A stretch of 44,147 bases of DNA. Source: Acidobacteriota bacterium. Its GTDB lineage: Bacteria; Acidobacteriota; G020349885. Positions 1-44,147 of this stretch are shown piece by piece (position 1 is the stretch's first letter; every line of letters starts with the position of its first letter). The stretch is taken from positions 1,825,589 through 1,869,735 of the forward strand of contig CP070701.1 of assembly GCA_020349885.1 (NCBI GenBank), written 5' to 3'. A program made the translations under genes and the position numbers. Below the pieces are notes generated by a model. The model saw only the letters and a list, made by a program, of their open reading frames with translations. It ran no database searches and was not told the DNA's origin.

Positions 1-2
1 AC

Positions 3-1424
3 GTGTGGAGCACAACGCCTCCGGGCGGGCCCAACGACGGAGCAACGACGCAGACGATCGTGGTGCCGTGCGGCACGGTGGAGACCTACACGGTGACGGT
101 GGAGGAGAGCGCCACGGGTTGCCTCGGAACGTCGGCCTCGGGGACGGTGTGCCCATGTGTTGCCCCCACATTGGCTTATAGCGACTACACCTTCACCGAC
201 TGCGGGAACGCCAACGGCGCCGTGGAGCCGGGTGAGACTATTGATCTCACCGTCACGGTGCAGAACACCGGCAGCGCGGACGCCTTCAACGCAAGCGGCG
301 TGCTTTCCACCGTGACGCCGGGTATCACGATTACGGCAAACACGGCCGCGTTCCCCGACATTCCCGTGGGGCTTACGGGCACGTCGCTCACGCCGTTCCA
401 GTTTGTAGTGGACGTGAGCGTGCCGTGCGGGACGGTGATTGACTTCGCGCTCGACCTGACCTATACGGACGCCGTGCTCAATCCTTATTCCAATTCCGTT
501 CTGTTCCAGGTGGCGGTGAGCGCCGGAGGGCCCGTAACGTTCCTTTCGGAAGACTTCAACGCTGGGCTTCCTGGGGCGTGGACGGTTGTGGACGGAGGGA
601 CGAATACAGCCACGTGTTTGGGCAACGGCTCCTGCACGTGGACCGACGCGGACCCGTGCACGCGAGAGCTTTTCCCTGACACGTACATGATCGCGGACGG
701 GGACTGCGCGGGCGGGGGCGCGATACAGGACGAGTATCTCATCACGCCGCTCATGGACACGAGCACGGCGAGCGCCGTAACGCTCCAGTTCGATCACTAT
801 TTCAAAGGGTATGCTTTAGACGGGGCGAACGACGATTTCGGCACGGTGAGGGTGAGGAGCACACTGACGGGAGGCGTATGGATTGACCTCATTCAATGGA
901 ACGAGAACGACGATACGGGTGTTGAGACCATAACGCTGGACGCGACGGCGGAGTGCGCGGGGGCGGCGGACTGCCAGTTTGACTGGCGTTACGAGGGCAA
1001 TTGGGACTGGTACTGGGCCGTGGACAATGTGATAGTAAATGGGATAGGCGGATGCAACCCGGCGACGTGCAGCGTCCCGCCGTGCGGGGAGCCGTCGGCG
1101 ACGGACGTATCGCCCGCCGTGCCGCCGCTCACGGTCGATACGACGGGAGTCGTGGCGGTGGAGGAGCTTGCGTGCGCGACGGGGTACGTGGTTTACGAGA
1201 ACGCACTGGGAATGTGGTACGGGACACCCGTGCAGGTGTGCGAGTCGGCCTTTTTGCCGAACGGGGATGGCACGGTGACGCTGACGGGCTACTCGGTGCC
1301 GGTCGATTCGTGGATTGTCGTGGCAACGGCGAACGCGAGCGGGGAGTCGAGCTGCGGGAGGGACAGCGCGGCCGTTGAGCGCAGTAGCATCGGCCCATGG
1401 CCTGCACCGGGGCCGTGTCCGTAA
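3..1424 (+). CDS. C-terminal part of a large secreted multidomain protein (5' end outside window)
   Basis: The frame is open from the window edge, so the true start lies upstream; the first GTG is not taken as the start. About 473 residues are visible. Residues about 60-165 form an Ig-like/CARDB-like domain of the type with NGAVEPGETIDLTVTVQNTG followed by FPDIP and PCGT. Residues about 180-350 resemble a jelly-roll (MAM or choice-of-anchor J-like) domain, opening with SEDFNAGLPGAW and closing with WYWAVDNVIVNG. The last 115 residues carry a small beta domain ending GESSCGRDSAAVERS, then a proline-rich tail. Cysteines are frequent, which fits an exported protein. No enzyme motif is visible in this part. 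The role is probably cell-surface or extracellular binding or hydrolysis, with any catalytic domain upstream of the window. Domain names are by eye and only moderately certain. Confidence 0.7.
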   Translation: MWSTTPPGGPNDGATTQTIVVPCGTVETYTVTVEESATGCLGTSASGTVCPCVAPTLAYSDYTFTDCGNANGAVEPGETIDLTVTVQNTGSADAFNASGVLSTVTPGITITANTAAFPDIPVGLTGTSLTPFQFVVDVSVPCGTVIDFALDLTYTDAVLNPYSNSVLFQVAVSAGGPVTFLSEDFNAGLPGAWTVVDGGTNTATCLGNGSCTWTDADPCTRELFPDTYMIADGDCAGGGAIQDEYLITPLMDTSTASAVTLQFDHYFKGYALDGANDDFGTVRVRSTLTGGVWIDLIQWNENDDTGVETITLDATAECAGAADCQFDWRYEGNWDWYWAVDNVIVNGIGGCNPATCSVPPCGEPSATDVSPAVPPLTVDTTGVVAVEELACATGYVVYENALGMWYGTPVQVCESAFLPNGDGTVTLTGYSVPVDSWIVVATANASGESSCGRDSAAVERSSIGPWPAPGPCP

Positions 1425-1463
1425 GCCAGCTCGCTAACCCCTAACGGCTAATCCCAAACCCCT

Positions 1464-1548
1464 TTCTGAAAAAGCGGCAAATTAGGCAAGTTTTACCCCG
1501 ATGCGGGGCGTCGGGGCCGGCAATCCCGACATGTCGGGATAAAAATCC
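1464..1548. repeat. Composite dispersed intergenic repeat, copy 1
   Basis: The gap between the first gene and rimI holds GGCAAATTAGGCAAG, then the palindrome-like CCCCGATGCGGGGCGTCGGGG, then a second perfect palindrome, TCCCGACATGTCGGGA (about 1526-1541). The same combination recurs near 17006, 21185-21440 and 30071. It looks like a REP-type extragenic element. Confidence 0.6.
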
Positions 1549-1594
1549 TTGAAAAACCGCCGGAGAGGCATAAGGGACGTCCCGGCCGCTGTGC

Positions 1595-1600
1595 TACCAT
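1595..1600 (+). promoter_or_regulatory. Possible -10 box of rimI (leaderless)
   Basis: TACCAT ends 6 nt before the GTG start at 1607 and no Shine-Dalgarno sequence is present. No clear -35 box was found, so support is weak on its own. The geometry matches other genes of the window. Confidence 0.3.
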
Positions 1601-1606
1601 GCGGGT

Positions 1607-2116
1607 GTGGAAAAGCTCATCTACCTCGACGGCCTGCCGGCCTACAAAGTTCTTCCTATGCGCGAAGACCACCTCGCGGAGGTCGAGGCCATCGAGAGAA
1701 AATCGTTCCCCCACCCGTGGAGCCGCGGCATCTTCGAGGCCGAGGCGCGAAACGTGAGCGGCGTCTCCCGCCCCTTCGTGCTCGCCGCAAGCGACGGCCG
1801 GGTCGCTGGTTACCTCTGCACGTGGAACGTCTCGAACGAGCTCCACGTCAACAACATCGCCGTCGCGCCCGAGCTGCGCGGGCGCGGCCTGGGATGGGCG
1901 CTCCTGGAGTTCGCCGAGGAGCGGGCGCGCGCCTGGGGGTGCCGCGTCATGCTGCTCGAGGTGCGCACCTCGAACGACGCGGCCGCGCGCCTCTACAAGA
2001 GATTCGGCTTCTCGGAGCTCGGCGTGCGGCGGCACTACTACCAAGAGACGGGCGAGGACGCCGTCGTGATGACCAAGACCCTGAACCGACCGGACAAGGA
2101 CCGGACGAAGCCTTGA
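1607..2116 (+). CDS. rimI: RimI-like ribosomal-protein alanine N-acetyltransferase (GNAT)
   Basis: A 169-residue GNAT-fold enzyme. In the RimI family it transfers an acetyl group from acetyl-CoA to the N-terminal alanine of ribosomal protein S18 or similar targets in the cytoplasm. The central acetyl-CoA loop is clear: NNIAVAPELRGRGLGWALLE at about residues 85-104 contains the R/Q-x-x-G-x-G/A signature. It is followed by LLEVRTSNDAAARLYKRFGF, the usual motif B, and a C-terminal RRHYYQETGEDAVVM typical of RimI. GTG 1607 is chosen because it gives the family length and the N-terminus MEKLIYL; an ATG at 1599 is out of frame. There is no ribosome binding site. The stop codon lies inside the -35 box of the next gene, so the two genes probably have separate promoters. 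The GNAT assignment is sure; the exact protein substrate is inferred. Confidence 0.88.
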   Translation: MEKLIYLDGLPAYKVLPMREDHLAEVEAIERKSFPHPWSRGIFEAEARNVSGVSRPFVLAASDGRVAGYLCTWNVSNELHVNNIAVAPELRGRGLGWALLEFAEERARAWGCRVMLLEVRTSNDAAARLYKRFGFSELGVRRHYYQETGEDAVVMTKTLNRPDKDRTKP

Positions 2117-2148
2117 CACGGCATACCGCCGGGGCTATTCTGAGCCCC
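2113..2148 (+). promoter_or_regulatory. Sigma70-type promoter of the FBP aldolase/phosphatase gene with overlapping palindrome
   Basis: TTGACA (2113-2118), a 17-nt spacer and TATTCT (2136-2141). The perfect inverted repeat GGGGCT-ATTCTG-AGCCCC (2131-2148) covers the -10 box and runs to the predicted transcription start. It could be an operator, or the foot of a 5' hairpin. The ribosome binding site GGAGG (2167-2171) lies 8 nt before ATG 2180. Confidence 0.65.
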
Positions 2149-2179
2149 CTGCTGAACACCGTAAACGGAGGTTTTTCTT

Positions 2180-3283
2180 ATGCCCAAAATAACCCTGAGC
2201 GTTCTTAAGGCGGACATCGGAAGCATCGGCGGACACATCCAGCCGAGCCGCAAGCTGGTGGAGGCCGTGAACCGCGCCGCGGGCGAGCTCGGCAAGGGGC
2301 TCCTCGACGATTTCTTCGTCTCCTTCACGGGGGACGACATCGCCATCCTGGCCGTCCATCGCCGCGGCGAAAACGACGAGAAGATCCACAAGCTCGCATG
2401 GGACGCGTTCATCCGGGGCACGGAGGTGGCGAAAAAGCAGGGCCTCTACGGCGCGGGCCAGGACCTCCTGAAGGACTCCTTTTCCGGAAACATCCGCGGC
2501 ATGGGCCCGGCGGTCGCGGAGCTCGAGTTCGAGGAGCGCCCCGGCGAGCCGTTCCTCTTCTTCGCCGCGGACAAGACCGACCCCGGCGCCTACAGCCTGC
2601 CCCTCTACCTCTCGCTCGCCGACCCCATGTACTGCCCCGGCCTGATGCTCTCGCCCAAGATGAAGGACGGTTTCACCTTCACCATCATGGACGTGATGCA
2701 CACCGAGGGCGACAAGGTTATCGAGCTGAACGCCCCCGAGGACCTCTACGATATCGCCACGCTGCTGCGGGACAACAGCCGCTTCGTCATCGAGAGCGTC
2801 CGCTCGCGCACGACGGGCGACGTCTGCGCCAGCGTGAGCACCTCGCGCCTCCACAACATCGCCGGAAAATACACCGGCAAGGACGACCCCGTGATGCTCG
2901 TGCGCACGCAGGGCGATTTTCCCGCAACCGGCGAGGTGCTGGCCACCTTCGGCATCGGCCATTACGTCTCCGGCTGCATGCGCGGAAGCCACACCGCGGC
3001 CCTCCTGCCGGTGCCGCACAACACGCCCACGTCCTATTTCGACGGCCCGCCCATCGTGTCCTGCCACGCCTTCTGCGTCCACGGCGGAAAGCTGACCGAG
3101 CCGGCCGACCCCTTCGCCCACCCCTTCTGGGACTCCGTCCGCGCCCATATCGCCGATAAAACCGTCGAGATGAGAAAGCAGGGATTCTCCGGCGCCGCCA
3201 TGCTTCCCATGTCCGAGCTCGAGTACGGCGGCATCACCGACCGCCTCGGCAACCTCGAGAATAAATTCAAGGTCCGCAAATAA
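2180..3283 (+). CDS. fbp: Bifunctional fructose-1,6-bisphosphate aldolase/phosphatase (FBPAP, archaeal type)
   Basis: A 367-residue protein of the FBPAP (class V FBPase) family. The enzyme condenses dihydroxyacetone phosphate with glyceraldehyde-3-phosphate and then dephosphorylates the product to fructose-6-phosphate, driving gluconeogenesis one way. Family landmarks are present along the whole length: the N-terminal SVLKADIGSIGGH, SFTGDDIAI near residue 50, the metal-binding DKTDPGAYSLPLY near 131-143, NIAGKYTGKDDPVM at 226-239, and PTSYFDGPPIVSC. Tyr231 and Lys234 in YTGK correspond to the Schiff-base region (Tyr229/Lys232) described for the Thermoproteus enzyme. Length is normal for the family. 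It has its own strong promoter and ribosome binding site, and is convergent with prmC. The family is known mainly from archaea and deep-branching or thermophilic/anaerobic bacteria, so it hints at an autotrophic or anaerobic lifestyle. Confidence 0.93.
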   Translation: MPKITLSVLKADIGSIGGHIQPSRKLVEAVNRAAGELGKGLLDDFFVSFTGDDIAILAVHRRGENDEKIHKLAWDAFIRGTEVAKKQGLYGAGQDLLKDSFSGNIRGMGPAVAELEFEERPGEPFLFFAADKTDPGAYSLPLYLSLADPMYCPGLMLSPKMKDGFTFTIMDVMHTEGDKVIELNAPEDLYDIATLLRDNSRFVIESVRSRTTGDVCASVSTSRLHNIAGKYTGKDDPVMLVRTQGDFPATGEVLATFGIGHYVSGCMRGSHTAALLPVPHNTPTSYFDGPPIVSCHAFCVHGGKLTEPADPFAHPFWDSVRAHIADKTVEMRKQGFSGAAMLPMSELEYGGITDRLGNLENKFKVRK

Positions 3284-3358
3284 GGGCGGGAGGCGCGCCG
3301 ACTTCGGCCAGGTTACATCGACAGAACGGGAAGGTACGTCTGGGAGCCGACTAAATAA

Positions 3359-4198
3359 TTATGCCTTCCTCCCCACCACCACCCTCTCAAGCCCCGCGTA
3401 ATCCTTAAGGACCGCTTCGAGCAAAAAGCCCGCCCGCTTCGCAAGCTCCCGCGCGGCGCCGGAGATCGTGGGAGATATTTCCATAATCAGAAAGCCGCCG
3501 CGCTTGAGCCGGACATGCGCCTCGGGAAGCAGGCGCTCGACGACGCTCGCAGGGCTCGGCTTTGCAAGAAGCGCAACGGACGGCTCGAACTCCCGCACCG
3601 ATTTGTCGAGTGTTTTCCATTCATCCTCGCCGATGTACGGCGGGTTGGAAACGACGGCGTCGAAGGCCGCGTCCTCCGGGAAGGTGCTCAGCAAATCGCA
3701 CGCGACGAGCCCGAGCGCGGCGCCGTGGGCCGCAGCGTTTCGGCGTGCGACGTCGAGCGCCTCGCGCGAAACGTCCGTCGCCACAATGTTCCACGAGGAA
3801 CGTTTCGTCTTGAGCGCCACGGCGACGCACCCCGAGCCGGTGCCTACATCTACGATACACGCGGTCTCGCGCGGCAGGCGCCTGAGCGCCTCTTCCACCA
3901 GGAACTCGGTCTCGGGGCGCGGGACGAGGACGCGCTCGTCCACGTAGAACGAAAGGCCGAAAAATTCTTGCTTGCGAGTAATGTAGGCCGCAGGACATCC
4001 GGCGGCGCGGCGCTCCACCGCCTCCTCGAACCGCCGCGAGGCGTCCCGGTCGAGAGCACGCTCCGGGTGCGCCACCAACTGCTCGCGCCCGAGCCCCGCC
4101 GCGTGTGTGAGGAGATGCTCGGCCTCGCGCGCCGCTTCACCAACGCCCGCCCCCCGCAGGCGCTCCGCCGCCCGCCGAAGCGCTTCGTCCACGTTCAC
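3359..4198 (-). CDS. prmC: Peptide chain release factor N5-glutamine methyltransferase
   Basis: PrmC (HemK) uses S-adenosylmethionine to methylate the glutamine of the GGQ motif in RF1/RF2. Visible motifs are the SAM-binding VDVGTGSGC (about residues 116-124 from the chosen start) and the substrate-glutamine motif NPPYIGEDEW (about 185-194). A PRPETEFLVEEAL segment before motif I is also typical. The frame stays open further upstream into the neighbouring glycosyltransferase gene. GTG 4198 is preferred because it gives 279 residues, the usual length, avoids that overlap, and has GGAGCGGGGA just upstream. It lies 44 nt downstream of the glycosyltransferase stop codon and is probably co-transcribed with it. 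It is convergent with the FBP aldolase/phosphatase gene. Confidence 0.9.
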   Translation of the reverse strand: MNVDEALRRAAERLRGAGVGEAAREAEHLLTHAAGLGREQLVAHPERALDRDASRRFEEAVERRAAGCPAAYITRKQEFFGLSFYVDERVLVPRPETEFLVEEALRRLPRETACIVDVGTGSGCVAVALKTKRSSWNIVATDVSREALDVARRNAAAHGAALGLVACDLLSTFPEDAAFDAVVSNPPYIGEDEWKTLDKSVREFEPSVALLAKPSPASVVERLLPEAHVRLKRGGFLIMEISPTISGAARELAKRAGFLLEAVLKDYAGLERVVVGRKA

Positions 4199-4242
4199 GG
4201 CCGTTTCCCCGCTCCCGCCGCCGGAAACGTTTCTTCCTCCCT

Positions 4243-5865
4243 CTATGGGCCTGAATCCTCGAGCGGCTCCCCCGCGCCGCCGACGCACCGATGGATGTAG
4301 ACGCGCTCGCCGCGCGCCTCCACTGTGGCCACATGCTCCCACGAAGGCGGAGGATTCTCCGTCATGAAAGAGGCCCAGAGCGGGTCTTTCGCCTGCATAT
4401 CCGCGTTGCCCCGGATGCGCGAGGCCGCGATGTAAAGGGGCTTATCGAGCGGCGCGCACGACTTAATGGGTACTGCCCCTCCCTGCGCCGCAAGGCCCGC
4501 ATAGTACGTAATCCTCGGGTCGGCGCAGAGACGGTACGGCTCGCGGATGTGCTCCCGGAGCCAAAGCCCCGCGGCCTTGTGCTCGAGCCTCTGGTTTCGA
4601 TACGCCGAGATCAGGAGCGTTCCGTTCAGAAGAAACAAGAGCACCAAGACGGCCGCTGGAATTTTTCTAACAAGCGCCCGGCTTCTCGCCGCCTTGACGG
4701 CGGAGTCCGCCCACGCCTCGAACGCAAGGAACCCTCCAGCGCACCACACGCACAGGAAGGGCATGAGCGTGGAAAGATAGCGCTCGTTGATAAAAAAGAA
4801 AACGTAGAGAAAAGAGGGAAGAAGGCCGAGGAGGGCGAGGAGATGAAGCGCCGGCCGGCGGTGCTCCCACGAGCGCGGCGAGGCGAAGAGCCCAAGTCCC
4901 GCGAAGACGAAAAGAAACGCCGGGAATCCATTGAGGCTGCCGAGGTACTGGAAAAAAATTTTCGTTCCGCTTCGGAGTTTCTTCACGACCATCCCCGGGT
5001 TATGGCGCATCGCCAGAAGAACGCTCCGCTGCTCGAAGGCCTCGTCTCCGTAAAGCTCGCGCGCCTTGGCCCAGGAGACGCCGTCCGGCACGGTGTTTCG
5101 GTCGAAGGCGTAGGTCGGGAACGCGCCCCCGCTCAGGCTCCACCGGCCCATGTGCTCATGGAGCCACAGCCAGTACGGAAGCGCCAGGGCCAGAAAACAC
5201 ACGAGGCCGCACAGGGCCTGGGAGAGCCGCAGGGGGAAATTTTCGCGGAAGCGCGGCGCGTTCCACCAGAGAATGAGCGCGGCCCAGAGCGCCGAGTGCA
5301 CAATAGCCTCGGGACGCGAAAGATACGCAAGCGCGCCAAGGAGCCCCCACGCGGCGCAGCGCGGCCATGTCGGCGGGTCCCTCATAAGAAGCCAGGAAAC
5401 CGCGGCCTGTGTGAAAAGGAATCCCAGAAGCAGCAGGTGCGTGTCCGAGGAAAGCACCACGGCGCTGAGGACGGGAAGAACGCTCACGAGCCCCATCGCG
5501 TACCATGCGGCCCGCTCACCGTAGAGCTCGAGCGCGAGCCACCCGACGGCCGCCGTCATCAGCGTGCCGAAGCCCGCGAAGACGACGTCAGATGTCGCCC
5601 ATGTCGGGAGTACAAAGCTCACGAGCGCGGCAAGCCACGTAAGCGCCGGCACATGGAAGACGAGGGGTCGTCCCAAGAGGTCACGCATGCCTTCGCCGGC
5701 CAAGAGCGACTCGGCGGCGCGGTAGTATTGGGGCATCTCGTCCGTCACCACGACGCAAAGAAGCGCGGTGAGCAGACGAAAGGCAAAGGCGGCAAGGAGA
5801 ATCCACCAAAACGAGGCGCTCGGCTTGACGGAAAAAAGGCTTCGGGGCATCGTCATGACGTTCAC
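4243..5865 (-). CDS. Membrane glycosyltransferase of the PMT/ArnT type (GT-C fold)
   Basis: A 540-residue integral membrane protein with roughly 11 hydrophobic segments, starting near residue 19 (WWILLAAFAFRLLTALLCVVV). The acidic pair in VTDEMPQYYRAAESLLAGEG after the first segment corresponds to the catalytic D/E loop of GT-C enzymes. Such proteins move a sugar from a polyprenyl-phosphate donor onto lipid, polysaccharide or protein on the periplasmic side. A periplasmic C-terminal portion of about 150 residues carries the usual LYISAYR/ITYYAG-like pattern. The start could be GTG 5865, ATG 5856 or ATG 5850; there is no convincing Shine-Dalgarno site, and TATGAT sits just upstream. Acceptor unknown. 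Neighbouring heptosyltransferase and adenosyltransferase genes lie on the same strand. Confidence 0.82.
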   Translation of the reverse strand: MNVMTMPRSLFSVKPSASFWWILLAAFAFRLLTALLCVVVTDEMPQYYRAAESLLAGEGMRDLLGRPLVFHVPALTWLAALVSFVLPTWATSDVVFAGFGTLMTAAVGWLALELYGERAAWYAMGLVSVLPVLSAVVLSSDTHLLLLGFLFTQAAVSWLLMRDPPTWPRCAAWGLLGALAYLSRPEAIVHSALWAALILWWNAPRFRENFPLRLSQALCGLVCFLALALPYWLWLHEHMGRWSLSGGAFPTYAFDRNTVPDGVSWAKARELYGDEAFEQRSVLLAMRHNPGMVVKKLRSGTKIFFQYLGSLNGFPAFLFVFAGLGLFASPRSWEHRRPALHLLALLGLLPSFLYVFFFINERYLSTLMPFLCVWCAGGFLAFEAWADSAVKAARSRALVRKIPAAVLVLLFLLNGTLLISAYRNQRLEHKAAGLWLREHIREPYRLCADPRITYYAGLAAQGGAVPIKSCAPLDKPLYIAASRIRGNADMQAKDPLWASFMTENPPPSWEHVATVEARGERVYIHRCVGGAGEPLEDSGP

Positions 5866-5947
5866 CCATCATACGGCTTTCGAGGAAAAGGTGTCAAAAA
5901 AAGCGCCGGCGACTTTATCGGGGCAGAATCGCCGAATCCCCGGTTTG

Positions 5948-6490
5948 TTACTTTTTCCAGGAAATATCTTCGACGCTGGCCAGGCGGTTCGCGGCGCGGG
6001 CGGCTACGAACAGAAGATCCGAGAGGCGGTTGAGGTAAGCCAAAATTTCAGGCGGCACCTTTTCACGCTGGGAAAGCGCCACGGCGCTCCGCTCGGCCCG
6101 GCGCACGATGGAGCGCGCAAGGTGAAGATTCGCCGCCGCAGGGCTGCCTCCCGGAAGGATGAATTCTCGAAGGGATGGAAGCTCCGCTTCGAGCCGGTCA
6201 ATTGCCTGCTCGAGGCGCTGCACATCGGCCCGGGCCAGAGGCGGAGCGGTCTTGTGCCGCTGGGGCGGCGTCGCAAGCGCCGCGCCCACGCGAAAGAGAT
6301 CGTGCTGGACGGGTTCAAGGAGCGCTTTCAGGCCGGAGTCTTCAAGGAGCGCCAGGGCCGTCCCCAGGGCGGCGTTCGCTTCGTCCACGCCGCCGTAGGC
6401 CGCAATGCGAAGATGGCTCTTCGGAACGCGCTCTCCGCCGATGAGCCCTGTTTCGCCGTCGTCGCCAGCGCGCGTGTAGATTTTCGTCAC
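5948..6490 (-). CDS. PduO-type cob(I)alamin adenosyltransferase
   Basis: A 180-residue ATP:cob(I)alamin adenosyltransferase of the PduO/MMAB family, which attaches the 5'-deoxyadenosyl group to reduced cobalamin or cobinamide. The N-terminal ATP-binding loop TKIYTRAGDDGETGLIGG is intact. GGVDEANAALG, IVRRAER (about 146-152) and YLNRLSDLLFVAAR near residues 152-165 complete the signature. The start is GTG 6490 (MTKIYTR). It lies 63 nt downstream of the heptosyltransferase gene on the same strand. This implies that the organism makes or salvages adenosylcobalamin, although no B12-dependent enzyme is in the window. Gene names such as cobO, btuR or pduO are used for these enzymes; the family here is PduO, not CobA. 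Confidence 0.93.
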   Translation of the reverse strand: MTKIYTRAGDDGETGLIGGERVPKSHLRIAAYGGVDEANAALGTALALLEDSGLKALLEPVQHDLFRVGAALATPPQRHKTAPPLARADVQRLEQAIDRLEAELPSLREFILPGGSPAAANLHLARSIVRRAERSAVALSQREKVPPEILAYLNRLSDLLFVAARAANRLASVEDISWKK

Positions 6491-6553
6491 AAGAAAAGCT
6501 TAATCCTTTTAGCCGTTGCGCCGCAAGTTGCGTTCCCCTTGAACGAGGCCGGA

Positions 6554-7519
6554 TCAATGTTCCAAAAGACTCCGCACGGCCTGCTCGACGGACGCGACCG
6601 CTTCCCCGAGGGGCGCCGCACGGGAGAGCGGGACGGCGCGGTAGGGAAGATCGAAAGGGGGGGTGCTGCGCTCTGGCGGGGACGCCGGATAAAGCGCCAC
6701 CGTCGGCACCCGAAGGAGCCATGCCAGGTGAGTGGGGCCGGTGTCGCCTCCTACGTAGAGCGCGCAGCGCGCGATGAGCGCCGCAAGCTGCGGGAGCGTC
6801 GTCGTGGGGCCGAGGTGCGCACCCTCGCCGATCCGGCTCACGATGCGCCGGGCGAGCCCTTCTTCACCCGGGCCATGCCCGACCACGACGGCCGTGTCCC
6901 TGAACGCCGCAAGAAGCTGCTTCCCAAGCTCGGCGAAGCCCTCCTCGCTCCAGCGCTTGCGGGCTCCGTAGCGGCGCGTGCTCGCGCCCGGGAAGAAGAA
7001 CGCGATGCGTTTTCCGCCAAGCGGCTCGACGGCCTCCCGCGCCCATGCCCGGGCGTCCGGGCAAAGAGGGAGCGTCCATTCGGCAAGCGGCTCTGCGCCG
7101 ACGTGCTTCAGAAGACAAAACGTCTGCTCGACGCGGTTCGGCGTGTCGCAGGAAACGGCTTCCCGATAAAAAACCCGCGCGCCCTCGCGCGAGCCCGGGG
7201 GGGCGAGACCCACCTTGCGCGCTCCGCGCGCGGCCCGGAGGACAAGCGCGCTCTTGAGGCGGCCGTGGAAATCGAGCGCAAGGTCGTACTCGCGCGCCCG
7301 AAGGTTTTTCAAAAACTTCATCCACTTGCCCCATCCCCCGCGGCGCGGAAAATAGAGCCACTCGTCCACCTCGGGGTGCCCATCCAGGAGGGAGCGCGCC
7401 ATATCCTGCGCCGCCCACACGATGCGGGCCCCGGGGAAAGCCTTGCGCAGCGCGTGGAGGGCCGGCAGCGTCCGCAGGATGTCGCCGAAGGCGCTCAGGC
7501 GAATCATCAGGATGTGCAT
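6554..7519 (-). CDS. ADP-heptose:LPS heptosyltransferase family (GT9)
   Basis: A 321-residue GT-B enzyme of glycosyltransferase family 9, which transfers heptose to the LPS inner core at the cytoplasmic face. The N-terminus HILMIRLSAFGDILRTLPAL is the classic family start. FPGASTRRYGARKRW (about 176-190) and GGDTGPTHLA (257-266) make up the nucleotide-sugar site. The sequence is closer to heptosyltransferase I (WaaC-like) in style, but the subtype cannot be settled by eye. It supports an LPS-bearing outer membrane. It follows trxA by 56 nt and precedes the adenosyltransferase gene by 63 nt, so the three may form one transcript. No strong ribosome binding site precedes ATG 7519. Confidence 0.88.
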   Translation of the reverse strand: MHILMIRLSAFGDILRTLPALHALRKAFPGARIVWAAQDMARSLLDGHPEVDEWLYFPRRGGWGKWMKFLKNLRAREYDLALDFHGRLKSALVLRAARGARKVGLAPPGSREGARVFYREAVSCDTPNRVEQTFCLLKHVGAEPLAEWTLPLCPDARAWAREAVEPLGGKRIAFFFPGASTRRYGARKRWSEEGFAELGKQLLAAFRDTAVVVGHGPGEEGLARRIVSRIGEGAHLGPTTTLPQLAALIARCALYVGGDTGPTHLAWLLRVPTVALYPASPPERSTPPFDLPYRAVPLSRAAPLGEAVASVEQAVRSLLEH

Positions 7520-7575
7520 GCCGTTGAGGGATTTGGGGTGCTGCGCCGGCGCGCTCCACCCGTGGAGCGGCGCGG

Positions 7576-7899
7576 CTATAGCAACTCGTCGAGCGTTTTC
7601 TTAATCTGGGTCTTCGGAACGAGGCCGTTGATCTGGGCCCTGGGCTGGCCGTCCTGAAAAACAATGATGGTCGGCACGCTCATGATATTAAAGCGAAGCG
7701 CCAAATTCTGATTTTCGTCAATCTCCACCTTGCAGACCTTCGCGCGGCCGTTGTAGCCCTGGGCAATCTCGGCAAGGATGGGCTCCAGCTGCTTGCAGGG
7801 GCCGCACCAGGTGGCCGAAAAATCCACGAGCACCGGGCCCTCCGTGCGGAGCACTTCCTGCTCAAAATTCTCGTCGCTCAAATGCACGATAGAGGCCAT
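7576..7899 (-). CDS. trxA: Thioredoxin
   Basis: A 107-residue classical thioredoxin, the cytoplasmic protein disulfide reductant. The active site is WCGPC with Cys32 and Cys35, and the cis-proline is Pro76 in SVPTI. The buried Asp is at residue 26 in LVDFSATW. Length and motif spacing match TrxA exactly, and there is no signal peptide, so it is cytoplasmic. A GGA-containing weak ribosome binding site precedes ATG 7899. It heads a probable three-gene unit with the heptosyltransferase and adenosyltransferase genes, with no obvious functional link. Confidence 0.95.
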   Translation of the reverse strand: MASIVHLSDENFEQEVLRTEGPVLVDFSATWCGPCKQLEPILAEIAQGYNGRAKVCKVEIDENQNLALRFNIMSVPTIIVFQDGQPRAQINGLVPKTQIKKTLDELL

Positions 7900-8005
7900 G
7901 GATTATTTCCGGCTCGCTTGCTTGCACGAGCAAGTTTCACGTTAGCACAAAAGCATAATGAATGCCACAGCGGGATTCTCCGTCTCTTGAAGCTCCGGCT
8001 CCCTC
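7900..8005. other. Gap between purM and trxA with a small inverted repeat
   Basis: An AT-richer stretch separating the end of the purine operon from trxA. It contains the hairpin-forming CTTGCTCGTGCAAG (minus-strand reading, near 7921-7936), without a clear T-run. It presumably holds the trxA promoter; no convincing -35/-10 pair was found. Confidence 0.35.
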
Positions 8006-9037
8006 CTATCCGTACCGCACCATGCGCCGCCCGCGCTGCACCTCGCCCACGACAAAGAACCGCTCGCGCCGCCGCCGCAGGTGCGCTTCGAACGCCGCTC
8101 GATGGCGCGGAGAGACGGCCGCGACCATGCCGACGCCCATGTTAAAGGTGCGGTGCATCTCGGCGTCCGAAACGCGGCCCATCTCCTGGATGAGGCGGAA
8201 AAGCGGCGGCGTGCGCCAGGCCCGCGCGTCAATCGCGGCGGAGCGGCCCGCGGGAAGGATGCGCGGGAGATTGTCGGTCAAGCCGCCGCCCGTAATGTGC
8301 GCCAGCCCCTTGATCCAGCCCCGGTCGACGGGGCGGCGCAGCGTCTTCGCGTACGAGCGGTGCGGCCTCAAGAGCGCCTCGCCGAGCGTGGTGCGCAGCT
8401 CGGGAACGTACCGCGAAACGCGCCACCGCGCCCGGTCGAAGAAAACCCTGCGCGCCAGAGAATAGCCGTTCGTGTGAAGCCCCGTCGAGGGCAGCCCGTA
8501 CAACACGTCGCCCGGGCGGATGCGCGCGCCGGTGATGATTTTTTTCCGCTCGACGACGCCCACGACGAACCCCGCCAGGTCGTATTCGCCCGGCGCGTAG
8601 AAGCCGGGCATCTCGGCCGTCTCGCCCCCGAGGAGCGTGACGCCCTCGCGCTTGCAGGCGCGGGCAAATCCCTTCACGACGTCCGCCGCGACGGACGGCT
8701 TCAGTTTTCCGCACCCCATGTAATCCAGAAAGAAAAGCGGCTGCGCACCCTGGACGAGGATGTCGTTGATGCAGTGGTTCACCAGGTCCTCGCCCACCGT
8801 GTCGTGGCGGCGCATCAGGAAGGCAATTTTCAGCTTGGTGCCCACGCCGTCCGTCGAGGTGACCAGGACGGGCTCCCTATAGCCGCGCGGGATTTTAAAC
8901 AGGCCGCCGAAGGTGCCGACCTTGGAAAGGGCTTCCCTGGTGCGCGTCGCGTCCACGAGGCGCTTCATGCGCTTGTAGGCTTTTTCCCACCTGTCGAGCG
9001 AAACGCCGGCGGAGGCGTAGGTGAGCTTTTTCGTCAT
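8006..9037 (-). CDS. purM: Phosphoribosylformylglycinamidine cyclo-ligase (AIR synthetase)
   Basis: A 343-residue PurM that closes the imidazole ring: FGAM plus ATP gives AIR, the fifth step of purine synthesis. Landmarks are the N-terminal LTYASAGVSLD, STDGVGTKLKIAF, HCINDILVQGAQPLFFLDY, the conserved GGETAEMPGFY and GLPSTGLHTNGYSLAR. Length is normal. ATG 9037 overlaps the purF stop codon by 4 nt (ATGA), so the two are translationally coupled. It is the last gene of the purL - methyltransferase - purF - purM operon. ATP-grasp-like PurM/SelD fold; no missing motif seen. Confidence 0.97.
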   Translation of the reverse strand: MTKKLTYASAGVSLDRWEKAYKRMKRLVDATRTREALSKVGTFGGLFKIPRGYREPVLVTSTDGVGTKLKIAFLMRRHDTVGEDLVNHCINDILVQGAQPLFFLDYMGCGKLKPSVAADVVKGFARACKREGVTLLGGETAEMPGFYAPGEYDLAGFVVGVVERKKIITGARIRPGDVLYGLPSTGLHTNGYSLARRVFFDRARWRVSRYVPELRTTLGEALLRPHRSYAKTLRRPVDRGWIKGLAHITGGGLTDNLPRILPAGRSAAIDARAWRTPPLFRLIQEMGRVSDAEMHRTFNMGVGMVAAVSPRHRAAFEAHLRRRRERFFVVGEVQRGRRMVRYG

Positions 9038-10425
9038 CTCTCAAACAGCCCGGGCTGCGGCGGCTCCTCCGCGGGGCGGGGGATGGGATATTCCCTCGTA
9101 AAGCATGCGTAACAGAACTGGTTGTCCGCCTCGACGGCGCGCTGCAGTCCCTCGAGGCTCAGGTAACCCAGCGTGTCGGCTCCGATCTCGCTCCGGATTT
9201 CGTCGATGCCCATCCGGTTGGCAATGAGCTCCTCTTCGGTCGGGGTGTCGACGCCGTAGATGCATGGGCTTACGTAGGGCGGGCACGAGATGCGCATGTG
9301 CACCTCGGACGCTCCGCCCTCGCGCACCATGGAAACGATTTTCTTGCACGTCGTTCCGCGCACGATGGAATCGTCCACGAGCACGATGCGTCTGTCCCGC
9401 AGCACGGCGGGAACCGGGTTGAGCTTCACGCGAACCCCCATGTCGCGCCCCTCCTGCTTGGGCTGGATGAACGTGCGGCCCACGTAGTGGTTGCGCGTGA
9501 GGCCGTGGGCGAAAGGAATCTTCGACTCTTCGGCGTAGCCGAGCGCCGCGATCAGGCCCGAGTCGGGCACCGGCACGACGAGGTCGGCCCCCACGGGGTG
9601 CTCGCGCGCCATCTGCCGCCCCATCTCGAAGCGCGCCCGGTACGTGTCGCGGCTGAAAATGCGGCTGTCGGGCCGCGCGAAGTAGATGAGCTCAAAGATG
9701 CACTGGCGCGGCTCGGCGCGCTCGAACGGAAAGCGGCTTTCGACGCCCCGGTCGGAGAGTGTCACCATCTCGCCCGGCTCGACCTCGCGCACGAACTGGG
9801 CGCGTATCAAATCGAGCGAGCACGTCTCGGACGCGAGGACGTGCGCCTCGCCGAGTTTTCCCAGAACGAGCGGGCGAAACCCGCGCGCGTCGCGCACGCC
9901 GACGATGCGTCCCGGAAGAAGGAAAAGAAGCGTGTAGGCGCCGCGCACCTGCGAGAGCGCGTCCACGAGGGCGTCCTCGATGCGGGGCGCGTCGGAGCGG
10001 GCGATGAGATGCAGGATGACCTCGGTGTCGCTCGTCGTGGCAAAGGGCGCGCCGTCCCGCTCGAGCGCCTCCCGCTGCTTCGCGTAATCCACGAGGTTGC
10101 CGTTATGGCAGATGGCCATCTCGCCGTAGCGCGTGTTAAAGAGAATCGGCTGGGCGTTCACGGCGGCGCTTTCACCCGCCGTGGAGTAGCGCACGTGGCC
10201 GATGGCGACGTCGCCCCGGGGAAGATTCTTCTTTTCCGCGCGGAACACCTCCACGACGTAGCCCATGCCCGTCTCGACGCGCAGGCCCCGGCCCGCGTCG
10301 GTGGCGATGCCCGCGCTCTCCTGGCCCCGGTGCTGAAGCGCGTAGAGGCCGAAGTACGCAAGCTCCGCGGCCTTCTCGTGCCGCAGGATGCCGAAGACGC
10401 CGCACTTATCGCGCAAGGGTTTCAT
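9034..10425 (-). CDS. purF: Amidophosphoribosyltransferase, iron-sulfur type
   Basis: A 463-residue PurF, which makes phosphoribosylamine from PRPP and glutamine and commits flux to purines. The glutaminase nucleophile is Cys8 in CGVFGI, so a 7-residue propeptide must be removed, as in the Bacillus subtilis class. The PRPP loop VLVDDSIVRGTT is at 348-359. Cys242 (RQCIFELIYFARPDS), Cys388 (SPCIYGVDTPT), Cys438 and Cys441 (FCYACFT) match the four ligands of the [4Fe-4S] cluster of the B. subtilis-type enzyme, which makes it oxygen-sensitive. ATG 10425 overlaps the methyltransferase stop codon by 4 nt, and its own stop overlaps purM by 4 nt. Confidence 0.97.
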   Translation of the reverse strand: MKPLRDKCGVFGILRHEKAAELAYFGLYALQHRGQESAGIATDAGRGLRVETGMGYVVEVFRAEKKNLPRGDVAIGHVRYSTAGESAAVNAQPILFNTRYGEMAICHNGNLVDYAKQREALERDGAPFATTSDTEVILHLIARSDAPRIEDALVDALSQVRGAYTLLFLLPGRIVGVRDARGFRPLVLGKLGEAHVLASETCSLDLIRAQFVREVEPGEMVTLSDRGVESRFPFERAEPRQCIFELIYFARPDSRIFSRDTYRARFEMGRQMAREHPVGADLVVPVPDSGLIAALGYAEESKIPFAHGLTRNHYVGRTFIQPKQEGRDMGVRVKLNPVPAVLRDRRIVLVDDSIVRGTTCKKIVSMVREGGASEVHMRISCPPYVSPCIYGVDTPTEEELIANRMGIDEIRSEIGADTLGYLSLEGLQRAVEADNQFCYACFTREYPIPRPAEEPPQPGLFER

Positions 10426-11738
10426 ACAGCGTAATCCATAAACCGGTGCTTGAAACAGTGCTCGAGCGAAGTGTCCGGCGCCGCCAGCCTCTTCTTGATA
10501 AGATGCGCGTTCAGATGCGTTTTATTCCTCAAGTACACGTAGGCGAGGTTCTCACCGTTCCCGTTGCATGAGACGGTCTCGTCGAAGCGCAGGAAAATCT
10601 TTTGCCCCTTCGTGGCCGCGCGTAGAAACGCGACCGCCTCCTTCGCGCGGCCTTTCCTGGGCCGCACGCCGAGGAGCCGCACCCTCGTGCCGTCACCGAG
10701 CTCCAGGTGGTCGGGCCCCTCCACGCGCTTGACGGAGTAGTATTTCGTCTTCGGCTTCTCGCGCCCCGTAATCTTCGAGCCGAACGTCCGCTCTCTCGGG
10801 TCCGCCTTCTTGTCGAACCTCGCGGGGTCGCGAAATATGTAGGGCAGCCCGGAAATTTCCCCGCTCCAATTCGTTCTTTTCGCCCGCTGCTTCTTGAAAA
10901 TAATTTCCGCCCCGTCCCGGAGCGACGGCCCGTCCAATCCCAGTTTCTTCCGGATGGCGCCTTCGCAGGAACGATTAATCTCGTAGCCGATGGAATTTCT
11001 ATCGAGATTCTTCGCGGCGAGCGTAGTCGTGCCGCTTCCCAGGAAGGGATCGAGCACCGTGTCGCCCGCGAACGAGAACATGCGGATGGCGCGCCGCGGC
11101 AGCTCCTCGGGGAACATCGCCAGATGGCCGTCCTGCTTTTCGCCGGGAAAATTCCAGTGGCCGAAGAAATACTCGTTCCATTCCTTCGTGGAGAGCTTCG
11201 ACCGCTTCTTGGCTTCCGCCGAGGGCTTCGGAGATTTCCCCGGCTTTTTGAAGACGAGGATGAACTCGTAGTCCAGCTTCAGAATGCCGTTCCGCGGATG
11301 CGGAAAGGAGCCCATCACGGTGGCGCCGCCCGTGGTGTTCATCGTCGTGGCCTTCCGCCAGATGATTCCCCCCATGTAGTCGAAGCCCGCGGCCTCGCAG
11401 AATTTGATAATCTCCGTCCGGATGGGAATCACCTTGTAGCGGCCGTAGGTGACGGAGCGGGCGAACTGGTCACCGATGTTGACGACGAGGCGGCAGCCGG
11501 GGTGAAGGACTCTCAAGCATTCCTTCCACACCAGGTTCAGGTTGTTGATGTAGCTTTCGTAGGAATCGTCGAAGCCGATCTGGCCGGGGTGACCGTAGTC
11601 CTTGAGCTGCCAGTAGGGCGGGGAGGTCACGACGAGATGAACCGACGCGTCCTTGACCTCGTCCATACGACGCGAGTCGCCGAAGAAGACAGCGTGGCGG
11701 GTTTTTCCGCCCAAGCGGCTCCGTCCTCTGGAGGGCAT
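10422..11738 (-). CDS. Beta-class DNA methyltransferase (probably N4-cytosine) with C-terminal nuclease-like (SNase-fold) domain
   Basis: A 438-residue protein. Residues 14-265 are a SAM-dependent DNA methyltransferase in beta-class order: the catalytic TSPPYW (38-43) comes first, and the SAM-binding DPFLGSGTT (230-238) comes last. SPPY is the form usual in N4-cytosine enzymes, whereas N6-adenine enzymes tend to have D/NPPY. Residues about 333-438 resemble a staphylococcal-nuclease fold: a strand like DHLELGDGTRVRLLGV, then a helix, then LAYVYLRNKTHLNAHLI. By eye the catalytic Asp40, Glu43 and Arg87 equivalents are Arg359, Lys362 and Glu396, so the domain is likely inactive and may bind DNA. 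No restriction endonuclease gene adjoins it. It sits 3 nt after purL and overlaps purF by 4 nt, so it is expressed as part of the purine operon. Confidence 0.85.
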   Translation of the reverse strand: MPSRGRSRLGGKTRHAVFFGDSRRMDEVKDASVHLVVTSPPYWQLKDYGHPGQIGFDDSYESYINNLNLVWKECLRVLHPGCRLVVNIGDQFARSVTYGRYKVIPIRTEIIKFCEAAGFDYMGGIIWRKATTMNTTGGATVMGSFPHPRNGILKLDYEFILVFKKPGKSPKPSAEAKKRSKLSTKEWNEYFFGHWNFPGEKQDGHLAMFPEELPRRAIRMFSFAGDTVLDPFLGSGTTTLAAKNLDRNSIGYEINRSCEGAIRKKLGLDGPSLRDGAEIIFKKQRAKRTNWSGEISGLPYIFRDPARFDKKADPRERTFGSKITGREKPKTKYYSVKRVEGPDHLELGDGTRVRLLGVRPRKGRAKEAVAFLRAATKGQKIFLRFDETVSCNGNGENLAYVYLRNKTHLNAHLIKKRLAAPDTSLEHCFKHRFMDYAV

Positions 11739-11741
11739 GCC

Positions 11742-14012
<2,271 letters not shown>

Positions 14013-14159
14013 AACGGTCAGGCTCCACGCGCCATAATAACATAAAAAGCCCATGCGGTTTTTCCTGTCGTAGGCCTGACTCCCAGAAGAGCGGCAGGGC
14101 CGGAGGGGGCGCTGAATTTAAATACCGGGGCGCGATGTGTAAAGTCCGGCGCTACGGGT

Positions 14160-14165
14160 TATCAT
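14160..14165 (+). promoter_or_regulatory. Possible -10 box of pabB
   Basis: TATCAT, 17 nt before ATG 14183, in the purL-pabB divergent gap. The -35 region is poor (GTGTAA). The same TATCAT hexamer precedes efp. Confidence 0.3.
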
Positions 14166-14182
14166 AGAGGCGAAAGCAAGCT

Positions 14183-15526
14183 ATGGCTATCCCACCGGCA
14201 CGCGTCCTCGCAGCTCTTCTCCGGGAAAACGAATACGCCTTCTGGCTCGACCCGAGCCTTCGCCGGGGAGGCGAAGGGCGCTTTTCGGCGGTGGGCGTCC
14301 CCTACGCCGTCTTCCGCGCCCGCCGCGGCTCCGCGTCGTCGCGGCGGGCCGAGTGGGAATTCTTCCGCCTGGACGGCGCCCGCCGCAAAAAGGGACGCGG
14401 CAACCCGTGGGGGGCCCTCCGTGAAATTTTCCGCGCCGAAGCCAGACGCCACCGCCCGGCGAAGCGTTCGGGAAAGATTCCGTTCGCGGGGGGCGTCGTG
14501 GGCTACATGGGCTACGACCTCAAGGATTTTCTGGAAAATTTTCCCCATGTCGCGCGGCGCGATCTCGCCCTCGACGACTGCCGGCTTCTGTTCGTGCGCG
14601 ATTTCCACCTGTGGGACCACCGCACGGGCCGCGTGCACCCGGTCGGGGAGCCGGGCGCGGCGCCTTCGGCCGGGCCGCCGTCTCTTTCAAGGAAGAAGCT
14701 CGATTTGACGATGCGCTCCGCCACGTCCAAACGCGCGTACTTAGCCGCCGTCGGGCGCATCAAGCGCCACATCGCGCGCGGCGACGTGTACCAGATCAAC
14801 CTCACGCACCGCCTCTCGTTCCGGCTTCCGGCGCATCCCCTCGCGCTCTACCTCGCGATGCGCCGGGAAAACCCCACGCCCTACGGGACGTACCTCGCCT
14901 GCGGGGAGACGCACGTCGCCTCCACCTCGCCGGAGCGGTTTCTCCGCGTCGCGGGGCGGCGCGCCCTGTCGGAGCCGATGAAAGGCACGGCCCCGCGCGG
15001 AAGAACCCGCGCTTCCGACGCGCGCCTGCGGCGGGCGCTCGGAGCCTCGGAGAAGAACCGCGCCGAGAACCTGATGATCACGGACCTGGTGCGGAACGAC
15101 CTGGGGCGCGTGTGCAGGCCGGGCTCCGTCAAGGTCTCCCGGCTCTTCCACGTGGACACGTACCGGACGCTACACCAGATGATCTCGAGCGTCGAGGGAA
15201 CGCTCGCGCCAGGCCGCGACGCCTGGGACGCGCTCGAGGCGCTCTTCCCGCCGGGCTCGATGACGGGCGCCCCCAAGATCCGCGCCGTCTCGCTCATCGA
15301 GGAAATCGAGCCCGTAAAGCGCGGCGTCTACGCGGGCGCGCTCGGCTGGATGGATTTCCGGGGGCATGCCCAGTGGAGCGTCGTCATCCGCACCCTGGTC
15401 GCGAAAAACGGGAAAGGATACTACCACACGGGCGGCGGCATCGTGGCCGACTCGGAGGCGGAGGACGAGTGGCGCGAATCGATGCTCAAGGCGGAGGCGC
15501 TCAGGAGGGCCGCCGAGGGAAAATGA
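14183..15526 (+). CDS. pabB: Aminodeoxychorismate synthase component I
   Basis: A 447-residue chorismate-binding enzyme that makes 4-amino-4-deoxychorismate for p-aminobenzoate and folate. PMKGT has Lys267, the nucleophile that marks PabB, where anthranilate synthase TrpE has alanine (PIAGT). ENLMITDLVRNDLG (295-308) and PPGSMTGAPK (356-365) complete the chorismate and metal site, with DVYQINLTHR near 201-210. No C-terminal aminotransferase-type lyase (PabC) domain is fused. The partner PabA and lyase PabC are not in the window. It is divergent from the purine operon, with a folate link only by theme. The start is ATG 14183; the ribosome binding site is weak. Confidence 0.94.
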   Translation: MAIPPARVLAALLRENEYAFWLDPSLRRGGEGRFSAVGVPYAVFRARRGSASSRRAEWEFFRLDGARRKKGRGNPWGALREIFRAEARRHRPAKRSGKIPFAGGVVGYMGYDLKDFLENFPHVARRDLALDDCRLLFVRDFHLWDHRTGRVHPVGEPGAAPSAGPPSLSRKKLDLTMRSATSKRAYLAAVGRIKRHIARGDVYQINLTHRLSFRLPAHPLALYLAMRRENPTPYGTYLACGETHVASTSPERFLRVAGRRALSEPMKGTAPRGRTRASDARLRRALGASEKNRAENLMITDLVRNDLGRVCRPGSVKVSRLFHVDTYRTLHQMISSVEGTLAPGRDAWDALEALFPPGSMTGAPKIRAVSLIEEIEPVKRGVYAGALGWMDFRGHAQWSVVIRTLVAKNGKGYYHTGGGIVADSEAEDEWRESMLKAEALRRAAEGK

Positions 15527-15553
15527 GCCTTCCTTCCGACAGGGGGCAGGGCT

Positions 15554-16984
15554 TTACCCGGCGGCTTCTTTCGTGTCTTTTTCCCGCTTGGCCGCTACCC
15601 GTTCCACCAGCGCCGCGGCCCCCAGCGCCGCCAGCACCAGCACGAGCGGGTACGCCGAAAAGAAGTAGCGCCATTCGGTGTGAAAGGGGGCATTGGTGAG
15701 GATTTTTCCCGCGACGGGAAAAAGCACGGTCCAGACCTCTGGCCTGGACGCGCCGTGCACGGCGCCCGCGCAGGCAAGAAAGAGCAGAAGCCCCGAGATC
15801 GCAACGTTCGCCCCACTCGTCCACCAGGGGGCGGGGGAGGGCAAGCGGGCATACAGCCCCGGGTAGAAAAGCCACTCTTGATAAAAAAGAAACGTCGTCT
15901 GCTGCATGCGGTGCCAGAGCCAGGCGAGCGGACTCTTCCGAACACGCGCTATGCCCATCTGCCAGAGAACCGCGTCGGGCGCGGGCGCGCCGACGACGCC
16001 GCTTCCGTAATATTCATAACGGTAGGACTGCAGCGCGTCGCGGGCCTCGCGAGGCGACTCATCCAGCTCAAAGACTTCGTCCGGCCAGCTCACCGTTCTC
16101 CACTCCCCCGTCTCGTTCATTTCATAACGATAGTATTCGCCCCTCACCGTCCACGTCCCCGTCCAGAGCGCCAGTCCCTTGCCGTACGGCGCAAGAAGCA
16201 CGGGGCGGTCGAAGGCCGTTGTGTTCCACACCACCCAGGGCACAACAACCAGGGCGCACCCCCCGAGAAAGCCTCCAAGGAACTTCCATTGGCGCCGCCA
16301 CGCGTAGAGGCCGCCGATGCCCGCGACCAAAAGCAAAAAGTCCGGACGCGTGTAAACGAGCAGGATCGTCAAGATCCCCAATCCCAGATGAACGCCCCAT
16401 GGCGGCGACTTCAAGCTTTGCAGCCAAACGACGCTTACGGCCACCGCGAGCGGCATGGCCAGCGCGTCAATACTCAGGTCCGCGTAGAATCGCCAGGAAA
16501 GCAGCGCCAGGGCCGCTACGCCGGCCGCCGCGCCCCATGTCGCGCTCCTCGTCAGCCGATAGGCGAGCCATCCCACGCCCAAGCACGCGGCAAAGTGCAG
16601 GAACGCCTGCACCATCACGGCGGCGCGAAAGCCGCCCCGCGTTCCGGCAATCTTGTACGCTCCTCCCAGAAACAGGGGATAGGTCGGCACGCGGTAGCCA
16701 TGGGGAAAATAGGGCGGCTTCTGGGCCGCGGAATAGCCGTTCCCCCGCGCGAGATTGGTTGCGAGGCGGCTGTAGACGAGGCTGTCGCCGCTAAACTGGG
16801 TCCTGTAGGAAGTGAACCGCACCGTCCTGCCCGCCTCGGCCAAGAACCACAGGCTCAGCGCCAAGCCGCACGCGAGAAGAATACCCAATTGCCACGAAAC
16901 TCGCCACGGCGCGCGCGTCGGGGCCTGCTTCCGGGCGGCGGCTGCCTGCTTGCGCTTACGTTTAGCGGACTTGCCCGAGCTCAT
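15554..16984 (-). CDS. Membrane glycosyltransferase-like protein (GT-C, ArnT/PMT superfamily)
   Basis: A 476-residue membrane protein with a very basic cytoplasmic N-terminus (residues 3-30, many Lys/Arg) and about 10 hydrophobic segments from residue 31. The first extracytoplasmic loop contains FSGDSLVYSRLATNLARGNG, the acidic-residue loop of GT-C enzymes. The loop that follows has PYFPHGYRVPTYPLFLGGAY, typical of the family. These enzymes use polyprenyl-phosphate sugars; substrate and acceptor are unknown here. It differs from the GT-C gene at 4243-5865 and is not a close paralog. It is convergent with pabB with a 27-nt gap and divergent from the dockerin-protein gene. Confidence 0.78.
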   Translation of the reverse strand: MSSGKSAKRKRKQAAAARKQAPTRAPWRVSWQLGILLACGLALSLWFLAEAGRTVRFTSYRTQFSGDSLVYSRLATNLARGNGYSAAQKPPYFPHGYRVPTYPLFLGGAYKIAGTRGGFRAAVMVQAFLHFAACLGVGWLAYRLTRSATWGAAAGVAALALLSWRFYADLSIDALAMPLAVAVSVVWLQSLKSPPWGVHLGLGILTILLVYTRPDFLLLVAGIGGLYAWRRQWKFLGGFLGGCALVVVPWVVWNTTAFDRPVLLAPYGKGLALWTGTWTVRGEYYRYEMNETGEWRTVSWPDEVFELDESPREARDALQSYRYEYYGSGVVGAPAPDAVLWQMGIARVRKSPLAWLWHRMQQTTFLFYQEWLFYPGLYARLPSPAPWWTSGANVAISGLLLFLACAGAVHGASRPEVWTVLFPVAGKILTNAPFHTEWRYFFSAYPLVLVLAALGAAALVERVAAKREKDTKEAAG

Positions 16985-17005
16985 CCGCCCATGATACCAC
17001 TTCCC

Positions 17006-17085
17006 GACGTACGCATCGGGGCAAGCCCCGACCCCGCTCTACAAAAAACCGGCAACTCCGGCAAAAGCGGCAATTCCGGCCAAAT
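17006..17085. repeat. Composite dispersed intergenic repeat, copy 2
   Basis: CCCGACGTACGCATCGGGG (17003-17021), followed by GGCAACTCC, GGCAAAAGC, GGCAATTCC and GGCCAAATT units. It lies directly upstream of the promoter of the dockerin-protein gene. It belongs to the same family as copies at 1464, 21185-21440 and 30071. Confidence 0.65.
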
Positions 17086-17088
17086 TAC

Positions 17089-17127
17089 TTGAAATTCTGG
17101 TGAAACGGCATATAATACATGTAGGAG
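17089..17127 (+). promoter_or_regulatory. Promoter and ribosome binding site of the dockerin-protein gene
   Basis: TTGAAA (17089-17094), a 16-nt spacer and a perfect TATAAT (17111-17116). AGGAG (17123-17127) follows, 6 nt before ATG 17134. The leader is very short. Confidence 0.7.
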
Positions 17128-17133
17128 ACGGCC

Positions 17134-20100
17134 ATGACACGAAAGCGGTGGCTCATCCTTTCGGTTGCGGCAGTGGGGGCTGGCTTTATGCCGGTGGCAG
17201 TATGGGGAGGTGAAGCGCCTGCGTCCCCAGGGAAAGGCCCGCCGAAGGCCGAAGGGGAAGTCGAGATTTCTTCTCTCTCCTTCGACCTGAACGAAGTCGT
17301 CCGCACCGTCCGGAAAAACCGCGGCCTTCCCGAAGAGCCTCCCAAGCAGGGTTTCCATGCCGAAGCAAGGGGTGAGCGTCCGTTTGTTTCCAAAGGGAAT
17401 ACCTTCTCGCATGAGACGCCGCGATTCCGATCGGAGGTCGGGGAGGACGGGCTGAGGTATTTCGCGCAAGGAGGTAAGGAAAAACCTGATTTCGAAATTC
17501 TTTCTGTAAGCTTCGAGCGGGGAGGCCATACGCAGACGGTGTTCGGAAAAAATTTCCTGGAGGAGCACGCGCCCGGCCTGCTTCGGGGAGAAACGCGCGA
17601 CGGCGTTACGCCTTACGTGAGAAACCGCGGGGAGGGAGGGGTAGAGCTTTACTGGACGATCGACGAGCCGCTCGGCCCCGAGGCTTCGGCGTTGCGCGTG
17701 CGTCTTGCGATCCGGGCTGTGGGCGAGCCGCGGGAGCATGATGAAGGGCTGGTGTTTCCGGCCTGGCGGGAAGAAGGCCAAGTGACCTTATCCAACGTAA
17801 CCGTGGTTGACGCGGCGGGGCGGCGGGAGCGAGCTCGGCCTACGCTCGCAACCAGTCAGGAAGTCCTGTTCGAGGTGTCGAGTGAATTTCTCGCCTCCGC
17901 CCAATATCCCATCCTTATCGACCCGACAGTGGGGCCGGAGTTTCCGGTGAATCCGGATCCGAGTCCGGCGATTGATCTGGCGCCAGGCAACCAGTGGAGC
18001 CCCTCCGTGGCTTCGAACGGGACGGACTATTTCGTCGTGTGGGGGGATGGCCGCGGCACGAGCTACGACATCTACGGAACGCGCGTAGCCCCGGATGGGA
18101 CGGTGCTTGACCCCACGGGCATCGCCGTCTCCACGGCGGCGGACGACCAGCGGTCACCCTCCGAGGCTTCAAACGGGACGGACTATTTCATAGCGTGGCA
18201 GGACCGCCGAAACGGGACAGACCGGGACATCTACGGGACGCGCGTGGCCTCGGATGGGACGGTGCTCGATCCCACGGGCATCGCCGTTTCCACAGCGGCG
18301 AACCACCAGTGGTATCCCTCCGTGGCTTCACACGGGACGGACTATTTCGTCGCGTGGGGGGGCGGCGCGAGTTGGGACATCTACGGGGCGCGCGTGGCCT
18401 CGGATGGGATGGTGCTCGACCCCACGGGCATCGCTGTTTCCACGGCGGCGGACGACCAGTTTGCCCCCTCGGCAGCTTCGAACGGGACGGACTATTTTGT
18501 CGCGTGGCGGGACTGGCGGAGCGGGACGGACTACGACATCTACGGGGCGCGCGTAAGCTCGGCGGGAACGGTGCTCGACCCCACGCCCACGGACATCGCC
18601 GTCTCCACGGCGGTGGGTGACCAGAATTGGCCCTCCGTGGCTTCGAACGGGACGGACTATTTCGTCGCGTGGCAGGACCGGCGGAACGGTAGCGCAAACG
18701 TCTACGGGGCGCGGGTGCGGGCGTCCGATGGCTTGCTCCTTGATGGCCCGCCTGACACGGGAGGCATCGCAGTCTCCACAACAGCGGAAAGCGGCGTGTG
18801 GGGCCTCTCCGTAGCTTCAAACGGGACGGACTATTTCGTCGTGTGGGATGGCTGGAACATCTACGGGGCACGCGTGGCCTCGGATGGGACGGTGCTCGAC
18901 CCCGCCGGCATCGTCATCTCCACGGTGGCCGACCTCCAGCAGCTTCCCTCTGTGGCTTCGAACGGGACGGACTATTTCGTCGCGTGGTTTGACTGGCGGA
19001 ACTGGATGTTCCCGACAGGCTACGACATCTACGGGGCGCGCGTAAGCTCGGCGGGAACGGTGCTCGACCCCACGCCCACGGACATCGCCGTCGCCACGGC
19101 GGCAAGCACCCAGTGGAACCCCTCCGCGGCTTCAAACGGGACGGACTATTTCGTGGCATGGGAGGACTGGCGGAACGGCAGCGCAAATCGGGACATCTAC
19201 GGGGCGCGCGTGGCCCCGGATGGAACGGTGCTCGACCCCACGGGCATCGCCGTCTCCACGGCGGCAATCTGGCAGCAGCGCCCCTCGGTAGCCTCGAACG
19301 GGACGGACTATTTCGTCGCGTGGCAGGACTGGCGAAGCGGCGCGGAGTTGGACATCTACGGAACGCGCGTGCGGGCGTCGGATGGCTTGCTCCTTGATGG
19401 CCCGCCTGACACGGGAGGCATCGCCGTCTCCACGGCGGCGGACTGGCAGGAGTATCCCTCCGTGGCTTCGAACGGGGCGGATTATTTCGTGGCGTGGGAA
19501 AGCGGCTCCAACATCTACGGGGCACGCGTGGCCTCGTTGGATGGGGCGGTGCTCGACCCTGCGGGCATCGCTGTCTCCACGGCGGCAGACAACCAGCGGT
19601 TTCCCTCCGTGGCTTCAAACGGGACGGACTATTTCGTCGCGTGGGAGGACTGGCGTAGCGGCACGGAGTTGGACATCTACGGGGCGCGCGTGGCCTCGGA
19701 TGGGACGGTGCTCGACCCTGCGGGCATTGCCGTCTCCACGGCGGCGGACAACCAGTTTACCCCCTCAGCAGCCTCAAACGGGGCGGACTATTTCGTCGCA
19801 TGGGAGGACTGGCGGAACGTCAGGTTCAATTACGACATCTACGGAACGCGCGTGGCCTCGGACGGGACGGTGCTCGATACTTCGGGCATCGCCGTCTCCA
19901 CGGCGGCCAACGACCAGCGGTCCCCCTCCATAGCTTCGAACGGGGCGGACTATTTCATCGCGTGGTATGACAACCGAGGCGGCGCGGGCTACGATTTATA
20001 CGGGGCGCGCGTGGCTTCCTTAGATGGGACGGTGCTCGATGCAGCGGGCATCCTCATCCAGCAAACCACCTATGGCGATGTTCATCCCGCCGTCGCCTAT

Positions 20101-20532
20101 TCGGCCTGCGGAAAATATCTCGTGGCCTACTACCGTTTCTACGACGACCCGAACTTTCAATCCCAGCGCGTCATGGCGCGCCTCTTCTATGAGGATACGG
20201 ACGGCGACGGCGTGCCCGACGCTTGCGACGCGTGTCCCGGTTTTGATGACACGCTGGACGGGGACGGCGACGGCATTCCTGATGACTGCGACCCCTGCCC
20301 AGCGATTCCAAGCGCTCCCTCAGGCTGCACCCCTGCCGGCTCCATCTACCCGACCGACGTCAACTGCGACGGCTGCGTGGACGGCATGGACCTCGGCTTC
20401 ATAGGCCGGGCGTTCGGCGAGTTCTGCGGCGACCCGTACTACAACGCCGACGCGGACCTTGACGCAAGCGGCGCCGTGGACGGCGCCGACCTCGACGCCC
20501 TGGTCGCGGACTTCGGCTCGGGCTGCACGTGA
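17134..20532 (+). CDS. Secreted beta-propeller-like repeat protein with thrombospondin-3 motifs and C-terminal dockerin
   Basis: A 1132-residue exported protein. Residues 1-26 are a signal peptide (MTRKRWLILSVAAVGAG, cleavage near VWG-GEA). Residues about 27-280 form a unique N-terminal region. Residues about 286-1020 hold 13 clear plus one degenerate repeats of 48-58 residues with the core PSVASNGTDYFVAW, then DIYGARV, then GTVLDPTGIAVSTAA; this looks like blades of beta-propellers. DTDGDGVPDACD and DGDGDGIPDDCD are thrombospondin type-3 calcium motifs. The last 60 residues are a type I dockerin with two calcium loops, DVNCDGCVDGMD and DLDASGAVDGAD. No catalytic domain is recognised. The dockerin should dock onto a cohesin, and the next gene, 26 nt downstream, encodes a cohesin-like lipoprotein. 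The protein is probably tethered to the cell surface that way. Confidence 0.88.
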   Translation: MTRKRWLILSVAAVGAGFMPVAVWGGEAPASPGKGPPKAEGEVEISSLSFDLNEVVRTVRKNRGLPEEPPKQGFHAEARGERPFVSKGNTFSHETPRFRSEVGEDGLRYFAQGGKEKPDFEILSVSFERGGHTQTVFGKNFLEEHAPGLLRGETRDGVTPYVRNRGEGGVELYWTIDEPLGPEASALRVRLAIRAVGEPREHDEGLVFPAWREEGQVTLSNVTVVDAAGRRERARPTLATSQEVLFEVSSEFLASAQYPILIDPTVGPEFPVNPDPSPAIDLAPGNQWSPSVASNGTDYFVVWGDGRGTSYDIYGTRVAPDGTVLDPTGIAVSTAADDQRSPSEASNGTDYFIAWQDRRNGTDRDIYGTRVASDGTVLDPTGIAVSTAANHQWYPSVASHGTDYFVAWGGGASWDIYGARVASDGMVLDPTGIAVSTAADDQFAPSAASNGTDYFVAWRDWRSGTDYDIYGARVSSAGTVLDPTPTDIAVSTAVGDQNWPSVASNGTDYFVAWQDRRNGSANVYGARVRASDGLLLDGPPDTGGIAVSTTAESGVWGLSVASNGTDYFVVWDGWNIYGARVASDGTVLDPAGIVISTVADLQQLPSVASNGTDYFVAWFDWRNWMFPTGYDIYGARVSSAGTVLDPTPTDIAVATAASTQWNPSAASNGTDYFVAWEDWRNGSANRDIYGARVAPDGTVLDPTGIAVSTAAIWQQRPSVASNGTDYFVAWQDWRSGAELDIYGTRVRASDGLLLDGPPDTGGIAVSTAADWQEYPSVASNGADYFVAWESGSNIYGARVASLDGAVLDPAGIAVSTAADNQRFPSVASNGTDYFVAWEDWRSGTELDIYGARVASDGTVLDPAGIAVSTAADNQFTPSAASNGADYFVAWEDWRNVRFNYDIYGTRVASDGTVLDTSGIAVSTAANDQRSPSIASNGADYFIAWYDNRGGAGYDLYGARVASLDGTVLDAAGILIQQTTYGDVHPAVAYSACGKYLVAYYRFYDDPNFQSQRVMARLFYEDTDGDGVPDACDACPGFDDTLDGDGDGIPDDCDPCPAIPSAPSGCTPAGSIYPTDVNCDGCVDGMDLGFIGRAFGEFCGDPYYNADADLDASGAVDGADLDALVADFGSGCT
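17989..20190 (+). repeat. Intragenic tandem repeat array (about 145-175 nt units)
   Basis: About 14 units encode the propeller-like repeats. Some stretches are nearly identical at the DNA level, for example the segment near 18555-18602 against 19036-19083, and the one near 18720-18770 against 19375-19425. This indicates recent duplication or gene conversion within the gene. Confidence 0.85.
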
Positions 20533-20558
20533 CGAGGGAGGCTTAGGAAAGAAGCGCC

Positions 20559-21122
20559 ATGAACAGATTCTTTCGCCTTGTCGTTTTGGGCGCCGTCCTT
20601 TTGGCCGTAGCCTGCGGCGGCGGGGGAGGAGGCGGCGGCTCGGGGCCGAGTTACACCGCGACCTACACCGGGCCCGGCAACACGGCTCCGGGAAACGTCG
20701 TTCTCGAACTCAACAGCGAGGGCGGCACGCTTGTGCTCGACGTCGTGGTCTACGGGCCGCTTGCGAACGTCTACAACATCGCCTTCCGCCTTCAGTACGA
20801 CCCGGCGATTCTGGAGTACCAGTCGGCGAGCGAAGGCGCGGTTTTCGACGCCGACAACTGCAACGGCGGGGACTGCACAACGTTTACCCTGGACAGCGCG
20901 ACGGTGTCGGACAAGCTCGTCGTGGGCCTGACGCGCAAGGAGCCGGGCGTCGGCGTCGCCCTGGGTGCGGGAGCGAACGTGGTTATGACGCTTACGTTCA
21001 CGCCGACGGCGGAGGGCGGGCCGTCCGCTTTCGATTTTGTGGCGGGCACGCGGGAGCTCAAGGACGCCGACGGCACGGAGCTCTCCACGGGCTGGTTCGC
21101 GGGCACGGCCACGGTGACGTAG
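20559..21122 (+). CDS. Lipoprotein with cohesin-like domain
   Basis: A 187-residue protein. Residues 1-19 are a lipoprotein signal ending LLAVAC, with Cys19 as the lipidation site, followed by a glycine-rich linker. Residues about 45-187 look like one cohesin module: ANVYNIAFRLQYDPAILEYQ is the typical N-terminal strand pair, and the rest is a beta-sandwich pattern with TLTFTPTAEGG near the end. Cohesins bind dockerins with calcium. The gene follows the dockerin-bearing repeat protein by 26 nt, with GGGAGG in the gap, so both are likely co-expressed and partners. Anchoring in the outer or inner membrane would hold the dockerin protein at the cell. Cohesin assignment rests on pattern only and needs a profile search; related cohesin-fold domains exist in other surface proteins. 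Confidence 0.75.
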   Translation: MNRFFRLVVLGAVLLAVACGGGGGGGGSGPSYTATYTGPGNTAPGNVVLELNSEGGTLVLDVVVYGPLANVYNIAFRLQYDPAILEYQSASEGAVFDADNCNGGDCTTFTLDSATVSDKLVVGLTRKEPGVGVALGAGANVVMTLTFTPTAEGGPSAFDFVAGTRELKDADGTELSTGWFAGTATVT

Positions 21123-21184
21123 GGCGTAGTCGGGGGCCAGGGATCAAAGGCCAGTTGTTAGGGACTGGTCAATCTTTCTCGTAG

Positions 21185-21245
21185 TGGTTTGAAGGGCGGC
21201 ACAGCCGCCCCGACGCACGCATCGGGGTAAAATCCGGCAAATCCG
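21185..21245. repeat. Composite dispersed repeat, copy 3a
   Basis: A GGGCGGCACAGCCGCCCC palindrome (21193-21210) runs into CCCCGACGCACGCATCGGGG, then TAAAATCCGGCAAATCCG. It is the same palindrome-plus-GGCAAATCC order as in the other copies, here in inverted order. Confidence 0.6.
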
Positions 21246-21252
21246 ATGGTCG

Positions 21253-21352
21253 GCCCCCCCTTTTGTAAAGGGGGTTGGGGGGATTACAAAGAATTAAGAA
21301 GAAGCATCAAAGTAATCCCCCTTATTCCCCCTTTAGCAAAGGGGGAAAAACC
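21253..21352. repeat. Long imperfect inverted repeat (hairpin or MITE-like element)
   Basis: Two arms of about 35 nt (21253-21287 and 21312-21350) are reverse complements with few mismatches around a 24-nt loop. Each arm is itself palindromic (CCCCCTTTAGCAAAGGGGG-like). No ORF is inside. The structure is that of a folded extragenic repeat. Confidence 0.7.
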
Positions 21353-21432
21353 GGCAAGTCCGGCAAATCCGGCAAAAACGGCAAATCAGGCAAATCCGGC
21401 AAAATCGTTGACGAATCGCCGGGGCGGCACCA
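21353..21432. repeat. GGCAAATCC tandem repeat with GACGAATCGCCGGGGCGGCA tail, copy 3b
   Basis: About seven 9-nt units (GGCAAGTCC, GGCAAATCC, GGCAAAAAC and variants) run from 21353 to about 21406, followed by GTTGACGAATCGCCGGGGCG. The tail is almost identical to the minus-strand copy at 30071-30093. Confidence 0.75.
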
Positions 21433-21757
21433 CATTACAGGGGATGAAGCAATTTGCACAGCACCTTCTCCTTATTAAATTGGTGGCACAGACCTTGGCT
21501 GCCGCCAGGCAAGTTTTAGTCCGTGGAGGTGCACGGGCTGAAGGCATGTGCCACCGAAAATTATGGATTTTCCGCCGAAACCGAGGAAGAAACACGAGGG
21601 AAGGCAGGGGCCGCGGCGGCGCCCTTTTACGAAACGAACCCGGGAAGTGCGTATGAACAAAGGGAAAAAATTTTCGACAACCCGAGAACCCGAAGGCTTG
21701 GGCAAATTTCCGCCGTGGAACGGCCCGCGGAAGGGCCGCCGTGTGTTTCCGGAGAAA
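21433..21757. other. Non-coding remainder of the gap before lepA
   Basis: I see no supportable gene here. It contains a copy of the ACGAACCCGGGAAGTGCG-type repeat at about 21628-21660, also found at 43560-43720. The inverted repeat CGGCCC-GCGGAA-GGGCCG (21721-21738), just past the lepA stop codon, could be its terminator hairpin, though it lacks a T-run. Confidence 0.5.
21625..21665 (+). repeat. ACGAACCCGGGAA dispersed repeat, copy 1
   Basis: GAAACGAACCCGGGAAGTGC followed by GTATGAACAAAGGG. Two further copies lie on the minus strand at 43560-43700, and a shorter core sits at the start of the terS-like gene near 29280-29297. Confidence 0.55.
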
Positions 21758-23548
21758 CTACACCTCCAGAATCGCCAGGAACGCCTCCTGCGGAATCTGC
21801 ACGCTCCCGACGGTCTTCATTCGCTTCTTTCCCTCCCTCTGTTTTTCGAGCAGCTTGCGCTTGCGCGTCACGTCGCCGCCGTAGCACTTCGCTATGACGT
21901 TCTTGCGCATCGCCTTGACGGTCTCGCGCGCGATGACGTCGCGCCCGATCGCGGCCTGAAGGGGCACCTCGAACAATTGCCGGGGCAGATAGGACTTGAG
22001 CTTCTTGACGAGCGCCTTGCCCTTCTCGTAGGCCCGCTCGCGCGGCACGACCATCGAGAGCGCGTCCACGGGGATGTCGTTCACGAGGATGTCGAGCTTC
22101 ACGAGCTTGGCCGCGCGCATGTCCACGACGCGGTAATCGAGCGAGGCGTAGCCGCGCGACGCGGACTTCAGCTTGTCGTAAAAGTCCATGACGACCTCGC
22201 TCAGGGGGATGTCGTAGACGATGTGGACGCGGTCGGAGGCAATGTACTCGAAGCGCTTCTGCACGCCGCGGCGTTTCTCCAAGAGGTCGAGAATCGGCCC
22301 CACGTGCTCCGCAGGCGTAAAGACGGCGGCCTCCAGGATGGGCTCCTCGATGCGTTCGATGCGCCCGCGCTCGGGCATCTGGCTCGGAACGTTCACCTCG
22401 ACAACCTCCTTATTGGTCAGCGTGACGCGGTAGGAGACGTTCGGCGCGGTCGTGATGAGGTCGAGGTCGAATTCCCGCTCGAGCCGCTCCTGAACAATCT
22501 CCATGTGAAGCAAGCCCAGGAACCCGCAGCGGAAGCCGAGCCCGAGGGCGTCGCTTTTGTCGGGCGCGAACGTGAAGGCCGAGTCGTTCAGCCGCAGCTT
22601 GTGGAGCGCGTCGTGGAGCGCCCCGTGGTCCTTCGTCCTTATGGGATAGAAGCCCGCAAAAACCATGGGCTTCGGCTCGCGGAAACCCTGCAAAGGCCGC
22701 GCATTCTGATTCCGGAGCTCCGTGATGGTGTCGCCCACGCGCATGTCGGCCACGTCCTTGACGCCCGCCATCATGTAGCCCACGTCGCCCGGGCCGAGAC
22801 GCTCCTCGACGCGCGGCTTGGGCGTGAAAATTCCCAATTCCTCCACGCGGAAGCGCCGCCCGTTCGACATGAGAACGATCTCGCTCCCCACGCGCAGTTC
22901 CCCGTTCACAACGCGCACGAGCGCCACGACGCCCCGAAAGGCGTTGAACCACGAGTCGAAAACCAGCGCCTTAAGCGGCGCTTGCGGTCTTCCGCGAGGC
23001 GCCGGAATCCGCCTCACGATGGCTTCCAAAACGTCGCCGACGTTCGTTCCTTCCTTGGCGCTCACGAGGATGGCTTCCGAAGCGTCCACGCCGAGCACCT
23101 GCTCGATTTGCTCCTTCGTGTGATCCACGTCCGCGAGCGAGAGGTCAATCTTGTTGATGACGGGAATGATGGAAAGCCGGTTCTCGCGGGCGAGATAGAA
23201 ATTGGCGAGCGTCTGCGCCTCGACGCCCTGCGAGGCGTCCACCAGAAGAAGCACCCCCTCGCAGGCCTTGAGGGCGCGCGAGACCTCGTAGGAGAAATCC
23301 ACATGGCCGGGCGTGTCGATGATGTTCAGCTTGTACGTCTCGCCGTCGCGGGCGCGGTGCCCGACCGTCACGGCGTGCGCCTTGATGGTGATGCCGCGCT
23401 CGCGCTCGAGGTCCATGGCGTCGAGCACCTGCGCCTTCATCTCGCGCGCGGGAAGCGCCTGCGTGAGCTCGAGGATCCGGTCCGCGAGCGTGCTCTTCCC
23501 ATGGTCAATGTGCGCGATGATCGAGAAGTTTCGCGTGTGCAGGCTCAT
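21758..23548 (-). CDS. lepA: Elongation factor 4 (LepA) back-translocating GTPase
   Basis: A 596-residue ribosome-associated GTPase of the LepA/EF4 family. The P-loop is AHIDHGKST (residues 12-20), switch II is DTPGHVDF, and the base-recognition motif is NKIDL. The LepA-specific C-terminal domain is complete: [25 protein letters not shown] and the terminal domain rich in basic residues, ending [12 protein letters not shown]. Length is normal for the family. TACGAT ends only 5 nt before ATG 23548, and there is no Shine-Dalgarno site, so the mRNA may be leaderless. The signal peptidase gene often found next to lepA is absent. Confidence 0.97.
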
Positions 23549-23657
23549 GGAGCATCGTAGCAGAACCGCGAAGGCGATGCATGCCTTCCGGCGGCCGCGG
23601 CGCCCGGCTGCGGTTAAAGCTGAAAGCGAAAATGAGGCCGCCGAGACACCAAGCGTT

Positions 23658-25043
23658 TTAGACCTTGCGCTCCTTCCACTTTCCGCGACAGAACCAGAAC
23701 GGCATCAGGATTCCGCCCAGGACCATGCTCGAGGCGACGGCGCACCAGACGCCGGTCGCCGAGTGGAAAACATAAAACGACAGGAAGTAGGCTATGGGGA
23801 ATCTCGCAAAATTTATGGGAATGCTGATAAGCATGGGGGGGATCGTGTTGCCCGCCCCGACGAACGCCCCTTCGAGGACGATGTCGACCCCCTCAAATAC
23901 CTGCGCGAACGCCACTATGCGCAGGTAGGTGACACCGGCCCGGATGATGTCGGGATCGTCAGTGAAGACGCGCATGAGGAACTCGGGAAACACAAAGAAG
24001 ATCGATCCAACGAAGGTGGATATATAGACCGCATAGCGCACGCTTTGCCACGCGCAGGCCTCGGCGCGTCCGGGCTTGCGGGCGCCAAGGCCCTGCCCCA
24101 CGAGCGCCGCGGACGCCTCGGCGAAAGCCACGTGCGTGAAGTAGGTGGTCGACTCGAGCTTGTGCACCACCCCAAGCGCCGCCATGGGAGCGACACCGAA
24201 ATGCGCCGTGATGCGCGTAAGGAACACGTAGACAAGGCAGAAGAAAACGCCCGCCGCGGAAAGCGGAGCGCCGATTTGAATAATCCGCTTGTAGAGTCCC
24301 AAGTCGGGAACAAGCCCCGCAAGGATGCGGCGCGCCATGCGTTCACGCATGAACACGGGAAGACGCGAGAACGCGATGAGGCACCCGATGCCGTGTGCGA
24401 GGACGGATGCAAGCGCCGCTCCTCCAACGCCCAGGGCCGGAAGTCCAAGCCAGCCAAATATGAGCACGGGGTCGAGCGCCGCGTTGAGAGCGAGCGAGAA
24501 AATAAGAATGCACATGGGCGTCTTCGCGTCGCCCGAGCCCTTGAAGATGGCCCCGAGCACGAAAAACAAAAACAGCGCCGGCAACCCGTACAAAATGATT
24601 GTCAGATAGGAAAGGCCGAGCGCCATGACCTCAGGCGGTGTCTTCATGAATCGGAAAATTGCGCCTCGCGCGGAAAGGAACGCCGCCGCGACGATCAGCG
24701 ATGTGACAAGCGAAAATCCGACACCCTGCCATGCCTGATAGGAAGCGCGCGGCCAGTCGCGCTCTCCCACGCGCCGCGCCACAAGGGACATGACCCCCAT
24801 GTCGGCCAGCTCCCCAAGCGAAAGGAGCGTCCAAAAGATGAAACCCGCGACGCTCACCGCCGCGATGGCCTCGCCCCCGAGCCGTCCCACCCAGAATATG
24901 TCCACGATGTTAAAGGCCGCTTTGCACAAAAGGCCGCTCATCGTGGGAATCGCAAGCGTGAGAACGCTCCGCGGAATGCTTCCCTCGGTAAGCGGCGTCA
25001 GAGGGGAAGTTGCGCTTTTTTTCGCCTGGAAAGAATCTCGCAT
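23658..25043 (-). CDS. MATE-family multidrug/cation exporter
   Basis: A 461-residue membrane protein with 12 predicted hydrophobic segments in two halves, the standard MATE layout. It would export cationic compounds in exchange for Na+ or H+. The N-terminus [20 protein letters not shown] and [20 protein letters not shown] are typical of the NorM/DinF-like bacterial group. A corresponding [17 protein letters not shown] opens the second half. Substrate unknown. It lies 109 nt upstream of lepA on the same strand. A TTGCGT-18-TAGAAT promoter ends 7 nt before ATG 25043, suggesting a leaderless transcript. Confidence 0.9.
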
Positions 25044-25050
25044 AGGCGAG

Positions 25051-25080
25051 ATTCTATCGATTACGGGCTAGGGGACGCAA
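25051..25080 (-). promoter_or_regulatory. Promoter of the MATE gene
   Basis: Minus strand: TTGCGT (25080-25075), an 18-nt spacer and TAGAAT (25056-25051), ending 7 nt before the ATG. No Shine-Dalgarno sequence fits in the gap. Confidence 0.55.
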
Positions 25081-25101
25081 TTTACGTTATGAACCGGTCC
25101 T

Positions 25102-26280
25102 TTAGGTTTCCACCACCATTGCAATTCCTTGGCCGCCGCCGATGCAGGCCGCGGCAACGCCGAAACCTCCCCCGCGGCGACGAAGTTCTTTCAAAAGCGT
25201 ATAGACGAGCCGCGTCCCTGTCATGCCGAGCGGATGCCCCAGCGCAATGGCGCCACCGTTTACGTTCACTCGCGAGCGATCAAGGCCGAGCTCGCGCTCG
25301 ACGGCAATGTACTGCGCGGCAAAGGCTTCGTTGATTTCAAAAAGCTTGATGTCGGAGAGTCTCAAGCTCGCGCGCTCAAGCGCCTTCCGCACGGAGGGAA
25401 TGGGCCCCAAGCCCATCACGCGCGGCTCGACACCCGCCGAGGCCCACGAGACGATGCGTCCCAGGGGTTTTGCCCCCTTTGCCTTCATCTCGTCCACTGT
25501 GGTGGCGACGACGGCCGCTCCGCCGTCCACGATTCCAAAGGCGTTCCCGACCGTGACGAATCCGTCTTCCGAAAAATACGGAGGCAAGCCTTGAAGCGCC
25601 TCGAGCGTCATCTCGGGGCGCAAATGCGTGTCATGGCTCACAAGCTTTTTCTCCTTGCGCACCTGAACCTCAACGGGAACGATTTCCTCTCGGAACTTTC
25701 CTGCCTCCTCAGCGGCCTTCGCGCGCTTCTGACTTTGCAGGGCAAACTCGTCCTGCTCGCGGCGCGAAATCTTTTGCTCGCGCGCCAAGCTCTCGGCCGT
25801 CTCGGCCATCATGCAGCCGCAGTATGTGTCCCGCAGCGCGGTCCAGAGCGAATCCTCCATGTGCCCTTCACCAAACGAAAGCCCGCGGCGAAGCCCGCGG
25901 ATGACGTGTGGTGCCTGGGTCATGTTTTCCGCTCCGCCTGCAAGGATGACCTTGCCTTCACCCAGAAGAATCGCCTTCGCCGCCTGTGCAATGCTCTCGA
26001 TGCCCGAGCCGCAAAGACGGTTCACCGTAAGCGCCGGCATCCCCACGGGAAGCCCTGCTTTGAGGCCCACGTGCCGCGCGCAGTAGAGGGCGTCGGCCGA
26101 GGTTTGAAGAGCGTTTCCCATAAAGACGTGGTCAAACTCCTCGGGCGAGAATCCAGAACGCCGAACTGCTTCCTTTGCGGCTATGGCTCCCAGCTCGATA
26201 GCGGACACGTCGGAAAAATCGCCCATGTAGTCCACCATCGCGGTTCGCGCTCCCTCGACGATGACGACTTCTTGAAACAT
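25102..26280 (-). CDS. Acetyl-CoA acetyltransferase (thiolase)
   Basis: A 392-residue thiolase. Thiolases either join two acetyl-CoA into acetoacetyl-CoA or cleave 3-ketoacyl-CoA in beta-oxidation. The acylated cysteine is Cys90 in NRLCGSG. His349 (NGGAIALGHPLGMTGTR) and Cys379 (ACIGGGQG) complete the active site. NEAFAAQ near 317-323 is the third signature. ATG 26280 is chosen; an in-frame TTG at 26295 adds five residues without a better ribosome binding site. No other beta-oxidation or butyrate gene is adjacent, so the direction of the reaction is not decided. It is upstream of, and on the same strand as, MATE and lepA. Confidence 0.95.
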   Translation of the reverse strand: MFQEVVIVEGARTAMVDYMGDFSDVSAIELGAIAAKEAVRRSGFSPEEFDHVFMGNALQTSADALYCARHVGLKAGLPVGMPALTVNRLCGSGIESIAQAAKAILLGEGKVILAGGAENMTQAPHVIRGLRRGLSFGEGHMEDSLWTALRDTYCGCMMAETAESLAREQKISRREQDEFALQSQKRAKAAEEAGKFREEIVPVEVQVRKEKKLVSHDTHLRPEMTLEALQGLPPYFSEDGFVTVGNAFGIVDGGAAVVATTVDEMKAKGAKPLGRIVSWASAGVEPRVMGLGPIPSVRKALERASLRLSDIKLFEINEAFAAQYIAVERELGLDRSRVNVNGGAIALGHPLGMTGTRLVYTLLKELRRRGGGFGVAAACIGGGQGIAMVVET

Positions 26281-26508
26281 AAAGTGTACGTCCAAAAATT
26301 CCTACGGTGGCGAAACGGCTTGTGCGCTTAAAACCATAAGTAAGAATGTATTCCCGCGGAGAATCATAGCACGAAACAGCCTGAAAACGTTATCCAAATG
26401 ACGGGGCTTATAGAGGCGCGGCACCTACGGTCCTGATTTTTACTCAAAAAAACCTTGATAAATCTTTGTCAGCATGCTGTTTTCCAGATATTCTCTAAAT
26501 CCCCAAAA
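26281..26508. other. Non-coding stretch upstream of the thiolase gene
   Basis: AT-rich for this window. It must contain the thiolase promoter on the minus strand, but I found no convincing hexamer pair. A plus-strand transcript ending at the terminator that follows would have to begin here. Confidence 0.4.
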
Positions 26509-26538
26509 GGTCTTGGGTTACGGCCCAGGGCCTTTTTT
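26509..26538 (+). terminator. Rho-independent terminator
   Basis: A 9-bp stem, GGTCTTGGG / CCCAGGGCC (two G-U pairs), around the loop TTACGG, followed by TTTTTT (26533-26538). No annotated plus-strand gene lies upstream within 9 kb apart from distant lipoprotein genes, so it either ends an unseen small RNA or acts as an insulator. AAAA on the other side would also give a weak minus-strand terminator. Confidence 0.7.
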
Positions 26539-26680
26539 CACAGCAACGGCGGATGACGTGCTTGCGAGAATATCCGCAGGTGTGGCAGAAGGCGTAAGGG
26601 ATTACTGCTTTTTTCCGCCATGACACCTTCTGGTCGGTTTATGGCTTGATATCCTTTTCGTGGAAGATCTCTTGGGGTTA

Positions 26681-26730
26681 CATATTTTAAATGGTGCACA
26701 TACCTATCCTTGACAATCGCATATTTTAAG
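26681..26730 (+). promoter_or_regulatory. Direct repeat CATATTTTAA around the RRM-gene promoter
   Basis: CATATTTTAAATG at 26681-26693 and CATATTTTAAGTG at 26720-26732, 39 nt apart start to start. The second copy fills the -35/-10 spacer, so a bound protein could block or help RNA polymerase. No factor is proposed. Confidence 0.4.
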
Positions 26731-26739
26731 TGCTATGGT
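26710..26739 (+). promoter_or_regulatory. Sigma70-type promoter of the RRM protein leader
   Basis: TTGACA (26710-26715), an 18-nt spacer and TATGGT (26734-26739). It predicts a transcript start near 26746, about 288 nt before the coding region. Confidence 0.6.
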
Positions 26740-26745
26740 GAAGTC

Positions 26746-27033
26746 TCCTGCCCCGAGGCAGGCGATGGACCGACCCCTCCGACGGGATGTTCCGACGAGG
26801 CGCGGGTAGGACGTAGTGTTCGCTTTCCCGGATTTCCACTGGAACAGCGCGGAGTTGGAACGGTAACGGCTCCAAATTGGCCCCGGTGCATGTGTCGGGG
26901 AAGATGCGGGGCTGTGGATGTCGTTTAACCGCGGTTTTTCCGGAAACGCCGGAAATCCAGGGAGACCGGGAGTGAAAAGAAGGGCCCAAAAGCCCTTCGC
27001 TGTTAACAACGAAAGAAAAAGAGGAACGAACGA
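26746..27033 (+). ncRNA. Long GC-rich structured 5' leader of the RRM gene
   Basis: No good ORF. Several local hairpins are visible: CCTGCC-CCGA-GGCAGG (about 26747-26762), CCCCG...CGGGG pairing near 26881-26900, TTTCCGGAAACGCCGGAAA near 26937-26955, and the strong stem GAAGGGC-CCAAAA-GCCCTTC (26979-26998), 35 nt before the start codon. An AGAGGA ribosome binding site follows. A leader this long and folded suggests post-transcriptional control, such as cold response or autoregulation by the RNA-binding product. I cannot match it to a known riboswitch. Confidence 0.4.
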
Positions 27034-27324
27034 ATGAACATTTACGTCGGAAACCTGTCCTTCGACCTGACGGAAGATGCGCTTCGTCAAGAGTTCGAAG
27101 CGCATGGCGAAGTCGCTTCGGTGAGTATTATCCGGGATAAATTCTCGGGTCGCTCACGTGGGTTTGGTTTCGTCGAGATGCCCAGTGACGAACAGGCGAA
27201 AGCCGCCATCGCCGGGTTAAACGGAAAGACCGTTTTGGGCCGCAATCTTACCGTGAACGAAGCCCGGCCGCGAAAGGAAGGCGGCGGCAAGGACCGGAAG
27301 CCTTTCGGCGGCAGGCGCCAATAA
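27034..27324 (+). CDS. RRM-domain RNA-binding protein
   Basis: A 96-residue single-RRM protein of the bacterial/cyanobacterial Rbp type. RNP2 is IYVGNLSF (residues 3-10) and RNP1 is SRGFGFVEM (about 41-49), with the standard beta-alpha-beta spacing. A short basic, glycine-rich tail (RPRKEGGGKDRKPFGGRRQ) follows. Such proteins bind single-stranded RNA; in cyanobacteria several are induced by cold. AGAGGA precedes ATG 27034 by about 8 nt. The gene is preceded by its own promoter and a 290-nt structured leader, and is convergent with the phage terminase gene. Target RNAs are unknown. Confidence 0.93.
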   Translation: MNIYVGNLSFDLTEDALRQEFEAHGEVASVSIIRDKFSGRSRGFGFVEMPSDEQAKAAIAGLNGKTVLGRNLTVNEARPRKEGGGKDRKPFGGRRQ

Positions 27325-27337
27325 GACGACAGACACC

Positions 27338-28795
27338 TCACCACTTCGTCCATTCAATCCGATAGCGGTTGACGCGGGCGCGCATCTCCTCGCAGCCGGC
27401 AAGCGCGTCAGGACCGTCGTCGTGTGTTCCAGGCGCGCCGTAAAACAGAAGCTGCTCCGCCAAAAGCGCATTGTTGCCGACCTCCTTGACGAACCGCCAT
27501 TCCCCGCGCTCCAGGCTCGGCACAATGCGCGAGACGCGAATCTCTTTCGCCTCACGGTGCACGACGCTCTGCCACGGTACGGCAAAACCCCATCTTAGCT
27601 CCGCAGCCCGGACGCTCTCACGCAGAAAATCGTGAAGCATGTTTTGCTCCATTCCAATCCGCTCGTGACGAAATTTTTTAAAACCCTCATACACGGCATC
27701 CATCGCTGCTTCAGGTGAAGCACGCCGAATCCAGCTGTCAAGCACATAGCGCGTTGCGTCCGGCGCGAACCCCACCGTCACGAACGCTTTGAAGTCCGAG
27801 GCTTCGCGCGCCGTCACCGAAGGATCGAGGAAACCGAAGACGCGCAGCGCCTGAAGCGAAGGCACCTCGTCGGGCGCGACCCATTTGATCCATTCCTCCT
27901 TCACGAGTGCATCCTCGTCGGCGGGGCGATTCATGAACTCCGCCTCGAAGAGCGCGCTCCCCATCACGCGACGCTTCTCGTCAAGCTCCTCGCGTGTGAA
28001 GCGCTCGGGCCACGTGGGGGCTCCGCACGCATCAAGCGCATCGAAGCGGAATTTATCAAAGACGTATTCCTCGTCGCTGTTATCGAAGAGTCGTGCCAAC
28101 GCGCAGCGCCTGGAAAAGAGATTCCCCAGGACGACGCACTTGCCGCGATAGGCGCCGTAGACGTCGGACTGGAGCCAGCGGATGCGCTCATCCACAATGC
28201 GCTTATTGCCGACGTTGTCTCGGCGCTCGAGGTCGTCAATCACGACCCAATCGGGGCGGCGCACGTGGAGAAGTCCGCGCCATTGTCCCTTGCGGCCGAG
28301 CGCGAGAACACGCACACCGCGGTATGTGTTGAACTCCTTGTCTCCCCAATTAGCTTTCCCAACGTGGTCTCCAAAGTCCTGCCGAATTCGCGGATTCGAT
28401 TCGAGCTCCATCCGCACGGCGCGCAAAAACTGCAACGCCCGGTCGAGCGTGCCGGACCCGATGACGGCTAAGCGCGTTTTCCCGAGCACGACGCGCCGCA
28501 CCGTGTCGCCGATGGTGACGAAGGAGCTCTTGCCGTGATCGCGCGAACCCGCGACCAAAAGCAGGGCGCGGCTCTCGCGCTCGATCTCGCCCTGGAGCTT
28601 CCGGTGAAACGGTGCAAACTCGCAGTCGAAATAGTGCGGCAGATATATGCGTTTGAAATGGAGCGCGTCGGTCCGGGCGCGCGCGATGCATGCAGATCTA
28701 CCCTTTCTTGGAAGCGGGCTAAGATGTTCAAGCGTCCGCCGGACAGTTTCGAGATGCTGTTTATACTCAACAACAGCAAAATCACGCACGGTCAT
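27338..28795 (-). CDS. Phage terminase large subunit
   Basis: A 485-residue TerL, the motor and nuclease that packages phage DNA. The ATPase has a variant Walker A, GSRDHGKSS (83-91), and Walker B VVIDDLE (184-190). The C-terminal RNase H-like nuclease keeps its acidic residues: Asp324 in GFLDPS, Glu383 in GMEQN and Asp459/460/463 in HDDGPDALA. So the protein looks intact. ATG 28795 overlaps the terS stop region by 14 nt, as expected for a terS-terL pair. No portal, capsid or protease gene follows; the next gene is cellular. It is therefore part of a prophage remnant. Confidence 0.88.
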   Translation of the reverse strand: MTVRDFAVVEYKQHLETVRRTLEHLSPLPRKGRSACIARARTDALHFKRIYLPHYFDCEFAPFHRKLQGEIERESRALLLVAGSRDHGKSSFVTIGDTVRRVVLGKTRLAVIGSGTLDRALQFLRAVRMELESNPRIRQDFGDHVGKANWGDKEFNTYRGVRVLALGRKGQWRGLLHVRRPDWVVIDDLERRDNVGNKRIVDERIRWLQSDVYGAYRGKCVVLGNLFSRRCALARLFDNSDEEYVFDKFRFDALDACGAPTWPERFTREELDEKRRVMGSALFEAEFMNRPADEDALVKEEWIKWVAPDEVPSLQALRVFGFLDPSVTAREASDFKAFVTVGFAPDATRYVLDSWIRRASPEAAMDAVYEGFKKFRHERIGMEQNMLHDFLRESVRAAELRWGFAVPWQSVVHREAKEIRVSRIVPSLERGEWRFVKEVGNNALLAEQLLFYGAPGTHDDGPDALAGCEEMRARVNRYRIEWTKW

Positions 28796-29309
28796 CGGCT
28801 TCCAAGATCACATTTCCGTAGCCCTGAATGGCGTCGATTAACCGCGCGATGAAATCCTCGTCTTGAGCATAGTGCTCTTGGCACCAAAGCGCGAACTTCG
28901 ATGCAAACATGACGAAGGCGCGGCGTGGTGTGGTAATTGCTTCAAGCTTTTGCACCGTCGCCGCCACTTTTGCCATCTGATCCAATTCCTTTGGGGAGAC
29001 CGTCTCGCCATTCGCCCGACCGCCGCCAAGCTCTGTGATGATGTTCTGCAAGACCATTTTCGCTTCTGCGGCGGCGCCGGCGGTGCTTTGCACGAACTCC
29101 TTGCGCAATTGAAGCCATCCGCCTTCCGCGCACCAGCGTGCGGCCGTGGTGCGCCCGACGGGAATTTTTTCCGCAATCTCCTTCGTCGAGAGCCCTTCCT
29201 CGACGAAGAGGCGCTGCGCCTCGGCGTAGAAGGCCGCCTTCCTCCGGGCACGCCCAGATAGATTCCGTTTCGTCGGGACGGGTTTCGGGTTCGTTTCGCA
29301 ATTTCGCAC
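28782..29309 (-). CDS. Phage terminase small subunit-like protein
   Basis: A 175-residue protein directly upstream of terL, overlapping it by 14 nt. It carries a helix-turn-helix-like segment, STKEIAEKIPVGRTTAARWC (about residues 40-59), the DNA-recognition part expected of TerS. A helical oligomerisation region (about 85-130) and an acidic C-terminus follow. The frame stays open far upstream through the neighbouring gene. GTG 29309 is chosen because AAGGAGAGG lies about 7 nt before it and the residues upstream are only the antisense-frame shadow of the next gene. Its first residues (CETNPKPVPTKRN) fall in a sequence matching the dispersed ACGAACCC repeat, so the start may have been rebuilt by repeat insertion. 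Confidence 0.7.
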   Translation of the reverse strand: MRNCETNPKPVPTKRNLSGRARRKAAFYAEAQRLFVEEGLSTKEIAEKIPVGRTTAARWCAEGGWLQLRKEFVQSTAGAAAEAKMVLQNIITELGGGRANGETVSPKELDQMAKVAATVQKLEAITTPRRAFVMFASKFALWCQEHYAQDEDFIARLIDAIQGYGNVILEADDRA

Positions 29310-29325
29310 CGGCGCCTCTCCTTCT

Positions 29326-30027
29326 CTACAGGCGGAGCGACAGGAACACCGGCGGCACGTCGTCGCGCTCCCGAAGTTCCCGTCGCCGCTCCAGAAGGCC
29401 GTAGCAGCGGTTGAACTCCCGCTCGAGCATCGCCTCGTAGCGCGTGATCTTGTCGAGCGTTTCCTTGTCGGGCATGAGCCGCAGTGCGGCGCGCGACTCG
29501 ACAATGGGCGGAGGCTTCCTTTCCCGCCCGGCGCCCTCCGAGGGAAGCGCCTCGCGGAGGCCGACCTCGTAGCAGCGGAGTTCGCGTTCGACCTCGGCGC
29601 GCTCGTAGCGCTGCAGGCGGCGGAGCCGCCAGACCGTAAGCGCCATTTTTTCCACGAGGAGCCGGTTGAACGAATCGCGGGGCTGCAGGGAATCGGCGAG
29701 GTGCTCCAGAAGCGCTTGAAACTCGTCCGAGGTCTCCTGCGCAAGAAAATGGCCTATTACCCCCTCGCGGGCGAGCATGCCCTCGACTCTTCGGGGCAGG
29801 ACGGGGCGCTTGGAAAGGACACCGTGCTTGACGGCGTTCGCCGACGAAACGGCCTTGCCTTCCGCTGTGCGGGGACCGCGAGATTTCTTTCCATTGCGGC
29901 GGCTCGCCTCCCGCTGGGCTTCTGTGGTAACGCGGCGAACGAGCGGGGCCGGCATTGGGACCGGCACCTGCGGCTCGGGTTTTCTCTCATCGCCCTTGGA
30001 ATCGCCGGTGCGCACTTTATTTCTCAT
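29326..30027 (-). CDS. Hypothetical protein with KSRGPRTAEGKA...NAVKHG motif
   Basis: About 233 residues from ATG 30027. The N-terminal third holds RNGKKSRGPRTAEGKAVSSA followed by NAVKHGVLS. This is a motif I know from many short hypothetical proteins of environmental bacteria, whose function is unknown to me. The rest is helical and charged, with a basic LTVWRLRRLQRYERAEVERE segment and a coiled-coil-like C-terminus (MLEREFNRCYGLLERRRELRERD). The frame extends upstream to 30093, but those residues derive from a dispersed repeat (TNRRGGNIFRG), so I exclude them. It lies 16 nt upstream of terS and may be part of the phage island, as a packaging or DNA-binding accessory. That role is a guess. 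Confidence 0.65.
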   Translation of the reverse strand: MRNKVRTGDSKGDERKPEPQVPVPMPAPLVRRVTTEAQREASRRNGKKSRGPRTAEGKAVSSANAVKHGVLSKRPVLPRRVEGMLAREGVIGHFLAQETSDEFQALLEHLADSLQPRDSFNRLLVEKMALTVWRLRRLQRYERAEVERELRCYEVGLREALPSEGAGRERKPPPIVESRAALRLMPDKETLDKITRYEAMLEREFNRCYGLLERRRELRERDDVPPVFLSLRL

Positions 30028-30070
30028 AGAAACGTCTCTTCTCGTTTTCGAATTCATCCCTCGAAATATA

Positions 30071-30136
30071 TTGCCGCCCCGGCGATTTGTCACGCACTTT
30101 GCCGGATTTGCCTAATCTGCCGTTCTTGCCGCTTTT
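30071..30136 (-). repeat. Composite dispersed repeat, copy 4
   Basis: On the minus strand: GGCAAGAAC, GGCAGATTA, GGCAAATCC and GGCAAAGTG units, then GTGACAAATCGCCGGGGCGG. The tail differs from that at 21407-21429 by one or two bases. It lies in the divergent gap between the KSRGPRT protein and the outer-membrane protein. Confidence 0.75.
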
Positions 30137-30188
30137 ATAGAAATGGGTCAGGGGCCAGCGAGCGGTTCGCCTTTTTTCTATGCCCCGT

Positions 30189-30218
30189 TTGCACAATCTC
30201 CACCTGCGGCGATATAAT
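30189..30218 (+). promoter_or_regulatory. Promoter of the outer-membrane beta-barrel gene
   Basis: TTGCAC (30189-30194), an 18-nt spacer and a perfect TATAAT (30213-30218). ATG 30227 lies 8 nt after the -10 box, so the mRNA would be leaderless or nearly so. Confidence 0.6.
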
Positions 30219-30226
30219 GCACATCC

Positions 30227-30844
30227 ATGAATCTAAGATCTGGTTCTTTCGGCGCAACGATGCTCTTGGCACTCGTTCTGGCTGTTCCCACCAAGGCTCA
30301 GATGGGAGGCCAGAACACTGACCGCTTTGAACTCTTCGGCGGCTACCTTCGTACAAGTTCGGTGAAAGGCCCCCAGGGAGGAAGCATTACCTCTTTTCCT
30401 GGGCAAAATTTCATCGGGTTTGGCCTTCGGGCAGGTTCGAGCTATACCGATCGATGGGCCGTGGAGTTCGGCTTCGCGTATGCTTCGACAACCCAGCTTG
30501 AGGTTACCGTCGGGCTCACGACAACACAAACCGATGCGCGTTTTTTGATCGCTGACTTGAGTATCCTTCACCATTTTAATCCCGACTCTCGATTTATCGT
30601 CGTGCTTTTCGCCGGCCCAAGCTGGGTACAATCAAGGATAGAACTTTCCGGCACGCAGCAAAAAGACGACCATCCCGCTCTCCATGGCGGCGCCGCCCTC
30701 AAGACGTTCACCCTTCCATGGGAAACAGCTTATCTTCGTTTCGACGCACGTTTTCGCTATTTTTCTCGTGCGATGGAATTCGACGATCACAGGCGCGACC
30801 TCACCGGTGTTGAAGCTACGTTTGGCCTTGGCGTCGAATTTTAG
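30227..30844 (+). CDS. Outer-membrane beta-barrel protein
   Basis: A 205-residue exported protein. Residues 1-24 are a signal peptide (MNLRSGSFGATMLLALVLAV, cleavage after TKA). The rest alternates hydrophobic and polar residues as in an 8-stranded barrel of the OmpA/OmpW-like type: FELFGGYLRTSS, IGFGLRAGSSYTDRWAVEFG, SILHHFNPDSRFIVVLFAGP, and a final strand ending GLGVEF. The terminal aromatic residue is the usual signal for insertion by BAM. Starting at Met12 would remove the positive N-region, so ATG 30227 is preferred despite lacking a ribosome binding site. It sits on the opposite strand inside the phage island, so it is either inserted cargo or a host gene caught between phage fragments. 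Confidence 0.8.
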   Translation: MNLRSGSFGATMLLALVLAVPTKAQMGGQNTDRFELFGGYLRTSSVKGPQGGSITSFPGQNFIGFGLRAGSSYTDRWAVEFGFAYASTTQLEVTVGLTTTQTDARFLIADLSILHHFNPDSRFIVVLFAGPSWVQSRIELSGTQQKDDHPALHGGAALKTFTLPWETAYLRFDARFRYFSRAMEFDDHRRDLTGVEATFGLGVEF

Positions 30845-31117
30845 AAATCGTCTGAGAGCGAAAATTCAAACGCCGGGACGCCGGGGAGCCAAACCACCCA
30901 CAGCTTCTTGTAATTGCCTGTCGCCGCGCGCAATATTCGACCCCGAAAAATTGTAATAAATAATCTACTGTAGAATTTGGCCGGCGGCCACCGAATCGGG
31001 GCGAATCTGAAGCGAAGCACTTGAGGTTTCCGGCTGTGGTTCGTCAACACCACCCTTTCTGGTCTGGCGCCCTTGGGGTTTCTCTGGCCCTACCGGGGCT
31101 TGCCAAGAAGATTCAAA
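30845..31117. other. Gap after the beta-barrel gene
   Basis: About 270 nt with no supportable gene. It contains a short AT-rich section (30945-30975) and otherwise mixed sequence. No clear terminator was found. Confidence 0.4.
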
Positions 31118-31918
31118 TTACATTACCTCCCAATTCGTCGCGTCGTACGCCTGGTACGTTACGTTGCTATCCGAAGATAGCGTGGTGGACGTGTCCACGC
31201 CGGCGCCGAGGTTGTCGCCGGACGCGGGAAATATCTGGAGGGTCTTCGCGCCGTTGTTGATGACCAGTATCTTCAGCCCTGCGGCGGCGGTGGGCAAAGT
31301 CACCGTGTCGTTGTTGTTCGCGCACGTTGCCACCTCGTTGACCTCCGACGTCAAGGTGCCCTGGCCCTGCGTCTGCGTAGTGGAGGCCGTGAGGCCCGCA
31401 TCAACATCGCGCGTAATCGGCGAACCCATCACAAGGCCAGTGTCACAAACTATGCCGGTAGAGTCGAACTGCGCTCTTATTTGGCCGTCTACGATGGCCA
31501 TCAACGCCTGCCCCTTCGAGCTGTAAGCGAAGCCCGTGTCGGCATCGGACACCACGATTGACGGCTCGGTAGAACTGCCCGCAGGAAATCGAACATCGTT
31601 CGCCGTAATCCTGCAGACTTCCACGCCGTCCACTCCCCAAACGATATGCTTTCCGTTCGACAAAAAGAACATGCCGCTATCGGCATCGGGGCCTACGAGA
31701 GCCGGCGTTCCCGCCGCGCCAGCGGGCATAGTTAGCGCCCCGGTCATGGTGTCGCCCGACTCGTTCACGTAGCGGGCATCGGCCACGGGCTGAGTCGTGC
31801 CGATGGGCGGAATAAGGCGCGTCTCGCCTAGAGTGGATACGGCGATGCCGATCACGATGCCCCCAGCGAAGACAACCATCCCAACGCTAAACCTCAGAAA
31901 AGCGATTGCTCTTTCCAT
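31118..31918 (-). CDS. Phage tail-fibre-like protein with N-terminal membrane segment
   Basis: A 266-residue protein. Residues about 9-28 (RFSVGMVVFAGGIVIGIAVS) form a membrane anchor or uncleaved signal. Residues 49-62 (RYVNESGDTMTGAL) are the recurring SGDTMTG motif of tail fibres and collars. The middle is low in charge and beta-rich, with repeated DADSGMFF / DADTGFAYSS elements as in phage fibre shafts. The C-terminal part (LTSEVNEVATCANNNDTVTL) ends at the gene end. AGGAGG precedes ATG 31918 by about 6 nt. It is 10 nt downstream of the short gene at 31929. The membrane segment is not usual for a virion protein and may indicate domestication. Confidence 0.7.
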   Translation of the reverse strand: MERAIAFLRFSVGMVVFAGGIVIGIAVSTLGETRLIPPIGTTQPVADARYVNESGDTMTGALTMPAGAAGTPALVGPDADSGMFFLSNGKHIVWGVDGVEVCRITANDVRFPAGSSTEPSIVVSDADTGFAYSSKGQALMAIVDGQIRAQFDSTGIVCDTGLVMGSPITRDVDAGLTASTTQTQGQGTLTSEVNEVATCANNNDTVTLPTAAAGLKILVINNGAKTLQIFPASGDNLGAGVDTSTTLSSDSNVTYQAYDATNWEVM

Positions 31919-31928
31919 AGTTGGCCTC

Positions 31929-32219
31929 CTACAGGATGCGCTTGCCGCGCTCGATGACCAGGTCGGCCGTGCCGCTCTCGGTCGCGTGCTTGATCTGCTG
32001 CACGGGCTCGTTCGCGATCTCGACGGCGCCGCCGGCGGGAATCTCGATCTTGCCCGTCGTGTAGTTCGTCATGGCCGAGCCGTCGTCGTCGTTCGAGATG
32101 GGAGTGATCCGGACCCGGACGGAGCCGTGGTTATGCACCGTCACGAAGTTCCATTCCGACTGCGTGCCGGCGAGGTCCGTGGCTGTGGCCGTCGTCGTGG
32201 TTGATACCGCGCAGCGCAA
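31929..32219 (-). CDS. Small phage structural-like protein, probably 5'-truncated
   Basis: Up to 96 residues in this frame. The core WNFVTVHNHGSVRVRITPIS followed by TTGKIEIPAGGAVEIANEPV is a small beta-sandwich, of the kind seen in short phage virion proteins. The first possible start is TTG 32219, two codons after a TAA and without a ribosome binding site. The DNA of its first codons also reads on the plus strand as part of an S24 peptidase. So the natural 5' end was probably lost at a recombination junction near 32185-32215. Function otherwise unknown. Confidence 0.5.
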   Translation of the reverse strand: MRCAVSTTTTATATDLAGTQSEWNFVTVHNHGSVRVRITPISNDDDGSAMTNYTTGKIEIPAGGAVEIANEPVQQIKHATESGTADLVIERGKRIL

Positions 32220-32415
32220 TCCTTACGCGCTGCGGGGGAAAATTGTGGCGGCGCGGCTCGACGACTACGTTACCATCAAGCGTCTTATCGAGCAGGACGG
32301 GCGCTTTCACATAGTCGCCGACAACCCAATGCCCGAGTTCCGCTCGCTTGAGCTCGATTTTCGCGGAGGCAATCCCGTCCTTGGTTGCGTCATTGGCCTC
32401 GCGAAAAAGACGTGA
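32191..32415 (+). pseudogene. C-terminal stump of an S24 (LexA/CI-like) repressor or peptidase
   Basis: The last 75 residues of a plus-strand frame read VVVVDTAQRNPYALRGKIVA, then ARLDDYVTIKRLIEQDGRFH and VLGCVIGLAKKT. This is the C-terminal half of an S24 autoprotease domain. The catalytic Lys is in VTIKRL. The catalytic Ser (usually GDSM) and the N-terminal helix-turn-helix are missing. Upstream residues in this frame are only the antisense of the small phage gene. So the gene was cut by recombination, and what is left cannot act as a repressor. Such repressors control phage lysogeny or the SOS response. Confidence 0.7.
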
Positions 32416-32466
32416 GAAAGGGAAAGCCGCACATCGTCCCCGACAGGCCAAGAAAATAAGCCCAAC

Positions 32467-32497
32467 TTGCACGCCGCCGTAGCGGCTATGCTATCCT
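32467..32497 (+). promoter_or_regulatory. Possible promoter upstream of the EamA-like transporter
   Basis: TTGCAC (32467-32472), a 19-nt spacer and TATCCT (32492-32497). The transcript would begin at or next to ATG 32506 of the short upstream ORF. Confidence 0.45.
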
Positions 32498-32505
32498 CTT
32501 TCTCG

Positions 32506-32571
32506 ATGACGCGGTCATTCAGTGTTTTCATGGCAGTAACCCCATATCGAATAGGAAGCCTTAGCGTATGA
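32506..32571 (+). CDS. Possible 21-codon upstream ORF (leader peptide)
   Basis: ATG 32506 opens a frame of 21 codons (MTRSFSVFMAVTPYRIGSLS then V) that ends with TGA at 32569-32571. The stop overlaps the transporter ATG (32568-32570) as ATGA. Its ATG lies 8 nt after the -10 box, so it would be translated without a leader. It may simply couple translation to the transporter, since the transporter has only a weak Shine-Dalgarno site (AGGAAG, 12 nt upstream). Not recognised as a known peptide. Confidence 0.4.
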   Translation: MTRSFSVFMAVTPYRIGSLSV

Positions 32572-33029
32572 AAAATGCGCATCTTATGCTCCTTTTTACG
32601 ACCTTGTCCATCCTCGTATGGGGCGTTGCGGGCATCTTTGGGAAGCTTGCCTTCCATAAGAAAATGCTTCCGTTTTCCGTTTTTCTGGCCCAAGTGATTG
32701 TGTATCTGGTTGCCGGTTCTGTTTTAGTGCTTCTTTCGACTCGCATCGAAAGCATCTCACCGTGGCGCTCCCCATGGAACATTTACGGTTGGTTTTCGGG
32801 AATGGCGATGATGCTGGGCCTTTTGTTTTTTACCCTAGCGCTTCACAAAGGACAAGCTGTCGTCGTGGTGCCGCTTACGGCGCTCTATTGCGGCGTGTCT
32901 CTTGTGCTTGGTTATGTGGTTTTGGGAGAGCGGCCGACGCCCCTGCAATGGCTCGGCATCGCCTTGGCGCTTGTAAGCGTGGCGCTGATTCTCTCGGGTC
33001 CTCTCACAAGCACCGCCCAAGCAAAGTAG
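32568..33029 (+). CDS. Half-size EamA/DMT-type membrane transporter
   Basis: A 153-residue membrane protein with about five hydrophobic segments. It corresponds to one EamA repeat: MLLFTTLSILVWGVAGIFGK, then GMAMMLGLLFFTLALHKGQA, then VVPLTALYCGVSLVLGYVVL, GERPTPLQWLGIALALVSVA and LILSG. Full-length EamA exporters have two such units, so this one must dimerise. Substrate unknown; families of this size export amino acids, amines or nucleotide-sugars. The start is ATG 32568, overlapped by the stop of a possible upstream ORF. It lies just outside the phage remnant and is convergent with the saccharopine-dehydrogenase-like gene. Confidence 0.78.
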   Translation: MKNAHLMLLFTTLSILVWGVAGIFGKLAFHKKMLPFSVFLAQVIVYLVAGSVLVLLSTRIESISPWRSPWNIYGWFSGMAMMLGLLFFTLALHKGQAVVVVPLTALYCGVSLVLGYVVLGERPTPLQWLGIALALVSVALILSGPLTSTAQAK

Positions 33030-33082
33030 GCGTCAGGATCGGCCGGCGCGAAGCCGCACTACAAGAATAGAACGCTCCTATA

Positions 33083-34273
33083 CTACGTAGGAAAAGCCCA
33101 GCCCCGCTTCCGCGTTGCCGTAAACCGCACCCCCCGTTTCCTCAAATACTTGAAGAAAATATCCGGAGGCACCGCGAGCTCTGGAACCACCACGCCTTTT
33201 GCCGAGATCTCGCCGTTTGCGAGCATTTGCGCGGCAATGGAGAGGGGCGAGCCGACGCTGATTTCCAGGCCGATTCCCCAGGCAGGCTTTCCGGACGTGT
33301 GACTGTCCATGAGCCACGTTACCCTTTTTCCGTCTTCCGTGCCTTTCACGATGACGCGCGTGATTTTATGTTGCTTGCGCTTGCCGATGGGCCGAGGAGC
33401 CGGCTGGGACATGACCACGTGGTCCAGCACGTCAATCGGTCGAACCTTTACGCCTCCCGCCTGGATGGGAACGTGTGAGCCCATGCCCACATCGCGTAGG
33501 AACCGCACCCGGTCGATGAACTCGGGATTGAACGCAATTTTGAAGCTCACTTCTCTCACGCCTTTTCGCTTAAAGGAAAGAGGGAGCGTTGCGACTTCCG
33601 AGTGGATGGTGTACATGGGACGGCACAGGCCGACGGGAGCGGGGAAGCGATACGGCTCATAGCCGGACATGGGCTCTATGAACTTGAACTTGCCTCTGGT
33701 AAAGACAGCGGGCTCGTAGGCGAATTCTTCCATGATGGTTTTCATGGAGTAGGCTGACTTAAGGGGAGGTTTAAACCGATAGCGCGTTTGGTCGACGAGG
33801 CCTACGCGCACGTGGATTTCGCGCACCTTATCGAGACGGTCCGCTGCGTCGCGGGCAAGAAGATTGGTGATCCCGGGAGCATTCCCCATGCATAGGAGCG
33901 CCGTGCGCCCGGCGGCCTTGAAGCGGCGGTTGAGCTTAAGCTGCTTGCGCGCCACGTGAAACAACCCGCCCAGGTCAATGTAGTGCGCCCGTGCCGCAAG
34001 CGCCGCGTCCATGACAGAAAGATTGAATTCGTAAGGGACGCTGTTGATGACGGCGAAGGCGCCCCGCAGGGCCCTGGTGGTTGATGCTTTGTCCCGGACA
34101 TTGACGGGGGCGGCCCTGACGCGCGGCGAGCGGAGCGAAGCGGCCAGCGCTTTTGCCTTGGCGTAATCGTAATCCGCAATGACGATTTTGTCCGCGGGCG
34201 GGCAGGTCTCCGCCATGTCCTTGACGATGACGCTGCCGATGGCGCCTGCGCCGCCGAGCACCACGTACTTCAT
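33083..34273 (-). CDS. Saccharopine dehydrogenase-family oxidoreductase, paralog 1
   Basis: A 396-residue NAD(P)-dependent enzyme of the LYS9/saccharopine dehydrogenase family. The Rossmann motif is MKYVVLGGAGAIGSVIVKDM at the N-terminus, and the substrate domain follows from about residue 125 (APGITNLLARDAADRL). This family includes saccharopine, carboxynorspermidine and related opine-type dehydrogenases. Which substrate applies cannot be told here. It has the same length and motif order as the neighbour at 34469, and the two are clearly duplicates. TAGGAT lies 12 nt before ATG 34273, and no good Shine-Dalgarno site is present. A 195-nt gap separates the two paralogs, so this one could have its own promoter. 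Confidence 0.85.
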   Translation of the reverse strand: MKYVVLGGAGAIGSVIVKDMAETCPPADKIVIADYDYAKAKALAASLRSPRVRAAPVNVRDKASTTRALRGAFAVINSVPYEFNLSVMDAALAARAHYIDLGGLFHVARKQLKLNRRFKAAGRTALLCMGNAPGITNLLARDAADRLDKVREIHVRVGLVDQTRYRFKPPLKSAYSMKTIMEEFAYEPAVFTRGKFKFIEPMSGYEPYRFPAPVGLCRPMYTIHSEVATLPLSFKRKGVREVSFKIAFNPEFIDRVRFLRDVGMGSHVPIQAGGVKVRPIDVLDHVVMSQPAPRPIGKRKQHKITRVIVKGTEDGKRVTWLMDSHTSGKPAWGIGLEISVGSPLSIAAQMLANGEISAKGVVVPELAVPPDIFFKYLRKRGVRFTATRKRGWAFPT

Positions 34274-34468
34274 AGGCTGTTGTTCATCCTATGCATGATT
34301 TTGCCGCGGACAAAACAGACAAACACGCATCCTTCGCCGCTTGAAACACGCACCGTACCGCTGCCGCGAGAGACTCCAGCCATTTTCCCAGCGCTTCCCC
34401 CGGCCGCCCAGCACCTGCTTGAGCAAAGCCGAAGGGAGGGGAAAAACAACGGCTTCTTCAAAGATGCT
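34274..34468. other. Gap between the two saccharopine-dehydrogenase paralogs
   Basis: 195 nt with no gene. Likely the promoter of paralog 1 on the minus strand (TAGGAT near 34286-34291). Confidence 0.35.
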
Positions 34469-35659
34469 TCAGACCGAAAAATCCCAGCCTTTTTTCTTGC
34501 TCGCCACGACCCGCATCCTTCGCTTCTTGAGGTGCTTGTAAAAAGGCTTCGGGGGCACGGCACGTTCCGGAGGAAAGACGCCCTTCACCGTAATCTCTCC
34601 GTTCGCAATCATCTGTGCGGCGATGGCGGGAGGCGAGCCGGTAGAAATATCCACGCCGATACCCCAGGACGGCATGCCGGTCGCGTGGCAATCCATGACC
34701 CAGGTCACTTTCTTCCCTCGCTCCGTGCCTTTTACGATGGCCCGCTCGACGTCATACTCCTTGGGCTTGCTGATGGCCTTGGGCGAAGGCTGGGACATGA
34801 TCACACGGTCCGTCACGTCGATCGGTGGAACCGCAACGCCGCCGGCCTGGATGGGAGTTTCGGAGCCGAGGCCCAAGTCGCGCAAAAACCGCACCCGGTC
34901 GAGAAACTCCTGGTCGAACGCGATCTTGAAGCTTACCTCTTTCACGCCCTTGTGTTTGAAGGAAAGAGGAAGCGTTGCAGTCTCCGAGTGGATGGTGAAC
35001 ATGGGGCTTTGCACGCCGACGGGTTTCGGGAAGCGGTGGGGCTTCAGGCCGGACATGGGTTCAATAAACTTGAACTTGCCCTTGGTAAAGATGGGCGTCT
35101 TGTAAGAGAACTCTTCCATGATCGTCCTGAAGGAGTAGGAGATCGGCAGAACCTGTTCGAAGTCGTAGCGCGTATGGTCCTCAGAGCCTGAGCGAATGTG
35201 GATTTCACGCACCCTGTCGAGACGGTCCGCGGCGTCGCGGGCAAGGATGTTGGTGATCCCGGGAGCGGCTCCCATGCACAAGACGGCCGTGAGCCCTTTG
35301 TCCTTGAACCGCTTGTTGAGCTTGAGCTGCTTGCGCGTGTAGTGGAAGAGCCCTCCCAAGTCGACGTAGTGGACGCGGGCCGCAAGCGCCGCCTCCATGA
35401 CGCCGAGGTTGTAGTGGTGAGTGACGCTGTTGATGACGACAGCGGCGCCTCGCAGGGCCTTGACGGTTGACGCCTTGTTCGTCACGTCAACGCCCACGGC
35501 CTTGACGCGCCGGGTCCGGTACGAATTCGCGAGCGCCTTCGCTTTGGCGCGATCGTAGTCTGCAATGATGACTTCGTCAGAGAGCGGGCAGGTCTCGGCC
35601 AGGTCTTTGACGACGATGCTTCCCATCGCTCCCGCGCCGCCGAGCACGACGTACTTCAT
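34469..35659 (-). CDS. Saccharopine dehydrogenase-family oxidoreductase, paralog 2
   Basis: A 396-residue protein colinear with the neighbour at 33083, with the same fold: MKYVVLGGAGAMGSIVVKDL at the N-terminus, APGITNILARDAADRLDRV near residues 125-143, and SFKIAFDQEFLDRVRFLRD further on. A clear GGAGGT ribosome binding site lies about 7 nt before ATG 35659. It follows the aldehyde dehydrogenase gene by 36 nt, so the two are co-transcribed. In the lysine saccharopine route, saccharopine dehydrogenase releases aminoadipate semialdehyde, which an aldehyde dehydrogenase then oxidises. That pairing would fit these genes but is not proven by the sequence. Confidence 0.87.
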   Translation of the reverse strand: MKYVVLGGAGAMGSIVVKDLAETCPLSDEVIIADYDRAKAKALANSYRTRRVKAVGVDVTNKASTVKALRGAAVVINSVTHHYNLGVMEAALAARVHYVDLGGLFHYTRKQLKLNKRFKDKGLTAVLCMGAAPGITNILARDAADRLDRVREIHIRSGSEDHTRYDFEQVLPISYSFRTIMEEFSYKTPIFTKGKFKFIEPMSGLKPHRFPKPVGVQSPMFTIHSETATLPLSFKHKGVKEVSFKIAFDQEFLDRVRFLRDLGLGSETPIQAGGVAVPPIDVTDRVIMSQPSPKAISKPKEYDVERAIVKGTERGKKVTWVMDCHATGMPSWGIGVDISTGSPPAIAAQMIANGEITVKGVFPPERAVPPKPFYKHLKKRRMRVVASKKKGWDFSV

Positions 35660-35695
35660 AAGCTACCTCCGATTCGTTTACGTTTGGTTGATTTC

Positions 35696-37177
35696 CTACT
35701 CGTCTTCCCTTTCCCTATAGGGAAACCAGAATGGCTTGCTCTCCATCACGTAATCAATGTGGACGTGTTTGGGCTCGCGGAAGGCATCGAGACCCTCGAT
35801 GCCCAGCTCGCGGCCGATTCCGCTCGCGCGCATCCCGCCGAAGGCACCGGCGTCGTTATCCGTAAGCGGGTCGTTGACCCAGAAACTTCCGGCCTTGATG
35901 TTTTCCATTGCCTTCATCATATACTCGAGGTTGTTCGTGAAGATGGTCGCGCCGAGGCCGTACTCGGAATCATTCGCCTTGCGGATGGCGTCGTCGGCGT
36001 CCTTCGCCACGATCACGGCAATCACGGGGCCGAAGATTTCTTCCGTGGTGGCCGCGCTCCCCTGGGGAACATCCACAAGGATAGCCGGCTCATAAAAGAA
36101 GCCCTTGAGACCGTCGGGTTGAACGCGCTTGCCCCCATGCACGAGCTTGGCTCCGTCTTTGACGGCCCGCGCGACCTGTTGTTCTATATCTTCCAACGCT
36201 TCCGCGGAGACCAGTGGGCCGATGTCGGTATCCGGCTTCATAGGGTCACCCACCCGCAGGCTCTTCACGTGCTTGATCATACGGTCGGTGAATTCCTTTG
36301 CAATCTTCTCGACAACATAGATGCGTTTCGAGGACGTGCAGACCTGACCCGCGTTCAAAAGCCTTGCATAGGTAGCACCGCGAACGGCGATGTCGATGTC
36401 CGCGTCCTCGAATACGATCAGCGGGTCAATGCCGCCCAGCTCCAGGTTGACCTCCTTCAACTGAGTGCCCGCCTCCGAAGCGATGCGCCGTCCGGCCTCG
36501 GTGGAACCGGTGAAGGCGATCAAATTCACGTCCGGGTGCCGGATAAGCTGTCCCCCGACCGTTCCCCCCGTTCCCGTGATGACGTTCATGACACCGGGAG
36601 GCAGGTCCTCGTAGGCTCGCGCCATTATAAGATTACTCGTAGGGTTGAGGTACGAGGGTTTGCAAACAACCGTGTTTCCCGCCGCGAGGGCCGGCGCCAC
36701 CTTCCATGCCATGAGAAGAAGAGGAAAATTAAACGGCACGATGGCGGCGACCACCCCGTAAGGCTCTTTGATGGTAAAGTTGACTTGGTGCCGGGACACG
36801 GGAGGAAAGGTATGGCCCCGTTCGGAGCGGCCCACTTCGGCGTAGTAGTCGAAGCATCCAGCCACATTTTCGATGCTCTCGACCGATTCGCAGAGCGGCT
36901 TTCCCGTCTCTTTGGTAATCGAGGTGGCAAGCTCCTCTTCCATGTCCCGGATGCGGCTGGCTACTTCATGCAGTTGTTGCGCCTTTTCCAGGCCGGGCGT
37001 CTTGTTCCAATCGATCTGAGCTTTCTTGGCCGCCGCGACCGCAGCGTTGACATCGGCCTCGTTACAGGCGGGAACGCGTCCCACAATCTCCAAGGTGGCG
37101 GGATTCTGAACGTCAATAATTTTCTTCGAAGATGAAGAAACCCACTCGCCGTTAATTAAGATGCGGCTTACTTCCAT
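35696..37177 (-). CDS. NAD(P)-dependent aldehyde dehydrogenase (semialdehyde type)
   Basis: A 493-residue aldehyde dehydrogenase of the succinate-semialdehyde/lactaldehyde type. The catalytic Cys is Cys280 in NAGQVCTSS, the general base Glu246 is in NLELGG, and the oxyanion Asn150 is in FNFP. The cofactor loop FTGSTEAGR (222-230) and EIFGPV near the C-terminus complete the set. The residue after LELGG is Ile instead of the common Lys. The frame is open for 62 more codons upstream, but ATG 37177 has GGAGG 6 nt upstream and matches the family start (MEVSRILINGEW). It is upstream of two saccharopine-dehydrogenase-like genes, 36 nt from the first. A semialdehyde from an amino acid is the likely substrate. 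Confidence 0.93.
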   Translation of the reverse strand: MEVSRILINGEWVSSSSKKIIDVQNPATLEIVGRVPACNEADVNAAVAAAKKAQIDWNKTPGLEKAQQLHEVASRIRDMEEELATSITKETGKPLCESVESIENVAGCFDYYAEVGRSERGHTFPPVSRHQVNFTIKEPYGVVAAIVPFNFPLLLMAWKVAPALAAGNTVVCKPSYLNPTSNLIMARAYEDLPPGVMNVITGTGGTVGGQLIRHPDVNLIAFTGSTEAGRRIASEAGTQLKEVNLELGGIDPLIVFEDADIDIAVRGATYARLLNAGQVCTSSKRIYVVEKIAKEFTDRMIKHVKSLRVGDPMKPDTDIGPLVSAEALEDIEQQVARAVKDGAKLVHGGKRVQPDGLKGFFYEPAILVDVPQGSAATTEEIFGPVIAVIVAKDADDAIRKANDSEYGLGATIFTNNLEYMMKAMENIKAGSFWVNDPLTDNDAGAFGGMRASGIGRELGIEGLDAFREPKHVHIDYVMESKPFWFPYREREDE

Positions 37178-37334
37178 AGCTGCCTCCATTCGTTTGTCGT
37201 TTTTTCTTGGCAAAAGCGTAGAGGTGGAGTTTAGCAGAAAAAACTCTTTTGAGTCAAGACACAACATCTGATCTTTATGCCCCTCCTGATAGAAACCGGG
37301 ATGGCTTTCGGCTGCCCGGCTCCCCTGCGCGCTT

Positions 37335-37363
37335 TTGGCCTTCCCGAAAAAACGTGGTATCAT
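37335..37363 (+). promoter_or_regulatory. Promoter of the efp-accB-accC cluster
   Basis: TTGGCC (37335-37340), a 17-nt spacer and TATCAT (37358-37363). The leader is about 25 nt, with GGGGGGAG about 15 nt before ATG 37394. Confidence 0.55.
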
Positions 37364-37393
37364 AGCGGGTTGGGGGGGAGCGGAAAATCATCT

Positions 37394-37966
37394 ATGGACG
37401 TAATCTCGGGTAACGACATACGCGTCGGAGTGAAGGTCGTGCTAGATGGGGCGCCTTTCGAGGTGCTCTCCTCCCAGCACGTCAAGATCGCCAACCGACG
37501 GGCGGTCATTCAGACCAAGGTCCGAAACCTTCTTACGCAGCGGGTACTCGACAGGACCTTTCATTCCGGCGACAAGCTCGAGGTGGCCGACATCATGACG
37601 CGCAAGATGCAGTTTCTTTACCGCAAGGGCGACGAGTTCGTGTTCATGGACGCGCAGACGTATGAGCAGACTTCGTTTGACGGCGAGCAGTTGGGCAGCG
37701 CGGTGGACTTTCTCAAGGAAAACACGGAGGTCGACGCCCTCTACTACGAAGGGCGTCCCGTGAGCGTGGCGCTTCCGTTGTTCATGGAGCTCGAGGTGAC
37801 GCGCACCGAGCCGGGGGTACGCGGCGACACCGCGACAAACGTCACGAAGGCCGCGACGCTCGAGACGGGCGCGACCGTAAAGATTCCCCTCTTCATCAAC
37901 CAAGGCGACGTTATCAAGATCGACACCCGGACGGGCGAGTATCTTGAACGCGTCGGAATCGCCTGA
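37394..37966 (+). CDS. efp: Elongation factor P with atypical loop
   Basis: A 190-residue EF-P, which binds stalled ribosomes between the P and E sites and promotes proline-proline bond formation. The three beta-barrel domains are complete, and DTRTGEYLERV near the C-terminus is the family signature. The exposed loop of domain I, which in Escherichia coli is PGKG with the modified Lys34, reads VKIANRRAV here. By alignment position 34 is Asn, with Arg35/Arg36 beside it. The start is ATG 37394; an upstream in-frame extension to 37277 is rejected because it covers the promoter and lacks homology. It lies 18 nt upstream of accB, as in many bacteria. Confidence 0.93.
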   Translation: MDVISGNDIRVGVKVVLDGAPFEVLSSQHVKIANRRAVIQTKVRNLLTQRVLDRTFHSGDKLEVADIMTRKMQFLYRKGDEFVFMDAQTYEQTSFDGEQLGSAVDFLKENTEVDALYYEGRPVSVALPLFMELEVTRTEPGVRGDTATNVTKAATLETGATVKIPLFINQGDVIKIDTRTGEYLERVGIA

Positions 37967-37984
37967 CCGCAGACAAGAGAGCCG

Positions 37985-38434
37985 ATGGACGCCAAGGAAA
38001 TCCAAGAGCTTGTTTCGTGGCTCATCGAGCGTGACATTTCCGACTTCGAAATGAACAAAAACGGGATGCACCTCAGGGTGCGCCGGCGCGGCGCGGGTGA
38101 GCCTCCCGAGGTCATTTCCGGCCCGAGCGAAGAAGCCCCTGCGCCGCCTTCCACGTCCGCCCCCAAACCGCCGGCGGGGGCCGAGGATGCAAACCTCGCC
38201 AAAGTGACCTCCCCCCTCGTGGGAACCTTCTACCGCCGTCCCAATCCCAAGGCGGAGGCCTTCGTCGAGGTGGGAAGCCGCGTCGAAAAAGGGCAGACGC
38301 TTTGCGTCGTGGAGGCCATGAAGGTGATGAACGAAATCTCCGCGTCCCACGCCGGCGAGGTGACGGCCATCCACGTCAAGGACGGCGAGCCAGTCGAGTT
38401 TGGAGAAGTGCTCTTCAGCATCAAGACGGCGTAG
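37985..38434 (+). CDS. accB: Biotin carboxyl carrier protein of acetyl-CoA carboxylase
   Basis: A 149-residue AccB. The biotinyl domain (about 72-149) has EAMKVMNE with the biotin-accepting Lys113. The N-terminal part (MDAKEIQELVSWLIERDISD) and the Pro/Ala-rich linker (about 38-66) are typical. AccB carries carboxybiotin between biotin carboxylase (AccC) and carboxyltransferase (AccAD, not in the window) to make malonyl-CoA for fatty acids. AGAGAG lies before ATG 37985. Together with efp and accC it forms one transcription unit. Confidence 0.96.
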   Translation: MDAKEIQELVSWLIERDISDFEMNKNGMHLRVRRRGAGEPPEVISGPSEEAPAPPSTSAPKPPAGAEDANLAKVTSPLVGTFYRRPNPKAEAFVEVGSRVEKGQTLCVVEAMKVMNEISASHAGEVTAIHVKDGEPVEFGEVLFSIKTA

Positions 38435-38455
38435 CCCATAGCCCGAGCCGATTCC

Positions 38456-39847
38456 ATGTTCAAGAAAATCCTAGTGGCCAATCGCGGCGAAATCGCGCTG
38501 CGAGTCCTCTGGGCCTGCAAGGAGCTCGGCATCCGGACGGTCGCCGTTCGCTCCGAGGCCGACCGCGACTCCCTGCACTCGAGCTTCGCGGACGAGAACA
38601 TCTGCATCGGGCCGGCCCCGAGCGCGTCGAGCTATCTTAACATCACGTCCATCCTGTCGGCCGCCGAAGTTTCGGGGGCCGAGGCGATACACCCCGGCTA
38701 CGGCTTCCTGTCCGAGAACGCCCGCTTCGCAGAAATTTGCTCCGACTGCGGCGTAAAATTCATCGGCCCGACGCCCGAGCTCATACGCCTGATGGGCGAC
38801 AAGGCCGCGGCGCGTGAGCAGGTTAAAAAGCTGGGTATCCCCGTCATTCCGGGAAGCGACGGCCCCGTTAAAACCCACAAGAAGGCGCGCAGCCTCGCGA
38901 GCAACCTGGGTTACCCCGTGATTTTGAAGGCCGTAGCCGGAGGCGGCGGCCGGGGCATGCGCGTCGTGCGCGAGGCCGCGGAAATGGAAAACGCCTTCAG
39001 CGTGGCCGCTTCGGAGGCGAAGGCGGCCTTCGACGACGGGCGCATCTACCTGGAAAAGTATTTCGATGCGCCGCGCCACATCGAGGTGCAGATACTTTCC
39101 GATTCCCACGGTACTGTGGTTCAGCTCGGTGAGCGCGAGTGCTCGATTCAGAGAAAACACCAGAAGCTCGTCGAGGAGGCGCCTTCGCCCGCGGTGGACG
39201 ACCGGCTTCGCGAGGAGCTCGGCGAGCGCGCCATTGCGATCGCGCGCGCAGTGGGCTACGAAAACGCCGGCACGGTCGAGTTCCTCCTCGATGAGGATGG
39301 CTCGTTCTACTTCATGGAGATGAACACGCGCATCCAGGTGGAGCATCCCGTGACGGAGTTCATTACGGGCATGGACCTTATCAAAGAGCAAATCCGCATC
39401 GCGGCGGGCGAGCCGATGTCTCCTTTTCCCCAGCCGTTCTCGCCGTACGGCCATGCGATCGAGTGCCGCATCAACGCCGAGCACCCGGAAACCTTCACGC
39501 CCTCGCCCGGTACTATCAGCGTCTTTCATCCGCCGGGTGGCCCGGGCGTGCGCGTGGACACCGCCGCTTACGCCTCGTGTGTCGTTTCGTCCTACTACGA
39601 TTCGATGATTGCCAAGCTCATCACCCACGGCCGCGACCGCGAGGAGGCGGTCCAGCGGATGCGCCGCTCGCTCGAGGTCTTCGTCATCGAGGGCATCGAG
39701 ACGAACATCCCGCTCCACCAGCGCATTGTGGACGACGCGGAGTTCCAGAAAGGCAACCTCTCAACGTGTTTCCTGGAAAGACAGCTGGCTGGCTTGTCCA
39801 CCAAGGCTGGGAAAGAACCGGGCGAAGAAACGGCGGCAAGCGCGTAG
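38456..39847 (+). CDS. accC: Biotin carboxylase subunit of acetyl-CoA carboxylase
   Basis: A 463-residue AccC, an ATP-grasp enzyme that carboxylates biotin on AccB using bicarbonate. [20 protein letters not shown] starts the N-terminal domain. [12 protein letters not shown] (about 161-172) is the flexible ATP lid, and [15 protein letters not shown] (about 285-299) holds the metal ligands and catalytic Arg. The C-terminus is slightly longer than that of E. coli AccC (449). It is 21 nt downstream of accB. No carboxyltransferase genes follow; the next gene has its own promoter. Confidence 0.97.
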
Positions 39848-39864
39848 CGGTTCCCCGCGCCGCG

Positions 39865-39892
39865 TTGAACCACCTTTTTTTTCTGCTATCCT
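39865..39892 (+). promoter_or_regulatory. Promoter of the Ser/Thr kinase gene
   Basis: TTGAAC (39865-39870), a 16-nt spacer and TATCCT (39887-39892). ATG 39899 lies 6 nt after the -10 box with no Shine-Dalgarno site, so the transcript should start at the AUG itself. Confidence 0.55.
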
Positions 39893-39898
39893 TTTCCC

Positions 39899-41311
39899 AT
39901 GGGCTTTGAGGGAAAGAAGTTCGGGCGTTACAAGGTGATGCGTCTCCTTGGTGAAGGCGCGATGGGCGGCGTTTTCGAGGCACGCGACCCGGTGATCGGG
40001 CGCACCGTGGCCCTTAAGGTCATCCGGCCGGAGCTGCTTGCATCGGAGGAGCACCGCGCTCGTTTCTTCCGCGAGGCCCAAGCCGCTGGTAAGCTTTCGC
40101 ATCCGCACATCGTCACCCTCTACGACATGGGAAAGGACACCGCAACGGGTGCGAACTTCCTTTCGATGGAGCACCTCCCCGGCGGGAGCCTGCGGGACAG
40201 GATGAAGAAAGGAAAGCCCATGCCCGCCGAGGAGGCCGCCTCCTATGCCGCATCGCTTCTCGAGGCGTTGGAGCACGCCCACGAGCATGGGATCGTCCAC
40301 CGCGACGTGAAGCCCGAAAATCTGCTCTTTTCCTCGAAGGGGACGCTCAAGCTTGCCGACTTCGGTATCGCGCGCCCCGAGGCGTCGCACCTTACGCAGA
40401 CGGGAGAAATCCTCGGCACGCCCTACTACATGGCGCCGGAGCAGATTCTCGGAAAGCCCACGGACGGCCGCGCCGACCTGTTTGCCGCGGGGGTCATTCT
40501 GTACGAGATGCTTTCGGGCCGGAAGCCTTTCGAGGGAGAAAACATTCCCTCCATCGCGCACGCGATCTGCTACGACGAGCCCCCGCCGCTTCATGCGACC
40601 GCACCGGATGTTCCGGAAGCGCTGTCCAGCACTGTGACGCGCCTTCTGGAAAAGAATCCCAAGAAGCGGTTTGCAAAGGCTTCCAAGGCCCGCCAAGCCC
40701 TCCTGGCAAGCCCGTCTTCCAAGAAACCTTCCCGGAAACCATCGAAGCGTAAAGCCCAAGCAGGTGTCGTGAAGCGCCGCCTCCTGCGCATGCTTCCATG
40801 GGGGGCCGCCTTGCTCGCGGGGCTTGCCCTTTTCGGCGCTGCCGGCTACCTCACGTGGAAGGGAGCACAGAAGGTTGTCCAAGCCGTTTCCTCGACCGAC
40901 GAAGGAATGGCGTCCCGGGCCGAAGAAGCGCCGCCGGCGAAGAAGCCTCTCGCGGAGAAAAAGAAGTCCGCGGCGGACGGATGGTTTTCCCTGGGCGTGG
41001 GCAAAAGCGAGACCGTGCGCTTCGAGCTCGTGCATTACTTGAGCGATGGAGAGCTGGCGCTGTATATCGACGGTGATCTCGTCTTCCGCAAGTCCTTCGA
41101 GGGCTCCAAGAAATTCGGCGTTCCGCAGCGCTCCGTGGTGGCCGAAGATTTCAAAGTCAAGCCCGGAAAACACAGCATCCGCGTACGCATCGAGGGCGGG
41201 AAAAGATACAGCGAAACCACGATGGAAACGGAGGTTCGAAAGAACGAGACGCGAACGCTTCGCGCGTATCTCTCGCGCCTGAAATTCGAACTCACCCTCT
41301 ACTGGGAATAG
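39899..41311 (+). CDS. Transmembrane Ser/Thr protein kinase (Hanks type)
   Basis: A 470-residue kinase of the PknB class. The kinase domain (residues 9-262) is complete: the glycine loop GEGAMGGVFEA, Lys40 in ALKV, HRDVKPEN with catalytic Asp136, DFG with Asp154, and MAPEQ near 178-182. A basic juxtamembrane stretch (273-298) leads to one transmembrane segment (about 299-320). The C-terminal 150 residues lie outside the membrane by this topology: first a Lys/Ala/Glu-rich linker, then a compact beta-rich domain (about 365-470, FELVHYLSDGELALYIDGDL). I do not recognise that domain as PASTA or another known sensor. Targets are unknown. The gene is probably transcribed without a leader and is convergent with the EF-G-like gene. 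Confidence 0.93.
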   Translation: MGFEGKKFGRYKVMRLLGEGAMGGVFEARDPVIGRTVALKVIRPELLASEEHRARFFREAQAAGKLSHPHIVTLYDMGKDTATGANFLSMEHLPGGSLRDRMKKGKPMPAEEAASYAASLLEALEHAHEHGIVHRDVKPENLLFSSKGTLKLADFGIARPEASHLTQTGEILGTPYYMAPEQILGKPTDGRADLFAAGVILYEMLSGRKPFEGENIPSIAHAICYDEPPPLHATAPDVPEALSSTVTRLLEKNPKKRFAKASKARQALLASPSSKKPSRKPSKRKAQAGVVKRRLLRMLPWGAALLAGLALFGAAGYLTWKGAQKVVQAVSSTDEGMASRAEEAPPAKKPLAEKKKSAADGWFSLGVGKSETVRFELVHYLSDGELALYIDGDLVFRKSFEGSKKFGVPQRSVVAEDFKVKPGKHSIRVRIEGGKRYSETTMETEVRKNETRTLRAYLSRLKFELTLYWE

Positions 41312-41333
41312 CGGACGGCCGCGCCGGACCCTG

Positions 41334-43421
41334 CTACTCTTCCTCCTCCTTCTTCTTCTCGCCCTTTTTCGCCTGCTCGATAATCTTCTCGGCGACGTTC
41401 CCCGGCACTTCCTCGTAGTGTGAGAACTCCATGCTGAAAAGGCCGCGGTCGCCCGTGATACTCTTCAGGGCCCCGGCGTAGTTGAGTATCTCGTTCATGG
41501 GCACCTGAGCACGGATGCTCTGACTCGTCCCGCGGGAGTCCATCCCCTGCACGCGCCCGCGGCGGCCGTTCAAATCTCCCATGACGTCGCCCACCGATTC
41601 CTCGGGCACCGTAATCTCGATGTTCATGATGGGCTCAAGGAGCACTGCGCTCGCCTTTTCCATCGCCGCTTTCCATGCCTTCGCACCGGCGATTTTAAAG
41701 GCTATCTCCGAGGAATCGACCTCGTGGAACTGCCCGTCGAACAGGACCACGCGGAAGTCCTTCACGGGATAGCCCGCGAGGAAGCCTTTCCGAGCGGCCT
41801 CCTCGACGCCCTTCTGGACGGCGGGGCGGAAATTCTGGGGGATGGAGCCCCCGAAAATCTTGTCCTCGAACTCGAAGCCCGTGCCGCGCGGCAGGGGCTC
41901 GAGCCGAATCTCGCACTGGGCGAACTGGCCGCGCCCGCCGGTCTGCTTCTTGTGGCGGTACTTGGCCTCGCTCTTGCGCTTGATGGTTTCCTGGTAGGGC
42001 ACTTTCGGCGGGTGGAGAATGATTTCGAGGTTGGCGAGGCGCTTCATCATGGAGATGGCCACCTCGATGTGCTGCTGGCCCGTGCCGGCGAGCAGGAGAT
42101 CGTTCGTCTGGGGATCGCGCTGCACGCGGAGGGTCGGGTCGGCCTCGGCGAGGCGCTTGAGCGTCGTGGAGAGCTTGCCTTCGTCGGCGCGGCTTTTGGG
42201 CTCGACGGCAAACGCAAGGATGGGCTCGGGAAAAACCACGGAATCATACGCGACGGGAAAGGCCGGGTCGGCCAAGGTGTCGCCCGTGCCCACCGTCTTC
42301 AGCTTGGCGACGGCCGCGATGTCACCCGTCTGCACCTCGGGAATGGCGAAATGCTCCTTGCCCTGCATCAAAAAGAGCGCCCCCAGCCTCTCCCGTTCTT
42401 CCTTCAGGGTATTGAGCGCCTGCGCGTCGGCCTGGGCCTTGCCCGAATAGACGCGGAAAAGGTTGATCTTGCCCGCGTACGGGTCGGCAATGGTCTTGAA
42501 GACGAACGCCGAGAAGGGGTCGGAGGGCGAAACCTCGGTTTCTTTCCCGTCTCGTTTGGCCCTGACCTTTCCCCTTCCGAGCGGAGAGGGGCTGAGTTGC
42601 ACGAGGCAGTCCAGAATCTTGGCCGAGCCGATGTTGCGCACCGCGGAGGCGCAGAGGACGGGGAAAATCTGCCGCGCGGCGAACTCCTTCTTGAGCCCGG
42701 TCAAAATTTCCTCCTTGCTCAGATCGCCCGTGTCGAGGTATTTTTCCATCAGGGCGTCGTCGAGCTCGGCTATTTTCTCGACGAGCTCCTTGCGCTTTTC
42801 CTCGAACACGGCCTTCCCGTCCTCCGGGATGCCGCCGGCCTTGGCCTTGCCCGTCTCGCCCTTGGGGTACTCCAACGCCTTGCCCTCAAGCAGATCGATG
42901 TAGCCGCGAAAGGCCTCGCCCTCTCCCAGGGGCTGCACGAGCGGCACGACGTTTTTACCGAATGCCTTTTGAAGGCTCTCGATCGTCATGGAGAAGCCGG
43001 CGCGGTCGCGGTCGAGGAGGTTGACGACAAAAAGAACCGGAAGCTCGAACTGCACGGCCCAGTCCCAGAGGCACTCGGTCTGGACTTGCACGCCGTCCAC
43101 GCCGGAGATTACCATCAGGCAGCTGTCGGCGACGCGCATGGCGGCCCTGGCGTCGGGGATGAAATTCGAATAGCCCGGCGTGTCGAGGATGTTTACTTTC
43201 GTGTCCTGCCACTCCCCGTAGGCGACGGCGGACGAGAGCGTGATGCCGCGCTCCTTCTCTTCCTCGCCGTAGTCGGTGACGGTGTTCTTCTGGGTGATTT
43301 TCCCAAGGTGCGCCACGGCGCCGGCGCGGTAGAGGAGCGCCGAGACGAGCGACGTTTTTCCCGAATCGCCGTGACCGACGACCGCCACGTTGCGAATACT
43401 TTCCGTTTCGTAGATTTTCAT
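41334..43421 (-). CDS. EF-G-like translational GTPase (EF-G2 type)
   Basis: A 695-residue GTPase with the five-domain EF-G architecture. The P-loop is GHGDSGKT (16-23), and switch I ends with the RGIT element at 58-61. Switch II reads DTPGYSNF (80-87), with Tyr instead of the catalytic His of canonical EF-G. The base-specificity motif is NLLD (134-137) instead of NKxD. These changes match the EF-G2/FusA2-like paralog group rather than the essential EF-G. The C-terminal domains (MNIEITVPEESVGDVMGDLN, GRRGRVQGMD) are normal. No Shine-Dalgarno site is near ATG 43421; TAATGA lies about 18 nt upstream. Role unknown: possibly stress or ribosome recycling. It is convergent with the kinase, and no ribosomal-protein operon is nearby. 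Confidence 0.88.
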   Translation of the reverse strand: MKIYETESIRNVAVVGHGDSGKTSLVSALLYRAGAVAHLGKITQKNTVTDYGEEEKERGITLSSAVAYGEWQDTKVNILDTPGYSNFIPDARAAMRVADSCLMVISGVDGVQVQTECLWDWAVQFELPVLFVVNLLDRDRAGFSMTIESLQKAFGKNVVPLVQPLGEGEAFRGYIDLLEGKALEYPKGETGKAKAGGIPEDGKAVFEEKRKELVEKIAELDDALMEKYLDTGDLSKEEILTGLKKEFAARQIFPVLCASAVRNIGSAKILDCLVQLSPSPLGRGKVRAKRDGKETEVSPSDPFSAFVFKTIADPYAGKINLFRVYSGKAQADAQALNTLKEERERLGALFLMQGKEHFAIPEVQTGDIAAVAKLKTVGTGDTLADPAFPVAYDSVVFPEPILAFAVEPKSRADEGKLSTTLKRLAEADPTLRVQRDPQTNDLLLAGTGQQHIEVAISMMKRLANLEIILHPPKVPYQETIKRKSEAKYRHKKQTGGRGQFAQCEIRLEPLPRGTGFEFEDKIFGGSIPQNFRPAVQKGVEEAARKGFLAGYPVKDFRVVLFDGQFHEVDSSEIAFKIAGAKAWKAAMEKASAVLLEPIMNIEITVPEESVGDVMGDLNGRRGRVQGMDSRGTSQSIRAQVPMNEILNYAGALKSITGDRGLFSMEFSHYEEVPGNVAEKIIEQAKKGEKKKEEEE

Positions 43422-43559
43422 GGAGCGGTTCTTTGCCTCATTAGGACTGGAAATTTCGATTCAACTGGATTAATCGTGCGTAAACCCGCCGCCCAGTATA
43501 CCCGATGCGCGGGAAAGAGGGAAGCCTTCGCCGTCTGAAATCTTGTCTTCCGGCGGAGC

Positions 43560-43720
43560 GTGGGGAGTTCGTTTTTGAAAACGAACTCGAAGAAATCCTT
43601 TGTTCATGCGCGGTTAATGAATTCCCGGGTTCCCGGGTTCGTTTTGGAGAACGAACCTGAAGAAATCCTTTATTTTTGCGCACTTGCTTGGGTTCGTTTT
43701 GTAAATTGATAAGGGGGGGG
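43560..43720 (-). repeat. ACGAACCC dispersed repeats, copies 2 and 3
   Basis: On the minus strand, AAAACGAACCC is followed by an AAAGGATTTCTT block, then ACGAACCCGGGAA and a second ATGAACAAAGGATTTCTT block. The unit matches that at 21625-21665, and similar cores occur near the terS start. The two copies are in direct orientation. Confidence 0.6.
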
Positions 43721-43756
43721 TGTCCCCCCTGGGGTTTCTCTCCACGGTTCCGGTGC

Positions 43757-43812
43757 TTGTAGGGCGCGGTCTGTGACCACGCAGAGGCGGGGACACAGTC
43801 CCAGCCCTACAG
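43757..43812. repeat. Hairpin repeat element (TTGTAGGGC...GCCCTACA)
   Basis: Terminal inverted arms TTGTAGGGC and GCCCTACA enclose GTCTGTGACCACG and GGGGACACAGTCCC (itself an inverted repeat). A typical extragenic REP-like element. Confidence 0.55.
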
Positions 43813-44147
43813 AGGGCTCCGGCGCATTCAGCATTTGACATATTGCATTGAACATACTTCCCCATGTATGCCGCCGGAGGGATTTGTCAAGGATTTTGGC
43901 CGACTTGTGTGGGGGGGTGCGATATTCTACCCCGAAAAGGTGAGATAAAGTGTGGCCTTTATGCAACAGACAAGGCCGGGGCGCGCGAAATTCTAAAGCG
44001 GCGAAAACCTAAAGGGAGAGCAAGAGATCAAGAATATTATAGGGGGCTGGTGGTGACTTCATATTTTGGAAGTGCTGTCTTTATAGCACCAAAACATCCA
44101 GCCAATGCATAACATAGTGAAGATAACGTTGGCACACCAGGGCCACC

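Follow-up and report, generated by a model that had tools for sequence, protein, structure and literature searches.

Two adjacent genes in a 44,147-nucleotide stretch of an Acidobacteriota genome (contig CP070701.1; hereafter the window) raise the question of whether a secreted repeat protein with a C-terminal dockerin is held at the cell by a cohesin lipoprotein encoded next to it. An earlier note, made from the sequence of the window, had described these genes as a self-contained surface-tethering pair.

ORF1 and ORF2 and their domains

Both open reading frames were confirmed at the coordinates that the earlier note gave: ORF1 (17134-20532, plus strand, as are all features below) encodes a secreted propeller-like protein of 1132 aa with a C-terminal dockerin, as characterized by Pfam and a family profile, and ORF2 (20559-21122) encodes a cohesin lipoprotein of 187 aa, as characterized by Pfam, alignment and comparison of a family profile with solved structures. 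The intergenic spacer is 26 nt long, as previously described, and contains an AGGAAAG ribosome-binding-like sequence (20533-20558). A consensus scan found a promoter-like TTGAAA-N16-TATAAT element 17 nt 5' of the ORF1 start codon (17089-17116), whose 11 of 12 matches carry little weight alone. Downstream of ORF2 is a terminator-like hairpin of 8 pairs followed by AATCTTTCTC (21149-21170), although the same scan yields such sites in shuffled sequences too. The two genes would form a two-gene operon.

ORF1 begins with a signal-peptide-like stretch, MTRKRWLILSVAAVGAGFMPVAVWGG (17134-17211), and the same leader is found in a paralogue at genome position 1536011. The N-terminal domain that follows (17251-17928) is common, by homology comparison, to a paralogue in the same genome and an Archangium protein, and its first part also opens a dockerin-bearing subtilase of the same genome. 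The body of the protein (17986-20190) consists of approximately 14 putative propeller blades of about 53 aa each, 13 of them clear and the last degenerate. The blades are apparent from repeat families D1-D3, from a motif spacing of 47-58 aa, and from a structural model with a repeated four-strand pattern (pLDDT mostly 60-90). Foldseek returned propeller matches including LRP6, TolB, and GH43, with low TM-scores and moderate model confidence (pLDDT 60). The propeller-like character previously proposed for this region is thus upheld by the repeats, the strand pattern and the Foldseek matches. Matches of ORF1 to DUF3659 and LRR_TTSS in Pfam and to CDP-diacylglycerol diphosphatase in NCBIfam were rejected, as each is a summed repeat score in which no single stretch passes. 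Between the propeller and the dockerin lies a linker of two thrombospondin type 3-like calcium repeats, DTDGDGVPDACDAC and DGDGDGIPDDCDPC (20194-20298; repeat D13), which the earlier note did not mention.

The dockerin occupies positions 20353-20523, with calcium loops at 20356-20391 (DVNCDGCVDGMD, residues 1075-1086) and 20455-20490 (DLDASGAVDGAD, residues 1108-1119). Both loops fit the pattern D-x-[DN]-x-[DS]-G-x-V-D-x-x-D, are spaced 33 residues apart and are conserved in relatives. Dockerin_1 (PF00404) scores 20.5 bits on the full protein, just below the cut-off of 22.9, and exceeds it on the isolated tail (24.3 bits) and in the genome search (25.5 bits). The family dockerin profile built in this analysis, which includes the tail of ORF1 itself, matches ORF1 with an E value of 1.1e-26. 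Among solved structures, the cellulosomal dockerin 2y3n_B was found with the single ORF1 sequence (E 0.0026), and dockerins were found with the family profile (2y3n_B, E 1.2e-10). As judged by these profiles, the C-terminus of ORF1 is a two-loop type I dockerin, in agreement with the initial reading.

ORF2 opens with a lipoprotein signal peptide and lipobox identified by alignment, LLAVAC-GGGGGGGG (20559-20615). The lipobox AVAC spans residues 16-19. Its Cys19 does not vary among the 20 members of the family alignment, and a poly-Gly spacer follows it. By signal peptide and lipobox ORF2 is a bacterial lipoprotein, which would be lipidated. The Pfam cohesin match (PF00963) covers residues 55-157 (20721-21029) at 27.6 bits, above the cut-off of 24.1 (E 3.8e-6), and the family alignment extends the domain to the C-terminus; PF00963 matches 13 of the 20 family members at E <= 0.1. 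A search of solved structures with the single ORF2 sequence found no cohesin; with the family profile, the top matches were all cohesins (3l8q, E 7e-8). The single-sequence model is all-beta but poor (pLDDT 48), and its best Foldseek match is the cohesin 6kgf (E 0.007). Mature ORF2 is therefore assigned, on sequence grounds, as one cohesin, as had been suspected.

Conservation of the pair across the phylum

The earlier note had paired ORF1 with ORF2 on the basis of co-location and had proposed a co-occurrence search. Our profile search across the phylum retrieved 74 lipoprotein cohesins, and a dockerin gene lies directly upstream on the same strand in 44 of them, distributed over 27 genomes and 9 families, although these family counts are phylogenetically non-independent. 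The upstream dockerins lie 6-135 nt from the lipoprotein cohesin and none was found downstream. Start and stop codons overlap by 4 nt in several pairs (for example L060, L064, L068, and L094-L096). With 0.06 such neighbours expected by chance, we rejected chance co-location. PF00404 is present in 45 of the 46 genomes with a lipoprotein cohesin compared with 115 of the 350 genomes without one (Fisher p 9e-19). The cohesin and dockerin distance matrices are correlated (Mantel r 0.55, p 2e-4, 27 pairs), three identical sub-groups appear in both trees, and where one genome holds more than one pair (two or three, in G262, G318, and G144) the cohesin and dockerin placements agree; because linked genes inherit together, this agreement is weaker evidence than it would be for unlinked genes. 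The gene pair thus recurs across the phylum, and conserved gene order, phyletic co-occurrence and matching trees now stand behind the proposed pairing.

The dockerins of the family are attached to subtilase, thermolysin, GDSL esterase, Kelch, PQQ propeller, FN3, and beta-helix cargoes. The occurrence of the same two-gene arrangement with many cargoes suggests a general means of tethering secreted proteins. By its sequence, the window pair represents a portable tether of non-cellulosomal type, made of a dockerin tag and a cohesin lipoprotein, in which the two partners are expected to bind.

We also considered that ORF2 might have only the fold of a cohesin and bind another ligand, with the ORF1 loops serving as structural calcium sites and the two genes co-expressed for some other reason. 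Cohesin-like domains are indeed present in proteins for which no dockerin binding is known, according to the available part of a report on TMEM132 (PMC6030884), and 30 of the 74 lipoprotein cohesins, including one in the genome of the window between rnr and infB, have no dockerin neighbour. Given the strict gene order, the co-occurrence in all but one genome, the matched trees, and profile matches that are dockerin-binding cohesins, we consider this explanation very unlikely.

A search of named genomes for homologues of ORF1 returned three distant homologues, with records near the window possibly excluded. In Archangium, a close relative of ORF1 lacks the dockerin; its N-terminus has a lipobox-like stretch and its tail is MYXO-CTERM-like. 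The cohesin family of ORF2 is absent from that genome. We count these observations in favour of the tether.

Proposed tether and its setting in the genome

The computed basis for a tether comprises the domain identities, gene order, co-occurrence, matching trees, and cargo exchange. From it we infer binding, its calcium dependence, a location in the outer membrane and at the surface, and ligand binding by the propeller. The ORF1-ORF2 operon probably encodes a non-covalent, calcium-dependent membrane tether, the local form of a phylum-wide design in which a portable C-terminal dockerin tag usually has a single-cohesin lipoprotein as its socket. After export, ORF2 would receive its lipid at Cys19 and reside in the outer membrane, with a glycine-rich stalk carrying its single cohesin. 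Sec would export ORF1, whose dockerin would fold around two calcium ions and plug into the ORF2 cohesin. Docking would keep the propeller, the part of ORF1 that probably binds a ligand, at the cell envelope.

The closed genome encodes three intact dockerin proteins, with propeller-like (ORF1), subtilase (genome position 32521), and Kelch giant (408083) cargoes, and three lipoprotein cohesins (1846147, 1558944, and about 1236777), the window pair included. With two further dockerin proteins and two further lipoprotein cohesins present, the description of the pair as self-contained was too strong. The dockerin of ORF1 is 92% identical to that of the unlinked subtilase, and together with the extra cohesins this suggests that the ORF2 socket may serve several cargoes. 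ORF2 could then be a shared socket for any dockerin protein of the genome and not mainly for its neighbour, a reading to which we give slightly less than an even chance, as the sub-group-matched trees elsewhere, also inside multi-pair genomes, point to pair specificity. A shared socket implies the same mechanism with non-exclusive pairing and is compatible with most of the tether model.

The domain families are those of cellulosomes, and ORF1 and ORF2 could in principle belong to a cellulosome-like multi-enzyme complex. However, the genome search matches are all single-cohesin ORFs with no multi-cohesin scaffoldin among them, and neither a glycoside hydrolase nor a cellulose-binding domain was recognised in ORF1, the dockerin subtilase or the Kelch giant downstream of its N-terminal end. 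We rejected this reading as extremely improbable.

The presence of Omp85 proteins in this genome makes an outer membrane likely. The +2 glycine of the lipoprotein is little guide to the membrane in this lineage. A Sec signal and a lipobox by themselves place both proteins in the periplasm, and beside the pair we recognised no gene dedicated to surface export; ORF2 might therefore remain on a membrane's inner face, holding ORF1 in the periplasm without display. We find this unlikely, since the family cargoes are of typical extracellular types (subtilase, thermolysin, esterase), and since relatives have secretins with their own cohesin and the two secretins of this genome, which themselves gave no cohesin match, are a plausible exit route.

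Taken more broadly, the dockerin tag and single-cohesin lipoprotein could serve throughout the phylum as a general, sortase-independent system for attaching secreted proteins to the outer membrane with pair-by-pair specificity, in which cohesin secretins may hand over cargo at the exit pore. We propose this extension tentatively and think it rather less likely to hold than to fail.

Comparison with known cohesin-dockerin systems

To our knowledge, few general tags are known by which Gram-negative bacteria retain secreted proteins on the cell. If true, a lipoprotein of small size acting as socket for a portable plug, on which enzymes and binding proteins are exchanged, would be the natural equivalent of the cohesin-dockerin display systems built by engineering. 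The survey also supplies many putative pairs for orthogonality testing, some of them sharing a genome, and offers a concrete role for many non-cellulosomal 'orphan' cohesins and dockerins.

As in the anchoring scaffoldins of clostridial cellulosomes, a cohesin-dockerin plug would fix dockerin proteins to the cell. The clostridial systems, however, use multi-cohesin scaffoldins, SLH or sortase anchors and glycoside hydrolases, none of which was seen for the window pair. Non-cellulosomal pairs are already known from Archaeoglobus, from ANME archaea and their partners, and, in the available part of its description, from the 'planctosome' (PMC9705933, PMC10553843, PMC9012536, PMC6461901). AfuCoh76 and AfuDoc75 of Archaeoglobus fulgidus form a high-affinity orthogonal pair whose binding has been demonstrated and exploited to fix proteins to E. 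coli (PMC9705933). They too are a non-cellulosomal cohesin and dockerin, but are archaeal; the lipobox-plus-single-cohesin design, cargo exchange and phylum-wide gene order are not described for them (PMC9705933). The 'planctosome' proposed for freshwater Planctomycetes (Nemodlikiaceae) shares with the window pair a non-cellulosomal nature, an anchor protein that contains a cohesin, thrombospondin-3 repeats and, with the wider family, peptidase cargo; its anchor is a 2,210-aa lamin-tail protein plus an adaptor, and the available part of the report describes neither a small lipoprotein nor a two-gene operon (PMC6461901).

ANME archaea and their sulfate-reducing partners have extracellular cohesin-dockerin proteins without cellulose degradation, and adjacent cohesin and dockerin domains were noted in Hot-Seep1 (PMC10553843, PMC9012536). 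ANME archaea have scaffoldin-like proteins that carry as many as five cohesins, and S-layer anchors, whereas the anchor proposed for the window pair is one cohesin on a lipoprotein. Within the same phylum, secretins with a C-terminal cohesin (Secretin PF00263 plus Cohesin PF00963) have, like ORF2 in the proposed tether, a cohesin in an outer-membrane component, but they are pore proteins of a secretion or pilus system, whereas ORF2 is a lipoprotein.

The dockerin and cohesin-lipoprotein genes

ORF1 (17134-20532, 1132 aa) and ORF2 (20559-21122, 187 aa) are both encoded on the + strand, with 26 nt between them. Scanning the sequence revealed a promoter-like TTGAAA-N16-TATAAT 5' of ORF1 and a terminator-like hairpin 3' of ORF2, which is consistent with both genes being on a single predicted transcript. 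The ORF1 product contains a signal-like stretch, an N-terminal domain, about 14 repeats of ~53 aa, two thrombospondin-3-like repeats, and a two-loop dockerin. ORF2 encodes a signal peptide, a lipobox cysteine (Cys19), a poly-Gly spacer, and a single cohesin. This cohesin scored 27.6 bits, above the Pfam cut-off of 24.1. The ORF1 Dockerin_1 match fell slightly below the cut-off of 22.9 in the full protein (20.5 bits) and above it in the isolated tail (24.3 bits) and the genome search (25.5 bits). Profiles of the relatives matched PDB cohesins (E 7e-8) and PDB dockerins (E 1e-10), which together with the Pfam scores confirms the domain assignments of the earlier note.

An AlphaFold model of ORF1 from four input sequences (mean pLDDT 60 for the whole model and mostly 60-90 for the repeats) displays a recurring four-strand pattern, and Foldseek matches it to propellers. 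Together these support a propeller-like body, and the repeat count suggests two seven-bladed units.

The two-gene unit is flanked on either side by a nine-base minisatellite, GGCAAnTCC (17045-17083 and 21230-21412), and by the palindrome CCCCGACGnACGCATCGGGG (17002-17021 and 21208-21227), of which no further exact copy was found in the rest of the window or in the other loci examined. These repeats possibly mark the unit as a transposed cassette. A MITE-like inverted repeat, CCCCCTTTTGTAAAGGGGG / CCCCCTTTAGCAAAGGGGG, with 52 nt separating its arms, spans 21256-21345.

Pairing across the phylum

Profiles of 20 lipoprotein cohesins and 17 dockerins were searched in the phylum. A dockerin was found directly upstream on the same strand for 44 of the 74 lipoprotein-type cohesins from 46 genomes (0.06 expected), a fraction that may be slightly inflated, not by orders of magnitude, as some cohesin seeds were picked at loci with neighbours already inspected; directly downstream there were 0/74. 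The 44 pairs span 27 genomes and 9 families, with a domain-to-domain gap of 6-135 nt (median 50) and a 4-nt gene overlap in several cases. A PF00404 dockerin occurs in 45/46 lipoprotein-cohesin genomes versus 115/350 of the remainder (p 9e-19). L063, L096, L097, and L100 each carry three consecutive genes, for a dockerin, a lipoprotein cohesin, and another cohesin-like protein.

Unlinked arrangements also occur. Each of the 14 genomes of family f46 has one dockerin of the profiled type, unlinked to the lipoprotein cohesin; the only one tested by Pfam (L107) belongs to a GDSL esterase-like protein. Unlinked GDSL-dockerin proteins are also present in G325 and G014 (L109, L110), whereas in family f29 (L068) a GDSL-dockerin gene lies directly 5' of the cohesin-lipoprotein gene. 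The lipoprotein cohesin genes at L056 and L072 have no dockerin neighbour and lie immediately 3' of a polypeptide deformylase-like (def) gene.

Cohesin distances correlate with those of the adjoining dockerins (Mantel r 0.55, p 2e-4, 27 pairs). Three identical groups of 7, 4, and 4 pairs appear in both trees, with higher support in the cohesin tree than in that of the short dockerin domain; the third cohesin group also includes one unpaired cohesin. G262, G318, and G144 each carry members of two groups, yet their cohesin and dockerin groupings agree. Chance agreement of group labels is about 2e-6 assuming independent rows, which these are not fully. Because the genes are linked, the agreement shows that cohesin and neighbouring dockerin are inherited together as a matched pair; it does not show that they bind. 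Gene order, co-occurrence, and matching trees thus bear out the pairing proposed for ORF1 and ORF2 and extend it to other genomes.

Further dockerins, cohesins and cargo

The earlier note's description of the pair as self-contained was too strong. The genome, one 2.40-Mb contig, encodes two further intact dockerin proteins besides ORF1, making three in all. One, of 1085 aa, combines subtilase, PKD, and TSP3 domains with a dockerin at genome positions 32521-32700; the other is a Kelch/DDDGD-repeat protein of >1700 aa (dockerin at 408083-408259). The subtilase protein shares the N-terminal region of ORF1, and their dockerins are 92% identical. A 68-aa reading frame 5' of a prs-like gene holds a dockerin of one loop (about 252065; L085 5970-6176), probably left over from a lost dockerin gene. 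There are likewise three lipoprotein cohesins. In addition to ORF2, a 195-aa protein is encoded on its own between the rnr and infB genes (1558944), and in another protein, of 413 aa (about 1236777-1238018; L055 5778-7019), a DDDGD-repeat insert interrupts the cohesin. The DDDGDG calcium repeat that makes up this long insert also occupies much of the Kelch dockerin protein (L084 6075-11285). A fourth cohesin (1796680) lacks a lipobox-type start. Pairing within this genome may not be exclusive, as the closest grouping of the ORF2 cohesin is with its solitary paralogue, and that of the ORF1 dockerin is with the subtilase dockerin.

An Archangium protein matches ORF1 residues 97-1032 (43% identity in the best segment), sharing the N-terminal domain and repeats. 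It has an N-terminal lipobox-like stretch, a MYXO-CTERM-like tail, and no dockerin, and its genome has no cohesin of the ORF2 type. The window's genome also encodes an ORF1 paralogue (from 1536011) in which the leader and the repeats recur and the C-terminus is not a dockerin. Given these differing C-termini, the dockerin behaves, as judged from sequence comparison, as one of several exchangeable C-terminal tags. Dockerin cargoes in the phylum include subtilase, thermolysin, GDSL esterase, Kelch and PQQ propellers, FN3, and beta-helix.

The two Omp85 proteins encoded in the genome make an outer membrane likely in this organism. A further cohesin class in the phylum is fused to secretins, with the cohesin domain C-terminal in those of relatives (L007, L010, L012); such secretins could engage dockerin cargo at the pore through which it exits.

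Relation to known systems

We consider it probable that ORF1 and ORF2 form a plug-and-socket tether, with putative binding, calcium dependence, and surface location. The literature searched, which did not include the review by Peer et al. (2009), held no account of a lipoprotein with one cohesin whose operon partner is a dockerin protein with exchangeable cargo. In Archaeoglobus, cohesins and dockerins are known to bind each other outside cellulosomes (PMC9705933). Modules of this kind have also been proposed to function in ANME archaea and in their partner organisms (PMC9012536, PMC10553843), in Cloacimonadota (PMC8542988), and in Planctomycetes (PMC6461901).
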